Assembly (NCBI RefSeq): GCF_902825155.1
Contig: NZ_CADEAG010000001.1
Location: 372,001 to 436,000 of the forward strand
Direction: 5' to 3'
Origin: Bartonella taylorii 8TBB
GTDB taxonomy: Bacteria > Pseudomonadota > Alphaproteobacteria > Rhizobiales > Rhizobiaceae
Length of the DNA: 64,000 nucleotides
The notes under the pieces are model-generated. The model had not been told where the DNA came from and searched no databases. It saw nothing but the letters and a program-made list of their open reading frames with translations. Shown here piece after piece: positions 1 to 64,000 of the stretch. Position numbers and translations under genes: made by a program. Each line of letters starts with the position of its first letter. The stretch's first letter is position 1.

Positions 1-1
1 T

Positions 2-3000
2 GATGAATCACAAAATGGCATTTTGGCGAATATTTTTAACATTGAAAAGCGTCCTGCATTAAATCTTTCCATAAGAGGTGATGGTACTTTCGATGATTTA
101 GTTGTCAGCCTTTCTTTAGAAGCCAATCATCATCCTGTTTTGCATGGCAATGTTATTCTCGCAAGTGTTGCAGAAGGGCACGGTTTTTCTACTAAACTAG
201 TAGGAACACTCGGTCCTTTGATACCTCCACAATATCGTAGCCTCTTTGAATCTGATATGACGTTGAAAGCAGAGGCGAGAATAACAAAAGAAGGTGTGAA
301 GCACCTTGATCATATGGTGATTCAGAGCAAAACAATGAATATTTTGGCTAATGCTGAAATAACAACAGATGGATTTTTGCGGCGGCTTTTTATTGATGGC
401 AAAATGGCTCTTGATAAGGAAAATGGTGCTACTCATTTATCAGCGTCAGAAACGCCAATGCGTGCGGATAATCTTGCTTTAAATATTGATTATGGCCGTG
501 AAGGGCAACAATCTTGGAATGGTCGGCTTGTTGTACATCAGTTGAGCAATAAAAATATTCGTATTCGTGATGCGATTTTTGATATGGGGGGAGTGAGCGA
601 AAATCTTGATAATGCAGCTTCTCGTCATGTTGGTATTCAAATTAAGGGAACGCTTCAAGGGATTGAAAAAAGTAAGAGCACATTGGGAGAAGGTCTAGGA
701 CAAACAGTTCATGTGCATTTAGATACGGATGTTGTTTCTAAAAAGCCAGTTTTGATTCATGATTTTAGTATTACGGGTCAGGGGTTTTCTGCTTGGTTAA
801 AAGGAAAAATGAATCGTTTTGTTTTTAAAGGTGACCTTGGTTTAAAAGCCCAAACACTAGCTCCTTTTAGTTTACTGAGTAGACAATCACTCTCTGGTAG
901 TACAGATATTAAAGCCAAAGGAACTATCGGTTTAATTGACGGCGTTTTTGATCTTGAATTATCAGGGATGGCTGACAATATGAAAATAGGTGTGGAGCCT
1001 TTTGATCGTTTTTTCAAAGGAAATTTTATTCTTTCAGGTGGTGCTGCTTACGACACGGCGAGTTTGATTTTGCGTCGTTTAGATTTGAAAAGTCAATACG
1101 CAAACATAAAAGCTGATGGATATTTTTCAAGTGAGAGCGCTAAAATGGATTTCTATGCTCAAATATCTGATTTAGCCAAATTGGATTCGAGAATGAACGG
1201 TGCACTCACAGTCCAAAGTACTGCTAGAGGGCGTAATAACCTTATAAAATTTAATACAAATGCCCATGTTGCTGAAGCATTTTTAGTGGGGAAAAAACTA
1301 AAGAACACAACACTTACTATAAAAACTTTGATGGATAATACATCTCCGAGTGCTTCTTTAACGGGTTCTATAAAGGGAGAAGGAACTTTTTCTGAGAAAC
1401 CATTGCATTTATCTGCTTCTTTTAAGGATTCTAATCAAATTCGAAAACTTGAAGATATCAATATTAGAGGGGGAAGTGCAAAAATAACCGGTGACCTTTC
1501 TCAAAAACTTGGAGGTTTTGTGAAAGGAGCTTTGCATATTGACGCTGATGATATTTCAGTGCTTGCTGCATTATTTTTGCAGGAGGGTAGTGGAAAGGTA
1601 AAAGGAGATTTTATTTTTGACGAACAAAATGGCAGGCAAAAAGCCAACCTAAAGGCGCATGTTGACCGTTTAAGCTTTGCAAAGAATAAAATTAAAAAGT
1701 TGGAAGTCAAAGCAGATGTATTTGACCCTTTGGGTATGGCTCAGTTTGAAGGTTTTATCAATGCAGACCATATCCAAACGCCTTTTATGATGGTTAATCG
1801 TTTAAATGCTCACGCTAATGGCAACGATGGGCAAACAGTTTTTAATGTTAAAGCGATGTTGCCTAATGATACAAACGCACGACTTTCTGGCCGTATGGTT
1901 ACAGCGAGATTTCCAGAAGGTATAAAACGAGAAGTGCAGATTGAAACCATAGATGTTAAACAACACAATCTTCATGCGACATTGCCTAAATCGGCTACGA
2001 TTTTTTTTGATAAAGATGGAATGACAATAAATGAATTAGGAATCGCAATTAATGGAGGCAAAGTTATACTTTCAGGAAATGTGCAAGATACCCTTAATCT
2101 GCACCTAACAATGAATGCGCTTCCTGCTGCTTTAGCCAATTTATGGAAATCCAATCTTGGAGCAGCTGGTACTTTAACAGGGCAGGTTATAATTCGAGGT
2201 CCTTTTAAAAAACCTGATGTGACCTATGATATAAAAGGTGAGGGGCTAACAACTAATGCTCTTCAAGATAAAAACGTAATGCCATTTGTGCTTGCTGCTA
2301 CAGGTAAAACAGTAGAACAAAACCTTATTTTGAATACAAATTTAATGGGAGAAGGGGTACAAGCACAAGCACAAGGTCGTATATCTTTAGATAAAAATAC
2401 GCTTGATCTCCATGTTAATTTGCAAGATTTTCCTGCGCGTTTGGTTAATAGTTTTATTGAAGGACAAGCGCTTGGAGGAACAATTGTAGGCAAGGTTGAT
2501 ATTGGTGGAACAATGAAAGATCCATCTGCTCATTTTGAACTTTCTAGTCAAAACTTGACTGCTATGACGCATAAAGGACCTATGTCGATTAATATGAATA
2601 CCCGTGGTTCTTACAAAAAATCGACTTTTCATATTGAGAATATAATAGCAACTGGAGATAAAGGATTAGATCTCTCTATAAATGGGCCTGTTTCTTTCAA
2701 TGGTTCAGAGGCCAGATTGAATGTTAAAGGAACAATGCCTCTTGCTTTTATTGATCTATTATTAGCTAAGCGTGGTGCGCATGTAACGGGTACAGCCAGA
2801 ATTGATGCAACTCTTAATGGTGAATTATTGAAGCCACAGTTGGTAGGGGATCTTTCTATAGTTGATGGTAGTTTTTTTGATTCAAAAACAAATGTAGGGT
2901 TGAACAATATAACAATTGAAGGCAAATCGAATGGGGATCATATTCTTATAGAAAAAGCTTCAGCTTCTTCATCTGAGGGGGGATCAATTTCTGCTTCAGG

Positions 3001-4006
3001 CCGTATTTCTCATGATGGAGAGACAGATTTGGTGTTTAATCTTGATCACGCCAATTATAATGATGGTTCGATGATTCTTGCAACGTTGTCCGGCAAGATG
3101 ACAATGACGGGCCATTTTTTAGGCAACCTTGTTATTGGTGGTGATGTCATCGTTGAAAAAGCTGAAATTCTTGTTCCGGATCATTTTCGAAACGCAAAAT
3201 TTCTTAATATTAAGAATAAGAATTTAACTAAATCGATTCAAAAAACGCTTGAACGTGCTGACGTTAAGATCACTACCAAAACTCGTAATATCTCTCAAGA
3301 ATCTTCATCTGTTATGTTATCAGATATGCGTATTACGGCACACAATCAGTTTTTTGTACGTGGACGAGGGTTAGATACTGAACTAGGAGGGCGCATTAAC
3401 TTAGCAGGACCACTGAATGATGTGCAACCAGTTGGTGAGTTTAGGATGATTCGTGGACGTTTTGATATTCTTTCACAGCATCTTAATTTTGACCAAGGAC
3501 AAGCAAGTTTTAGCGGTAATCTTAATCCTACGGTTTATTTTGTCACCAACAATAATAGTGGTGATATTCGCGTTACGGTAACTATAAGTGGAACGATTGA
3601 TAATCTTGATATTAATTTTTCTTCACAACCAAATTTGCCACAGGATGAGATCTTGGCACGTTTGATTTTTAATCGCTCTCTTAATGAGTTATCACCATTT
3701 CAGATTGCTCAGCTTGCGGCAGCGGCAGCTGATCTTGCAGGAGCTTCTAATACATCTTTATTGAATGCTCTACGGGCTAAAATTGGTCTTGATGATCTTG
3801 ATGTTATCGTTGATGAAAAAGGTAATACGGGTTTACGCGTTGGACGTTATATACACAATAACATTTATTTAGGCTTTGAAGCAGGATCGGATGGAAAGAC
3901 GAAAGGGACAATTAATTTAGACATTTCACGCAATCTCAAAGCTAAAGGCGCCATAGGAAATGAAAAAAATTCTAGTGTGGGTTTATTTTATGAAAGAGAC
4001 TATTAA
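2..4006 (+). CDS. tamB: TamB-like translocation and assembly module protein (DUF490), 5' partial
   Basis: The reading frame is open from the first complete codon (base 2), so the true start lies upstream; the TTG at 23 is not a convincing start. About 1334 residues are visible. They consist of repeated beta-rich, AsmA/TamB-like segments with many Gly-Asn-Asp turns, ending in a conserved C-terminal DUF490 region (about residues 1000-1334, including the LARLIFNRSLNELSPFQIAQLA stretch in part) and the aromatic end FYERDY. TamB is an inner-membrane-anchored periplasmic protein that partners the Omp85 protein TamA and is implicated in autotransporter assembly and phospholipid transfer to the outer membrane. 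tamA would be expected just upstream, outside the window. No frameshift is seen. Identity rests on length, repeat style and C-terminus. Confidence 0.88.
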   Translation, partial: DESQNGILANIFNIEKRPALNLSIRGDGTFDDLVVSLSLEANHHPVLHGNVILASVAEGHGFSTKLVGTLGPLIPPQYRSLFESDMTLKAEARITKEGVKHLDHMVIQSKTMNILANAEITTDGFLRRLFIDGKMALDKENGATHLSASETPMRADNLALNIDYGREGQQSWNGRLVVHQLSNKNIRIRDAIFDMGGVSENLDNAASRHVGIQIKGTLQGIEKSKSTLGEGLGQTVHVHLDTDVVSKKPVLIHDFSITGQGFSAWLKGKMNRFVFKGDLGLKAQTLAPFSLLSRQSLSGSTDIKAKGTIGLIDGVFDLELSGMADNMKIGVEPFDRFFKGNFILSGGAAYDTASLILRRLDLKSQYANIKADGYFSSESAKMDFYAQISDLAKLDSRMNGALTVQSTARGRNNLIKFNTNAHVAEAFLVGKKLKNTTLTIKTLMDNTSPSASLTGSIKGEGTFSEKPLHLSASFKDSNQIRKLEDINIRGGSAKITGDLSQKLGGFVKGALHIDADDISVLAALFLQEGSGKVKGDFIFDEQNGRQKANLKAHVDRLSFAKNKIKKLEVKADVFDPLGMAQFEGFINADHIQTPFMMVNRLNAHANGNDGQTVFNVKAMLPNDTNARLSGRMVTARFPEGIKREVQIETIDVKQHNLHATLPKSATIFFDKDGMTINELGIAINGGKVILSGNVQDTLNLHLTMNALPAALANLWKSNLGAAGTLTGQVIIRGPFKKPDVTYDIKGEGLTTNALQDKNVMPFVLAATGKTVEQNLILNTNLMGEGVQAQAQGRISLDKNTLDLHVNLQDFPARLVNSFIEGQALGGTIVGKVDIGGTMKDPSAHFELSSQNLTAMTHKGPMSINMNTRGSYKKSTFHIENIIATGDKGLDLSINGPVSFNGSEARLNVKGTMPLAFIDLLLAKRGAHVTGTARIDATLNGELLKPQLVGDLSIVDGSFFDSKTNVGLNNITIEGKSNGDHILIEKASASSSEGGSISASGRISHDGETDLVFNLDHANYNDGSMILATLSGKMTMTGHFLGNLVIGGDVIVEKAEILVPDHFRNAKFLNIKNKNLTKSIQKTLERADVKITTKTRNISQESSSVMLSDMRITAHNQFFVRGRGLDTELGGRINLAGPLNDVQPVGEFRMIRGRFDILSQHLNFDQGQASFSGNLNPTVYFVTNNNSGDIRVTVTISGTIDNLDINFSSQPNLPQDEILARLIFNRSLNELSPFQIAQLAAAAADLAGASNTSLLNALRAKIGLDDLDVIVDEKGNTGLRVGRYIHNNIYLGFEAGSDGKTKGTINLDISRNLKAKGAIGNEKNSSVGLFYERDY

Positions 4007-4507
4007 CGATTGAAGTTCTTAAGTTCCAATTACTGAAGTGTTATGCACTTAACTCTCTAAGGCAGAGGAAGATTAAAACTGGGATGAGGAATCTCATAAA
4101 AGAAGAAGATTTTTTATAAAATCGTGAGAAGATACGTCTGAAATATTTGTTTTTTGTTTATTACATTTTCTCAGTGAGGGGCAAGCTTTTCACGAAAAGC
4201 AGCACTTTGTTATATTGCTCATTCACGTGCTTGTTTTAATATTTCTCGTTGCTCCAAATTGCACCCCACGCTGGCACTGGTAAAGAGTATAACGCAAAAT
4301 CCGTTGGGCACCACCAATCTTTACTAATGCAAGAGTCAAGCGGGCACATCATTTACTTTGTCAGCTTCTAATTTTGCCAACTGTTCTTGCATTGAGACGG
4401 TTTATGAAATGTATATTTATTGCTTGCCTAAATAGTTTCTTATTCACGCGCTGACTTGTCTTGCGATGTACAAGAAAACAATTTTTTGATTCCTGCATGG
4501 CAAGGAT
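4007..4507. other. Gene-free stretch after tamB with a possible decayed minus-strand remnant
   Basis: No intact gene is seen. On the minus strand about 4160-4400 reads as broken protein-like sequence: an opening MQEQLAKLEADK, and an end LEQREILKQARE followed by two in-frame stops and QSAAFREKLAPH. I do not recognise the family. It may be a remnant of a lost gene beside the decayed transposase, but the case is weak. Confidence 0.3.
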
Positions 4508-5240
4508 TTAAAATGAAAAAATCTTACAGTATTCAGAGGTCCCATTCAAATTGCAAAACAATGAATTATCATTATAAGTCAATGTGTTGTGTTTCCTTGA
4601 AGATGCATTTTATAAGGTCACTTTTTTGTAATGATAACTATCATAGCTATGCAAGATTTTCCTTTTTTAGCAGTAAGGAATAATAGGAATATTGTTTTAC
4701 TTTTCACCTGTTTTTTTAGCGTATTGGGATTATAACTTTTATCAGCAAAACGTGTGTATTTTATCTTTCAAAAAATTAAGGTGCTTAATGTCATTCTAGT
4801 TCCTAGACATGAGAGTAAAACGTACAGTTTAGTCCAAGGCATCCGCTACAAGAAGAAGTTTAATGATAAATCCTTAACTTGTTTCTCTTCAATGTTTCTT
4901 TTTATGCTAAGCTTATCGACAATTTGCGATGTAATCTATAACAGGCAGCACGGAAATAGGTGGCAGATAAAGGTGTATCATCCAGATTTATCATTATAGT
5001 TTTTGGCAGCTGTTTCAAAATTTGAAGTCTACTTTTTTGCAGCCACAAAAATTCATAATGTTTACGGATGCTACACCATTTGCCTGCGGAAAGAGGAAAC
5101 TCTTGCTATTGAGCCCTTGTTTGTAAAATAAGATGAATTTCTTCAATAAAACAACAGGGAAGTTCTTCAATTCTCATACAAATCCTGAAAATGTGTCTTC
5201 AATAAATTGTAAATTTTTTGCCAATCGTTGTGCTTAATGT
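4508..5240 (-). pseudogene. Decayed IS5-family transposase (multiple frameshifts and stops)
   Basis: Reading the minus strand across several frames gives, in the right order, pieces of an IS5-type DDE transposase. From 5' to 3' these are CCFIEEIHLILQTRAQ then GKWCSIRKHYEFLW (family pattern: FIEA..W.LRTGAPWRDLP..GKWNSVY.RF..W); LDDTPLSATYFRAA (first catalytic Asp region, LDSTVVRAH); LLLVADALD and TVRFTL then NDIK (family: ALVDALGNPVRFLLT..Q.NDI); FADKSYNPNTLKKQ (family ADKAYDS, second Asp); and IPIIP..KRKILHSYDSYHYKK (family IPPR.NRK...YD...YK). The Glu of the DDE triad is not preserved. Frameshifts and stop codons interrupt it, so no functional transposase can be made. Terminal inverted repeats were not found. 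The matches are by eye from family memory. Confidence 0.72.
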
Positions 5241-5334
5241 AATAACTTCCTCTTGAGAACACCTCTATTATTTACAAAGGAATATGGCTATCTATCCACT
5301 TTTTATCACAAATGCTTACTTAGGTATATAGAAA

Positions 5335-7101
5335 TTAAGATTTATGCTGTTTGAATTGGATATTATGAAGTTTTTTGTAAAAACCATTTTCCTTTGCAAG
5401 CAATTCTTTTTGAGTACCTTGTTCGACCAGTTGACCATTTTGTATAACGATAATTTTATGAGCGCGAGCAATCGTTGAAAGGCGATGGGCAATGGTGATA
5501 GTCGTGCGTCCTTTTGTGAGATGATGAAGGGCTTCATTAATTTGTGCTTCAGTATGCGAATCTAATGCACTTGTTGCTTCATCAAGAATCAGAATTTCAC
5601 TATCATGAAGCATTGCTCTGGCGATAGCGAGTCGTTGTTTTTGTCCACCTGAAAGATTACAGCCATTATCACCTATCTGTGTATCATAGCCATTTGGTAG
5701 ATCCATAATAAAGTCGTGAGCATTGGCTGCTTTTGCTGCTTTAATAATGTCGTCGTCGCAGGCTCCTGCTTTTCCAAGCTCAATATTATATTTAACAGTT
5801 CCTTGAAAGAGAAAAGTATCCTGCCCTACATAGGCTATCAGATTTCTAAGGGAGCGAAATGTAGTATAACGAATGTCTTGATCATTAATCAATATGCGTC
5901 CCTTTGTGGGGTCATAAAGGCGCATAATAAGGTTTATAAGGGTTGATTTTCCCGAACCAGATGGCCCTACCAACGCTGTTGTTTTTCTAGGTTCTATCTC
6001 TAGATTAATATTCCTCAACACCATTTTGTTATCCGTATATGCAAAAGAAACATTTTCAAAACGGATAGTTCCTTGTGTTTTATCTAAATCTTTAGCTTTT
6101 GCATGTTCTATAACAGTAAGAGGACGATCAAGAATTTCAAACATAGTACGGATATTGACCAAGCCAGCTTCAATTTTAACACGTACATTTGCGAGTCTTT
6201 TTGCAGGCTCGTAAGCAAGAAGTAGAGCAACAATAAAAGACATGAACTCACCTTGAACACCTGTACGCTGGGTTGCAAGATAACCGGAAAAACAGATAAT
6301 ACCCGCAATGGCAACACCAGCGAGGGTTTCCATAATTGGATTTGTAATGGCTTGAAGTGTTGCAATAGTGTTTGCTTGTTTTTCAACATCGCAAATAGCT
6401 TCGTCCATACGTTTTTTCATGAGCTCTTCTAATGAAAAAGCTTTGATAACCCGAATACCAGTAGAACTTTCTTGCACGATTTTGATAATTTCACCAAGCG
6501 AAAGGAGTTCTTTTTCCACAAGGCTACGAACACGTTTTAAAGCCATTCGAATCCCTAAAAAAGCCAGTGGTCCTACTATTAAAGTAATGGCAATTAACGT
6601 AAAATTTTGAATGAACATGACAAGCAATAGGCCGCTAACAGAAAGTAAATCGCGTACAAAAGTTGTAATAATTGTATCAATGATATTACGCGCGGCTGTA
6701 GCGTTGTGGGTTACGCGCACAAGAAGGTCAGATGAGGTATTATTATGATAAAAAGAGACTCCCTGTTCCATAAGGCGCGCGTAAATTTTGCGCTGTTGTT
6801 CAGCAACAATACTGTTGCCTGCTTTGCTCAAAAAGTAAGTTTGGGAAAAAGTTGCAATCCCTTTGAGGATAAAAATGAAAGCGATGACACTGGAAGTCAG
6901 AACAATCATACCAAAATTTTGCGCGTCAATAATATAATTGACAACGTCACGCATAATCCATGCACTGGCTGCCGTTGTGCAGGAAATAATGATCATTGAA
7001 AAAATAGCAGCTCCGTACCAACGTGCATGTTTATGAAAATTTTCTCGCAGAAGACGGATGATAAGATGTTTATCAAAAGCAGAAATTTGTTTTTTGATCA
7101 T
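5335..7101 (-). CDS. MsbA-like ABC exporter (fused permease and ATPase)
   Basis: A 588-residue half-transporter: an N-terminal six-helix ABC exporter domain (about 25-310) followed by a nucleotide-binding domain (about 345-580). The ATPase has Walker A GPSGSGKST near 378, the signature LSGGQKQR near 479, and Walker B ILILDEATSALD near 500 followed by the H-loop IAHRLST. Such exporters work as homodimers; MsbA flips lipid A-core across the inner membrane, and the match here is to that group of rhizobial transporters. It has the same length as some cyclic glucan exporters (ChvA/NdvA/Cgt), but its N-terminus does not resemble the NdvA sequence I know, so I do not assign that role. It stands alone downstream of infC. 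The substrate is inferred. Confidence 0.85.
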   Translation of the reverse strand: MIKKQISAFDKHLIIRLLRENFHKHARWYGAAIFSMIIISCTTAASAWIMRDVVNYIIDAQNFGMIVLTSSVIAFIFILKGIATFSQTYFLSKAGNSIVAEQQRKIYARLMEQGVSFYHNNTSSDLLVRVTHNATAARNIIDTIITTFVRDLLSVSGLLLVMFIQNFTLIAITLIVGPLAFLGIRMALKRVRSLVEKELLSLGEIIKIVQESSTGIRVIKAFSLEELMKKRMDEAICDVEKQANTIATLQAITNPIMETLAGVAIAGIICFSGYLATQRTGVQGEFMSFIVALLLAYEPAKRLANVRVKIEAGLVNIRTMFEILDRPLTVIEHAKAKDLDKTQGTIRFENVSFAYTDNKMVLRNINLEIEPRKTTALVGPSGSGKSTLINLIMRLYDPTKGRILINDQDIRYTTFRSLRNLIAYVGQDTFLFQGTVKYNIELGKAGACDDDIIKAAKAANAHDFIMDLPNGYDTQIGDNGCNLSGGQKQRLAIARAMLHDSEILILDEATSALDSHTEAQINEALHHLTKGRTTITIAHRLSTIARAHKIIVIQNGQLVEQGTQKELLAKENGFYKKLHNIQFKQHKS

Positions 7102-7226
7102 GAAGCGCTTCTATATTTTATTGTTGTTTTATGCAAGATTGAAGCACTCTTAATTAAAGACATTTAGTCGTTTTGATAATAAAGAGTATTTTCTTAATGG
7201 GAGAAGCTGGCGCATAACAGCCACCA

Positions 7227-7267
7227 ATTTAAAAGTACCACAGCAACAATATGCGGCACTTTTAAAT
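7227..7267 (-). terminator. Inverted repeat downstream of infC
   Basis: ATTTAAAAGT (7227-7236) is perfectly repeated in inverse as ACTTTTAAAT (7258-7267), with a 21-base loop whose ends add a CC/GG pair. It lies between the infC stop and the ABC exporter start on the same strand. A weak factor-independent terminator for infC is the simplest reading, although the T-run after the stem is short. Confidence 0.4.
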
Positions 7268-7325
7268 CATATCCATATACTCAACTCTAGATGAGTCGCA
7301 TTTCATATATTATCCTAATGAAATA

Positions 7326-7862
7326 TTACTTAGGTGCTATCACCATCATCATTTGACGGCCTTCGAGTTTTGGTTCAGATTCGATTTTAGCAATTTCACT
7401 GGTATCCTCTTTCACCCGCTGAAGAAGCTTTAACCCAAGATCTTGGTGTGCCATTTCACGACCACGAAAACGCAAAGTAACCTTTACTTTATCACCATTA
7501 CCAATAAAGCGATGAACGGCTTTGAGCTTAACTTCATAATCATGGACATCAACATTGGGACGCATCTTAATCTCTTTGATTTCGATGACCTTTTGCTTTT
7601 TACGTGTTTCAGCGGCTTTTTTTTGGGTTTGATATTTCAATTTGCCCAAATCGATGATTTTACACACGGGCGGTTCTGCATTTGGTACAATTTCAACCAA
7701 ATCAAGCCCTGCATCTACGGCCATAGCAAGTGCTTCTTGTATTGCAACAATTCCCTGATGTTGTCCTTCATCATTGATAAGCTGAACGCGAGGAACCCGA
7801 ATGTCCTGATTTGAGCGTGGCCCGTCTTTTTGGGTAGGTGTTATTTTAAACGGTCTACGAAT
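7326..7862 (-). CDS. infC: Translation initiation factor IF-3, AUU start
   Basis: IF-3 binds the 30S subunit, prevents premature 50S joining and checks start-codon choice. The protein is 178 residues: an N-terminal domain with the family pattern [13 protein letters not shown] and [16 protein letters not shown], a lysine-rich linker ([19 protein letters not shown]), and a C-terminal domain beginning [15 protein letters not shown]. No ATG, GTG or TTG gives the full N-terminal domain; the ATG at 7724 would delete 46 conserved residues. The frame opens instead at ATT (7862-7860) followed by [15 protein letters not shown], with AAGGAG eight bases upstream. AUU starts are known for E. coli infC, where IF-3 represses its own synthesis by rejecting this codon. 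Here infC is about 31 kb from rpmI-rplT. Confidence 0.95.
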
Positions 7863-7876
7863 GGTTTATGCTCCTT
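7860..7876 (-). promoter_or_regulatory. infC ribosome-binding site with ATT start codon
   Basis: AAGGAG (minus strand, 7876-7871) is followed by eight bases and ATT (7862-7860). This decides the infC start and predicts autoregulation through discrimination against non-canonical starts, as established for E. coli IF-3. Confidence 0.88.
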
Positions 7877-8037
7877 AATTTTGATTAATCTACAATATAA
7901 TTTAATATACAATTATACACAGAAAAACAACTAGAATTCGCGCCTTTTTCATTATTTGATTTATGACTTTGTGGGCTGATTTGGAAGATAGAAGTTTTTC
8001 TTTTATAATAGAAAATGTTTTATGAAGGAAAAGAATC

Positions 8038-8817
8038 ATGGACCAAAATATTTCTTGCCAATTTTTTTCGTTTGAAGGTACTGCTCTCGCAGTGCGTCAT
8101 CGTAAAGGCCGCAGCTCTCCTAGTCTTGTTTGGCTTTCTGGCTATCAATCCGATATGTTGGGGAGTAAGGCGGTGATGGTTGATAATTTTGCTCAGAAGA
8201 ATGACTTGTCTTGTTTACGTTTTGATTATTCTGGCCATGGAGAGTCTGAGGGTGATTTTTTTCAAGGAACGATTTCACGTTGGGTGAAGGAAAGTCTGGC
8301 AACTTTTGAAGCTTATTGTGAAGGACCACAAATTTTGATTGGTTCCTCTATGGGGGGATGGATTGCTCTCAAGCTTGCTATGATGCTAGCGCAGAAAAAT
8401 AAGAGCCTTGCTGGTATGGTGTTGATTGCGCCGGCTCCTGATTTTACGCAAACATTAGTGGAACCAGAATTAGGGCCGGAGGAATGGAAAATTTTGGAAG
8501 AAAAAGGGTATATTGAACGACCTGCAGTTGGTGATACCGAGCCGATGCCCTTTACAAAGGCTTTGATTGAAGATGGACGAGACAACTGTGTTATGAAAGG
8601 ATGCATTGATGTTGGGTGTCCGGTTCATATTTTGCAAGGGATGGAAGATACAGAAATACCCTATCAGCATACATTGTCTTTACTTGATCATTTGCCTTTA
8701 CATGATGTAACATTAACACTTATTCGTGATGCAGATCATCGGCTTTCGCGTCCGCAGGATTTAGTATGCCTCGAAACAGTGTTGAGGTCATTAATTGACA
8801 GAATTAATGCAGGATAA
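8038..8817 (+). CDS. Alpha/beta hydrolase, serine type
   Basis: The 259-residue protein has the alpha/beta-hydrolase layout: a GYQSDM segment after strand 3 (about 35-40), the nucleophile elbow GSSMGG with Ser104, a plausible acid Asp204 in GMEDTEIP, and His234 in DADHRLSRP. The substrate cannot be read from sequence; relatives are annotated as esterases or 2-hydroxymuconic-semialdehyde-type hydrolases. There is no signal peptide, so it is probably cytoplasmic. The start is supported by AAGGA ten bases upstream of the ATG. The YgjP-like metalloprotease gene follows 34 bases later on the same strand and is probably co-transcribed. Confidence 0.85.
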   Translation: MDQNISCQFFSFEGTALAVRHRKGRSSPSLVWLSGYQSDMLGSKAVMVDNFAQKNDLSCLRFDYSGHGESEGDFFQGTISRWVKESLATFEAYCEGPQILIGSSMGGWIALKLAMMLAQKNKSLAGMVLIAPAPDFTQTLVEPELGPEEWKILEEKGYIERPAVGDTEPMPFTKALIEDGRDNCVMKGCIDVGCPVHILQGMEDTEIPYQHTLSLLDHLPLHDVTLTLIRDADHRLSRPQDLVCLETVLRSLIDRINAG

Positions 8818-8851
8818 GGGGGCAAGTTCATTGATGATGAAGACATAATGT

Positions 8852-9598
8852 ATGACCGTTTATGAACAACATTTTATTTTCTCTGATCGTATTGTGCCTC
8901 TACGTGTACGCAAACATAAATGTGCACGTCGTCTTACATTGCGTATTGATGCAAGCGGGCAGGGAATTTGTGTAACAGCACCGCCAACGCTAAGTCTTTG
9001 TTCGGTTCAAGGTTTCATTGAAAAGCACCGATTTTGGATTGAAGCGCGTCTCACGCGTGTATGTGTTTCTCACGAAAATGCGTATCTCAGAAAAGGTACA
9101 ACAATTCCTGTATTGGGTGTCGCGCATACCATAAGACATAAAGAAGGGCGTGGAGTATCGGAAATTATTGTAGGAGAAGCAGGACAAAAACCTCAAATTA
9201 TCGTTTATGGTCAATTAGAATATTTGCCAAGACGTGTTGCTGATGTTCTAAAAAAACAGGCAGCGCTTACTATAGCGCCATTGGTTGCATATTATACACG
9301 TAAAGTAGAGCGTAAAGTGAAGTCAGTTTGTTATAAAGATACGAAAAGTCGTTGGGGATCTTGTTCAATAGACAAGCGTCTTTCTTTTTCTTGGCGCCTT
9401 ATTATGGCACCAAAAGAAATTGTTGAATATGTCGTTGCGCATGAAGTCGCTCATCTTGTTGAAATGAATCACGGACCAAAGTTTTGGAACCTTTGTGAAA
9501 AGCTTTGTCCAGATAGTAAAACGTATCGTGCTTGGTTGAAGGAAAATGGTCATATGCTGCAAGCAATCAATTTTCATTCATATAAGTTAGAAATATAA
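8852..9598 (+). CDS. YgjP-like (DUF45/SprT-like) metallopeptidase
   Basis: A 248-residue protein of the YgjP/WLM-like M48-related group. The zinc site is HEVAH (His197, Glu198, His201) followed by the family's EMNHGPKFW, where His207 is the likely third ligand. The upstream SRWGSCS motif (about 166-172) is typical of this family. The N-terminal half is the beta-rich domain characteristic of DUF45. The physiological substrate is unknown in the family. It lies directly downstream of the alpha/beta hydrolase. Upstream sequence offers only a weak GAAGA ribosome site. A strong hairpin with a T-run follows the gene. Confidence 0.85.
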   Translation: MTVYEQHFIFSDRIVPLRVRKHKCARRLTLRIDASGQGICVTAPPTLSLCSVQGFIEKHRFWIEARLTRVCVSHENAYLRKGTTIPVLGVAHTIRHKEGRGVSEIIVGEAGQKPQIIVYGQLEYLPRRVADVLKKQAALTIAPLVAYYTRKVERKVKSVCYKDTKSRWGSCSIDKRLSFSWRLIMAPKEIVEYVVAHEVAHLVEMNHGPKFWNLCEKLCPDSKTYRAWLKENGHMLQAINFHSYKLEI

Positions 9599-9684
9599 AA
9601 AGCCCTTAATAAGGTAATATTTGATGGAACTTTTTGTTGAGTGTGCCGTTATGTGTGTGCTTTGTCACTCATGGGTGAAGAAGC

Positions 9685-9746
9685 CATTGAAGCCTCAGCA
9701 CGATTGTCTTCCCCTGCCTAGTGTGCTGAGTGCTTTCAATGTTTTT
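9685..9746 (+). terminator. Large 17-bp hairpin followed by T-run (terminator or small RNA)
   Basis: CATTGAA (9685-9691), GC and CTCAGCAC (9694-9701) pair with GTGCTGAG (9723-9730), GC (9732-9733) and TTCAATG (9735-9741), giving 17 pairs with two single-base bulges (T9731, T9734). The 21-base loop is pyrimidine-rich (CTTCCCCTGCC). TTTTT follows at 9742. It could terminate the hydrolase-YgjP transcript. The stem and loop are larger than the other terminators in this window, so a small RNA is also possible. Confidence 0.6.
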
Positions 9747-9814
9747 GCTTTATCTTTTTTATAATTCAGCTTAATAATTTCTGGTGATCCCTCAGTTCAG
9801 ATTGGAAAAGCGCT

Positions 9815-10987
9815 ATGCCTGTCCTTACAGATCCACTTCAACTATTACAGGCTCTTATTCGTTGTCCTTCTGTCACACCTCATGAAGCGGGTGCCTTATC
9901 AACTTTGGAACAATTTCTAGCAAAGATGGGGTTTCATATTGAACGTCCTGTTTTTTCGGATAAAAATACAGAAGATGTTGAAAATCTTTATGCAAAAATG
10001 GGGGGAGAAGGGCTGCATCTTATGTTTGCGGGCCATACTGATGTTGTGCCACCAGGTGCGTTGGAACACTGGATACATCCTCCTTTTGAAGCTGTCATAG
10101 ATCAAGGGAAGTTATATGGGCGGGGTGCTGTTGATATGAAGGGTGGAATTGCTTGTTTTGTTGCGGCACTGGCTCGAGTTCTTGAAAAAAAGTCCATTAA
10201 AGGAATGGTAAGCTTTCTGATTACCGGTGATGAAGAAGGCCCTGCTGTTAACGGTACAGTCAAACTTCTCAAATGGGCAGAACAAAAAGGTGAAAAATGG
10301 ACTGCAGCTCTTGTGGGAGAACCAACAAGCGTAAAAGTTGTTGGTGATGTGATCAAGATTGGACGTCGAGGATCAATTTCTGGTATCATCACGGTTAAAG
10401 GTTGCCAAGGACACGTTGCTTTTCCTGAGCGAGCAGCTAATCCATTGCCCTTAGCAAGTAAGCTTATTCAAGCGTTGACACAAACTGCTTTAGATCAAGG
10501 ATCGGAAAATTTTCAACCAAGTAATTTGGAATTAACAACTGTTGATACGGGGAATTCGGCGGTGAATATTATTCCAGCGCAAACGACAATCCGTTTTAAT
10601 ATACGCTACAACGATCTTTGGACAAAAGAAATGCTTATGGCAGAAATTGAAAAGCGCCTTGCTTCAATACAACCAAAAAACAAGTCTGATCAATACCCCT
10701 CCTATAAGTTGGAATGGATTCCAAGTTTGGGAGATGTTTTTTTGACAAAAAATGATAAAATCGTTAAGCTTTTATCAAATGCTATTAAAAGTGTAACAGG
10801 AAATACACCAGAATGTTCAACTTCAGGGGGGACTTCGGATGCGCGATTCATTAAGGATTATTGCCCAGTGGTTGAATTTGGTTTACCGGGGCAATCGATG
10901 CATATGGTAGATGAGTGTGTAACTCTTGAAGCACTGGAAACTCTCACTGTTATTTATGAGCGTTTCATTATTGATTTTTTTGCGTAA
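9815..10987 (+). CDS. dapE: Succinyl-diaminopimelate desuccinylase
   Basis: DapE hydrolyses N-succinyl-LL-2,6-diaminopimelate to LL-diaminopimelate and succinate in the succinylase branch of lysine and peptidoglycan precursor synthesis. The 390-residue protein is an M20 di-zinc peptidase of normal length. [11 protein letters not shown] contains His74 and Asp76, [10 protein letters not shown] has the bridging Asp107, and TGDEEGP supplies the catalytic Glu140 and Glu141. GEPTS follows, and a C-terminal GQSMHMVDE carries the last ligand His. The dimerisation lid lies between about 185 and 300. The ATG is preceded by GGAAA. dapD, two steps earlier, is 20 kb away in this window, so the pathway is dispersed. 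Confidence 0.95.
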
Positions 10988-11086
10988 AAAAGAAGCGATT
11001 GTTTTTTTTAACATTTTTACCACAAATTAAAAACCGTGGATGTTATATAGCAATCGATGGGAAGGCAGGTTAGAGCCATAAAGATT

Positions 11087-12286
11087 TTAGTTTGCCAATT
11101 GGTTGATAATGTGGTCAAGAAGGATGCGTCCTTTGTTTGTCGCTTTTAAGCGCTGATTTCCTAGCATTTCTACTAGCCCTTGTTGTTGTAAATCGATAAG
11201 CTTTTCCATTGGTAAACCCTTGGGACTTAAGGTTTCATAACGTGTAAGATTCAAACCTTCGCAAAGACGCAAGCCCATGAGAAGCATTTCATTTGCTTGT
11301 TGCTCTCTGGTCAAGTGTTCTGTTTCAACACAGCCATGCCCCGTAGTTTCTACTAGTTTAAGCCAATGTTCAGGATATTTTTCATTTATTGTGACATAAC
11401 GTTCATGATTTTCAATGGGAAAGGAAAGTGCTTTTGAAGAGGCAGAGGAATGATTCGGTATATGCTCAATAAAGCGACCATGAGCTCCCGGACCAAAGCC
11501 TGCATATTCATGATAACGCCAATAGAGAAGATTGTGTGCTGATTCGGCACCGGGGATTGCGTGATTTGAGATCTCATAAGCTGGAAGTCCAAGTGTAGTA
11601 GTTATTTCTTGGGTAAGATGATACAGGTCTGCTGCGAGTTCTGAAGCGGGGAGGATAAGCTTTCCTGCGGCATGAAGCCGTTTAAAAGCTGTTCCTTCTT
11701 CGATAGTCAGTTGGTAAAGAGAAAGATGATCTGCTGCCAAGTCAATAGCTTGAAAAAGCTCATCTTTCCATTGCTCGAGTGTTTGCTCGGGGCGAGCATA
11801 AATGAGATCAAAGGATAAACGTGGAAAGATTTTCCGCGCCAAAGCAATAGCGTCAAGAGCCTGTTTCACATCATGGAGACGGCCAAGTTGTCGTAGTGCT
11901 TTGTCATTGAGTGCTTGTACACCCAAGGATAAGCGGTTAACTCCCGCTGCTCTGTATCCACGAAAGCGTTCTGCTTCTACGCTTGATGGGTTGGCTTCCA
12001 GTGTGATTTCAACTTTATCATCGACCGTCCACTTTTTTGCAAGTGCTTGCAATAAAGCATCAACAGTGTGAGGGGTCATAAGAGAGGGTGTACCCCCACC
12101 AATAAAGATACTTGTAATATGACGTGGACCTATTTTATGATATTGCGTTTCTATTTCGCGTTCAAAAGCGGTTACAAAGCGTGGTTGATCAACGCCACGG
12201 ACGCGAACGTGTGAATTAAAGTCACAATAAGGACATTTAGTAGCGCAAAAAGGCCAATGAATATAAATGCCAAAAGCTTTATTCAT
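11087..12286 (-). CDS. hemW: HemW-type radical SAM protein (heme chaperone, HemN-like)
   Basis: A 399-residue radical SAM protein with the [4Fe-4S] motif CATKCPYC (Cys14, Cys18, Cys21), [11 protein letters not shown] (SAM-binding glycine motif) and the HemN-like C-terminal domain. The length and N-terminus (IYIHWPFC) match HemW/YggW rather than true oxygen-independent coproporphyrinogen oxidase HemN, which is longer. HemW binds heme and is thought to deliver it to respiratory enzymes; it lacks coproporphyrinogen oxidase activity in the species tested. Its ATG overlaps the rdgB stop by four bases (ATGA), so the two genes are translationally coupled, an order common in alphaproteobacteria. Confidence 0.9.
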
Positions 12287-12930
12287 GAGAGCGTTAAAAG
12301 GTTTTCTGCTAAAAGCTTGAAAGCACGCGCACGATGCGAGAGGGGTGCTTTATCATTGAGCTTCCAGCCATGCTTTTGCTCTGTTGACATTTCACCAAAG
12401 GTATTTTCATATCCATCTGGTAAAAAAATAGGATCAAAGCCAAAACCTTTGTCTCCACGTGGTGGCCAAATGAAAGTACCTTCAACGCACCCACGGAAAT
12501 AGTCTGCATGAGCATCGGGCCATGCAATACAGATGACTGATATAAATCGACCTTTCCGTTGGCTTTTTTCATGTGCTCCAACTTTTTGGAGTTCGTCTTC
12601 TACTTTTTGCATAGCTTTTGAAAAGTTACGTGTGCCATCGGGTTGAAGAGCGAGGTCAGCTGTATAAACACCTGGTGCACCACCCAATGCATCCACTTCC
12701 ATGCCAGAATCATCAGAAAGAGCCGGAAGTCCTGTATTTTTTGCTGCTGCAAAAGCTTTAATGTAGGCATTTTCTTCAAATGTTGTTCCCGTTTCTTTTG
12801 GTTCCGGTAATCCGAGCTCTTTTGCTGATTGTATCGTTAAACCAAAAGGAGCGACCAATGTGGTAATTTCATGTAATTTTCCGGTGTTATGTGTGGCAAT
12901 GACGAGTTTTTCTGTTGCTATGCTTCTCAT
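12283..12930 (-). CDS. rdgB: dITP/XTP pyrophosphatase (HAM1/RdgB)
   Basis: RdgB hydrolyses non-canonical purine nucleotides (dITP, ITP, XTP) to monophosphates, keeping them out of DNA and RNA. The 215-residue product starting [10 protein letters not shown] has the family motifs ATHNTGK (12-18), [21 protein letters not shown] with the catalytic Asp, GFGFDPIF and SHRARAF. A longer frame to 13128 exists, but its first 64 residues are unlike the family. GGAG eight bases before the ATG at 12930 supports the short start; an ATG at 12936 is too close to that site. hemW follows with a 4-base overlap. Confidence 0.93.
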
Positions 12931-13173
12931 ATACATTTCTCCAGAAATGAAAAGGGGGATAGTTTGTGCTAAAAACCAGCTTAAACACCAATATATACGA
13001 GTTCTGCTAGATTCTATGCAATACAATCTTTTTGCTTTACTGATATCCCATTCAAATAAAATCTTTAATATTTTGTGAGAATAATGATTAAAAAGACTTA
13101 TAACTGATCCCTTTTTTGATGATAGCATTTTTTATAATAATATATAATATGCTTTTGCGCTACTTTAGCCTAT

Positions 13174-13201
13174 TTGACCAAACCTTAGCAAAACTTATAT
13201 A
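13174..13201 (+). promoter_or_regulatory. Sigma-70-like promoter for hrcA
   Basis: TTGACC (13174-13179), a 16-base spacer and TATATA (13196-13201) lie 37 bases before the hrcA ATG. No CIRCE inverted repeat (the HrcA operator) is seen here, so hrcA itself does not look autoregulated by sequence. Confidence 0.6.
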
Positions 13202-13237
13202 AGAGAGAAATATTTTCAAAGTAATGAATGAGTTTTA

Positions 13238-14308
13238 ATGAAGCACAAACCTATTGATGAGGAACTAAAATATCTTGATGAGCGTTCGCGTGACATCTTT
13301 CGCCATATTGTTGAAGCTTATCTTAATGATGGTGAACCTGTAGGATCACGAAATCTTTCAAAGCTTTTGCAACAGACATTGTCACCTGCTACGATTCGCA
13401 ATGTGATGAGTGATCTCGAACATCTTGGTTTGATTTATGCACCGCACGTATCTGCGGGACGAATGCCAACACAATCAGGGTTAAGATTTTTTGTTGATGC
13501 ATTTATGGAAGCGGGTGATTTGCCAAACGAGGAGCGTGAAAGTATTGAAGCGCAAGTCAAGGAGGCTGGTCATGCACAATCTGTTGAACATTTTCTCATT
13601 CAAGCGAGTCGCGTTCTTTCAGATCTTTCACGTGGGGCAGGCCTTGTTTTAGCAACAAAACATGAAGGGACGTTGAAGCATATTGAATTTGTGCGCCTTG
13701 ATAGAGAGCATGCTCTCACCGTTTTAGTGACTCAACAAGGTGAGGTTGAAAATCGTATTGTTCATTTACCGGAAGGTGTTACCCATGCACAATTGACAGA
13801 GGCAACGAATTTTCTCAATGCCCATATTCAGGGACGTACATTGAGTGAAGCTAAAGAAGAAATTGCACGTTTATGCTCAGAAACGCGGGCTGCCCTTGAT
13901 CATTTATCTCATCATCTTGTTGAAACGGGGTTAGCTCTTTGGGGAGGAGAAGATGCTGACCATAAAGTACACCTTATTGTTCGCGGGCGCAGTAATTTGC
14001 TTGAAGATGTGAAAGCAGAAGAAGATTTAGAGCGGTTACGACATCTGTTTGATGACCTTGAAACGCGTGAAAGTATGGCGCAGCTTCTTGATTTAACGGA
14101 TGAAGGTTCGGGAGTTCGTATTTTTATTGGTTCAGAAAATAAATTGTTTTCGCTTTCTGGTTCTTCTTTAGTGGTGGCACCTTATCGTGATTCAAAACAA
14201 AAGGTTATTGGCGCCTTAGGAGTTATTGGGCCCACACGGCTTAATTACGCAAGGATTGTACCCATGGTTGATTATACGGCTCAACTTGTATCACAACTGT
14301 TGCGTTAA
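13238..14308 (+). CDS. hrcA: Heat-inducible transcription repressor HrcA
   Basis: HrcA binds CIRCE operators, usually before groESL, and depends on GroEL for folding, which gives heat-shock feedback. The 356-residue protein has the N-terminal winged-helix domain with family signatures RSRDIFRHIVEAYL, GEPVGSRNLS and LSPATIRNVMSDLE, then SAGRMPTQSGLRFFVD. The inserted dimerising domain follows and the GAF-like C-terminal domain ends LGVIGPTRLNYARIVPMVDY. The ribosome-binding site is weak. It is followed by grpE after 125 bases, the usual hrcA-grpE pair. groESL is not in this window. Confidence 0.95.
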   Translation: MKHKPIDEELKYLDERSRDIFRHIVEAYLNDGEPVGSRNLSKLLQQTLSPATIRNVMSDLEHLGLIYAPHVSAGRMPTQSGLRFFVDAFMEAGDLPNEERESIEAQVKEAGHAQSVEHFLIQASRVLSDLSRGAGLVLATKHEGTLKHIEFVRLDREHALTVLVTQQGEVENRIVHLPEGVTHAQLTEATNFLNAHIQGRTLSEAKEEIARLCSETRAALDHLSHHLVETGLALWGGEDADHKVHLIVRGRSNLLEDVKAEEDLERLRHLFDDLETRESMAQLLDLTDEGSGVRIFIGSENKLFSLSGSSLVVAPYRDSKQKVIGALGVIGPTRLNYARIVPMVDYTAQLVSQLLR

Positions 14309-14433
14309 AACGTTCAGGTGAACATTTGTATTATAAACGCTCATTGTATTAAGATATGTAAATACCCCCTTGATTTTTGTCTGCAAAATTTCGATATCGA
14401 GAATAACAAATCTTATGAAGGAATGGAATTTTT

Positions 14434-15096
14434 ATGTCTGAAGAAAAAAACAAATTTACTGATGCGTCATTTGAAAATCGCGATTTGAAAAATCCAGCTG
14501 ATCGTGATGCACTTAAACAAGCGGCGGATGAGTTTTTGAAAACGCGTGAAGCAGAGGCCCGCGCAGAGGTTGCAGAGGAAGAAAATGAGTTTATAGATCC
14601 CTTAACTGCTTTGCAAAACGAAAATAAAGATCTGAAAGATCAGCTTTTACGTCTTGCTGCAGATATGGAAAACCTACGTCGTCGTACTGCGCGTGATATG
14701 GCGGATGCAAAGGCTTATTCAATTGCTAATTTTGCACGTGACATGTTGTCTGTTTCTGATAACCTCAATCGTGCTTTAGAGGCTATTCCGGAAGGTGCAA
14801 AGGAGAATGATGCTGGTTTGAAAACACTAGCGGAGGGCGTCGAAATGACTGAGCGTGCAATGATAGCAGCGTTGGAACGTCACGGAGTACAGAAAATTTA
14901 TCCAGAAGGGCAAAAATTCGATCCTCACTTTCATCAAGCGATGTTTGAAATTCCTAATTCTGATGTTCCAGATAACACTGTTCAACAAGTTGTTCAGGCA
15001 GGTTACATTATTGGTGAACGTGTTCTGCGTCCAGCTATAGTGGGTGTAGCCAAAGGAGGAGCAAAAGAAGTTTCTGTTAAATCTGATTCAGCTTAA
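14434..15096 (+). CDS. grpE: Nucleotide exchange factor GrpE
   Basis: GrpE releases ADP from DnaK and so drives substrate turnover of the DnaK-DnaJ-GrpE machine in the cytoplasm. The 220-residue protein has a charged N-terminal region, a long coiled coil with [25 protein letters not shown] split over about 57-85, and the C-terminal beta domain with FDPHFHQAM and the family end [23 protein letters not shown] precedes the ATG by about 11 bases. Its partners dnaK and dnaJ lie 7 kb downstream. Confidence 0.95.
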
Positions 15097-15120
15097 GATG
15101 CCTCAAAAATATACCCACAG

Positions 15121-15155
15121 CGCAAAAATGTAGTACTATGCGTAAGTGCTACATT
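15121..15155 (-). terminator. Factor-independent terminator of thpR
   Basis: AATGTAGTACT (15127-15137) pairs over 11 bases, with one G-T pair, with AGTGCTACATT (15145-15155); the loop is ATGCGTA. On the minus strand the stem is followed by TTTTT, fitting termination of thpR transcripts. Confidence 0.7.
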
Positions 15156-15205
15156 CGTGAGATGTTCTGTCAAAGAGAGTTCTAAAGGATGTTAAAAACC
15201 TCCTT

Positions 15206-15745
15206 TTATTCTTGGAGTACCCAGCTTCTTTTTACAATGTATGGAGCATCGCTTGAAGGAGATGGCGACAAAAATAAAACAAAATGATCAACCTTAAAAG
15301 GAGGAAACAAAAAATCACCTCGAGAAGACAGATAAGAAGGAAGATCATCAGGTTTAATATCGAGCAATCTCGCAAGAGTAATATGCGGAGTAAATGGTTT
15401 TTCGTCAGGCGTTAAGTGCACGCTGCTCCGAATACATTGCATCTTTTCATGTAAAAGGCTAAGAGTTTCACAAGGCTCAATACGAACAACAAGGGAATGC
15501 GGTGCATTTTCTGAACCAAAAACCTCAAAACCTTTTGTTTGTAGCACAAAAGGTGGGAGCTTTATTGTATCGAAAGCACGCATAATTTCATCTTCTAGGG
15601 AGCTTTCAATTTCACCAAAAAAAGACAAAGTGATGTGAAAATTCTGCGGGTTTATCCACTGCGCGTTCGGCAAGCCATTTTGTAGCGACATGAGTGCTTC
15701 TGTTGTTTGTTGGGGAATCTGAAGAGCACTAAACAAACGGTTCAT
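15206..15745 (-). CDS. thpR: RNA 2',3'-cyclic phosphodiesterase (2'-5' RNA ligase family)
   Basis: The 179-residue protein carries the two HxTL motifs of the 2H phosphoesterase superfamily: FHITLSFFG with His37 and PHITLARL with His121. The starting stretch NRLFSALQIP and overall length match bacterial ThpR, which opens 2',3'-cyclic phosphates on RNA and can catalyse 2'-5' joining in vitro. Its physiological role is poorly defined. It faces grpE tail to tail. A 500-base gap separates it from the PTS genes upstream on the same strand, so it is probably a separate transcript. Confidence 0.88.
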   Translation of the reverse strand: MNRLFSALQIPQQTTEALMSLQNGLPNAQWINPQNFHITLSFFGEIESSLEDEIMRAFDTIKLPPFVLQTKGFEVFGSENAPHSLVVRIEPCETLSLLHEKMQCIRSSVHLTPDEKPFTPHITLARLLDIKPDDLPSYLSSRGDFLFPPFKVDHFVLFLSPSPSSDAPYIVKRSWVLQE

Positions 15746-16253
15746 GGTATCTCCTTACAGCGAAAAAATGCCACTACAAATGCGATGGCGAACAATGAAC
15801 GTAAAGCGCATACTGCTAAGTATAAGACGATGATGTAGAAAAACAATGTCTAAAATAATTAAATTGTGTAAAGTTTATGAATCTAAAAGAATGGTTATAA
15901 TGCCAACAAAAGCTATATTTGCGTGCGTTTTATTACAAAGAGAAGTTGATAAACTTCTGATTTATGTGATTATCTTTATATTTGTCTAAAGCAGCTTAAA
16001 AGCTGGCATATTCAGCAAAAGGTGAATGTTTCTCTTTTTTTCAAATATTTAAGCATATGTGTTAGATTGTGGTCACAACCATAGTACACGACACAATTGC
16101 TACAAACATTCACGCTTATGATAACCATAACACAATTCATTACGAATACTGATACTTTTAAGAGAAAAGCAAAGAAGCCAATCAAAATAATAATTGGTGA
16201 GAAGTTTTTGCTTATTTCAGAGATGATCTTACGTCTTTTTTGAGGGAGAAACT
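15746..16253. other. Gene-free stretch between ptsH and thpR
   Basis: No plausible coding region, RNA gene or clear repeat is seen. In several rhizobia this position downstream of ptsH carries ahcY, but no recognisable remnant of it is present here. Confidence 0.4.
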
Positions 16254-16547
16254 TTAATTCTCTTCTCCAAATTTATTATTGATAAGTTTTTCAAGAGCAT
16301 CAAGAGCATCAGTTGCTTCTGGTCCCGAAACACGAATGATGAGATTACAACCAGGAGAGGCTGCTAGCATCATAAGTCCCATAATTGATGAACCGCCAAC
16401 GATTTTTCCATCTTTTTCAACTTCAACAATGGCGTTGAAATTGTCAACAGTTTGGACAAATTTCGCAGAGGCACGTGCATGCAACCCACGCTTATTACAG
16501 ATATTGAAATGACGACTTATACATGGGAGAGTATCTTTAGAAAACAT
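16254..16547 (-). CDS. ptsH: HPr-like phosphocarrier protein
   Basis: HPr relays phosphate from EI to EIIA proteins. The 97-residue protein has the active-site signature NKRGLHARAS with His23 and the regulatory-serine region GGSSIMGLMML, where Ser54 is the expected target of HprK. It ends the unit batR-batS-hprK-EIIA-ptsH. No sugar-specific EIIB or EIIC gene is near, which fits the truncated, regulatory PTS of alphaproteobacteria. ptsP (EI-Ntr) would be expected elsewhere. The N-terminus is about ten residues longer than typical HPr, and no strong ribosome-binding site is seen, so the start could be slightly different. Confidence 0.93.
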   Translation of the reverse strand: MFSKDTLPCISRHFNICNKRGLHARASAKFVQTVDNFNAIVEVEKDGKIVGGSSIMGLMMLAASPGCNLIIRVSGPEATDALDALEKLINNKFGEEN

Positions 16548-16574
16548 CAGTGTTTCATTATCCGCTTATAAAAA

Positions 16575-16964
16575 TCATACTGGTACATTAATATATTTAC
16601 GTCCTGCTTCTTGCGCTATTCTTAAAGCTTCTGATAACGAAATATCAGGACATTGTCGAATAGAAATCAGTTTAATGAGCATAGGTAAATTAACTCCTGC
16701 AATCATTTCAACGCGCCCTTTTTCAATAGCAGGAATAGCTATATTTGATGGTGTTCCACCGAACACATCCGTTAATATGATAACACCATGGTTTGTACTT
16801 ATAGAGGAAACTGCGGTTATAATATCACCACGGCGCTGATCTATATCATCATCAGGATGGATACATATTGTTGCGAATTTTTCTTGTGTTCCAACAACAT
16901 GTTCCACTGCATGTAGAAATTCAACAGCTAACTCACCGTGCGTTACAAGCACGAGTCCAATCAT
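16575..16964 (-). CDS. PTS EIIA component of the mannose type
   Basis: A 129-residue EIIA-Man fold protein. The N-terminal LVLVTHGELAVEFLHAVEHVVG places the phosphorylatable His9 exactly as in ManX IIA domains, and IILTDVFGGTPSNIA is the second conserved segment. It has no fused IIB domain. In related alphaproteobacteria this stand-alone protein acts in the regulatory PTS with HPr and HprK rather than in sugar transport. The gene is 27 bases upstream of ptsH and follows hprK in the same unit. Confidence 0.92.
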   Translation of the reverse strand: MIGLVLVTHGELAVEFLHAVEHVVGTQEKFATICIHPDDDIDQRRGDIITAVSSISTNHGVIILTDVFGGTPSNIAIPAIEKGRVEMIAGVNLPMLIKLISIRQCPDISLSEALRIAQEAGRKYINVPV

Positions 16965-17096
16965 TTACACAAACTCCTGTTAACTAAAGATCCGACCATA
17001 TTGGTGGGAAACATATTTTACAAGGCTTTATCTTGCTGCCAAGAAAAATTTGCAAAAAAAGCAAAAATAATGACTTTTTTTATTTTTGGAAAAAAA

Positions 17097-17588
17097 TTAT
17101 ACAGATTTACACCATATTTTTCTAAAAAAGAATGCTTCTATAGCTTGACAGATAGCTGTACAGTCGGCTTCACGAAGGCTAGGGAGTTTTAAAAGAGGAA
17201 TATGTACACCTGCAAATTGAAAAGTTTGATTTGTGGAAAAACGCTCATATTCGGGACCGAGCAGAATAACGCAATCGATAGCCGTTTGTTTTTCAAACTC
17301 TATCGTATAAAGACCAACACCGCGAATCTCAATACCACCTTGCAAATCTTCTGGAGTGTATCCGTAAAGCTTTCCATTTTCTACACGGAGCACAGTGTAA
17401 TCATCACTAATAAGTTTTGCCTCACGTTTTGACCATTCAGCACGGTCGAGCAAAGAAAGGGTAAGGGTTGATTTTCCTGATCCAGATGGGCCTATAATTA
17501 AAAGCCCCTTTCCTCCCAGTTGAAGGCAGTTTGCGTGTAGTATTTCATTTTTTGTCTTCATACCTTTTGCTTTGGATAAAAGATTCAT
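17097..17588 (-). CDS. hprK: HPr kinase/phosphorylase, short alphaproteobacterial form
   Basis: HprK phosphorylates and dephosphorylates the regulatory serine of HPr. This version has 163 residues and contains only the catalytic domain, without the N-terminal domain of the Firmicute enzyme, as is normal in alphaproteobacteria. The P-loop GPSGSGKST lies at about 33-41, ISDDYTVL follows near 61, and the family segment IEIRGVGLYTIEF is near 85-97. Its start overlaps the batS stop by four bases (ATGA), indicating coupling to the sensor kinase. An internal Met10 is an alternative start. Confidence 0.92.
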   Translation of the reverse strand: MNLLSKAKGMKTKNEILHANCLQLGGKGLLIIGPSGSGKSTLTLSLLDRAEWSKREAKLISDDYTVLRVENGKLYGYTPEDLQGGIEIRGVGLYTIEFEKQTAIDCVILLGPEYERFSTNQTFQFAGVHIPLLKLPSLREADCTAICQAIEAFFFRKIWCKSV

Positions 17589-19384
17589 TTAGCTAAGGGA
17601 AGCGTAATAATAAAACGTGCACCAGTTTTATTATTTCCAAGTTTAGGATCAACAATATTTTCGGCTGTAATTGTTCCATTATGGGCCTCTATAATTTGCC
17701 GACTAATAGAAAGGCCAAGGCCTGAGTTTTGACCAAAAGTATCTTCATTTGGCCGATCAGTATAAAAACGTTCAAAAATACGTTCAATATTCTCTGAGCG
17801 AATACCAGGACCATTGTCTTCGATGGTTAAAATGAGAGTTGAAGCATGACTTTTCATAGTTATAGAAATTTTACCATTATTATAGGGGATGAAGGAACGC
17901 GCATTCTCAATGATATTGGAAATAACTTGCCCCAAACGAAGTTCATGTCCCAACACAAGATAGGTTTTTCCATGAGGACGTGGAACAATCTTAAGGCTTA
18001 TATCAATGGTTTGCCTATTATGATATACTTCCTGAACAGCATGAACAAGACTTTCTAAAAGCAGTGTTATATCAACAATTTGTGCAGTTTCACGAGCAAG
18101 CTCTGCATCTAGCCGTGAGGCATCAGAAATATCAGTAATCAAACGGTCAAGACGACGCACATCATGTTGAATAATTTCAAACAATTGTTCCTGCGCTTCT
18201 TCATTTTTAGCCAAGGGGAGTGTTTCAACAGCACTCCGTAATGATGTAAGTGGATTTTTTAATTCGTGGCTTACATCAGCAGCAAAACGCTCAATGGCTT
18301 CAATACGCGCATAGAGGGCATTGGTCATATCACGAATAGAGGTTGAAAGGTGACCAATTTCATCTTCACGCATTGAAAAATCAGGAATTTCTATGCGCTT
18401 ATTATTGCCATTACGCACACGGTTGGCAGAGGCAGATAATTTGCTCAAGGGATGCGCAATCGTGTGGGCTAAAAATAGAGAAAGTACTAAAAGCACACTG
18501 CCTACAACGGCAAAGACTTTAAAAATAACCAGTCTTTCGCCCTTTACAATATTGTCAATATCTGAACCGGTGGTAGAAAGAAGAAGTGCTCCCACCACTG
18601 CACGATAGCGTTGAACAGGTACGGCAACAGAAACGATTAATTGGCCTTGCCTGTTGCGCCGTTTGGCAGTAGCAAGAGACCCATTTAATGCTCGGTATAC
18701 TTCTGGATAAGCAATACTGCTGTTTTTTATTTGCTCTCTATCAAGAGTGATACCATTGCTATAAAATTTGCTTGAAAACCATGAAGTGAGGCGTTCCCAC
18801 ATATTTTGTTCAGTTTTAAGTGGGGGCAAATTATAACTAAAAACTTCGCCACTAGAATAAAGAACACGCGAATCAAGAAGGAGAGTAGCATCACGATCAT
18901 AGATACGTGCTCTTGTTGTTTTGGGTGTAATGAGGCGTCGTAAAAGAGGAGCAACTTGTTCAGGATTAATGGGAAAGTCCCAAGAATCAGTTGATTGGGG
19001 TGCAGGCGTAACGCTTTCTCCAGCCTGTAATTCTAAAAGTTTTTGGGGATCAATGAGGATAGAATTTGTATCTACCGTTGCAGAAGCGGCAATGGCTCCA
19101 GCAATAATTTTTCCTTGGGTGCATAAACTTTTGATTTTCGCTTCAATCAAGCCATCACGAAATTGATTAAGGTATAGAATACCCGTAACCAAAACAGCGA
19201 GGGCGGCAATATTTAACATAACAATACGGCGTGTAAGACTGGAAAAAAACAGCTGTCTGAGGAGACGTTGTACTCTAAGATACAAATGCACAAACATAGG
19301 AAATAATGTCAAAATTGTTCCATTTGGCGTTGTCTTTTGTAAAGTTTCCAATTGAGTATCTTTTGCCATAGATTTGATCGCCAT
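17585..19384 (-). CDS. batS: Sensor histidine kinase BatS (ChvG/BvrS/ExoS family)
   Basis: The 599-residue inner-membrane kinase has TM1 at about 52-72, a periplasmic sensor domain of about 200 residues, TM2 at about 285-306, HAMP, then a dimerisation domain with FAADVSHELKNPL (His373). The ATPase domain has the N-box NIIENARS, DNGPGI and GLGLSI. With BatR it forms the Bartonella counterpart of BvrRS in Brucella and ChvGI in rhizobia, known to control host-adaptation genes and to respond to pH-type cues. The order regulator-kinase-hprK-EIIA-HPr is conserved in this group. The name follows from orthology and context. Confidence 0.93.
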   Translation of the reverse strand: MAIKSMAKDTQLETLQKTTPNGTILTLFPMFVHLYLRVQRLLRQLFFSSLTRRIVMLNIAALAVLVTGILYLNQFRDGLIEAKIKSLCTQGKIIAGAIAASATVDTNSILIDPQKLLELQAGESVTPAPQSTDSWDFPINPEQVAPLLRRLITPKTTRARIYDRDATLLLDSRVLYSSGEVFSYNLPPLKTEQNMWERLTSWFSSKFYSNGITLDREQIKNSSIAYPEVYRALNGSLATAKRRNRQGQLIVSVAVPVQRYRAVVGALLLSTTGSDIDNIVKGERLVIFKVFAVVGSVLLVLSLFLAHTIAHPLSKLSASANRVRNGNNKRIEIPDFSMREDEIGHLSTSIRDMTNALYARIEAIERFAADVSHELKNPLTSLRSAVETLPLAKNEEAQEQLFEIIQHDVRRLDRLITDISDASRLDAELARETAQIVDITLLLESLVHAVQEVYHNRQTIDISLKIVPRPHGKTYLVLGHELRLGQVISNIIENARSFIPYNNGKISITMKSHASTLILTIEDNGPGIRSENIERIFERFYTDRPNEDTFGQNSGLGLSISRQIIEAHNGTITAENIVDPKLGNNKTGARFIITLPLAK

Positions 19385-19408
19385 TCAAACTTTTGCGACA
19401 AAACAGAT

Positions 19409-20131
19409 TCACACTTCGTGGAAACGATAGCCTACACCATAAAGTGTTTCAATCATTGCAAAGTCATCATCCACTTGTTTAAACTTTTTACGCAGACGTT
19501 TAATGTGGCTATCGATGGTACGGTCATCTACATAGACCTGATCACTATAGGCAGCATCCATCAAGGCATCACGACTTTTTACAACTCCTGGTCTTTGTGC
19601 TAGAGTCTGCAGAATCAAAAATTCTGTGACGGTCAGTATAACAGGTTTATCTTTCCATGTACAGGTGTGGCGCTCTTGATCCATCACAAGATCTCCGCGT
19701 TTAAGAGAAGAGGTGGGGGAGGCTCCCGTTACGAGCGGTTGATTACGTGCATTAGAACGGCGCAAAATAGCTTTTACGCGCTCAATGAGAAGACGTTGAG
19801 AGAAAGGTTTGGTAATAAAATCGTCAGCGCCCATTTTAAGACCAAACAACTCATCGATTTCATCATCCTTAGAGGTAAGAAAAATAACTGGAATATCAGA
19901 TTTTTGACGCAATCGGCGCAAAAGTTCCATTCCATCCATACGGGGCATTTTAATATCAAAAATAGCTAAATGTGGAGGATGAAGTGTTAGACCTTTGAGG
20001 GCAGATGCTCCATCTGTATAACTTTCAACCCGATAGCCTTCTGTCTCAAGCGCAAAAGATAAAGATGTCAAGATATTACGATCATCATCAACAAGTACAA
20101 TCGTTTGCGTGATTGCTGGTGTATCTTTCAT
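19409..20131 (-). CDS. batR: Response regulator BatR (ChvI/BvrR, OmpR family)
   Basis: A 240-residue OmpR-family regulator. The receiver domain (about 10-125) has the acidic cluster VDDD and the phospho-acceptor Asp59 in [13 protein letters not shown]; the C-terminal winged helix (about 145-238) contains [17 protein letters not shown] and ends LYGVGYRF. It lies 24 bases upstream of batS and heads the batR-batS-hprK-EIIA-ptsH unit. In Bartonella and relatives this regulator activates virulence functions such as type IV secretion genes. In several rhizobia pckA lies divergently upstream; here the divergent neighbour is a BON-LysM gene. Confidence 0.93.
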
Positions 20132-20508
20132 GGCTTCTTAGACCTTTCTATTGTCGTGGTAGCAAACTACTCACGCTATTTATATGGGAGTTCACATTTT
20201 TTTTGCAAAACAAATATGATACAAATTGTAGCAAAGTAAAAACCCTTTCATTTTTGCGGTAAAAGCTTGTTTTATCTTTGCAATTTTATAATGTTTTTGC
20301 GCGTGTTAAGATCCCTTTGCTTGAGAGAAAATTTTTATAAAGGCGTTTTTTATCAACATTTATGGTTATATTTGTCCCATAATTGAACAGATTTGTTTTT
20401 GATTGTTGAAGTTTAGAAAAACTGCCTATTTCTTTTAAAGGGCAAAGAAAAGAGTGTGGTGATATATGTGTAAAAAATTTACTTCCACTGCAGGCAAAGG
20501 AGGCCATA
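20132..20508. other. Divergent regulatory region between batR and the BON-LysM gene
   Basis: About 375 AT-rich bases. It must hold the promoters for both genes, but no single promoter or operator stands out enough to call. No coding remnant is recognised. Confidence 0.4.
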
Positions 20509-20964
20509 ATGGGATTTTTTAATTTTATAAAAACGGTTGGTGAAAAGCTAGGTATTGGCGATCATGAGCCAGAAGAAAAAGATTTTAAAGCTGCATTTGA
20601 TAATTTTCAATTGGGCACGGAAAAAGTAAATATACAGGTTGAAAACGGTAAAGCTATTTTAAGTGGTGAGGTTCCAGATAGGGAAACATTTGAAAAAGCA
20701 CTTTTGGTTGTTGGCAATTCGCAGGGTATTTCTTCTGTTGATATTGACCAATTAAAGATTGCAGATACTGCGCCTGTGAAGGCTTCTCGCTTTTATGAGG
20801 TTAAATCTGGTGATAATCTTTGGAAAATTGCCGAAGAAGTTTATGGAAAAGGGCAGGGTGATAAAAACACCTTTATTTTTGAAGCGAATAAGCCAATGCT
20901 AAAATCTCCAGATAAAATTTATCCGGGGCAAGTTTTGCGTATTCCTGAACTTAACCGCGCTTAA
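20509..20964 (+). CDS. BON-LysM domain protein (Kbp/YgaU-like)
   Basis: A 151-residue protein with an N-terminal BON domain (about 22-85) and a C-terminal LysM domain (about 97-148) that begins YEVKSGDNLWKIAEEVYG and ends IYPGQVLRIPEL. The layout and length match E. coli Kbp (YgaU), a potassium-binding protein, and similar stress-induced proteins. There is no signal peptide, so despite the peptidoglycan-type LysM it may be cytoplasmic. A strong AAGGAGG precedes the ATG. The potassium role is transferred from the family and is not proven here. Confidence 0.88.
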   Translation: MGFFNFIKTVGEKLGIGDHEPEEKDFKAAFDNFQLGTEKVNIQVENGKAILSGEVPDRETFEKALLVVGNSQGISSVDIDQLKIADTAPVKASRFYEVKSGDNLWKIAEEVYGKGQGDKNTFIFEANKPMLKSPDKIYPGQVLRIPELNRA

Positions 20965-21017
20965 ATAATAAGACAGAAGATAAGTTTTTTATTTTTTTAC
21001 AGTATATTTCACAGCAT

Positions 21018-21063
21018 TAAATAAAAATGAGAAGTGCTGAAAAAATTTCCATACTTCTCATTT
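21018..21063 (-). terminator. Terminator of the copper chaperone gene
   Basis: An 11-base perfect inverted repeat, AAATGAGAAGT (21025-21035) and ACTTCTCATTT (21053-21063), is followed on the minus strand by TTATTTAA. It lies between two converging genes and fits termination of the minus-strand copper chaperone transcript. Confidence 0.65.
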
Positions 21064-21089
21064 ATCGATATAAGTAATGATAAAAGAAC

Positions 21090-21644
21090 TTAATTTGTAG
21101 GTGCTGATTTGGGAGGTGATTTTCCTACCATAGCGTTTACAGAGAAATCAATGTCAACAGTTCCTGCTTTTTCAAACGTCAATTTTGCGCTAATTTTGTC
21201 ACCTAGTTTGAATGGTTGTGAAAGCCCCATGAACATAATATGATCACCCCCAGGCTTAAGGGTGATTTCACCATTACCTGGAATTTCAATGCCATGATGC
21301 ATATTTTCCATTTTCATGATATCGTTAACGACTGCCATAGAATGGATTTCTGTTGTTTGTACTCCTTTTGTTGAAATAGAAATCAAACGATCTGGGGTAT
21401 TACCGTGATTAATGATGTAGAGATAACCACTGCCAACTTTTATACCTCTAGGTGTTGCGCGTGTCCAGGGATGAAGGATTTCTATGTCTCCAACTTTATA
21501 TTGCTGAGCGGTTGCGGATAGAGTTATGCAAGCAAAGAAAAGAGCACACACGACATTTATGATAGCTTTTTTAAATGGATATTGTGTGTGGGTTGTATAC
21601 TCAGATACGAGCTTTTTTGTTTCCTCGATGATAAATGTCATCAT
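21090..21644 (-). CDS. Periplasmic copper chaperone PCu(A)C
   Basis: A 184-residue exported protein. The N-terminal region contains a hydrophobic segment (about 30-47 from the chosen start, VVCALFFACITLSATA) compatible with a signal peptide that has an unusually long n-region. The mature part has the DUF461 pattern: HPWTRATP, a Met/His-rich stretch with IHSMAVVNDIMKM and MENMHHG, and GGDHIMFMGL. These residues bind Cu(I), which family members deliver to cytochrome oxidase CuA sites. The start at 21644 is chosen because GGAGG lies eight bases upstream; the frame extends to 21671. Confidence 0.88.
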   Translation of the reverse strand: MMTFIIEETKKLVSEYTTHTQYPFKKAIINVVCALFFACITLSATAQQYKVGDIEILHPWTRATPRGIKVGSGYLYIINHGNTPDRLISISTKGVQTTEIHSMAVVNDIMKMENMHHGIEIPGNGEITLKPGGDHIMFMGLSQPFKLGDKISAKLTFEKAGTVDIDFSVNAMVGKSPPKSAPTN

Positions 21645-21671
21645 TGATTTACCCTCCTTCATCAGATTCAC

Positions 21672-22335
21672 TTTTTAATGCTTCCTTTTATTTTTAGCAG
21701 AGTTTTTGTTCAAAATAAAAGAAACAATTACTAGGGTTATATGGATAAGGATAGAAAAGCATAGATCTGATTTAAAGTGACGGTACATTTAAAAACGAAG
21801 AAGGCATTCTTAGTATATTTGCAAATCTCATATGCATATAAAGAAAAGATCATGTCGAGGCATTGAAAGCGTGGTCTTCAAATAGCAGAGAGCAATTAGG
21901 GGCTCGGAAGTAGAGTTGTTAAGGGTAGATTAACAAAAAATATCTTTGTAAACGCTATATTTGGAAAGATAAGGTTTAACACTATAGGTAGGTGATATAA
22001 GACACATCACATCTATTGGTCGTATAAAGATATGGTAGTTACTATAGAGGTTTGGCTAAGGAAGTCGTGATATTTGTGGTATAAGTCATTTACTTATGGC
22101 AATATTGTAAGAAAGTTCTCTTATCAGAATTTCATGTGACTATGAGAGACTAAGGGGAAATGTGTAATTATTACCTTTATTTTGCCAATTTTTATAGGAC
22201 AATATATTATTATGAACATTGTAAGGAAGATATGCTATGATGTTCGTATTCTTAGTATAGAGGGCATTTGCACTTAAGTAAAATGCCTATTTTTAAAGAA
22301 AAATTTTATTTTGAGAATGTTTCTCTCGTTATTCT
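21672..22335. other. Long gene-free stretch upstream of dnaK
   Basis: About 660 bases with stops in all frames. No recognisable gene remnant, tRNA or repeat is seen, and base composition is like other spacers in the window. Confidence 0.4.
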
Positions 22336-22364
22336 CTTGTAGCGATAAGAGCCTGTTCTTATAT
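22336..22364 (+). promoter_or_regulatory. Candidate dnaK promoter (RpoH-like)
   Basis: CTTGTA (22336-22341), 17 bases and TTATAT (22359-22364) resemble the alphaproteobacterial heat-shock sigma pattern CTTGAA-N17-CYATAT with mismatches. Shifted by one, it also reads as a sigma-70 box pair (TTGTAG, TATATA). It lies 144 bases before the dnaK ATG. Confidence 0.4.
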
Positions 22365-22507
22365 ACGGAGCAGAAAGGCTTGTTGCGACTTGCAGTTTAT
22401 TGTTTGTATAATTTGAAGTGAGATGCAGGCTTTAAGTGTTATGAGGAGCTGTCTTAGAAAAATGCTTGATAAAGGTTGAGGTAGCTTGCTGGAATGGAGA
22501 TTATAAT

Positions 22508-24400
22508 ATGGCAAAAGTAATTGGTATTGATTTGGGGACAACTAACTCTTGTGTCGCTGTTATGGATGGCAAAAACGCAAGGGTTATTGAAAATTCAGAA
22601 GGAGCGCGGACAACACCTTCTGTTGTTGCCTTTACTGATGGGGGAGAGCGGCTTGTTGGGCAACCTGCTAAACGGCAAGCGGTTACGAATCCTGAAGGGA
22701 CGGTTTTTGCAGTTAAGCGCTTGATTGGCCGTCGTTTTGATGACCCCATGGTTGAAAAAGATAAAGCACTTGTGCCTTATAAGATTGTTAAAGGTGACAA
22801 TGGTGATGCGTGGGTTGAAGAAGCGGGTAAAAAATATTCTCCATCACAAATTTCCGCTATGATTTTGCAAAAGATGAAAGAAACGGCAGAGTCTTATCTT
22901 GGTGAAAAAGTTGAGCAAGCGGTTATTACGGTTCCTGCGTATTTCAATGATGCACAACGTCAAGCTACTAAAGATGCAGGTAAAATTGCTGGGCTTGAAG
23001 TTTTGCGGATTATCAATGAGCCGACAGCTGCTGCTCTGGCATATGGTTTGGATAAAAAAGACGGAAAAACCATTGCTGTTTATGACCTTGGTGGCGGTAC
23101 ATTCGATATTTCTGTGTTGGAAATTGGAGATGGGGTTTTTGAAGTTAAGTCGACCAATGGAGATACTTTTTTGGGCGGTGAAGATTTTGACATGCGCTTG
23201 GTCGGTTATTTTGCCGATGAATTTAAGAAAGAACAAGGCATTGATCTAAAAAATGATAAATTAGCATTGCAGCGTTTAAAAGAAGCGGCAGAAAAAGCAA
23301 AGATTGAACTTTCTTCTTCACAACAAACTGAAGTCAATTTGCCATTTATTACGGCAGATCAATCTGGTCCCAAGCATTTAACAATGAAATTGACTCGGGC
23401 GAAATTCGAATCTCTCGTTGATGATTTGGTCCAACGCACTATTGAGCCGTGTAAAGCCGCGTTGAAAGATGCAGGATTGAAAGCGGGTGAGATTGACGAA
23501 GTTGTTTTAGTGGGTGGTATGACACGTATGCCAAAGATTCAAGAAGTTGTGCAGAGCTTCTTTGGCAAAGATCCACACAAAGGTGTTAATCCCGATGAAG
23601 TTGTCGCAATGGGGGCTGCTATTCAAGGGGGGGTATTGCAGGGTGATGTAAAAGACGTATTGCTCTTGGATGTAACGCCTTTATCTTTGGGTATTGAAAC
23701 ATTGGGTGGCGTTTTTACACGTCTCATTGAACGCAATACCACTATACCAACTAAAAAATCACAAGTTTTTTCAACAGCTGATGATAATCAGAATGCTGTG
23801 ACTATTCGTGTTTTCCAAGGTGAACGCGAAATGGCTAACGATAACAAGTTACTAGCTCAATTTGATCTTGTTGGTATTCCACCAGCGCCGCGTGGTATGC
23901 CTCAAATTGAGGTTACTTTTGATATTGATGCGAATGGCATTGTAAATGTTTCGGCTAAGGATAAAGGAACTGGTAAAGAGCATCAAATCCGTATTCAAGC
24001 ATCAGGTGGTTTAAGTGATGCTGACATAGAAAAAATGGTAAAGGATGCAGAAGAGCACGCGGTTGAAGACAAAAAGCGCCGTGAAGGTATTGAAGCGAGA
24101 AATAAAGCAGAAGCTCTTATCCATACAACTGAAAAATCGCTAAAAGAATATGGTGATAAGGTATCAGCTGAAGATAAGAGCCAAATTGAAACTGCAATAT
24201 CTGATTTGAAGTCTGCACTTGATAGCTCAGATGCTGAAGAAGTAACAGCAAAAATGCAGAAATTAGCAGAAGTGAGTATGAAGCTCGGACAGGCTATGTA
24301 TGAAGCTTCACAAGCAGCAACAGATAACACCGAAACAGATACTAAGGATGATGATGTTGTCGACGCTGATTTTGAAGAAATTAATGACAAGAAGAAATAG
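22508..24400 (+). CDS. dnaK: Chaperone DnaK (Hsp70)
   Basis: DnaK binds exposed hydrophobic peptides in an ATP-controlled cycle with DnaJ and GrpE. The 630-residue protein starts [20 protein letters not shown], the canonical nucleotide-binding beginning. It continues with [20 protein letters not shown] and [10 protein letters not shown], the substrate-binding domain, and an acidic tail ending in [12 protein letters not shown]. The start is at 22508, 42 bases inside the longer frame, because it gives the invariant N-terminus and has GGAG just upstream. It is followed by a strong terminator, then dnaJ. Confidence 0.97.
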
Positions 24401-24430
24401 TGTAAGCAAATGTATTGATTAATTAATAAA

Positions 24431-24463
24431 CCCAGCCTTTGAGATATAAGGCTGGGCTTTGTT
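24431..24463 (+). terminator. Factor-independent terminator between dnaK and dnaJ
   Basis: CCCAGCCTT (24431-24439) and AAGGCTGGG (24448-24456) form a 9-bp stem with an 8-base loop, followed by CTTTGTT. It probably ends or attenuates dnaK transcription before dnaJ. Confidence 0.8.
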
Positions 24464-24560
24464 ATTTGAGATGAGTTGCAACTTTTTTGCTAAAAATATA
24501 AATTGAAAACAAATATTTTATCCATGAAGATGGATGACGAAAAATTATCAGGAATACATG

Positions 24561-25706
24561 ATGAAAGTAGATTATTATGAAATTCTTGGCGTGACTCGCG
24601 AATGTGATGATAAAAAGTTGAAATCTGCTTTTCGTAAGCTGGCAATGCAATATCATCCTGATCGCAACGCAGGGGATAAAGAAGCAGAACGAAAATTTAA
24701 GGAAATTGGTGAAGCTTATGAAGTCCTGAAAGATCCTCAAAAACGTGCTGCTTATGACCGATTTGGTCATGCAGCTTTTGAAAATAATGGCCGCGAGGGA
24801 GCAAATCCCTTTAGTGGTTTTGCTGCCAGCGGTGGATTCTCCGACATTTTCGAAGATTTTTTTGGCGAAATTATGGGAGGGGCACACCGTAAGCGTCATG
24901 ATGGGCGCGAGCGTGGTGCTGATCTAAGTTATAATATGGAAGTGACTTTGGAAGAAGCATTTTCAGGAAAAACCGCACAAATTAATATTCCGAGTTCTGT
25001 TACATGTGATATCTGTGAAGGATCAGGTGCGAAAAAGGGTTCTAAGCCGCAAGTTTGTGGAACTTGTCATGGATCTGGTCGTGTGCGTGCTGCACAAGGT
25101 TTCTTTTCTATTGAGCGAACATGTCCTGCATGTCATGGACGTGGCGAAACCATTACGGACCCATGCCCAAAATGTCAGGGAACAAGACGGGTGGAAAAAA
25201 ACCGTTCATTGAGCGTGAATATTCCAGCTGGTATTGAAGATGGTACGCGTATTCGTCTTTCTGGTGAGGGAGACGCTGGCATTCGTGGTGGTCCTAGCGG
25301 TGATCTTTATATTTTTCTTTCTGTTAAACCGCATGAGTTTTTTCAGCGAGAAGGGGCAGATCTTCATTGTCGTGTTCCTATTTCGATGGTGAAAGCTGCT
25401 TTAGGAGGTGAGTTTGAGGTTTCTGACCTTAGTGGTGTCAAAGCGCGTGTTAAGGTTCCAGAAGGGACACAAAATGGGCGTCAGTTCCGCCTTAGGGGAA
25501 AAGGAATGCCCATGTTGCGTCGTCAGCAAGAAAGAGGTGATCTTTATATCCATATCACTATTGAAACACCACAAAAACTGACACAAGAGCAACGCGAATT
25601 ATTGCAAGAATTTGAGAAGCTTTCAAATCATGAGAATTCACCACAAGCGCACGGTTTTTTTTCACGTATGAAAGAATTTTTTGAAAATATCTCGGGACAA
25701 AATTAA
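24561..25706 (+). CDS. dnaJ: Chaperone DnaJ (Hsp40)
   Basis: DnaJ delivers clients to DnaK and stimulates its ATPase. The 381-residue class A protein has the J domain with HPD in YHPDRNAG (about 33-40), a Gly/Phe-rich stretch (about 78-110), and four CxxCxGxG-type zinc repeats ([32 protein letters not shown]) at about 150-215. The client-binding C-terminal domains follow. The start [11 protein letters not shown] at 24561 fits the family; an ATG directly before it (24558) is equivalent. AGGA lies seven bases upstream. The terminator after dnaK suggests partly independent expression. Confidence 0.96.
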
Positions 25707-26145
25707 TGAATGTGCATAGCAATTTTTGGAAAAATGAACATTTTTTCTTTCTTAAAGAAAAAACGGTTAGATCTTTTTAAGATGTTTTTCTGTCGTTATC
25801 TGTATATGGCTTCAGCTACTAGGGCTATAACGAACAGAAGAAAAAATTGAATGATTTTACAGCTCTCTTCAAGGAATTTTGTATAGTCTAAGGGTACAGA
25901 ACTATATTGTGCTACAGGTTTTTTGATGTAGCGCTGTACTGGCTGGTGTTATCATTTATTTGCTAGTTTCTAGTATTATAGCTATTTGTACATTGAGATG
26001 GTTCATAAGAAATATTTTTAGTCTTTTTTTAACGGTTTTATCTACATGCCAATACCACTTGTAATGTGTAAGCGAGCGGTTTTTATTGATTCATCATAAA
26101 AAGTGGTTAGAAATGGAGAGAATATCTCTGCATGAGGGGGCGCAT
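25707..26145. other. Gene-free stretch downstream of dnaJ
   Basis: About 440 bases with no supported gene. A run resembling a T-rich weak hairpin (TTTCTTTCTTAAAGAAA, about 25743-25770) may end dnaJ transcription. Nothing else is recognised. Confidence 0.35.
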
Positions 26146-26174
26146 TTAAGTTAAAATGATAATCATTATAAAAT
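26146..26174 (+). promoter_or_regulatory. Promoter with a Fur-type palindrome in its spacer
   Basis: TTAAGT (26146-26151), a 17-base spacer and TAAAAT (26169-26174) form a plausible promoter. The spacer contains AATGATAATCATT (26155-26167), a perfect 13-base palindrome matching the core of the classical Fur box. This position suits metal-dependent repression. No gene follows closely; argB starts 365 bases later. Confidence 0.5.
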
Positions 26175-26180
26175 TTTATT

Positions 26181-26346
26181 TTCATCCTATAAAATCAATG
26201 ATTGTATATATCTATATTCATTGTTAAAGATCCATAGGGTAAAATCACTGAGTTAAGTGTACAGCGTGGCTTAAAAATTATTCTGAATTCTGCTTCCAAG
26301 TTTTATACATGAGGTCATAAAACAATGGCGTTTTTTTACGCCTATT
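26181..26346 (+). ncRNA. Candidate iron-regulated small RNA (hypothetical)
   Basis: From the Fur-box promoter, a transcript of about 165 bases would end at the small hairpin GGCGT (26327-26331), six T, ACGCC (26338-26342), followed by TATTTTGTTT. No conserved open frame lies inside. The inference rests only on promoter-operator-terminator spacing. Confidence 0.3.
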
Positions 26347-26538
26347 TTGTTTAATTTTTAAATGATAATTCTTTTTAAGAAAGCTGCTTTTTTTCATCTC
26401 GTTATTACTTTGGTGGTAATTTAAAGGAAAAAGGACGTTTTTCAGAAGGATGGATAAAGTAAAACTTGTTTTAAAATTTGGTTTCACTTTTCCTAAACTT
26501 TACTAAGAAAGGGTAAAAAGTGATGAGGAGGCCCTTCA

Positions 26539-27444
26539 ATGGATGATGTTGAAAACGATGTTGCAGATGTTTTTGAAAAACAAGCAGCATTTTTATCGTC
26601 TGCTTTACCTTATATGCAAAAATATGAAAATGAAACCGTCGTTGTAAAATATGGTGGTCACGCTATGGGTGATCCTGCTTTGGGGCGAGCGTTTGCGCGT
26701 GATATTGCTCTGTTGAAGCAATCAGGAATTAATCCCGTTGTTGTTCATGGTGGAGGTCCTCAAATTGCAGAAATTTTGATGAAAATGGGAATTGAGTCAC
26801 GGTTTGAAAATGGTTTACGCGTAACCGATGAGCGGATTGTGGAAGTGGTTGAAATGGTTTTGGCAGGCTCCATAAACAAGGAAATAGTCGCTCTCATCAA
26901 TGCAGAGGGTGAATGGGCAATAGGGTTGTGCGGCAAGGATGGCAATATGGTTTTTGCCGAAAAGGCATATAAAACTATAATTGATCCCGATTCACATATT
27001 GAACGTGTTTTAGATTTGGGATTTGTTGGTGAACCTGTTGAAGTTGATCGCACATTACTGGATCTTTTGGCATGTTCTGAAATGATTCCAGTTCTTGCTC
27101 CTGTAGCTCCAGGTCGCGATGGTAAAACCTATAATATTAATGCTGATATTTTTGCTGGAGCCATTGCCGGTGCATTAGAGGCCAAACGCCTTTTGTTTCT
27201 AACAGATGTTTCTGGTGTCTTAGATAAACAGGGTAAACTTTTAAAGAAATTGACAATTTCTGAAGCTGAAAATCTTATCAAAAATGGAACAATTTCAGAT
27301 GGTATGATTCCAAAGGTAGAGACTTGTATGAAAGCCCTTCAAAATGGTGTCGAAGGTGTTGTTATTCTAAATGGCAAAACTCCCCATTCTGTCTTGCTAG
27401 AGCTGTTCACCGAACAGGGAGCGGGAACGCTTATTGTTCCATAA
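26539..27444 (+). CDS. argB: Acetylglutamate kinase
   Basis: ArgB phosphorylates N-acetyl-L-glutamate, the second step of arginine synthesis. The 301-residue protein has [11 protein letters not shown] (nucleotide-binding), [10 protein letters not shown] (substrate loop), [13 protein letters not shown], and [11 protein letters not shown], then KVETCMKAL near the end, as in the amino acid kinase family. A strong GAGGAGG precedes the ATG. No other arginine biosynthesis gene is in this window, so it stands alone here; whether the organism has a complete pathway cannot be seen. The transporter gene that follows is close enough to be co-transcribed. Confidence 0.95.
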
Positions 27445-27478
27445 GATATACGGAAAAATTGGAGGAGAAAAACCTTTC

Positions 27479-28387
27479 ATGACTAATATAAAACAGTTGA
27501 AACATCCTTTATTAAGCAAGCCAGAATTAGCATTATTTATTGCAACAATATTGTGGGGCATTACATTTTTAGTAATTCATATCGCAGTACGTTATAGCGG
27601 TCCTCTCTTTTTTGTGGGATTTCGTTTTATTATTGCATCGCTTATATGTGGGGCAATTTTTTGGCGCTCTATGAAAGATATAACTGTTTATGAAACTTTT
27701 GCTGGAATGGCTATTGGTTTGGGAATGTTTCTGGGTTACGCTTTGCAAGCTATGGGACTGCAAACCATTATGAGTAGTCAGTCGGCTTTTATTACGGCGC
27801 TTTATGTCCCTATAGTTCCAATATTGCAATGGATTGTTTTTAAAAAGCCACCCCGTTTAGCTTGTTGGATTGGTATTATTTTCGCTTTTATTGGTCTTGT
27901 ACTTATTTCTGGTCAAAAGCCGGGAAGTTTTGATTTTTCAAAAGGTGAAATTCTCACTTTGTTAGGTGCTTTAGCAATTGCTGCAGAGGTTATACTCATT
28001 GGAATGTTTGCTAACAAGGTTGATAGCCGGCGTGTAACGATTATGCAGTTATTTTTTAGTGGTCTTTTGTCATTTCTTTGTATGCCTTTGATGGGTGAAA
28101 GCATTCCTGAATTTTCGTGGGTATGGCTGAGTATCGGTATAGGATTGGCATTGATGAGTGCTATCATTCAATTGGCGATGAATTGGGCACAAAAGTCTAT
28201 TTCGCCTACACGTGCAACACTCATTTACGCGGGTGAACCTGTATGGGCTGGCATTGTTGGGCGTTTAGCTGGTGAGCGTTTGTCTCCTTTGGCTTTGTTT
28301 GGGGGAGTGCTCATCTTGATTGGGATTGTCGTGGCTGAATTACAACCTTCACAATGGCGGAAAAAAGATAAAGTGAGAAAAAACTGA
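27479..28387 (+). CDS. DMT-family (EamA) transporter
   Basis: A 302-residue integral membrane protein with ten predicted helices in two EamA repeats (about 15-150 and 160-295), typical of drug/metabolite transporters. Features include LWGITFLVIH in helix 1 and SPTRATLIYAGEPVWAGIVG near the end of the second repeat. The substrate is unknown; relatives export amino acids or metabolites. The frame reaches back to 27434, overlapping argB, but the ATG at 27479 is preceded by GGAGGAG and starts a normal N-terminus. It is probably the second gene of an argB operon. Confidence 0.85.
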   Translation: MTNIKQLKHPLLSKPELALFIATILWGITFLVIHIAVRYSGPLFFVGFRFIIASLICGAIFWRSMKDITVYETFAGMAIGLGMFLGYALQAMGLQTIMSSQSAFITALYVPIVPILQWIVFKKPPRLACWIGIIFAFIGLVLISGQKPGSFDFSKGEILTLLGALAIAAEVILIGMFANKVDSRRVTIMQLFFSGLLSFLCMPLMGESIPEFSWVWLSIGIGLALMSAIIQLAMNWAQKSISPTRATLIYAGEPVWAGIVGRLAGERLSPLALFGGVLILIGIVVAELQPSQWRKKDKVRKN

Positions 28388-28860
28388 TTAACTTTGCTTT
28401 CTTCTGTCATGATTTTATTTTGTGATGTTTTTGTTTGAAGAGATTCCATTTTTGCTTTTTTTCAAAGAAGTTAAAGAGGCTCTAGGTGCTTTTTCACTTT
28501 TAAAAGAAGAAGCTCCTTAAAGAGTATAGTTTTTTTTATTTTGTATAAAATTGATAAAAAAAGCGAGTTATTGTGTAAAAATAGAAAACAGCGCTTTTTG
28601 CAAATTTTATTACAAGTCTGAATTTTATACATATTTCTAATATTGTACGGGCATATTGAGTGATAAGATCAACGAATATGAAAAAATGAAGAGCATCACT
28701 TTTAATCATGGGCATTGCATTTAGCAAACAAAAGCTTCATTTTTTAAGTTATGGGGAGTTGTGTTTTGAGAAGCTCTTTTCATTTATATTTTCTTGAAAG
28801 GTTTTCAAAGAGGTGTAATTGGTCTTTGCGTTTTGTGCTATTCTTTGCTAAATCGCCCGT
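28388..28860. other. Gene-free stretch upstream of lepA
   Basis: About 470 AT-rich bases without recognisable genes. No clear Shine-Dalgarno sequence precedes the lepA ATG at its end, and no strong promoter could be picked out. Confidence 0.35.
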
Positions 28861-30666
28861 ATGACTGTAGATCGTAATTATATCCGTAATTTTTCCATCG
28901 TGGCACACATTGACCATGGAAAGTCAACTTTAGCTGATCGTTTGATTCAAATGACGGGAGGGCTTGAGTCACGTGAGATGAAAGAGCAAGTGCTTGATTC
29001 CATGGATATTGAGCGTGAACGTGGAATTACTATTAAAGCACAAACGGTACGTTTGCACTATAAAGCGAAGAGTGGTGAAACCTATATTTTAAATCTTATT
29101 GATACGCCTGGTCATGTTGATTTTGCTTATGAGGTTTCGCGTTCATTGGCTGCTTGTGAAGGTTCACTTTTGGTAGTGGATGCGAGTCAGGGTGTAGAGG
29201 CGCAGACGTTAGCGAATGTTTATCAAGCTATTGATAATTCCCATGAATTGGTTGTTGTGCTCAATAAGGTTGATCTTCCAGCGGCAGAACCTGAGCGTGT
29301 TAAAGAACAAATTGAAGATGTGATAGGCATCGATACATCTCAGGCAGTGGAAATATCAGCAAAAACAGGTTTAGGGGTTCCTGATGTTTTAGAAGCAATT
29401 GTGATGCAATTGCCACCTCCACGTACTGGCGATGTTAACGAGCCCTTAAAAGCGATGTTAGTTGATAGTTGGTATGATGCATATCTTGGAGTTATTGTTT
29501 TGGTGCGGGTGATTGATGGTATATTGAAAAAAGGTCAAACTATCCGCATGATGGGTACAGGAGCAAAATATCCAGTTGAACGGGTTGGAGTCTTTACCCC
29601 AAAAATGATCCAAGTTGATGAATTAGGACCAGGGGAGATTGGCTTTATAACGGCCTCTATCAAAGAAGTTGCTGATACACGGGTTGGTGATACCATTACG
29701 GAAGAACGCCGCTTTTGTGAAGAAGCGTTACCTGGGTTTAAACCTGCGCAACCTGTTGTTTTTTGTGGACTTTTTCCCATTGATGCAGCTGATTTTGAAG
29801 ATTTACGTGCAGCCATGGGCAAACTGCGCTTAAATGATGCAAGCTTTTCCTTTGAAATGGAAACATCTGCGGCTTTAGGGTTTGGCTTTCGTTGTGGATT
29901 TTTAGGGCTTCTTCATCTTGAAATTATTCAAGAGCGGTTAGAGCGCGAGTTTAATTTGGATTTAATCGCGACAGCACCTTCAGTTGTTTATCGTATGAAT
30001 ATGAATGATGGTTCTGTTAAAGAATTACACAACCCAGCAGATATGCCTGATATTGTTAAAATTTCTTCCATTGAAGAACCATGGATTCGGGCTACTATTA
30101 TGACTCCTGATAACTATCTTGGATCAATTTTAGAACTTTGCCAAGAACGGCGAGGGATACAGGTTAGTTTGTCCTATGTCGGGACGCGTGCGATGGTGAC
30201 ATACGATTTGCCACTGAATGAGGTTGTTTTTGATTTTTATGATCGTTTAAAATCAATCTCAAAGGGTTATGCTTCCTTCGATTATCAGATGACGGATTAT
30301 GCAGAAGGCGATTTAGTTAAAATGTCTATTTTAGTGAATGGAGAGTCTATTGATGCATTGTCGATGCTTGTGCATCGCACTATTGCGGAAAGGCGCGGGC
30401 GTTCTATGTGCGAAAAACTAAAAGATCTTATTCCTCAACATATGTTTCAGATTCCAGTCCAAGCAGCAATTGGGGGTAAAATTATTGCGCGTGAAACAAT
30501 TCGTGCTTTGCGTAAAGATGTAACGGCTAAATGCTATGGGGGTGATGTGACGCGTAAGCGCAAACTTTTAGAAAAGCAAAAAGAAGGTAAAAAACGAATG
30601 CGCCAATTTGGAAAAGTAGAAATTCCACAATCGGCTTTTATTCAAGCGCTTAAAATGAGTAAATAA
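28861..30666 (+). CDS. lepA: Elongation factor 4 (LepA), ribosome-associated GTPase
   Basis: LepA is a translational GTPase that acts on stalled or assembling ribosomes at the inner face of the cell membrane. The 601-residue protein has G1 AHIDHGKS (about 16-23), G2 RGITIK, G3 DTPGHVDF, G4 NKVD, domains II and III, and the LepA-specific C-terminal domain with [16 protein letters not shown]. Length is normal. The ATG gives the canonical [15 protein letters not shown] start, but no Shine-Dalgarno sequence is visible in the 20 bases before it, which is unusual in this window. It faces dapD tail to tail. Confidence 0.96.
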
Positions 30667-30731
30667 TGAAATTTCTTTCGTTGAAAGCGTTTTTGTATTG
30701 TGTTGATTTTTAAGGCTTTAGAAGAGTATTT

Positions 30732-31580
30732 TTAATCACGCAAAAGATCGTTAATAGATGTTTTTTCTCGTGTTTTTTGGTCAACGCGTTTCACTATGAC
30801 AGCACAATAAAGATTTGGACTTACTGCACAGTTTGGTAATGGTTTTCCAGGGAGAGAGCCTGGAACTACAACGGAATAGGCAGGCACTTCGCCTATAAAA
30901 ACTTCGCCTGTTGTACGATCAATAATTTTTGTAGATTTTCCAATAAAAACTCCCATCCCTAAAACTGCACCTTCACGAATAATACAACCTTCAACAACTT
31001 CAGAGCGTGCACCGATAAAGCAATGATCTTCAACAATCGTTGGGTTTGCTTGCAGTGGTTCTAAAACACCTCCGATACCGACGCCACCAGAAAGATGAAC
31101 ATGTTTGCCAATTTGTGCACAGGAACCAACAGTAGTCCATGTATCAACCATTGTTCCCTCATCGACAAAAGCACCAAGATTTATAAAGGATGGCATCAAT
31201 ATAACATTGGGAGCAATATAGGCAGAATAGCGTACAATTGCTCCAGGAACAGAACGGAAATCAGCTTTTTTAAAGTCAGCTTCTTGCCAACCAGAAAATT
31301 TCGAAGGGACTTTATCCCACCAATATGTTCCATTTATCCCCCCAGCAATAATTTGCATAGGATTGAGCCGAAAAGAGAGAAGGACGGCTTTTTTTAACCA
31401 TTGGTGAACATGCCATTGTCCATTTTTTTGGCGTTCCGCTACACGGACTTCACCTTTGTCAAGAAGGTTTAATGCATATTCAACACTTTCACGAATTTCA
31501 CCCTTTGTGATAATATCGATAGAATCGCGATCATCAAATGCTTTTTCAATAATCATTTCAAGTTGTGTGAGATGGGTCAT
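30732..31580 (-). CDS. dapD: Tetrahydrodipicolinate N-succinyltransferase
   Basis: DapD transfers succinyl from succinyl-CoA to tetrahydrodipicolinate in the lysine/diaminopimelate pathway, upstream of DapE. The 282-residue protein has the left-handed beta-helix hexapeptide repeats (about 105-235, for example [42 protein letters not shown]) with the conserved substrate loop. The C-terminal segment contains [13 protein letters not shown]. The frame extends to 31616, but the Met at 31580 starts the family-like [19 protein letters not shown]-family gene is divergent. Confidence 0.95.
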
Positions 31581-31687
31581 GATCAAAGTTTCCGTTAAAC
31601 AAGTTGAAAGCTTCAAGATTTATTCTTTATGACCTACGCGAAGAAATGTTTTCAGTCAATAAAACGATGAGGAAGTAGGACAAGTGC

Positions 31688-32551
31688 ATGAAAAAAGGTT
31701 ACAAGGAAAAAAGAGGAAAAGAACAAAAAAATTGGGCGCCACTTCTCCATGTAAAAGATGCTCTACAACAGGTGTATGAAGTTCCTGATTCAGCACAAAT
31801 GCATTCACCTACTTATCGTTTGGCGTATATCGACCAAGAGTTTATGATGCGTCCGGAGTTACGTTCACAACGCATTGGTCTTGAGTTTTTAAAGCCAGAA
31901 ATAGTACTTCAGGGATATAATATTCAATCAACAATTGTTTTATTTGGTGGTGCGCGTATTCCAGAATCTGGGCAAGCAGCATGGGCAGCAAAAAATGAAA
32001 CGCAAAAGAAAAATCTACATGCTATGTCACATTATTACGATGAAGCAAGGGAATTTGCGCGTTTGTGTTCACGCTATTCTGCTACGACGGAGTATCGTGA
32101 ATTTGTGGTTGTCACGGGGGGAGGACCAGGGGTAATGGAAGCAGGAAATCGTGGTGCCGCTGATGTTGGTGCACCAACGATTGGCTTAAATGTCGTTTTG
32201 CCGCATGAGCAAATGCCTAATTCTTATGTGACTCCGCATTTATGTTTTAATTTTCATTATTTAGGAATGCGTAAAATGCATTTTTTAATGCGGGCGAAGG
32301 CATTGGCTGTTTTCCCTGGAGGGTTTGGTACTTTGGATGAGTTGTTTGAAACTTTAACTTTAATGCAAACAGGGCGAATGAAACAGGTTCCAATTTTAAT
32401 GTTTGGCAAAGAATTTTGGGACAACGTTATTAATTTCGATTATTTATCAGCACAAGGTACGATCTCTCCTGCTGATCTCACCCTGATGACATTTGTCGAT
32501 ACCGCAGCGGAGGCTTTTGAAGAAATCCGTTCCTTTTATAAGCTTCCTTAA
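31688..32551 (+). CDS. LOG-family protein (TIGR00730-type, nucleotide phosphoribohydrolase-like)
   Basis: A 287-residue Rossmann-fold protein. VVTGGGPGVMEAGNRGA and PGGFGTLDELFE are the two signatures of the LOG / misnamed 'lysine decarboxylase' family, in which Arg and Glu of these motifs cleave the N-glycosidic bond of nucleoside 5'-monophosphates. In plants and some bacteria the product is an active cytokinin; in most bacteria the physiological role is unknown. It has an N-terminal extension of about 75 residues typical of the longer proteobacterial group. It is divergent from dapD, a neighbour pair I recall from related Hyphomicrobiales. Confidence 0.85.
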   Translation: MKKGYKEKRGKEQKNWAPLLHVKDALQQVYEVPDSAQMHSPTYRLAYIDQEFMMRPELRSQRIGLEFLKPEIVLQGYNIQSTIVLFGGARIPESGQAAWAAKNETQKKNLHAMSHYYDEAREFARLCSRYSATTEYREFVVVTGGGPGVMEAGNRGAADVGAPTIGLNVVLPHEQMPNSYVTPHLCFNFHYLGMRKMHFLMRAKALAVFPGGFGTLDELFETLTLMQTGRMKQVPILMFGKEFWDNVINFDYLSAQGTISPADLTLMTFVDTAAEAFEEIRSFYKLP

Positions 32552-32583
32552 TTGCTTTTTAAGAAGTAACTTTTGCAGGATAG

Positions 32584-33327
32584 TTAATATTCCACTTTGG
32601 TCAAATAAAGTCCTGAAGGTGGTGCTACAACACCACAACGTGTGCGATCTTTAGCATGAAGAGCTGCTTCAAGATCTTGTGTTGTCCAGCGACCGATACC
32701 AACTTCCATGAGGCTTCCTGCAAATGAACGAATTTGATGATGAAGAAAAGAGCGGGCTTGTGCATAGAGAAAAATCTCTTCTCCTTCTCTTTGAACATCA
32801 AGGCGTTCAAGGGTGCGAATAGGGCTTTTGGCTTGGCAATGGGCTGAGCGGAAAGTGGTAAAATCGTGTTGCCCTATAAGTTTTTGGGCAGCTTCATGCA
32901 TGGCTTCAGCGTTAAGGGGTTTTGGCAACCACCACACACGTTTGGCGTTTAAAGCTGGTGGTGAGCGGCGATTGAGAATTTTAAAAAGATAATGACGTTT
33001 GATTGCAGAAAATCGTGCATCAAAGTCATCAGGGACGTTTTGTACATTTAAAATCGAAATATCTTCTCCTTGTTTTCGTAAATGCGCATTGAGCGCATCA
33101 CGTATAGTGTGCGTGTGCCAATTTTTTTCAAAATCAACATGTGCAACTTGCCCCGTAGCATGCACACCTGCATCCGTTCGGCCAGCTGTCGTAATAGTTC
33201 GTTGTTGGCCGCAAAAGTGAAAAATAGCTTGCTCAAGAGCTCCTTGTATGGTGCGGAGGTCTGTTTGGCGCTGCCAGCCAGCGTAATTTGAGCCATCATA
33301 TTCAAGGGTGAGTTTAAAACGTGGCAT
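32584..33327 (-). CDS. truA: tRNA pseudouridine(38-40) synthase
   Basis: TruA isomerises uridines 38-40 of the tRNA anticodon stem-loop. The 247-residue protein has the start MPRFKLTLEYDGSNYAGWQRQ, the catalytic Asp in AGRTDAGVHA, and FRSAHCQAKSPIRTL in the C-terminal half. It ends the def-fmt-truA unit. The start is a choice: the ATG at 33327 follows the fmt stop and gives a family-like N-terminus but has no ribosome site, while the ATG at 33348 lies inside fmt, has GAGG five bases upstream and would add MFLLFFN. Confidence 0.92.
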   Translation of the reverse strand: MPRFKLTLEYDGSNYAGWQRQTDLRTIQGALEQAIFHFCGQQRTITTAGRTDAGVHATGQVAHVDFEKNWHTHTIRDALNAHLRKQGEDISILNVQNVPDDFDARFSAIKRHYLFKILNRRSPPALNAKRVWWLPKPLNAEAMHEAAQKLIGQHDFTTFRSAHCQAKSPIRTLERLDVQREGEEIFLYAQARSFLHHQIRSFAGSLMEVGIGRWTTQDLEAALHAKDRTRCGVVAPPSGLYLTKVEY

Positions 33328-33328
33328 A

Positions 33329-34258
33329 TTAAAAAACAGCAGAAACATGAGCACCTCGCAAAAATGTGGCGCACTCAAGAATTTTACCACCAGATCTTTG
33401 GAGATGGGTTATTTCTAAACGTCCTTGTCCGCAGTGGACGATCAAAGAATTTGGCTCTATCCAACCAATTCCACGAGAAGGTCCCATTGTTAAGCGACTT
33501 CCAAGAATTTTTACGCGCTCTTCTCGTCCGCCGATAATCATGTTACACCAGCAACTAGGAGAGGGAAAAAGCGCACGAATATGCCTATGAATAAGTTCTG
33601 CAGGTTTTGTCCAATCAATGCGGGTTTCTTCCTTTTTGATTTTAGAGGCATAGGTTATGCCTTCTGCTGATTGTGGGGTAAGTTTAAGCTGGCCTTTTTC
33701 AAGAGCTGACAGAGCTTTTATCATGAGTTCTGCACCCATATGTGAAAGTTTATTTGAAAGTTCACAGGTCGTCATGTTATCAGTAATAGGGATAGAGTGG
33801 GAGAGAGCAATAGGTCCTGTATCAAGCCCTTCATCCATTTTCATAATCATCATCCCCGTTTCTTTATCACCAGCCATAATTGCACGCTGAATAGGAGCAG
33901 CACCACGCCAACGTGGTAAGAGTGAAGCATGAGCATTAAAACAACCAAAACGTGGTGTTTCAAGAATAGTTTTCGGTAAGAGGAGTCCATAGGCAACAAC
34001 AACAGCAGCATCAACACCAAGTGCTGTAAATTGGGCTTGTTGTTCGGCTGTTTTGAACGTTAGAGGAGTGAACACAGGGATGCATTTTGCTTGTGCTGCG
34101 TTTTGAACAGGTGAGGGGATCAGTTTAAGACCACGACGACCTGCTGGGCGAGGAGGTTGGCTATAAACAGCTACAATATCATGTCCCGCATTCAACAAAG
34201 CATGTAAAATGGGAACAGAAAAATCAGGTGTTCCCATAAAACTTAACCGTAATGCCAT
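33329..34258 (-). CDS. fmt: Methionyl-tRNA formyltransferase
   Basis: Fmt formylates initiator Met-tRNA using 10-formyltetrahydrofolate. The 309-residue protein has the Rossmann-like hydrolase domain with FMGTPDFSVPIL, the catalytic segment GCFNAHASLLPRWRGAAPIQRA (Asn, His) and Asp in KMDEGLDTGPI, then the C-terminal tRNA-binding domain (about 205-309). Its ATG overlaps the def stop by one base (TAATG), so it is translationally coupled to def, and truA follows directly. Length is normal. Confidence 0.96.
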   Translation of the reverse strand: MALRLSFMGTPDFSVPILHALLNAGHDIVAVYSQPPRPAGRRGLKLIPSPVQNAAQAKCIPVFTPLTFKTAEQQAQFTALGVDAAVVVAYGLLLPKTILETPRFGCFNAHASLLPRWRGAAPIQRAIMAGDKETGMMIMKMDEGLDTGPIALSHSIPITDNMTTCELSNKLSHMGAELMIKALSALEKGQLKLTPQSAEGITYASKIKKEETRIDWTKPAELIHRHIRALFPSPSCWCNMIIGGREERVKILGSRLTMGPSRGIGWIEPNSLIVHCGQGRLEITHLQRSGGKILECATFLRGAHVSAVF

Positions 34259-34788
34259 TACAAAAGTGCTTTCTGTGCGTTGTTTTCTTTTGCGCGTTTT
34301 TTAAATTTTCGTATCACCATATCACGTTTGATTTTTGAAATGTGATCTATAAAAAGACAGCCGTTTAAATGATCAATTTCGTGCTGTAAGCAAGTAGCTA
34401 GGAGATCATCTGCTTCAATTTCTGTTTGTTTCCCTTGGCGATCTTGATAGCGCACACAAAGGCGTTTAGGGCGTTCAACTTCCGCGTAATATTCAGGAAT
34501 AGAGAGGCAGCCTTCTTTATAAGTACTACGCTCATCTGAAAGCCATAAGATTTCTGGGTTAATAACAACAAGCGGATTTTTCGGGATATCATCTCTGGAG
34601 ACATCTATGACCAACATACGCAGCGGTATACCAATTTGAATAGCAGCAAGGCCAACGCCTTGGGCATTATACATCGTATCCAACATATCATCAGCAAGCT
34701 TTTGGAGAGTTGAATCAATATGCTCTACGGGTTTGGAGACTTCCCGTAAAACCGGATCAGGTAAAGTAATTAAAGATTTAATTGGCAT
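34258..34788 (-). CDS. def: Peptide deformylase
   Basis: Def removes the N-formyl group from nascent peptides with a catalytic Fe(II) ion. The 176-residue protein has all three family motifs: [10 protein letters not shown] (44-53), EGCLSIP with the metal-binding Cys, and HEIDH (about 136-140) with the two His ligands and catalytic Glu. The start [15 protein letters not shown] matches alphaproteobacterial enzymes. It is the first gene of def-fmt-truA and is divergent from rmuC with only about 90 bases between them. Confidence 0.96.
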
Positions 34789-34879
34789 AAGTATAGATTA
34801 ATCAATGGTTTGTTATGGGTCAATATTGAATAACGGATTCGTGCGCTTTTTTTATGATAAGAGGATTATATTATTTGGT

Positions 34880-36064
34880 ATGTTTGATTCGTTTTTTTCT
34901 TTTATACTCACTAATGAGTCTTTTGCTAAACTGAGTGCTCTACTTTTACTGATACTCATTTGCTTAACATTTTTTATGCTGATACATTCTCATCGGAAAA
35001 AGGCACTTTGGGAAAATAAAACTGCTGAACGTGCCCGTGAAGCACAAATGCAGATGGCTACATTGCTAAAGACACAAGCTGAAATGCAAGGGCGAATGCA
35101 GACTATGGCAGAAATTTTTGGTCAAAGGCAGGCTGAATTGAATAAGTCACTCAGTGAGCAACTCAATGGGATGACAGCCAATTTGGGTCAAACGCTTCAG
35201 GTGCAGACCAAATCTACTTATGAAAATTTGGCTCGTTTGCAAGAACGTTTAGCGGTAATTGATGCGGCGCAAAATAATATTCAGTCGCTTACAGGGCAGG
35301 TTGTTCAGTTACAGGCTATTTTAAGCAATAAGCAGACACGTGGCACTTTTGGTCAGGGGAGGATGGAAGCAATTATTGCCGATGCCCTACCAACAAATGC
35401 TTATGCTTTTCAGGCAGTTCTCTCTAATGGAAAGCGCCCAGATTGCCTCATTTACATGCCGAATAAAGGACCATCTCTTGTGATTGATGCAAAATTTCCT
35501 CTAGAAGCGTGGAATGCCATGCGTAAAGCAACATCAGCGCAAGAGCGTCAGGAAGCAGAACGCCAATTCCGTACTGACATGGAAGTTCATATTCGCGATA
35601 TTGCACAGAAATATTTAATTCCTGGAGAAACCCATGATACCGCTTTTCTCTTTGTACCCTCGGAATCGGTTTTTGCAACAATTTATGAAGATTTTGAGCC
35701 ATTGGTACAAAAAGCCAATCGAGCACATGTGATTATTGTATCACCATCTTTGTTGATGTTATCTGTTCAGGTTGTACAAACTATTATGAAAGATGCGCGG
35801 ATGCGTGAACAAGCGCATTTGATTCAGTCAGAAGTAGCAAAATTAATGGAAGATTTTGGACGAATGGATACGCGTGTTCGTGCGTTACAAAAGCATTTTT
35901 ACAAAGCGGGTGAAGATATAGAGGGTATTTTAATATCATCTTCCAAAATTATGAAACGAGCTAATCGCATCGAAACTTTTGAGTTAAAAGAGAACAGCTT
36001 TGAGCCAACGAAAATGACAACCTCTATTCCATCTCAAAAATTACATTTGGTGGATGAGGAGTAA
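34880..36064 (+). CDS. rmuC: DNA recombination protein RmuC
   Basis: RmuC is a membrane-anchored, PD-(D/E)XK-like nuclease family protein that limits inversions at inverted repeats and acts in DNA recombination. From the chosen start the protein is 394 residues: one membrane segment (about 18-36), a coiled coil (about 40-130) and the RmuC domain with DCLIYMPNKGPSLVIDAKFPLEAW and ESVFATIYE. The frame opens at 34805, adding 25 residues; neither start has a convincing ribosome site, so the N-terminus is uncertain. Divergent from def. Confidence 0.88.
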   Translation: MFDSFFSFILTNESFAKLSALLLLILICLTFFMLIHSHRKKALWENKTAERAREAQMQMATLLKTQAEMQGRMQTMAEIFGQRQAELNKSLSEQLNGMTANLGQTLQVQTKSTYENLARLQERLAVIDAAQNNIQSLTGQVVQLQAILSNKQTRGTFGQGRMEAIIADALPTNAYAFQAVLSNGKRPDCLIYMPNKGPSLVIDAKFPLEAWNAMRKATSAQERQEAERQFRTDMEVHIRDIAQKYLIPGETHDTAFLFVPSESVFATIYEDFEPLVQKANRAHVIIVSPSLLMLSVQVVQTIMKDARMREQAHLIQSEVAKLMEDFGRMDTRVRALQKHFYKAGEDIEGILISSSKIMKRANRIETFELKENSFEPTKMTTSIPSQKLHLVDEE

Positions 36065-36169
36065 AACAAGGCTCCCAGTAATTACAAGTATGTCCATATT
36101 CTTTATTGGTTGGTAATAATTTTTTAGTATCTATATCTCATTAATTTCCTAATGAGAGGAAGAAAAGAT

Positions 36170-36760
36170 ATGCGGCGCTTTTTGTTTTTGGGGGCATTGG
36201 TGTTTCTGCTAGAGGGATGTGCAACAACCTCCCCAATCTATACAAACAATGCTTGCGCTGTTTTAGCACAAAAAAATAGTTTTTTTGATAATTGGGGAAA
36301 AGCTGCTCAACGCGCAGCAATGCACTATGGGATTCCTATGCCGATTATTCTTGCAACCATTAAGATGGAATCGAATTTTCGTTACAATGCACGTCCTCCA
36401 CGCACAAAACTTTTTGGTTTTATTCCATGGAAACGCCGATCGACAGCATATGGTTATTCTCAAGCGCTTGACAGTACATGGGTAATGTATCTCCGTTCTA
36501 CGGGACGGTCTTTTGCATGGCGGACTAATTTTGCAGATGCCGCTGATTTTGTTGCTTGGTACCATCGCCAAAGTGTCCAACGCAATGGTGTGAGGTTTGA
36601 TGATGCGTATAGCCTTTATTTAAATTATCATATGGGGCATGGTGCTTATGCGCGCAGTAGGGGGCAAGCAAGTAGTAGCGCACTTGCACAAGCGGCACAG
36701 CGCATGGCAAGAATATCTAGACAATATGAACAACAATTAAAGGCATGTGGGTGGCGTTAA
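36170..36760 (+). CDS. Lytic transglycosylase-like lipoprotein (SLT domain)
   Basis: A 196-residue protein with a lipoprotein signal (FLGALVFLLEGC, lipid-attachment Cys17) and an SLT-like domain from about residue 38. It includes ATIKMESNF, where the Glu is the expected catalytic acid, and AYGYSQALDSTW, the GYSQ-type second motif. Such enzymes cleave peptidoglycan glycan strands to anhydro-muramyl products. The start at 36170 has GAGAGGA nine bases upstream; an earlier ATG at 36152 adds MRGRKD. Probably attached to the periplasmic side of a membrane. Whether it serves wall turnover or a secretion machine cannot be told. Confidence 0.82.
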   Translation: MRRFLFLGALVFLLEGCATTSPIYTNNACAVLAQKNSFFDNWGKAAQRAAMHYGIPMPIILATIKMESNFRYNARPPRTKLFGFIPWKRRSTAYGYSQALDSTWVMYLRSTGRSFAWRTNFADAADFVAWYHRQSVQRNGVRFDDAYSLYLNYHMGHGAYARSRGQASSSALAQAAQRMARISRQYEQQLKACGWR

Positions 36761-37282
36761 AGGAGGATATCTGCAAGCAGGGATTAGATTGGTTTTGGAA
36801 TAGACTTAAACACAGAATTTATTATGCCTCGAGTGAACAAGTATGGTTTTTCTGATTACACGAGTTGAATAAATCCAGATGACTAGGAATCTTCCAATGC
36901 ATTTAAGAATATTATGAGGAGGATTTTTTTATCAAAACCTTTATTAAAAAGAAACGCCCTCTCAAGAGATAAATAGTTCACTATAAATGCCGATAACAGA
37001 ACAGATTCAAAGAGTATCAATCAACAAAGACCTTTTTTTATAGAAACAAGACAGTAGAATATCAAAGAAAAGAAAAAGCAGATACCATCGCTCAAAAGAT
37101 TGATAGTGTATGAGAGGGATAGTAGGAAGTTAGATACAACTGCGCTTTTTTATTAAAAAAATTACGATACCTCACTGGAATGATCTGCTTCCAATTTACC
37201 CATACAAAGGTTTATTGTTGTGCTTTCCTATACAATATTGATAGCTTCATAAAGATGCTTTCATTATTTTTGGTGCAACAAT
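36761..37282. other. Gene-free stretch between the SLT lipoprotein and DUF1150 genes
   Basis: About 520 AT-rich bases between converging genes. I see no coding remnant, RNA gene or convincing terminator. Confidence 0.35.
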
Positions 37283-37534
37283 CTAGTGCAGAGTCACAAT
37301 TTGTAGCTCATGCTCATTAGCTCCTGCAAGAGCGATAGAACGCTCGTCGGATAAAATGATTGGATAGCCTGTTTCACCAAAGAGAGCCCATATTGTAATG
37401 CCTGGGGTCATTGGTGGAAGATCTGGAAAATTTTTAGCCAGATCATCTGTACAAACCTTTTTCAAATAAGCAATTTGCCCCGTATCAGAGTGGGCTGTAT
37501 CTTGCAACGGCAGGTTCTGTTTGTGCTCTCCCAT
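37283..37534 (-). CDS. DUF1150 family protein
   Basis: An 83-residue protein matching the small alphaproteobacterial DUF1150 family: PGITIWALFGETGYPIILSDER is the conserved core and it ends in a region like LQIVTLH. Function is unknown. It lies 29 bases downstream of the small heat-shock protein gene on the same strand, an arrangement common in Hyphomicrobiales, so it is probably expressed with it from the heat-shock-type promoter upstream. Confidence 0.85.
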   Translation of the reverse strand: MGEHKQNLPLQDTAHSDTGQIAYLKKVCTDDLAKNFPDLPPMTPGITIWALFGETGYPIILSDERSIALAGANEHELQIVTLH

Positions 37535-37563
37535 TTCACTACTCCTTTACGCCTTAATTTGTA

Positions 37564-37992
37564 TTACTCACCACTACTACAGTTGATCGGAATCTGTACC
37601 GTTTGTTTTTTTGATTTTGGTTGATGTAGGTTAATTGATAAGAGACCATTTTTCAACTCGGCATTTGTAACATGCATTCCTTCAGCGAGAACGAAGATGC
37701 GTTGGAATTGGCGTGCGGCTATACCGCGATATAAATATTGATGATTTTGGCTATCTGTTTGTTTACCATGAATGATCAGTTGATTGTCATCGAGCAGGAT
37801 ACTAAGGTTATTGACTTTAAATCCAGCAACAGCCAAAGTTATGCGTATATGGTTTGTGTCATCGTTTTTGTGCAAACGTTCAATATTATAGGCTGGATAA
37901 GCCTCATCAGCTTTACCAATACGTCGCAATGTTTTTTCTATTGTTTCAAATCCTAAAAGAAAGGGATTGGAGAAAGGCGTCACATGTGTCAT
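37564..37992 (-). CDS. Small heat shock protein (Hsp20/IbpA family)
   Basis: A 142-residue alpha-crystallin-type holdase that keeps unfolding proteins soluble for refolding by DnaK/ClpB. The N-terminus PFLLGFETIEKTLRRI and the crystallin domain (about 30-130) with ITLAVAGF, RGIAARQFQRIF and ENGLLSI-like LKNGLLSINL are typical. The ATG at 37992 has GAGGA eight bases upstream; a TTG at 38010 in frame is less likely. A sigma-32-like promoter lies upstream. DUF1150 follows in the same transcript. Confidence 0.93.
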   Translation of the reverse strand: MTHVTPFSNPFLLGFETIEKTLRRIGKADEAYPAYNIERLHKNDDTNHIRITLAVAGFKVNNLSILLDDNQLIIHGKQTDSQNHQYLYRGIAARQFQRIFVLAEGMHVTNAELKNGLLSINLHQPKSKKQTVQIPINCSSGE

Positions 37993-38063
37993 TGTGAGTG
38001 TCCTCTTCAAAGCGGCTCTACTTAACCAAGCTCTATAACAAATTGCTCGCTACATCTCTCTCA

Positions 38064-38092
38064 ATATGGCGAGTGTGGATGACAACTTCAAG
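38064..38092 (-). promoter_or_regulatory. RpoH (sigma-32)-like promoter of the hsp20-DUF1150 operon
   Basis: On the minus strand CTTGAA (38092-38087), 17 bases and CCATAT (38069-38064) match the alphaproteobacterial heat-shock consensus CTTGAA-N16/17-CYATAT. A 5' leader of about 65 bases would precede the hsp20 ATG. Confidence 0.7.
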
Positions 38093-38112
38093 AGAGAAGA
38101 TAAAAGAGTTCA

Positions 38113-38853
38113 ATGATTCAAAGAAAAATAGAATTATTACAGACACGAAAATCTGTCAAAATATTATATAGCAAAGACGAAATTGAAGAAATATTTCGTC
38201 GTTTTTCTGTTCAACGCCCGCTTCCTAAGAGTGATCTTATCTATACCAATGTTTTTACTCTTTTGGTTGCGGTTGTTCTTTCGGCTCAAGCTACAGATAC
38301 GAGCGTTAATAAAGCGACAAAAGAATTATTTCGCCTCGCTGATCAACCGGAAAAAATGGTTGCATTAGGAGAAGAAGAAATTGCACGTCATATTCGTACA
38401 ATTGGTCTTTGGCGTGCAAAAGCGCGTAATGTTTATGCACTTTGCAACTTTTTAATTGATCACTATGGTGGTCAAGTGCCTGATAAACGTGAAGCACTTA
38501 TGGCACTTCCTGGAGTAGGGCGTAAAACCGCTAATGTTGTTTTGAATGTTGCTTTTGGTCAGTCTACACTGGCGGTGGATACGCATATTTTTCGCCTTGG
38601 AAACCGCCTTGGTTTAGCGTCTGGCAAAACACCAGAGATTGTTGAAGAAAAGTTACTAAGGATTATACCAGTGCATTATCTTCGTCATGCGCATCATTGG
38701 CTTATTTTACATGGGCGTTATATTTGCCAAGCCCGTAAAGTACAATGTACGCAATGTATTATTGCTGATCTGTGTAAAGCAGCCATCAAAACAAATGCAA
38801 TTCCAGCACCTTTGGTTGAAGTTCAAGGCAATGGGCCTCCGATTTTTTTTTGA
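38113..38853 (+). CDS. nth: Endonuclease III
   Basis: Nth is a bifunctional DNA glycosylase/AP lyase for oxidised pyrimidines. The 246-residue protein has the helix-hairpin-helix LPGVGRKTANVV with the catalytic Lys, VDTHIFRLGNRLGL with the catalytic Asp, and the [4Fe-4S] cluster pattern CQARKVQCTQCIIADLC (C-x6-C-x2-C-x5-C). It carries an N-terminal extension of about 20 residues compared with E. coli; a later start is possible since the ribosome-binding site is weak. Divergent from hsp20. Confidence 0.95.
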   Translation: MIQRKIELLQTRKSVKILYSKDEIEEIFRRFSVQRPLPKSDLIYTNVFTLLVAVVLSAQATDTSVNKATKELFRLADQPEKMVALGEEEIARHIRTIGLWRAKARNVYALCNFLIDHYGGQVPDKREALMALPGVGRKTANVVLNVAFGQSTLAVDTHIFRLGNRLGLASGKTPEIVEEKLLRIIPVHYLRHAHHWLILHGRYICQARKVQCTQCIIADLCKAAIKTNAIPAPLVEVQGNGPPIFF

Positions 38854-38879
38854 TATGGTCTTGCTATTTCGTGTATACT
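38850..38879 (+). promoter_or_regulatory. Promoter of rpmI-rplT
   Basis: TTGATA (38850-38855), an 18-base spacer and TATACT (38874-38879) lie at the end of nth. A transcript would begin near 38886, giving a leader of about 130 bases before rpmI. Confidence 0.6.
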
Positions 38880-38900
38880 AGCTTATGAAAACGCTATCAG

Positions 38901-38927
38901 AGCCGCCCGGCAGGGCATGCCGTGGCT
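38901..38927 (+). promoter_or_regulatory. Leader hairpin upstream of rpmI-rplT
   Basis: AGCC (38901-38904) pairs with GGCT (38924-38927) and CGGCA (38908-38912) with TGCCG (38918-38922), loop GGGCA. There is no T-run, so it is not a simple terminator. It sits in the long leader of a ribosomal protein operon that is autoregulated by L20 in other bacteria; a role as such a control element is inference. Confidence 0.45.
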
Positions 38928-39015
38928 GTTTAAATGCTTGTTCAAGTGTTAGTCCGCGTTGGTCCGCTTGAATGAATAGATCCACTTGAATAAATAAATT
39001 GTATGGAGTAGCAAA

Positions 39016-39219
39016 ATGCCCAAGATGAAGACCAAGTCGTCCGCTAAGAAGCGGTTTAAGATCACTGCGTCAGGCAAAGTTAAAGTAGCAGCTGCAGGCA
39101 AACGTCACGGTATGATTAAGCGTTCAAATAAGTTTATTCGCGATGCCCGTGGAACGATGGTTTTATGCGAACAAGATGCTAAAAAAGTTATTCAGCATTA
39201 TTTGCCAAATGGTGTTTAA
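39016..39219 (+). CDS. rpmI: 50S ribosomal protein L35
   Basis: The 67-residue protein is rich in Lys/Arg and starts [15 protein letters not shown], the L35 signature; it contains [12 protein letters not shown] and ends YLPNGV. L35 is a late-assembling large-subunit protein. It is followed 33 bases later by rplT, the conserved rpmI-rplT pair; infC, which precedes them in many bacteria, is elsewhere in this window. GGAG is seen about ten bases upstream. Confidence 0.97.
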
Positions 39220-39252
39220 ACCTTACGCTTTTGATTTTTAGGAGATTATTAC

Positions 39253-39654
39253 ATGGCACGTGTAAAAAGAGGTGTGACAGCGCACGCTAAGCACAAAAAA
39301 GTTTTGAAACAGGCTGAAGGTTTTTATGGCCGGCGCAAAAATACTATTCGTGCAGCTAAAGCGGCGGTTGATCGTTCAAAGCAGTATGCTTATCGTGATC
39401 GCAAAAATAGAAAACGTACTTTCCGTGCTTTGTGGATTCAGAGAATTAATGCCGCTGTTCGTGCAGAAGGTTTGACTTATGCGCGCTTTATTGATGGTTT
39501 ATCGAAGGCTGGTATTGAGGTTGATCGTAAAGTTCTTTCAGATATAGCAGTTCACGAAACAGAAGCGTTTTCTACTTTAGTAGCTAGTGCAAAGAAGGCT
39601 TTGGAATATTTAAAAGACACGACGCCTAATGCTTTTGAAGGTGCTGTCAAGTAA
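39253..39654 (+). CDS. rplT: 50S ribosomal protein L20
   Basis: The 133-residue protein begins [19 protein letters not shown] and contains [14 protein letters not shown], both diagnostic for L20, with the globular rRNA-binding domain from about residue 60 ([13 protein letters not shown]). L20 is essential for early 50S assembly and in several bacteria represses rpmI-rplT by binding the mRNA leader. AGGAG lies before the ATG. A strong terminator follows, separating it from pheS. Confidence 0.97.
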
Positions 39655-39693
39655 GCCAGTCGTGTTCTCTTAAAGCATTCATTTATTCAGGGT

Positions 39694-39728
39694 CCCGTAC
39701 TGGTTTTTACGAGTGCGGGTTTTTTTTA
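39694..39728 (+). terminator. Terminator between rplT and pheS
   Basis: CCCGTACT (39694-39701) and AGTGCGGG (39712-39719) form an 8-bp stem with a 10-base loop, followed by eight T. It may also act as the attenuator before pheS, since pheS starts only 20 bases after it. Confidence 0.85.
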
Positions 39729-39748
39729 TTAAAAACATAGGCAAAAAG

Positions 39749-40834
39749 ATGAGCGATGTTGAGCGTCTGGAACAAGAAATTTGTTTAGCTTTAGAAGCGG
39801 CGGGGGATGAACAGGCACTTGAAGCAGTGCGTATTGCGGCGTTAGGCAAAAAAGGGAGCATCTCTGAAAAATTAAAAACATTAGGGAAGATGACCGCTGA
39901 AGAACGTCATAAAATGGGGCCTGCTCTTAATGGGTTAAAAAATCGTGTTTTAGAGTTATGGGCGCGAAAACGTGATCTTCTTAAAAAGCAAGCAATAGAT
40001 GCGCGTCTTGTTAGCGAAACGGTTGATGTAACCTTGCCTGTTCGTTCTTCACCTATAGAACGGGGGCGTATTCATCCTATCTCACAGGTGATTGAAGAAA
40101 TTATAGCTATTTACACGAATATGGGTTTTTCACTTGCGGAAGGACCAGATATTGAAACAGATTATTACAATTTTACAGCATTGAATTTTCCTGAAGGCCA
40201 TCCAGCGCGTGAAATGCATGATACCTTCTTTTTTGAAGTCGATAAAGCAGGAGAGCGCAAATTATTGCGCACCCATACATCACCCGTGCAAATTCGTACG
40301 ATGGAAAAACAAAAAGCACCCATACGTATCATTATTCCTGGAAAAACTTACCGTATGGATTCAGATGCGACTCATTCACCGATGTTTCATCAGGTGGAAG
40401 GTCTTGTGATTGATAAAAACTCTACCATTGCACATATGATGTGGCTTCATGAGACTTTTTGTAAAGCTTTTTTTGAAGTTTCATCTGTGAAGATGCGTTT
40501 TCGTCCCTCTTTTTTTCCTTTTACCGAACCATCTATGGAAGTGGATATCCAGTGTGACCGTTCTGGTTCAGAAGTAAAATTCGGTGAAGGACAGGATTGG
40601 CTGGAAATCTTAGGATGCGGAATGGTGCATCCTAATGTATTGAAGAATGTTGGTTTAGATCCCGATGAATATCAGGGATTTGCGTGGGGAATGGGCATTG
40701 ATCGCATTGCCATGTTGAAATACGGTATGCCTGATTTGCGGGCCTTTTTTGATGCTGATTTGCGTTGGTTAGATCATTACGGCTTTCGTTGTTTTGATAT
40801 GCCTGCTTTTTTTCCTGCTTTAAATAATGTGTGA
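39749..40834 (+). CDS. pheS: Phenylalanyl-tRNA synthetase alpha subunit
   Basis: PheS carries the catalytic core of the alpha2beta2 enzyme that charges tRNA-Phe. The 361-residue protein has the N-terminal coiled coil (about 1-85) and class II motifs: [10 protein letters not shown] region (motif 1), [12 protein letters not shown] (motif 2 region), and the C-terminal [13 protein letters not shown] (motif 3). The frame opens at 39713, but that region is the terminator hairpin, so the ATG at 39749 ([11 protein letters not shown]) is the start. pheT follows after 31 bases. Confidence 0.96.
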
Positions 40835-40865
40835 TCTTATCATAGCGTTGATGTGAGGTTTTAAA

Positions 40866-43280
40866 ATGAAATTTACATTGTCTTGGTTAAAAGATCACTT
40901 AGAGACAGATGCATCTTTGAATGAAATTTGCGATAAACTAACGGCGATCGGTCTTGAGGTTGATCATGTTGATGACCGTTCTTCTTTAAAAGGTTTTGTG
41001 ATTGCAAAAGTTTTAACAGCAACAAAACATCCTGACGCAGATAAATTACAGATTTTATCGGTAGATACGGGGTCTGGTACGTCTATGCAAATTGTTTGTG
41101 GGGCACCAAATGCGCGTGCTGGACTTGTTGGTGTTCTTGCATTGCCAGGCACTTATGTGCCGGGACTTGATGTGACCTTGTCTGTAGGCAAAATTCGTGG
41201 GGTTGAAAGTTTCGGGATGATGTGTTCACAAGCAGAGCTTGAATTATCAAGTGAGCATGATGGAATTATCGAACTCCCAGAGGATGCGACTATAGGAGGT
41301 TCATTCGCTGCTTATGCAGGTTTAGATGATCCAGTCATTGATATTGGTTTAACTCCCAATCGTTCTGATTGCACAGGTGTTCGCGGTATTGCGCGTGATT
41401 TAGCAGCTACTGGAATCGGGCGATTAAAAGAATTATCGTTCCCACAATTTGACGCTTCTTTTGAAACACTGCTTCATGTTTCTTTAGATTTTTCGCAAGG
41501 CTCATCGCTATGTTTAGGTTTTGCTTGGCGTGAAGTACGTAATGTTCAAAATGGGGCGTCACCGCAATGGATGCAGCAGCGTTTGAGTGCAATTGGTTTG
41601 AGACCTATTAATGCGTTGGTTGATATGACCAATTACATAAGCTTTGATCTTGGTCGTCCGCTTCATGTTTTTGATGCAGATAAGATTAAAGGGAACTTGA
41701 GTGTACGTTGTGGTCGTGAAGGTGAACAACTTCAAGCGCTTAATGGAAAAATTTATAATTTGGGTGTCAAAGATTGTGTCATCGCAGATGAAGAGGGAGT
41801 TGTTTCGATTGCCGGTATTATGGGTGGTGAAAGAACGAGCTGTGATGAGAAGACGCGTCGCGTTATTATTGAGTCAGCACTTTGGGATTCAAAGAGTATT
41901 GCGCAGACGGGACGTACATTAGGACTTATCAGTGATGCGCGTTATCGGTTTGAGCGAGGTGTTGATCCGACTTTTATGGAAAAAGGGCTTGAGATTGCAA
42001 CAGAATTAGTCTTACGCCTTTGCGGTGGTGAGGTATCCAAGACGAAGATTGTTGGTTATCAGCAACCAGAAATCAAACAAATCGCTTTTCCTTTTTCTGA
42101 AATGAAGCGTTTGACAAATTTAGAAATAGAGCGTGAACAAGCCATTACTATTTTGATACAGCTTGGATTTCGTATTGAAGGGGAAGGAGATGTGGTTACC
42201 ATTAAAGTGCCGACATGGCGTCCTGATATTGCTGATAAAGCTGATTTAGTAGAAGAAGTGATGAGGATTTATGGGTTGGATAAAATTAAACCCATTCCGT
42301 TAGCAGATTTTACAGCAGGAAAAGATCCAGTTTTCACAGGCGCACAGGTTCATTCACGTGTTGCGCGTTTAGCTTTAGCGCATCGTGGTATGAAGGAGGC
42401 CGTGACATGGTCCTTTATTTCTGAAAGTCAGGCTTTTGCTTTTGGTGGTGGTCAAGAACAGCTTAAATTAGTAAATCCTATTTCTGCTGACATGTCCGTG
42501 ATGCGTCCTTCTCTTTTACCTAGTTTACTGATGGCAGCACAGCGCAATGCTGATCGTGGTTTTCCAGATCTTGCTTTGTTTGAGGTGTCCAGCATCTATG
42601 AAGGCGATACACCTGATAAACAGCAATGTGTTGCTGGTGGGATTCGCCGAGGAACAGAACGATTTGAAGGAGCAGGGCGTTTTTGGCATGGTGATGCTGC
42701 AACAGTTGATGTTTTTGATGCTAAAGCCGATGCATTGGCTGTTTTAGAAGCGTGCGGTATGGATATAGGCAAGATTCAAATTGGAGTTGGAGCACCTAAT
42801 TGGTATCATCCTGGTCGTTCAGGGGTTATGAAGCTTGGATCAAAAATTATTCTTGGTTTTTTTGGCGTTTTTCATCCTGCTACATTGGAAAAGTTAGATG
42901 TAAGTGGTCCTTTATGTGGGTTTGAAATTTTTCTTGATAAAATTCCGGAGTCCAAGAAAAGGGTAACCAAAAGTCGTTCTCCATTGAAACTATCACCTTT
43001 TCAAATAGTGCGGCGTGATTTTGCATTTGTGGTTGATAAAACAGTGGCCTCCTCTGTTATCGTACGTGCTGCAAGTGGAGCGGATAAAAAACTTATTCAT
43101 TCAGTGCAGGTTTTTGATATTTTTGAAGATTCAAGCCTTGGTGAAGATAAAAAATCTGTTGCGATTGAAGTCGCTATTCAACCCATTGAACGGACCTTAA
43201 CGGATGAAGATCTAGAAGAGCTTGCTTTGAAAGTGGTAGAAAATGTCACTAAGGTGACAGATGCATGTTTGCGCTGTTAA
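40866..43280 (+). CDS. pheT: Phenylalanyl-tRNA synthetase beta subunit
   Basis: The 804-residue beta subunit has the canonical start [16 protein letters not shown], an EMAP-like tRNA-binding domain (about 40-150), the B3/B4 editing domain with IAGIMGG, the B5 domain, the catalytic-like core, and the C-terminal ferredoxin-fold anticodon-binding domain (about 710-804, with [17 protein letters not shown]). It binds tRNA-Phe and hydrolyses mischarged Tyr-tRNA-Phe. Length is normal, with no interruptions. It forms an operon with pheS and ends at a strong terminator. Confidence 0.97.
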
Positions 43281-43312
43281 GTCTTCTTCTCTTCTATTAG
43301 GTTATTTTATAA

Positions 43313-43346
43313 AGAGAGAGTACTCAAAAGTGCTCCCTCTTTTTTG
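43313..43346 (+). terminator. Terminator of pheST
   Basis: AGAGAGAGTACT (43313-43324) pairs with AGTGCTCCCTCT (43329-43340) over 12 positions with one mismatch and one G-T pair, loop CAAA, followed by TTTTT. Confidence 0.8.
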
Positions 43347-43494
43347 GCATTCAGGATCTATAGAGCTCTTTGAAAAAAATTTTCCGTACAAAGCAGATTT
43401 TCTTTAAATCATTAGTCTTTTCAAAGTAGTAAAGAATGTTTTTAAATATCTTGAAAAGTTATTTTTTGTCAGAATCCTTCATTGCAAATGTTGA

Positions 43495-43531
43495 AGATAA
43501 CTGTTATCTCTAAATGATAATGCAAATCATT
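43495..43531 (+). promoter_or_regulatory. Tandem operator palindromes upstream of sitABCD
   Basis: AGATAAC-T-GTTATCT (43495-43509) is a perfect 15-base palindrome. Four bases later AATGAT-N7-ATCATT (43513-43531) forms a second, Fur-type dyad. They lie 20-56 bases before the sitA ATG, overlapping the likely promoter. A Fur, Mur or MntR-type metal regulator is expected for this operon; which protein binds is inference. Confidence 0.6.
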
Positions 43532-43550
43532 GGCAATAAAGAGAGGATCA

Positions 43551-44456
43551 ATGAACGTAAAAACATTTTGTACCGTATTTTTGGGAATTGTTATTTTTTT
43601 TACACCCAATTTCGCTTTTGGTGCTGGCAAATTTAAAGCTGTTACGACATTCACGATCATTGCTGATATGGCGCGTAATGTAGCAGGTGATGCAGCTGAT
43701 GTTGAATCCATCACCAAACCAGGTGCTGAAATTCACGAATATCAACCTACACCTCGCGATCTTATGCGCGCCCAAGGTGCAAACCTTGTATTGTGGAATG
43801 GATTAGAATTAGAACTTTGGTTTGAAAAGTTTTTTCAAAATATCAAGGATGTTCCAAGTGTTGTTGTTTCAAAAGGCATTGTGCCAATTAAAATTGGTGA
43901 AGGACCTTTCAGCGGTAAGCCAAATCCTCATGCATGGATGTCGCCGAACTCTGCTTTGATTTATGTCGATAATATTCGTGACGCTTTTGTAAAGTATGAT
44001 CCCGAGCATGCTGCTACTTATAAAGAAAATGCTGAAGTTTATAAGCAGAAGATTCGCGCAACGATTGATCCAATCAAGGCTGAATTGGAATCAGTACCGC
44101 AAGACAAGCGTTGGCTTGTGACAAGTGAGGGCGCATTTAGCTATTTGGCACGTGATTTTGATCTGAAAGAACTCTACCTATGGCCAATTAATGCTGATCA
44201 GCAAGGGACGCCACAGCAAGTTAAGCATGTTATTGACATGGTTCGCAAACACAATATCAAAGCAGTTTTTTCTGAGAGCACTATTTCTCCTGCGCCTGCT
44301 AAACAGGTTGCGAGAGAGACGGGAGCTAAATACGGCGGTGTTCTTTATGTTGATTCTCTGAGTGAAAAAGATGGTGAGGTCCCAACTTATATTGATTTAT
44401 TACGTGTCACAAGCGGGCGTATTAGCAATGCGTTATTAGATGGAGTAAAAGGTTGA
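43551..44456 (+). CDS. sitA: Mn/Fe ABC transporter, periplasmic binding protein (SitA/YfeA type)
   Basis: A 301-residue cluster A-I solute-binding protein. A signal peptide (about 1-23, ending NFAFGA) is followed by the four metal ligands of the family: His in AEIHEYQPTPRD, His in NPHAWMSP, Glu in TSEGAFSYLA and Asp in LYVDSLSEKDG. This set binds Mn(II), Fe(II) or Zn(II); Mn and Fe are favoured by resemblance to SitA/YfeA. The ATG at 43551 has AGAGAGGA directly upstream; the longer frame from a TTG lacks support and would bury the second operator. First gene of a tightly overlapping four-gene operon. Confidence 0.93.
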   Translation: MNVKTFCTVFLGIVIFFTPNFAFGAGKFKAVTTFTIIADMARNVAGDAADVESITKPGAEIHEYQPTPRDLMRAQGANLVLWNGLELELWFEKFFQNIKDVPSVVVSKGIVPIKIGEGPFSGKPNPHAWMSPNSALIYVDNIRDAFVKYDPEHAATYKENAEVYKQKIRATIDPIKAELESVPQDKRWLVTSEGAFSYLARDFDLKELYLWPINADQQGTPQQVKHVIDMVRKHNIKAVFSESTISPAPAKQVARETGAKYGGVLYVDSLSEKDGEVPTYIDLLRVTSGRISNALLDGVKG

Positions 44457-45286
44457 TGACAGAATCTGGAATATTTGCTCAAGAGGTAACGGTAACTTAT
44501 CGTAATGGGCATACAGCTTTACGCGATGTGAATTTTGAGAGTCCGACAGGTTCCATTACAGCATTGGTTGGCGTTAATGGATCAGGTAAGTCAACATTAT
44601 TTAAAGCTATTATGGGATTTGTGCGACCATCCAAAGGAAAAATTCGCATTTTTGGTTTGCCTGTTGATACGGCTTTAAAACAAAATCTTATTGCTTATGT
44701 TCCTCAGAGTGAAGATGTTGATTGGAATTTTCCTGTTCTCGTTGAAGATGTTGTTTTGATGGGGCGGTATGGTCACATGAATTTCTTTCGCTATGCGCGG
44801 GCACGAGATTATGAGGCTGTCCGTGTTGCATTGGAACGTGTCGATATGTTGCCATTTGCTAAGCGCCAAATTGGTGAACTTTCTGGTGGGCAGAAAAAGC
44901 GTGTTTTTCTGGCACGTGCTCTTGCACAGCAGGCAAAAGCTATTTTGTTAGATGAGCCGTTTACAGGGGTTGATGTCACAACGGAAGATAAGATTATTGC
45001 TTTGTTGCAAGACCTGCGTCAAGAAGGAGCTGTGATATTAGTTTCTACCCACAATTTAGGCTCTGTTCGTGAATTTTGTGATCACACTGTCTTAGTAAAG
45101 GGAACGGTTTTGGCTTCTGGATTAACTGAAACTGTCTTTACAAAAGAAAATCTTGAGAAAACTTTTGGTGGTGCTTTACACCATCATATTTTTGATTTTC
45201 AAAACGCAAAAAAAAATAATGTTTTCACGGCAGGAAAACAATCTGTAATTTTCGAGAATATTGAAAAAGTGGAGCACGTAGCATGA
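44456..45286 (+). CDS. sitB: Mn/Fe ABC transporter ATP-binding protein
   Basis: The 276-residue ATPase has Walker A GVNGSGKST, signature LSGGQKKRVFLARAL and Walker B AILLDEPFTGVD, followed by the switch His in STHNLGS. It energises import through the two membrane proteins encoded next. The start ATG shares a base with the sitA stop (TGATG at 44454-44458), so translation is coupled. A C-terminal extension of about 30 residues beyond the ATPase core is usual for this SitB group. Confidence 0.94.
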   Translation: MTESGIFAQEVTVTYRNGHTALRDVNFESPTGSITALVGVNGSGKSTLFKAIMGFVRPSKGKIRIFGLPVDTALKQNLIAYVPQSEDVDWNFPVLVEDVVLMGRYGHMNFFRYARARDYEAVRVALERVDMLPFAKRQIGELSGGQKKRVFLARALAQQAKAILLDEPFTGVDVTTEDKIIALLQDLRQEGAVILVSTHNLGSVREFCDHTVLVKGTVLASGLTETVFTKENLEKTFGGALHHHIFDFQNAKKNNVFTAGKQSVIFENIEKVEHVA

Positions 45287-46149
45287 TGTCTTGGTTGCTT
45301 GAACCGCTGAGCTATCAATATATGGTTAATGCGATGTGGGTTTCGGGATTGGTGGGGTGTGTGTGCGCTTTTCTTTCTGCTTTTTTGATGTTGAAAGGTT
45401 GGTCGCTTATTGGTGATGCACTTTCCCATTCGATTGTACCTGGAGTAGCAGGGGCTTATCTTCTAGGGTTACCTTTTTCTCTTGGAGCATTTTTTTCTGG
45501 TGGTCTTGCTGCGGCAGCGATGCTCTTTTTTAATCACCGGACAAAACTGAAAGAAGATACTATTATTGGTCTCATTTTTTCTTCCTTTTTTGCTTTTGGC
45601 TTGTTTCTCAAATCATTAAAACCAATGGCCGTTAATATTGATACGATTGTTTTGGGAAATATTTTAGCAGTTAGCTCGTCAGATATTATACAATTGGCTT
45701 TTATTGGTTTTTTTTCTTTGCTTATATTGCTTTTGAAATGGAAAGATCTCCTTGTTTCTTTATTTGATGAGACGCACGCACGCGCTATTGGATTAAACGT
45801 AAAGTTTTTAAAGATACTTTTTTTCACATTGCTTGCCGCTTGTACTGTTGCTGCTATGCAAACAGTTGGAGCGTTTTTGGTCATTTGTCTTGTGGTGACG
45901 CCTGGAGCAACAGCTTATCTTTTAAGTGACCGTTTTGTGAATGTTTTAGTTATTGCAGTTATAATTGGGACATTCACAAGTGTATTAGGTGTCTATGTGA
46001 GTTATTTTTTGAATGCACAAACGGGTGGCGTTGTTGTACTTTTTCAAGCATTTCTATTTATTTTAGCTTTCATTTTTGCTCCTAAACATGGGTTTATAGC
46101 GGCACGCTTACGTATAAATGCGGCAAAAAAAGGTGTGATGTTATCATGA
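45283..46149 (+). CDS. sitC: Mn/Fe ABC transporter permease
   Basis: A 288-residue ABC-3 family membrane protein with about eight helices. GWSLIGDALSHSIVPGVAGAY is the conserved N-terminal segment and LVVTPGATAYLLSDRF the later one. It pairs with SitD to form the metal channel. Its ATG overlaps the sitB stop by four bases (ATGA). Two adjacent ATG codons (45283 and 45286) are possible starts. Confidence 0.93.
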   Translation: MMSWLLEPLSYQYMVNAMWVSGLVGCVCAFLSAFLMLKGWSLIGDALSHSIVPGVAGAYLLGLPFSLGAFFSGGLAAAAMLFFNHRTKLKEDTIIGLIFSSFFAFGLFLKSLKPMAVNIDTIVLGNILAVSSSDIIQLAFIGFFSLLILLLKWKDLLVSLFDETHARAIGLNVKFLKILFFTLLAACTVAAMQTVGAFLVICLVVTPGATAYLLSDRFVNVLVIAVIIGTFTSVLGVYVSYFLNAQTGGVVVLFQAFLFILAFIFAPKHGFIAARLRINAAKKGVMLS

Positions 46150-47051
46150 TTGATCAATTACTACTTCCTTTTCAGTTTTCTTTTATGCTTAAGGGCATGC
46201 TTATTGTCATAATCCTTTCTGTTCCAATGGCGATGCTTTCTTGTTTTCTTATTTTGAAAGGATGGGCGCTTTTAGGCGATGCAATTTCTCATGCGGTTTT
46301 TCCTGGTGTTGTGCTTGGTTACATGGCGACACCGTGGGTGATAACAGTTTTGACTTCTTTGCCATTTGTTTGGTTTCAGCAAGTGCGCCCAGAGAATGTT
46401 ACAATGACCTTGATTGCTTGTGGTGCTTTTATTGCAGGTATGGTTTGTGCTCTTACAACAGGTTTTTTAGGGAGCAATAGCCGTATCAAGCAGGACACGG
46501 TGATGGGTGTTGTTTTTTCGTCTATGTTTGGTTTGGGGCTTGTTTTGGCAACATCCATTTATAGTAGCTTAGACTTAAATCATATTCTATTTGGTAATCT
46601 CTTGGGTGTTAACTGGCTTGATATCACGCAGACGGCGATAATTTCTGCTGCTGTTACCTTTATTTTAGGAGCGAAATGGCGCGATTTTATGCTGTATATT
46701 TTTGATTCAGTTCAAGGTCGTGCAATGGGGTTGCGTATATCAGTACTCCACTACACTCTTTTAACAATGATTTCTCTCACGATCGTTGCAGCTTTGAAAG
46801 CCGTTGGGATTGTTCTCGTTATTTCTTTATTGATAGCACCGGGAGCAATTGCTTATCTTGTCACAAAGCGGTTTTCTTTTATGTTGGTGATTGCTATATT
46901 TATTGCCGCTTTTTCTGGTTTTTTAGGAGTTTATCTAAGTTTATTTCTTGGTTCTGATTCTGCTTCCACGATTGTGTTGATTTTGACTTTGATTTTTATC
47001 ACTATTTTTACATCGACTTTTTTTCGCCGAGTTACAGTTCAGGAAATTTAA
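46146..47051 (+). CDS. sitD: Mn/Fe ABC transporter permease
   Basis: A 301-residue ABC-3 family permease paralogous to sitC, with KGWALLGDAISHAVFPGVVLGY and LLIAPGAIAYLVTKRF as the family segments and about eight to nine helices. Two different permease subunits are typical of SitABCD/YfeABCD-type systems, in contrast to single-permease Znu systems. Its start overlaps the sitC stop (ATGA). A small-RNA-like structured region and a terminator follow. Confidence 0.93.
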   Translation: MIDQLLLPFQFSFMLKGMLIVIILSVPMAMLSCFLILKGWALLGDAISHAVFPGVVLGYMATPWVITVLTSLPFVWFQQVRPENVTMTLIACGAFIAGMVCALTTGFLGSNSRIKQDTVMGVVFSSMFGLGLVLATSIYSSLDLNHILFGNLLGVNWLDITQTAIISAAVTFILGAKWRDFMLYIFDSVQGRAMGLRISVLHYTLLTMISLTIVAALKAVGIVLVISLLIAPGAIAYLVTKRFSFMLVIAIFIAAFSGFLGVYLSLFLGSDSASTIVLILTLIFITIFTSTFFRRVTVQEI

Positions 47052-47119
47052 GTGTAATAAAGTTCGTGCATAGCAGACATGCGTTTTTGTCTATTGTCTC
47101 TTATGCTTGTTTTAACTAG

Positions 47120-47246
47120 AAGGCGTGGTGCTAGGCTGTTTTCCTCCTAATGTCTAGCAGATGGATGCAGTATGTATTCTCCCCCCAACACTGCATTCGT
47201 AATTGAGAGGCTGCATTGATTTATTCTGCAGCCTTTTTATTTTTTG
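47120..47246 (+). ncRNA. Candidate anti-Shine-Dalgarno small RNA downstream of sitD
   Basis: Three successive hairpins. TGCTAG (47129-47134)/CTAGCA (47154-47159) has a 19-base loop containing TTTTCCTCCTAA. ATGCAGT (47165-47171)/ACTGCAT (47190-47196) has an 18-base loop containing TCTCCCCCC. AGGCTGCA (47208-47215)/TGCAGCCT (47227-47234) is followed by TTTTATTTTTT. Loops exposing CCUCC-like anti-Shine-Dalgarno sequence before an intrinsic terminator are the design of rhizobial small RNAs such as the alpha-r14 group. No promoter was identified with confidence, so it could also be a processed 3' end of sitABCD mRNA. Confidence 0.5.
47208..47246 (+). terminator. Factor-independent terminator after sitD
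   Basis: AGGCTGCA and TGCAGCCT form an 8-bp stem with an 11-base loop (TTGATTTATTC), followed by TTTTATTTTTT. It ends sitABCD transcripts and/or the candidate small RNA. Confidence 0.85.
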
Positions 47247-47272
47247 TTTTCCCAACAATTTATTTTGCTTTC

Positions 47273-47300
47273 TTGAAACTTTTAAAATGATTATCATATT
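47273..47300 (+). promoter_or_regulatory. Promoter region with Fur-like palindrome before the DUF454 gene
   Basis: TTGAAA (47273-47278) could be a -35 element with CATATT or TATTGC as -10. ATGATTATCAT (47287-47297), a perfect 11-base palindrome like a Fur half-box pair, sits between them. The DUF454 ATG is about 140 bases downstream. Confidence 0.4.
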
Positions 47301-47435
47301 GCGTAAGTTGTTCTACGCGTTGAGAGGAGTAATTACCGAAAAATACGCTTATGAGTGAAATAGTATTGAGAAGTGGTTGTGTACCAAAGCGTGTAATATA
47401 TTATGACTTTTCGTAGAGGAAAATGGTGCTAGAAG

Positions 47436-47822
47436 ATGAAAAAAGATTTTACTACATCTCACCCTTTGCGTATCTTCATGTCTGTAGTGGGTTGGGCAAT
47501 GGTTATATTGGGTATCATCGGCATAGTGCTCCCTATTATGCCAACCGTACCCTTTTTGTTAGTTGCTTCATGGTGTTTTGCGCGTTCATCACCACGTTTT
47601 CATCATTGGTTGAATAATCACCGCGTTTTCGGTCCGCCTATTAAGCAATGGGAAGAAAAGAGAGCTATTCCACCATTAATTAAAGTTTTTGCGGTGGTGA
47701 GTATGGCGGGAGGCTTTTTATCATTTTTGATGATGCTGCACCCTGCTTTGTGGTTTGCTTTGTTGGTTGCGGCTGTTTTATTGTTGATAGCCATTTATAT
47801 TGTGACGCGTCCATCTTCATAA
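47436..47822 (+). CDS. DUF454 (YbaN-type) inner membrane protein
   Basis: A 128-residue membrane protein of the YbaN/DUF454 family. Three or four helices are seen: about 12-40 (VVGWAMVILGIIGIVLPIMPTVPF in part), 83-102 and 104-123. Between them is the conserved loop ARSSPRFHHWLNNHRVFGPPIKQWEEKRAIP. Function is unknown in the family. The upstream palindrome suggests metal-responsive control, and the sit operon lies just before it, separated by a terminator. Confidence 0.85.
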   Translation: MKKDFTTSHPLRIFMSVVGWAMVILGIIGIVLPIMPTVPFLLVASWCFARSSPRFHHWLNNHRVFGPPIKQWEEKRAIPPLIKVFAVVSMAGGFLSFLMMLHPALWFALLVAAVLLLIAIYIVTRPSS

Positions 47823-48201
47823 TGACAGAAATAAAAAGCTTTATGAATCAAATGCTCTTTTTATCTTTGCTAGTGCGTTAGATTTATTGACAGAGATTTT
47901 CCACTCTCAAATTTAGTTAACGTTTCCATACCAAGGATGTATATGAGATAATAAGTTTTTTAGAGGGTTCATGAGATAGAATGATATATTCGTGAAACAA
48001 TTTTATGAGCAGAGAGGATTATATAACACCTTAATCAAGTACGCTCGTAAAATTACTTTGATCAGCAATGATAGATTACATTGATAGAGAAGCACTACAC
48101 TATTTTGTTAATGCTGAGAGAGTCTGCATCAGCTGACTAGTATCCATCAGTAATTGATTTTATAGCCGTTTGTATTTAATTTTATACAAATAAGCTTATG
48201 A
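47823..48201. other. Gene-free stretch between the DUF454 and pncB genes
   Basis: About 380 bases between converging genes. TTTGTAT/ATACAAA (about 48165-48187) is an AT-rich hairpin that might weakly terminate pncB on the minus strand. Nothing else is recognised. Confidence 0.35.
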
Positions 48202-49506
48202 TTAAGTTTTTATAGGTATGGCAACACGTTTTTGATTACCAAAAAAATTGAGATAACGTTCTATTTCTTGCGGATTACCGATGGTTTTTTCAGGATTATC
48301 CGAGAGTTTTACAGCTGGTCGACCATTGGCATGAGTGGCTTTACAAACAAGGGAAAGAGCATCAAAGGTTGCAATTTCTTGGGGTGCACAACCTGCAAAA
48401 TCATTGGTAAGATCTGTTCCCCATCCGAAACTCATACGCACTCTCCCGTGGAAATGATGATAAGTTTTTTCAATAGTATTGACATCAAGGGCATCAGAAA
48501 AAATCAATAATTTTTCGCGTGGATCTTTTCCTTTTTCTTTCCACCATTGGATAATGCGTTCGCCACCTTCAATGGGTGGAGCACTATCAGGTCTGAAACC
48601 TGTCCAATCAGCCACCCAATCTGGTGCATTGCATAAAAATGCTTCTGTACCAAAGGTATCAGGCAAAACAATGAGAAGATTTCCACCATAATAACGGTTC
48701 CAATCTTGCAGAACTTTATAAGGTGCTTTGCACAATTCGTTATCGTTATTAGCAAGAGCAGCAATGACCATGGGCAATTCATGTGCATTGGTTCCAAGAG
48801 CTTCTAAATCTGTATCCATGGCGAGAAGAACGTTGGAAGTCCCAGTAAAAGAATCGCCAATACCTTCTTTTAATGCTTCAACGCACCAGCGTTGCCATAA
48901 AAAAGAATGACGACGCCTTGTACCAAAATCAGATATTTTAATATCAGGCAATTTTTTAAGCCGCTCAACTTTACTCCACATTTTTGCTTTAGCACGTGCA
49001 TAAAGCACATCAAGAGCAAAACGATCTAGTTTTTTCATAGCAGCACGTGAACGTAATTCACTGATAATAGCAAGGGCGGGGATTTCCCACATCGAGCTAT
49101 GGGACCACGAACCATGAAAATGGAGGATATATTGGCCATCTTTGCGGGTGAGTTCATATTCTGGCAGTTGAAAGTTCTCGAGCCAATGAAGAAAATCTGG
49201 TTCGAAAATTTGTTTGCGTCCATAAAATGTATTACCAGCAAGCCAGATCATTTCTTTTTTTGTAAAGCGCAAACTGAGGGCGTGATCAAGTTGAGCACGC
49301 AATTCAGCCTCATCAATATCATCGGCGAGACGTATTGTTTTGGTACGGTTTATGAGGGAGAAAGTAACATTAACATTTGGATAAAGCCCCCAAATCATTT
49401 GTACCATAAGAAGTTTATAAAAATCCGTATCCAAAAGTGAACGAATAATAGGATCAAGTTTCCAAGTATGATTATAAACACGTCTCGCAATATCTGGATG
49501 ATTCAT
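48202..49506 (-). CDS. pncB: Nicotinate phosphoribosyltransferase
   Basis: PncB makes nicotinate mononucleotide from nicotinate and PRPP, the entry of the NAD salvage (Preiss-Handler) route. The 434-residue protein has [16 protein letters not shown] near the N-terminus, [17 protein letters not shown] and [12 protein letters not shown] in the catalytic barrel, and [18 protein letters not shown] near the PRPP site. The frame starts at 49563, but the Met at 49506 gives the family-like start [19 protein letters not shown]. It lies downstream of the glucan synthase gene on the same strand. Confidence 0.95.
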
Positions 49507-49637
49507 AACCCTTTTTCTTTCAGTCTTGTGGAATCTAAAATTACTGTACACCAACACGATCAATATAGGGAATACAGGGACGATAACAACTCTATGGTTT
49601 TGGGCAAGAATAAAAAATCCGTTTCATTTTTCTGTTT

Positions 49638-52600
49638 TTAAGATTTAACAATACGTATGATTTCATATTTTCCCGTTTTTTTTAACTTTATTCCTGCGTG
49701 AACCTTGGCATATTTTTTACCATTAATACTGAGTGTATTTTCAGATCCCCATTTCACTTTAATGGTATAAACAGCATCATGAAACTTCATTTTTGCTTCG
49801 TATTCTGGCCATAAGGAAGGCAAATTTGGACGTAAAAATAATTGATTAGCTTGACGATTAATTCCAAGAATGTTTTGGGTTGCCGCGCGGTAGAACCAGC
49901 CTGCTGAACCTGTATACCATGTCCAACCACCTTGTCCACGACGTGGTTGGGTAGCGTAAATATCTGCGGACATGACATAAGGTTCAACACGATAAGTTTC
50001 AGGATTTTGCCCATGGGTAATGGGATTGATCATAGAAAACAAACTATAGGCTTTGTCCCTTTCACCCATTTCAGCAAGCGCTAAAATGCTCCAAATAGCA
50101 CCATGCGTGTATTGACCACCATTTTCTCGTATTCCAGGAGGATAGCCTTTAATATAACCAGGTTCCAGAATACTTTTATCAAAAGGTGGCCAGAAAAGAC
50201 GTATAAGTCCGCCGTCTTCATCACACAGATGTTCAAGCATGGATGCCATTGCTTGTTTTTGACGCTCAAGAGATGCCATTTGAGAAATGACAGCCCAAGA
50301 TTGAGCAATAGTATCAATTTGGCATTCATCATTTATTTTAGAACCGAGAGGGGTTCCATCATCAAAATACCCTCGTCGATACCAAGCGCCATCCCAACTG
50401 TGGTTTTCTAGAGCATTCGTCAGACGTTTAAGGTGTGCACTCCATGATTGCATATGGCTGTTATCGCCACGGCTTTGAGCAAGGGGGATGAATGCTTTTA
50501 GCGTGGTTCCAAGAAACCACCCTAACCAAGTGCTTTCGCCTTTCCCTTCAATGCCTACCAAATTCATGCCATCATTCCAATCACCGCCGAGAATAAGCGG
50601 AAGTCCGTGTTGTCCACAGCGCTTTATGGCAAGGTCTAAAGCTAAAGCGCAATGTTCATAGACCGTTGCAATTTTTGAAGATTGTGTGGGTTGAAAATAA
50701 GCATCGTGTTGTCCATCGTTGAGAGCAGCTCCTTCAATGAAAGTGATTGGAGTATCGAGAAATGCGTAGTCGCCAGTCGTGTTGACATAAAGAGCTGTTC
50801 CATAAGCAAGCCAGACGATATCATCAGAAATGTGTGTGCGAACACCAGCATTGGTATGAGGGAGCCACCAATGCTGTACATCACCTTCAGGAAATTGATG
50901 CGCTACAGCATTTAACAATTGTTCACGCGCTAGTTTTGGTTCTAGCAATAACAAAGACAAGCTGTCTTGCAATTGGTCGCGAAAGCCAAATGCACCACTC
51001 GCTTGATAAAAAGCTGCGCGCGCCATCATGCGACAAGCATAGACTTGATAAGGAAGCCAATGATTGACCATAATATCAAAAGAGGGATCAGGTGTTTTTA
51101 CTTGGAGGGGGGAAACAAAATGACTCCATTGTTGTTTTTGTTGTGTGAGCAGAATTTCAAAATCACTTGCACGTACTTGGTCTAGTAATTTTTCAGCCTC
51201 TTGTATATTTTCAGCACTACCAAGATAGAAAACGATTTCTTTTTTTTGTCCTGGGAGAAGATCAATATCATAGGCTAATGCTGAACAAGGATCACATCCT
51301 GTTTCAACCGTATTTGAAAGGGCGCCGGCTTTACGGATTGCGTGAGGATGTGTAACTGTTCCTGTTGGCCCGATAAACTCAGTGCGATTGGTGGTGGTGC
51401 TAGATGGTATTTCGGATGCGGATAAAAATGCTACGTGTTGAGATTTTTCGATATGATAGGGATTTTGAATAAAATGTGCACCACGTTTGGGATCATAAGA
51501 GGCAAGTATAAAAGGTGCATATTTTGTACGAATGTTTCCTAACACCCATTCAACATAATTGTAAAGACGTAAGTATCGCGGTTTCTTTCCTTCATTTTTA
51601 AGGATGAGACGTGAAAGGCGAGCCGATTTTTCTCGATCGAGTGTATGAGTAAGTTCTAATGTGATCTCTGAATGGGTAGATTTAAAGGTTGAGAATCCAA
51701 AACCATGGCAAGCTTCATAGATAACATTTTCATTACATTCAACGGCAGAAACAGGCGAGAAACGTTTTAAAGATAAGCGATCTACAAGGTAAAGTGCTTC
51801 TCCTGGACGGTTAGAAATGGGATCATTACTCCAAGGGGTTAATTGATAATCGCGGCTATTGTTTGCCCAAGTAAAAAGTGCACCTTCAGCAGAAACATGG
51901 AAACCAAAATTATGGTTAGCAATGACGTTAATCCATGGATGTGGTGTGGTGGTGTGTCCATGAAGACGTGTCACATAATAGTTATGCTGGTTAAACCCGC
52001 CATAACCATTCCAATATTGTAGGCCTTGTCCATCAACAGGGAGAATAGAATCTTTTTGATGACTGATAAGACCAATGGAAGCAAAAAGGCTTTGTTTTGT
52101 TTGTGTCGTAACTTGTCTTCCCTCGTTGCACTTTTTGTAGTTTAATTGATAATGAGATTCTTGATGACTATTGATTGCGAGATCAAAATCACTCTCATCA
52201 AGTCGTTTGAGCTGTTCAAACAAAGAGCCATTTTGGGCATCAAGAATGATGCGTGCTGATGCAAGAAGTGTCTTAAGGCTTTGGTCATTTATTTGATCAC
52301 GTTGAAGCGTAAAAATATGTTGGCGTTCATTCGTGTCATGAGTGTGGTGGCGATAAGATTCGCATACCCATTCAATAGCACGTTGCGTATCTTGTATATA
52401 AGAACATGCTTGTTCATTGAGAATGACTAGGTCAACAATGAGGCCGCGCATGCGCCAATATTCATGTGCTTTAAGCAGTTCGCATAAAACAGTTATGTCT
52501 CCCTTATTATCTAATCTAAGAAGACAGATAGGGTAGTCTCCTGAAAGAGACATGGGCCAAAGATCAGATTGTTTACCGAGAGCTTTTGCTAATATTTTTG

Positions 52601-55600
52601 GAGAAAGACTCCATTTTCGGTCGGGATAAATAAGCGGTGTTGCATATTTTTGATACGTAATAGCTTCTTTAAGGTTGATGCCACTCTGATATAGCGAGAC
52701 CTGCGAACGTGTCCACGCCATTGAAAATTCTTGCTGGAATATATTAGATTGTCGATAATGATTAATATGATTTTGCAGTGTTTCTTTTGTATTGGCAGCA
52801 AAAGTCCAAAAAATAAGTTCTGCTTTTTCATGTGCTGGGATTTTTATACGGCACCGGAGAGAGATGATCGGATCAAGAACACAACCTTGACTATTGTTAA
52901 AACGAGAATTTTGATCAAATGCCGCAGGTCGATGAATAGATCGACCTCGTCCAATAAACAGGGAGCGATCAGTTTCAGCTTCTACCTCTTGGAGAGTATC
53001 TGTTGTATCTGTAACAAAATGGGCAATATGAATCTCAGGGTCACTAGGTGAACGTTTACGCCTTTTGGCAAAAATCGTTCTTCTTTCCTCAGTAATTTCT
53101 GTTTCTATAAACATCCGAGAAAAAACAGGATGAGCGCAATCCGTATCCATTGTTGCAAGTGCTAGTTCGCCATAAGAGGTCACTTCAATGAGGCGCTCTT
53201 TGTTTGTTATATTTATAAGTTGAATACGTCGACCTTCACCGCACCCTTCAGATGTAATGAGACATTCAAGTGTTGATTTAATGCCGTCAACCATTTTCGT
53301 ATATTCAGCTTTTTCATCTGTAAAAATGCAGATCGCTTCTTCTTCGACAACGCGTGTTGGTTCACCGGTAACAGACCACCAGCGTCCACTATGCGTATCA
53401 CGGAGGAAGAATAAAGTACCTTGTTGATCTTCTGTCGTATCAGGAAGAAAGCGTGTAATCGCATAATTATGCCAACGGCTATAACCAGAGCCATTAGCGG
53501 TTAACATTACAGAGTAAAAACCATTGGATAAGAGCAAAGTTGCACGTGGTTTAAGAAGCGGGTTAGTAATAATGCGCAAAGGGACATCATCAAATTCTCG
53601 AGGGTTATTGCGCATTTGATTCATAACTTTGGTATGAATGATGGGAATTTGATGTGGAGCTCTTTCCTGTAATAATAATTGTACAGTTTCAATGATTGGA
53701 TCACGGTGAAAACGATCGCGCATCCGCCCTTGAAAAATAACATTGTTAATGGCAAGAATGGACATGCCGTGATGGTGCGCATAATAATTACGCACAACAG
53801 CGTATTTTTTTCCTGTTGGCAGGCGTGAAGGGGTGAAGTCAACAGAGTCATAATAACCATATGTACCTAAAGCTCCAAGATCACGCAGCCGTTTTAAATT
53901 AGTTACAGCTTTGGTAGGCACGTATTGTGCTGCTAGAAGACTGGCATAGGGAGCAATAACAGCATTGCGTGAGAGACCACGTTGGAGTCCGAGGTTTGGT
54001 GCACCAAAATTGGCGTATTGGTAATTCATTAAGTGATCGCGAGCGTTAAATGCCGCTTCTGAAATACCCCAAGGTAATCTCCGTTTATGGGCGTATTGTA
54101 TTTGATGACGAATAATAAGCCTATTAGTTTGATCTAAAAGAGACCCTAAAGGTTCGCACGTAACGAGGGACGGCATGAGATATTCGAACATGGAACCAGA
54201 CCATGATAAGAGCGCGCTCTTCCAACCAATGGGGACGAGGAGGCGGCCAAGATGGAACCAATGTTTAATTTTTATATCGCCTTTCGCAATGGCAAAAAGA
54301 CTTGCGAGGCGGGCTTCTGAAGCCAGTAGATCATAACAGCTTTCATCAAGTTTGTTTTCTTGAACACGATATCCAATGGACAAAAGATGCCTTTTAGGTT
54401 GTTCTAAAAAGTCAAATTTCATATCAAAGGCTATTTGTCGTGCCTTTACAGCTAAAGTGTTTAATTTTTTACGTAGTTTTTCACTGTCGTAATCGCTAGT
54501 AGCATCATGATGATGGGCTTCACAGGTTTCTACAAGACATTTGGCCCAAGAGAGTGCACGAGCGGATTCTATTGTTTGGATTTTTTGATTGAGCTCTTTT
54601 ATTAAGTATAAAATATCACAGGCTGCGAGAGAAAGGTTAGTAGTGTAAAAAGTGGTTGTATCTGGTTTTTTGATGAAAACACTGATGGAGTGATAAAAAT
54701 TGGTGATATGTTGTTCGATTTGTTGACGTAGGGGATGTGGAATATATTGATTATCTGGAATCTCTTTGACAGTTTCTTCAAGAATAGCATTAACATCACG
54801 TAAGCCTGCTCGATCACTTTGAAAAAAAACATGAGGTTTTTCAGCCCATTCACTTAAGGCTGAAGAGAGCGTCACCAAATGGCCAGCAAGATTTCCTGAA
54901 TCAACCGTTGATATATAAGTTGGTAAGAGAGGTTTGAGTGTATCCGTTTCATACCAATTGTAGAGATGACCACGGAACTTTTCCATTTTTTCAAGAGAGC
55001 GTAATGTACATTCAACGCGTGTAATAGCCTCTGCAAAACTAATCCAACCAAAATCACGAGCAGCGATAATAGAAAGTAGATAAACTCCAATATTTGTAGG
55101 GGATGTCCGCTGGGCAACAAGAGGTTCTGGATCTTCTTGAAAATTATCGGGTGGTAAATAATTGTTTTGCGCATTAACAAAGGTTGCATAATAGAGCCAT
55201 GTCCGTCGTGCAATGCATCGCAGGGTTTCTTTATCCCCTGAAGATATATGAAGAGTAGCTTCAAATGTTGAGGGTTGGCTGACAATCCACGCAATTAAGG
55301 GTGAAAAAAACCATGCGAGTCCAAAGGGCAAAGCAAGAAAGCTTGTAAAACTATGAAAAGAGAAAGGCAGCGCTATGGCAAGAATACCAATGAGCGATGC
55401 TGGCCACATTGTAAGGATATAGAAACCCAAACTATTAGGCATTGTTTTTGTTGAGGTGGAGGTTTTCCATTCAAGGAGGTGCTGTTTTGAAATCCCCATG
55501 CGATAGAGTGTGCGAACAATTGCATCAGTCATAAAATAAGCAGAATGAGCAATAAACGTGGTTTTAAGAAATATATTTGTTAGCGTAAAGATACTTTTGT

Positions 55601-58211
55601 TCAAAATCAATCGAAGATATCCACGTAAAGAATGATTAATATTGGAGGGAACAAAAGTTTTTAATACGCCTAAAATTGGTGAGACAAAGAGGCTAAGTAG
55701 CAAGAATGTTTGCCAAATGATTGCACTTTTTAACGGTAAAAGAGACCACCCTGTGATTGCTGCGATCAACCACATAAGTGGTGTGAGAGAGCGGCGCAGA
55801 TTATCTTGCATTTTCCAACGCGTAATGGAGTTAATTTTATGGGGGGAAAAGAGATAAGGCAAGAGTTGCCAATCACCACGAATCCAACGGTGATGACGCG
55901 CAACATCAACATTATAAGCTGTTGGATAATCTTCAATCACTTCTACATTACTTACTAATGCAGTGCGTGCATATCCTCCTTCCAAGAGATCATGACTAAG
56001 AACAGTATTTTCTTTAATTTTACCCTTAAGTGCTTGTTGAAATGCATCAATATTATAAAGGCCTTTGCCTATGAAAGTTCCTTCTCCCAAAAGATCTTGA
56101 TAAGTGTCAGAAACAGCAAAAACATAAGGATCAATGCCGCGATTGGTAGAAAAAAACCGTTGCAGAATTGATGTTACTTTTCCTGTTGTAAGAGAAGGTG
56201 TAATACGCGGTTGCAAAATGCTATAACCTTTTACAACTTTTCCATTGTGTGGATCAAAAATGGGATGGTTGAGCGGATAGTTAAGTTTTCCAACGAGTTT
56301 TGTAACACTTTCAGGGGTAAGACGTGTATCTGAATCTAGAGTCATCACAAAACGACAATCCATGGGAAGGTGTGGATTGGGGGGATAAAAGCTTGTGTTT
56401 TTATCGCCTCTTAATAGCAGATTAAGTTCATAAAGTTTACCACGTTTGCGTTCCCATCCCATCCAGCATTTTTCGCTAGCATTATAAAGGCGCCGACGAT
56501 GTAAAAGGAAAAAGAGGGGAATGTCATAACGATGATAACGATGATTGAGTTTATCAATACTCCTTTGCGCATAATGCAATAGATCAAGATCATCTTGTGT
56601 TTGTTCAAAGGAAGAGTCATCCCAATCCGTAATGAGGGCAAAATGAATGGCGCCTTTGGGATTGGAAAGGTAGTGTATTTCAAGATTGCGCACTTGTTCA
56701 TCAATATAATCGCGTGATGTGATGAGAGTAGGAACGACAACCATTGTACGTGCATTTTTAGGAATACCTTCTTTATATTCATAACCAATGAGCTGTTTTG
56801 ATGGCATAAACCATGAAACAACAGTGTTAAAGAAAGCAAAAGCTGCATCCATAGCAGGAAAAAGCGCCAATGCGGTAAAGAGAAAGGTTGTCCTTGGTGT
56901 TGTTCCAGATGTCTCTAAGAAAGCGTAGACAGCAAGTAAAAGAGCAAAGGTTAAAAGAGAAACAGGAATTGCAATAATTCTTATTTTTGAACAACAAAGG
57001 GCTTGGATCCATTTTATGAAAAGGGGTGGAGTGTATCCACAAGCCTTTTCAAGAATATGTCGTCCCTCATCAACGAGATACCAGCCAACAGAGGGATTAT
57101 TATGATGAGAGGACTCTTTAGAGGAAGAGGATGTCATCTCTACAGCTTTTCGTGCAACTTCCAGCTCATTGAGAGGTGAAAGGCGCGCAATCTTTTCAAT
57201 CACTTGCCGATAGATATTGCGTGAGTGAGAATCAATTTTGGAAAAATCACTGTTTTCATGCAAAATAAAGTCTACAGAACTCACTGTTTCAAACCATATT
57301 GTCCAATCAGTATCATCAATGGCTTTAAGGGAACGAATAATATTGCCCATGGTTACACCATCTGAAGCTTGCCGAGTATGTTCATCGGCTGTTGCAATTT
57401 CTAAGCTACTGTTTTTGCTCTGTAATTGCTTTTCAAGCCAAGTGAGTGCTGTTGTTGAATCGATAGATGCACCACGTAGACGATAGAATAAATGCGCTGA
57501 AAAGGTTGAGTCGGCAGTGAATGGTTTATATAGCGTAAAAAGGGTGTGTAATTTTGTTTCATTGTCTGCGAGAGAAATTTTATCAGCTATTTTATGAGCG
57601 AGATGACGCATATACCGTGTTTGTTCAATACGTAATGAAAGACGACGAACATTTTCAATCAACAGCATTTGCATGACAGAAGGGAGCGCCCATAACTCAC
57701 CAATTTCAAGGGCGCAAACTTTTTGGAATCCATTGATTGTAGCTGTGAGTGTTTCTTGTGAAAATTCGCTATCTGTGTGAGCAATATAAAGCCAAGCTAA
57801 AGCAAAAATGCGTGGTATGCCTGTTTTTTGTTTATAAAGAGGAAGTTGCTTGATGAAGGACTTTGATAAGTCACGTCGTAGTTGTTGTATAGTTTTGTCA
57901 ATGGTATAATAATTATCAATGAGCCATTGAGCAGATGGTGCAATAGTTTCATCATTGTGAGCGGCAACATCGCTGATATGAAAGGCGTGGAGAATAAGTT
58001 TGGCATTTTCCCTCAACCTTTTGTGAAAATTATTTTCTCCTTTATATTCAGGAAGTGGGATTTCTCTTTTCGAAGCTATATCATGGCCTAATTTATAGAG
58101 TTCATTCTGCTGCTTATAAGTTGAGCGAATAGGAAAGTTGGTTTCAGTAAGATAGAGGTGTTCTGTTTTTTGAGAAAAAAAACACTTCATGAAAGATATT
58201 GTGTGTGCCAT
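49638..58211 (-). CDS. Cyclic beta-1,2-glucan synthase (ChvB/NdvB/Cgs)
   Basis: A giant 2857-residue inner-membrane enzyme that initiates, elongates, cyclises and sizes periplasmic beta-1,2-glucan rings from UDP-glucose. The N-terminal cytoplasmic part and membrane helices (about 400-470) precede a GT84 glycosyltransferase domain with TLDSDTR (Asp626, Asp628) and RHHRW (Arg772-Trp776), the D,D and QxxRW-type motifs. More helices follow (about 800-1010), then a middle glucoamylase-like domain with RNYYAHHHGMS. The C-terminal GH94 phosphorylase domain has GDWNDGMN and sets ring size. Length equals that of Brucella and Agrobacterium orthologues and the frame is intact. No Cgt/NdvA exporter or modifying enzyme gene is adjacent. 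Confidence 0.95.
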   Translation of the reverse strand: MAHTISFMKCFFSQKTEHLYLTETNFPIRSTYKQQNELYKLGHDIASKREIPLPEYKGENNFHKRLRENAKLILHAFHISDVAAHNDETIAPSAQWLIDNYYTIDKTIQQLRRDLSKSFIKQLPLYKQKTGIPRIFALAWLYIAHTDSEFSQETLTATINGFQKVCALEIGELWALPSVMQMLLIENVRRLSLRIEQTRYMRHLAHKIADKISLADNETKLHTLFTLYKPFTADSTFSAHLFYRLRGASIDSTTALTWLEKQLQSKNSSLEIATADEHTRQASDGVTMGNIIRSLKAIDDTDWTIWFETVSSVDFILHENSDFSKIDSHSRNIYRQVIEKIARLSPLNELEVARKAVEMTSSSSKESSHHNNPSVGWYLVDEGRHILEKACGYTPPLFIKWIQALCCSKIRIIAIPVSLLTFALLLAVYAFLETSGTTPRTTFLFTALALFPAMDAAFAFFNTVVSWFMPSKQLIGYEYKEGIPKNARTMVVVPTLITSRDYIDEQVRNLEIHYLSNPKGAIHFALITDWDDSSFEQTQDDLDLLHYAQRSIDKLNHRYHRYDIPLFFLLHRRRLYNASEKCWMGWERKRGKLYELNLLLRGDKNTSFYPPNPHLPMDCRFVMTLDSDTRLTPESVTKLVGKLNYPLNHPIFDPHNGKVVKGYSILQPRITPSLTTGKVTSILQRFFSTNRGIDPYVFAVSDTYQDLLGEGTFIGKGLYNIDAFQQALKGKIKENTVLSHDLLEGGYARTALVSNVEVIEDYPTAYNVDVARHHRWIRGDWQLLPYLFSPHKINSITRWKMQDNLRRSLTPLMWLIAAITGWSLLPLKSAIIWQTFLLLSLFVSPILGVLKTFVPSNINHSLRGYLRLILNKSIFTLTNIFLKTTFIAHSAYFMTDAIVRTLYRMGISKQHLLEWKTSTSTKTMPNSLGFYILTMWPASLIGILAIALPFSFHSFTSFLALPFGLAWFFSPLIAWIVSQPSTFEATLHISSGDKETLRCIARRTWLYYATFVNAQNNYLPPDNFQEDPEPLVAQRTSPTNIGVYLLSIIAARDFGWISFAEAITRVECTLRSLEKMEKFRGHLYNWYETDTLKPLLPTYISTVDSGNLAGHLVTLSSALSEWAEKPHVFFQSDRAGLRDVNAILEETVKEIPDNQYIPHPLRQQIEQHITNFYHSISVFIKKPDTTTFYTTNLSLAACDILYLIKELNQKIQTIESARALSWAKCLVETCEAHHHDATSDYDSEKLRKKLNTLAVKARQIAFDMKFDFLEQPKRHLLSIGYRVQENKLDESCYDLLASEARLASLFAIAKGDIKIKHWFHLGRLLVPIGWKSALLSWSGSMFEYLMPSLVTCEPLGSLLDQTNRLIIRHQIQYAHKRRLPWGISEAAFNARDHLMNYQYANFGAPNLGLQRGLSRNAVIAPYASLLAAQYVPTKAVTNLKRLRDLGALGTYGYYDSVDFTPSRLPTGKKYAVVRNYYAHHHGMSILAINNVIFQGRMRDRFHRDPIIETVQLLLQERAPHQIPIIHTKVMNQMRNNPREFDDVPLRIITNPLLKPRATLLLSNGFYSVMLTANGSGYSRWHNYAITRFLPDTTEDQQGTLFFLRDTHSGRWWSVTGEPTRVVEEEAICIFTDEKAEYTKMVDGIKSTLECLITSEGCGEGRRIQLINITNKERLIEVTSYGELALATMDTDCAHPVFSRMFIETEITEERRTIFAKRRKRSPSDPEIHIAHFVTDTTDTLQEVEAETDRSLFIGRGRSIHRPAAFDQNSRFNNSQGCVLDPIISLRCRIKIPAHEKAELIFWTFAANTKETLQNHINHYRQSNIFQQEFSMAWTRSQVSLYQSGINLKEAITYQKYATPLIYPDRKWSLSPKILAKALGKQSDLWPMSLSGDYPICLLRLDNKGDITVLCELLKAHEYWRMRGLIVDLVILNEQACSYIQDTQRAIEWVCESYRHHTHDTNERQHIFTLQRDQINDQSLKTLLASARIILDAQNGSLFEQLKRLDESDFDLAINSHQESHYQLNYKKCNEGRQVTTQTKQSLFASIGLISHQKDSILPVDGQGLQYWNGYGGFNQHNYYVTRLHGHTTTPHPWINVIANHNFGFHVSAEGALFTWANNSRDYQLTPWSNDPISNRPGEALYLVDRLSLKRFSPVSAVECNENVIYEACHGFGFSTFKSTHSEITLELTHTLDREKSARLSRLILKNEGKKPRYLRLYNYVEWVLGNIRTKYAPFILASYDPKRGAHFIQNPYHIEKSQHVAFLSASEIPSSTTTNRTEFIGPTGTVTHPHAIRKAGALSNTVETGCDPCSALAYDIDLLPGQKKEIVFYLGSAENIQEAEKLLDQVRASDFEILLTQQKQQWSHFVSPLQVKTPDPSFDIMVNHWLPYQVYACRMMARAAFYQASGAFGFRDQLQDSLSLLLLEPKLAREQLLNAVAHQFPEGDVQHWWLPHTNAGVRTHISDDIVWLAYGTALYVNTTGDYAFLDTPITFIEGAALNDGQHDAYFQPTQSSKIATVYEHCALALDLAIKRCGQHGLPLILGGDWNDGMNLVGIEGKGESTWLGWFLGTTLKAFIPLAQSRGDNSHMQSWSAHLKRLTNALENHSWDGAWYRRGYFDDGTPLGSKINDECQIDTIAQSWAVISQMASLERQKQAMASMLEHLCDEDGGLIRLFWPPFDKSILEPGYIKGYPPGIRENGGQYTHGAIWSILALAEMGERDKAYSLFSMINPITHGQNPETYRVEPYVMSADIYATQPRRGQGGWTWYTGSAGWFYRAATQNILGINRQANQLFLRPNLPSLWPEYEAKMKFHDAVYTIKVKWGSENTLSINGKKYAKVHAGIKLKKTGKYEIIRIVKS

Positions 58212-58377
58212 AATATTCTTTGTTATTTAATTACGCGGTTTCTTTATATTTAATAGGCTGTGAACACTTTATCTTAATAATGAGCAGTTTAAAGGAAAAA
58301 ATGAACTTTTTGCTTTTCTTTGAGAGTATTTGCCATTTTTTGACTCTACAATTTAAGAAACAAACAGACAATTTCTT

Positions 58378-58409
58378 TGAAAAAAAAGGTCGCCAAAAAC
58401 AGGCGACCT
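58378..58409 (-). terminator. Factor-independent terminator of rpsA
   Basis: AAGGTCGCC (58385-58393) and GGCGACCTT (58401-58409) form a 9-bp stem; on the minus strand it is followed by a run of eight T. It ends the aroA-cmk-rpsA unit. Confidence 0.88.
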
Positions 58410-58441
58410 TAATTTTAACAACTGTTTAAATGTTTTAACAA

Positions 58442-60142
58442 TTAATCTTGTTCTTGTTTTTTCAAAGCTGCACCAAGAATATCGCCAAGAGAAGCACCCG
58501 AATCTGTTGACCCATATTGAGCAACAGCTTCCTTTTCTTCTGCAATTTCTAAAGCTTTGATAGAAACTGAAAGCTTACGTGTTTTTTTATCGAATGCAGT
58601 AATGCGGGCATCAAATCTCTGACCAATTGCGAAACGTTCAGGGCGCTGCTCATCACGATCACGAGCCAAGTCAGCACGACGAATGGTTGTTTCAAGATTG
58701 TGGTCAATCAATTTCACATCAAGGCCATTATCATTAACCGCAGTAACTTCACATGTCACTACAGCACCTTTACGAAGTTCCCCAGCAGCAGCTGCTTCTC
58801 CAACTTTATCGCTGGAAAGTTGTTTAATTCCAAGAGAAATACGTTCTTTTTCAACGTCAACATCAAGGACCACAGCTTTAACGATATCACCTTTATTGTA
58901 CGTATCAATGACTTGTTCACCAGGACGATTCCAATCAAGATCAGAAAGATGAACCATACCGTCGACATCGCCTTCAAGACCAATGAAGAGACCAAATTCT
59001 GTTTTATTTTTGACCTCTCCTTCGATTTGTGAATTGACAGGAAATTTATTAGCAAAAGCAACCCATGGATTTTCAAATGTTTGCTTTAAGCCAAGGGAAA
59101 TACGTCGTTTAGATGGATCAATTTCAAGGACAACCACTTCCACTTCTTGTGATGTAGAGAGAAGTTTACCTGGATGGATATTTTTCTTTGTCCAACTCAT
59201 TTCGGAGATATGGATTAATCCTTCGATTCCTGGCTCGATTTCAACAAAACCACCATAATCAGTAATGTTGGTAACAGCACCGGTAATTTTTTTACCAACC
59301 GGATATCGAGCGCTGATGCTTTCCCAAGGATCACTTTCAAGCTGTTTCATACCAAGAGAAATACGGTGTGTATCTTGATTGATGCGAATAATTTGGACTT
59401 TAATCGTTTGACCAATTGTAAGAACTTCAGAGGGATGGTTAACACGACGCCATGCCATATCGGTGACGTGTAAGAGACCATCAATCCCACCAAGATCAAC
59501 AAAGGCACCATAATCGGTAATATTTTTAACAACACCTTCAACAATTTGGTTTTCTTCAAGATTTTGAACAATTTCTGAACGTTGCTCGGCTCGGCTTTCC
59601 TCTAAAACGGTACGACGTGAGACAACAATGTTACCACGACGACGATCCATTTTTAAAATTTCAAAGGATTGCGAATTATGCATGAGAGGTGAAACATCAC
59701 GAATGGGGCGAATATCAACTTGGCTGCGGGGCAAGAAAGCAACAGCACCATCAAGATCAACTGTAAAACCACCTTTTACTTGGCTAAAGATAACTCCATC
59801 GACACGTGCGCCGGCATTGAATTTTTCTTCCAAACGAATCCAGCTTTCTTCACGCCGTGCTTTTTCACGCGATAGAATAGCTTCACCCATCGCATTTTCA
59901 ATGCGCTCAATATAAACTTCAACTTCATCACCAATTTGCAAGGAACCGTCTTTTCCTTTAGCTCCAAATTCTTTGAGTGGAATACGTCCTTCGACTTTAA
60001 GTCCAGCATCAATAATGGCCATATCTTTCTCGATTGCAATGACACGGCCTTTAACAACGGATCCTTCATTAAGATCATTAGTTTGAAAGGATTCCATTAA
60101 AAGAGCTTCGAAATCCGCTGTTGTGGGATTGTATTGTGACAT
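58442..60142 (-). CDS. rpsA: 30S ribosomal protein S1
   Basis: S1 helps the 30S subunit bind and unfold mRNA. The 566-residue protein has six S1 (OB-fold) repeats: VKGRVIAIEKD, VDGVIFSQVKGG, VEGVVKNITDYGAFVDL, ITGAVTNITDYGGFVEI, IEGEVKNKTEFGLFIGL and VTCEVTAVNDNGLDV mark their starts at roughly 90-residue spacing. The C-terminal tail ends in a SLGDILGAALKKQ segment typical of alphaproteobacteria. The ATG at 60142 has AGGAG five bases upstream; the frame runs to 60172 without support. Confidence 0.97.
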   Translation of the reverse strand: MSQYNPTTADFEALLMESFQTNDLNEGSVVKGRVIAIEKDMAIIDAGLKVEGRIPLKEFGAKGKDGSLQIGDEVEVYIERIENAMGEAILSREKARREESWIRLEEKFNAGARVDGVIFSQVKGGFTVDLDGAVAFLPRSQVDIRPIRDVSPLMHNSQSFEILKMDRRRGNIVVSRRTVLEESRAEQRSEIVQNLEENQIVEGVVKNITDYGAFVDLGGIDGLLHVTDMAWRRVNHPSEVLTIGQTIKVQIIRINQDTHRISLGMKQLESDPWESISARYPVGKKITGAVTNITDYGGFVEIEPGIEGLIHISEMSWTKKNIHPGKLLSTSQEVEVVVLEIDPSKRRISLGLKQTFENPWVAFANKFPVNSQIEGEVKNKTEFGLFIGLEGDVDGMVHLSDLDWNRPGEQVIDTYNKGDIVKAVVLDVDVEKERISLGIKQLSSDKVGEAAAAGELRKGAVVTCEVTAVNDNGLDVKLIDHNLETTIRRADLARDRDEQRPERFAIGQRFDARITAFDKKTRKLSVSIKALEIAEEKEAVAQYGSTDSGASLGDILGAALKKQEQD

Positions 60143-60276
60143 AAGAACTCCTGATACATACCTTAATTGCAAAAGGTATAAGCGCTAGGTTAGTGTTAAT
60201 ACACGGTAACTCCCTGCCTTTTTCCTCAATAACAGGAAGAAAGATTAGCGCTTGGCCGGAAATTACCTTGACGACA

Positions 60277-62267
<1,991 letters not shown>

Positions 62268-62437
62268 CTATTTGCGTTTCGTTAAATTACGCTCCCTTTA
62301 GCACATGCTTTGAAAAGCGTCATGAGGAAATCCATGTAGCACTACGTTTTTATCTTTGACAAAGACATTATTTTTTGATTAAGCACCATGAAATTTATCT
62401 TTTAATGGAATTATAGTTAAGCAAAGAGGCATGGTTC

Positions 62438-62818
62438 ATGGCAAAACAGGATCTTGGAACTAAGCGTGTTGATCCAGAAACGGGAAAGAAATTTTATGAT
62501 CTTAATCGCGACCCTATTGTGTCGCCTTATACAGGGATTTCTTATCCGCGTTCTTATTTTGAGGTTGCAGCAGCTGAAGCAAATAGTGAAGAAGAAGTTG
62601 ATACGGAAGAGCTTGATACAGCACTTGAAAAATCTGCTTTTATGCTTCTTGAAGAGGATGGTGACGACTCTAAAGATGATGATCTTCCTGATTTGGAGGA
62701 TAGTGATGTGGATCTCGGGGATGACGATGATACATTTTTGTCTCACGACGAAGACGATGAGGATGATGACGTTGCTGATATTCTCGGAGGTGGTGTTTCT
62801 AACGATGATGATTCTTAA
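62438..62818 (+). CDS. FYDLN-acid (TIGR02300) family protein
   Basis: A 126-residue protein starting MAKQDLGTKRVDPETGKKFYDLNRDPIVSPYTG, the conserved N-terminal motif of the alphaproteobacterial TIGR02300 family. An extremely acidic, Asp/Glu-rich low-complexity tail follows (about 43-126). Function is unknown. Divergent from aroA and upstream of tRNA-Ala. The acidic tail varies in length between species, so repeats of GAT codons may be length-variable here. Confidence 0.88.
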   Translation: MAKQDLGTKRVDPETGKKFYDLNRDPIVSPYTGISYPRSYFEVAAAEANSEEEVDTEELDTALEKSAFMLLEEDGDDSKDDDLPDLEDSDVDLGDDDDTFLSHDEDDEDDDVADILGGGVSNDDDS

Positions 62819-62940
62819 AAAGAGCGAGAGGGCATTCTTTTCATTGAATGCAAATTCTTCTTGATCTTCGATTTTTATCGTTCTAAAAACTCCTCTAAGA
62901 TTGTTTACTTGTTCTTTTAGGGAAGAATCCATATTTATGT

Positions 62941-63016
<76 letters not shown>

Positions 63017-63456
63017 AAAAGGTGAAACATTTGCTTAATAAAGCAGTAGCATTTATAAAAATACTTTATACACTGATCAAGAAGCACGGTGTTCTCCATA
63101 GAGATTGCTTCAATGTAACTTTGCTTTGTATTTTTCAATGATTTTATAAGGCGCTTCTTCAAAATTATTCACTATGTTTGTTCATTTATAGTATTCATAG
63201 GATTCTGCTGTATAAAAAAACGCAAGCTGTTCATCATTTGTGATGAAAATGTAGAAAATAAAAGGCTTCTAGATTAGAAAGTTATCACTGATGAAGGTTG
63301 TGTTATATGATAGACCAACTATTTCTATAATGAGGCAAATACCTGTTTCAACATTACCTCAATCTTAAAGATTTATGCAGCCAAGAGATAGCTATTTGCA
63401 ATTCTATAAATGATAAAGATCATTCTTCTTAAAAACAATATTATTGGAGGGCCTCA
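63017..63456. other. Gene-free stretch between tRNA-Ala and ilvD leader
   Basis: About 440 AT-rich bases without a recognisable gene or RNA. It should contain the ilvD promoter, which I could not pinpoint. Confidence 0.35.
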
Positions 63457-63581
63457 TTGTATTATGAACAATGGCTCTCAAACGGGCCTATGCGTAGCTT
63501 TAATTTTGTGATTTAAATGTCTCGATAGAAGCATTTTTCTCTTTTTCACGCAAGAGTTCTTGTCTTTAAGACTAGCTTGCG
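63457..63581 (+). promoter_or_regulatory. Possible ilvD leader: short frames and hairpin
   Basis: GGAGGG (63446-63451) precedes a TTG at 63457 that opens a 19-codon frame ending at 63516. An overlapping ATG frame (63464-63511) encodes 15 residues ending GLCVALIL, rich in branched-chain residues. A hairpin CGCAAG (63549-63554)/CTTGCG (63576-63581), with an inner GTCTT/AAGAC, follows 40 bases before ilvD. An attenuation-type leader is conceivable, but no T-run follows the hairpin. Confidence 0.25.
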
Positions 63582-63622
63582 GCACAACAGAGAAAATGGA
63601 ATTATTTGAGGGGAAAAAAATA

Positions 63623-64000
63623 ATGCCTGCTTACCGTTCAAGAATATCGACTCATGGACGCAATATGGCGGGGGCTCGCGGTCTTTGGCGTGCAACAGGG
63701 ATGAAAGAGACAGATTTTGGTAAACCCATTATTGCGATTGCGAATTCTTTTACACAATTTGTACCAGGGCATGTCCATTTAAAGGATCTTGGGCAACTGG
63801 TAGCACAAGAGATAGCTGTTGCTGGCGGTGTCGCGAAGGAATTTAACACAATTGCTGTAGATGATGGAATTGCCATGGGGCATGATGGAATGCTTTATTC
63901 TTTGCCTTCCCGTGAAATTATTGCTGATTCTGTTGAATATATGGTCAATGCCCATTGTGCTGATGCGCTTGTCTGTATTTCCAATTGTGACAAGATTACG
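63623..64000 (+). CDS. ilvD: Dihydroxy-acid dehydratase, 3' partial
   Basis: IlvD dehydrates 2,3-dihydroxy-isovalerate and -methylvalerate in valine, isoleucine and leucine synthesis, using an Fe-S cluster. The window holds the first 126 codons: [20 protein letters not shown], then [42 protein letters not shown] and CISNCDKIT, whose Cys residues are cluster ligands in the family. GAGGGG lies nine bases before the ATG. The gene continues past the window end with no interruption in the part seen. Confidence 0.95.

Follow-up and report, generated by a model that had tools for sequence, protein, structure and literature searches.

The closest described relatives of the RNA reported here are NfeR1 and the αr14 small RNAs of rhizobia and BbsR14 of Bartonella bacilliformis. 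NfeR1 of S. meliloti is reported to repress ntrB through anti-Shine–Dalgarno (anti-SD) seeds and has defined targets. LsrB binds the sequence TGCA-N6-GCAT at the NfeR1 promoter, reported at −72 to −57, where it activates transcription and is needed for expression. A 2020 review lists αr14 RNAs in the Rhizobiaceae, Brucellaceae and Phyllobacteriaceae. BbsR14 of B. bacilliformis KC583 was described from RNA-seq data (PMC7717549); it is reported to carry two TTCCTCCTAA loops and to be significantly more abundant at pH 8.2 than at pH 6, and the authors speculate that it represses translation indiscriminately. The main text of that paper makes no mention of ar14, r14, Rfam, sitD, abcR or lsrB. According to a 2011 survey, the Bartonellaceae are among the families with members of the cuckoo group of seven models, and Bartonella relatives may have been listed before. 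Homologues in Bartonella are also reported for an RNA named MH_s11 (PMC5596092). Among the matches listed from open-licence papers, none links a Bartonella RNA to αr14.

A three-hairpin RNA gene downstream of sitD

Within the window, the 64,000-nucleotide stretch of Bartonella DNA analysed here, a predicted small RNA gene occupies about 47124–47239 on the plus strand, both ends being estimates; it is recognized by the Rfam model RF02344 and by our own covariance model R1. Its upstream neighbour is sitD, the final gene of the sit operon, an open reading frame for a metal ABC permease on the same strand (46146–47051; Pfam ABC-3, E 2.4e-64). Downstream, also on the plus strand, lies a DUF454 gene (47436–47822; Pfam PF04304, E 3.3e-39). 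The Fur-like palindrome AATGATTATCAT stands upstream of that gene at 47286–47297 and is kept in many Bartonella; its 6 matches with at most one mismatch in the window are at chance level (18/100 shuffles), so its support is its conservation. At gathering score, the window's only Rfam match is a tRNA gene at 62941–63013.

The stretch 47120–47246 folds with RNAfold to −39.4 kcal/mol, against a mean of −28.5 kcal/mol for 200 dinucleotide shuffles (z −3.15; 0/200 as low). As the original prediction proposed, it contains two long-loop hairpins followed by a strong terminator, with stems longer than the 6–7 bp first given. Hairpin 1 (47129–47159, plus strand) has 8 bp plus 3 bp inside, its stem changes among copies preserve pairing, and its loop is near-invariant. 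Hairpin 2 (47161–47200, plus strand) has 11 bp and an 18-nt loop, of which several types occur across the genus. The intrinsic terminator hairpin with its T tract covers 47205–47238 on the plus strand: GGCTGCA (47209–47215) pairs with TGCAGCC (47227–47233), followed by T5, and this element alone (47205–47246) folds to −15.9 kcal/mol (z −4.41). A simple terminator scan limited to loops of up to 8 bases listed no terminator here.

Both long loops had been predicted to expose anti-SD sequence, and this holds for the first. The segment TTTTCCTCCTAA at 47139–47150 forms the anti-SD seed of loop 1, with CCTCCT at 47143–47148, and its duplex with an ideal SD reaches −10.5 kcal/mol. The loop of hairpin 2 displays CTCCCCCC at 47179–47186, a derived C run whose duplex reaches −6.3 kcal/mol, compared with −10.8 kcal/mol for the CTCCTCCC/CUCCUCCC second loops of relatives. 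On this energy we rejected CTCCCCCC as a good anti-SD in its own species.

The RNA is present throughout Bartonella

A copy lies behind sitD in all 71 Bartonella genomes searched, in a diverged form in 57 and a canonical form in 14. Our DNA search returned full matches in 56 genomes (54 scoring above 100 bits, G002 and G008 about 69), and a partial match in G007 was extended to full length by local blastn, giving the 57 diverged genomes; sitD is present in the same locus in every one of them. The canonical set includes B. apis, B. apihabitans and B. choladocola. Here the RNA lies about 1 kb from sitD in 14/14 genomes; 13 were placed by tblastn (L078–L089, L060), and for G059 the placement comes from its contig position, consistent with L192. 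The content of this gap was read in one locus, L186 of B. apihabitans, where a glycosyltransferase family 25 gene at 3369–4244 occupies the space between sitD and the RNA. Of the 14 canonical-type genomes, 13 (G003, G004, G014, G044–G046 and G057–G063; the exception is G064) have an additional ar14 match elsewhere that is weaker and under the cut-off (46.7–57.7 bits).

The diverged copies were aligned (A1: 59 copies from 57 genomes, two of them second copies; 25 pairs, 1474 cells); an additional contig copy in G053, whose genome shows 10% contamination, was excluded. Pairing is held in 99.2% of the pair cells, reaching 99.6% in helix 4, the terminator helix, while slid structures are at most 47.3% paired. 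Compensatory base changes in relatives, which the original prediction had named as a check, are present: both-sided changes affect 6 pairs in 16 cells, compared with shuffled means of 2.3 and 3.2 (0/500 shuffles reach the observed values). Much of this both-sided change was contributed by B. bacilliformis-like genomes and a small number of others, which leaves few independent covariation events.

Descent from the αr14 family

A permissive scan of the 801-base neighbourhood matched the window RNA to Rfam ar14 (RF02344) over its full length (47123–47240; 30.1 bits, E 0.0012), below the gathering cut-off of 58.8 bits. No further ar14 match occurs in this genome up to E 10; the single hit is weak by itself, since 9 of 14 control genomes also have a match at that level. 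At E 0.1 under stricter filters, 26 of the 57 diverged genomes match and 31, including the source genome of the window, do not; the Rfam cut-off is reached by none of the 57 diverged copies. The canonical copies, syntenic with the diverged ones in 14 of the 71 genomes, score 72.7–87.2 bits against the same model and exceed the cut-off.

The two forms are connected by R1, which was built solely from diverged copies (59 rows). It found all 11 canonical loci supplied, at the same locus (63.7–77.6 bits, E 6e-14 to 5e-11). On the window RNA, whose sequence is itself in the model, R1 gave 136.9 bits, the genome's next best score being 21.1. Outside Bartonella, 33 sitD loci (L198–L230, mostly with 2.5-kb flanks) gave no R1 match at E up to 1, and 17 of these compared with Rfam at gathering scores gave no ar14.

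The window RNA has the three-hairpin layout with the terminator last. The family definition calls for CCUCCUCCC unpaired in all three hairpins; here loop 1 holds only CCUCCU, loop 2 reads CUCCCCCC, and the terminator loop holds no anti-SD. The assignment to the αr14 kind made in the original prediction is supported as one of descent, by the Rfam match below cut-off, the R1 matches and the compensatory changes. It is the genus-wide copies that settle the point and lead us to call the RNA αr14-derived: judged from sequence, a member by descent, and one that falls outside the printed definition and the Rfam cut-off.

The published BbsR14 probably belongs here as well. G007 and G008, two B. bacilliformis-like genomes, each contain the pattern TTCCTCCTAA-N15-45-TTCCTCCTAA a single time, located behind sitD. 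From this double TTCCTCCTAA loop we infer that BbsR14 is the B. bacilliformis copy of the Bartonella sitD-linked αr14-type RNA; the locus was read in strain Ver097, whereas BbsR14 was described from KC583. The gene at 47124–47239 is likely its orthologue. In the B. bacilliformis-like loci L056 and L058, the whole unit of box, hairpins and terminator is tandemly duplicated, with loop 2 of the second copy changed to TCATCCC.

A promoter box shared with an AbcR-like RNA

The LsrB/VtlR-like box TGCATANCAGNCATGC (plus strand, 47067–47082; also written TGCATAGCAGACATGC) starts 15 nt past the sitD stop codon. Of its 14 fixed positions, one (47078) agrees in 47 of the 59 aligned copies and the other 13 in 51–59. 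Its reverse complement satisfies all fixed bases of the VtlR box, published as GCAT-N3-TG-N3-T, and it agrees with 7 of the 8 fixed bases of the LsrB site TGCA-N6-GCAT. The window RNA therefore has a conserved, predicted LsrB/VtlR box in its promoter. TATTGT (47092–47097) begins 25 nt after the box start and opens a core promoter candidate on the plus strand (47092–47121), in which ATTGTC (47093–47098) and CTAGAA (47116–47121) are separated by 17 nt. This candidate was read from the sequence, compared with the CTTGAC-N17-CTATAT promoter quoted in PMC7717549, and is partly conserved in relatives; an E. coli-type promoter scan did not list it. Relative to the presumed start, the box is less distant than the site of NfeR1, reported at −72 to −57, a point against the explanation favoured below. 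Outside Bartonella, GCAT-N3-TG-N3-T was found at 6 of 30 ar14 loci (either strand, within 110 nt), an uncontrolled count; of the loci as a whole, 24/30 are without a VtlR-type box and several upstream stretches read by eye like gene ends.

The source genome contains one match to the LysR-type HTH at E 0.001. The best solved relative of this protein is LsrB of A. tumefaciens (9HH1, 458 bits), and by sequence comparison it is the LsrB orthologue; no NCBIfam model reached its cut-off among the 25 listed. Orthologues are present in 71/71 genomes, as the sole relative at 1e-20 in 58, while the other 13 have 4–6. A thioredoxin-reductase-like gene, identified by eye from its translation, precedes the regulator gene, and an AbcR-like RNA with a weak ar15 match (17.5 bits, E 0.29) follows it. 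In the promoter of this second RNA, the box and TATTGT recur at the spacing seen ahead of the αr14-derived RNA.

We scanned 30 fetched regulator loci of the 71 for the ar14-promoter pattern and found it in 28 within 4 mismatches (21 at 2, 5 at 3 and 2 at 4); in L146 and L149 it was not found within the flank. The best among 150 mononucleotide shuffles had 5 mismatches (7/150), as had the best among the 33 unrelated sitD loci. From the regulator gene to the AbcR-like promoter, L144, L145, L147, L148 and L150 are about 270–830 bases longer than other loci. A pattern drawn from both promoters occurs within 3 mismatches at two places in the source genome, both exact, with 0 in the control; the exact hits follow by construction, because the pattern was drawn from these promoters, and only their exclusivity is informative. 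No third small-RNA promoter was found in this genome within 3 mismatches. With the same pattern, both sites are exact in G033 and carry 0 and 1 mismatches in G023, each genome having 1–3 more at 3; in G043 the ar14 site is exact and a site at 3 mismatches lies directly behind the LysR gene. Four genomes (G002, G003, G008 and G064) show the ar14 site, at 0, 0, 3 and 2 mismatches, with no AbcR-side site recognized within 3, so promoter sharing is not established in every lineage. Other matches at 3 mismatches also occur in these genomes, and in the backward control G008 yielded 3 hits and G003 and G064 one apiece.

On these observations, the RNA is probably under the positive control of LsrB/VtlR, the one LysR-type regulator found in the genome, which would bind the box at 47067–47082 and activate both this RNA and the AbcR-like RNA beside its own gene. 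In relatives, LsrB control is tied to redox or host-contact signals; by analogy, such signals may also govern the Bartonella RNA.

Stepwise loss of anti-SD loops

All 13 canonical Bartonella copies that were folded present CTCCTCCC in each of their three loops, including that of the terminator. The diverged copies have no anti-SD in the terminator loop and a near-invariant UUUUCCUCCUAA in loop 1. Loop 2 varies: in the first copies of the 57 genomes it is a C run of 4–11 in 39, CTCCTCCC in 16 and TTCCTCCTAA in 2. Canonical copies accordingly have three anti-SD loops; among the 57 diverged genomes, 18 have two and the remaining 39, including the source genome, have one (UUUUCCUCCUAA). The seeds thus went from three to two and, here, to one good one.

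This polarity rests on the outgroup state and not on the root of the tree. On the sitD tree, 5 changes are needed for the C-run group and three of the 16 CTCCTCCC genomes fall within it; the outgroup branches are long and doubtful. Tree labels for the canonical genomes were assumed and are borne out by the folds of the canonical copies. One could extend this to a fuller scenario in which the loops were lost one after another, the C run of the large lineage (4–11 C, its length varying with the species) uses slippage as a switch or contacts a new partner, for example a G-rich mRNA or a C-binding protein, and the one LysR protein acts mainly via two small RNAs; taken as a whole, we regard this as improbable.

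Mode of action and alternative explanations

We think it quite probable that this is an independent, trans-acting small RNA descended from αr14/NfeR1, activated by LsrB and acting through loop 1 on SD regions. The RNA would be about 115 nt long, transcribed from its own promoter and ended at the intrinsic terminator. Loop 1 (UUUUCCUCCUAA) would pair with the Shine–Dalgarno regions of target mRNAs and block their translation, as NfeR1 does; by homology, translational repression through this loop is what we expect. The terminator loop and loop 2 have lost such seeds here, with canonical copies keeping all three. The nitrogen control exerted by NfeR1 need not carry over to the Bartonella RNA.

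The RNA could instead serve as a decoy that has no chosen targets and slows translation by pairing with SD sequences in general, in line with the speculation in PMC7717549 that BbsR14 represses indiscriminately. Its seeds do consist of anti-SD sequence, and our target scans brought up no sharply complementary target. The ribosome-binding pattern TTAGGAGGA-N3-9-ATG gave 8 matches in 4 genomes. Two are in the source genome and two are their counterparts in G023; read by eye, all four fall within coding sequence, in frames resembling carB and folC, and they were rejected as targets. A genuine site of this type may belong to a 51-aa frame in G008 (L237). Loop 1 energies of −8 kcal/mol or lower were found at 7 of 40 start regions in the window versus 26 of 200 random places, with no clear enrichment. 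However, the U and A bases on either side of the anti-SD core of loop 1 are conserved almost as tightly as the core itself, which suggests pairing beyond the SD, and NfeR1 is reported to have defined targets. We therefore consider a targetless decoy rather unlikely.

It is also unlikely that the hairpins are the 3′ end of the sitABCD mRNA, either as its structured terminator or as a small RNA cut from it. The RNA does lie on the sitD strand, about 75 nt past the sitD stop codon, with no terminator listed between, and some read-through from sitD is possible. Yet the near-invariant promoter box stands between the two. In the canonical genomes, moreover, sitD and the RNA are about 1 kb apart, and the box is found beside the RNA rather than beside sitD in 12/12 loci read; the tandem duplication in two B. 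bacilliformis-like genomes likewise includes the box. The original prediction had left the choice between an independent RNA and one processed from the sit mRNA; the intervening promoter, together with copies in which box and RNA lie away from sitD, disfavours processing, and the first of its two options is probably right. A chance cluster of inverted repeats with no RNA function beyond termination is extremely improbable: intergenic sequence in AT-rich genomes folds readily, but this one has copies in 71/71 genomes, compensatory changes, a near-invariant loop 1, an Rfam match and a likely orthologue seen by RNA-seq.

Comparison with known systems

The independent αr14-descended RNA favoured here would join BbsR14, detected by RNA-seq and left unexplained, to NfeR1, a studied regulator of symbiosis. 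It would also give the LysR protein that is the only one of its type in most of these genomes a regulon of two targets, so that control may run via two small RNAs. The series of copies from three through two to one anti-SD loop offers a natural test of how many seeds such an RNA needs. What is new is the promoter link and the stepwise loop loss; the RNA itself is a divergent offshoot of a kind already known, and an orthologue has likely been published.

With NfeR1/αr14 it shares the three hairpins with the third as terminator, an anti-SD in a long loop, the LsrB-type box upstream and a length of about 120 nt. It differs in its loops (UUUUCCUCCUAA and CUCCCCCC versus CCUCCUCCC), in a terminator loop without anti-SD, and in copy number, with one in its own genome compared to six reported for S. 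meliloti. BbsR14 would occupy the same place behind sitD and has the same loop 1, whereas both of its loops are TTCCTCCTAA, a second tandem copy is present in the genomes read, and loop 2 of the window RNA differs. The cuckoo RNAs (SmelA075/SmelA099, with CCUCCUCCC loops) likewise display anti-SD sequence in hairpin loops; they are described as several copies per genome. AbcR1/αr15 resembles it in having an anti-SD loop, in its reported activation by LsrB/VtlR in relatives and in the promoter element common to the two in Bartonella, and it is a separate RNA, encoded beside the LysR gene.
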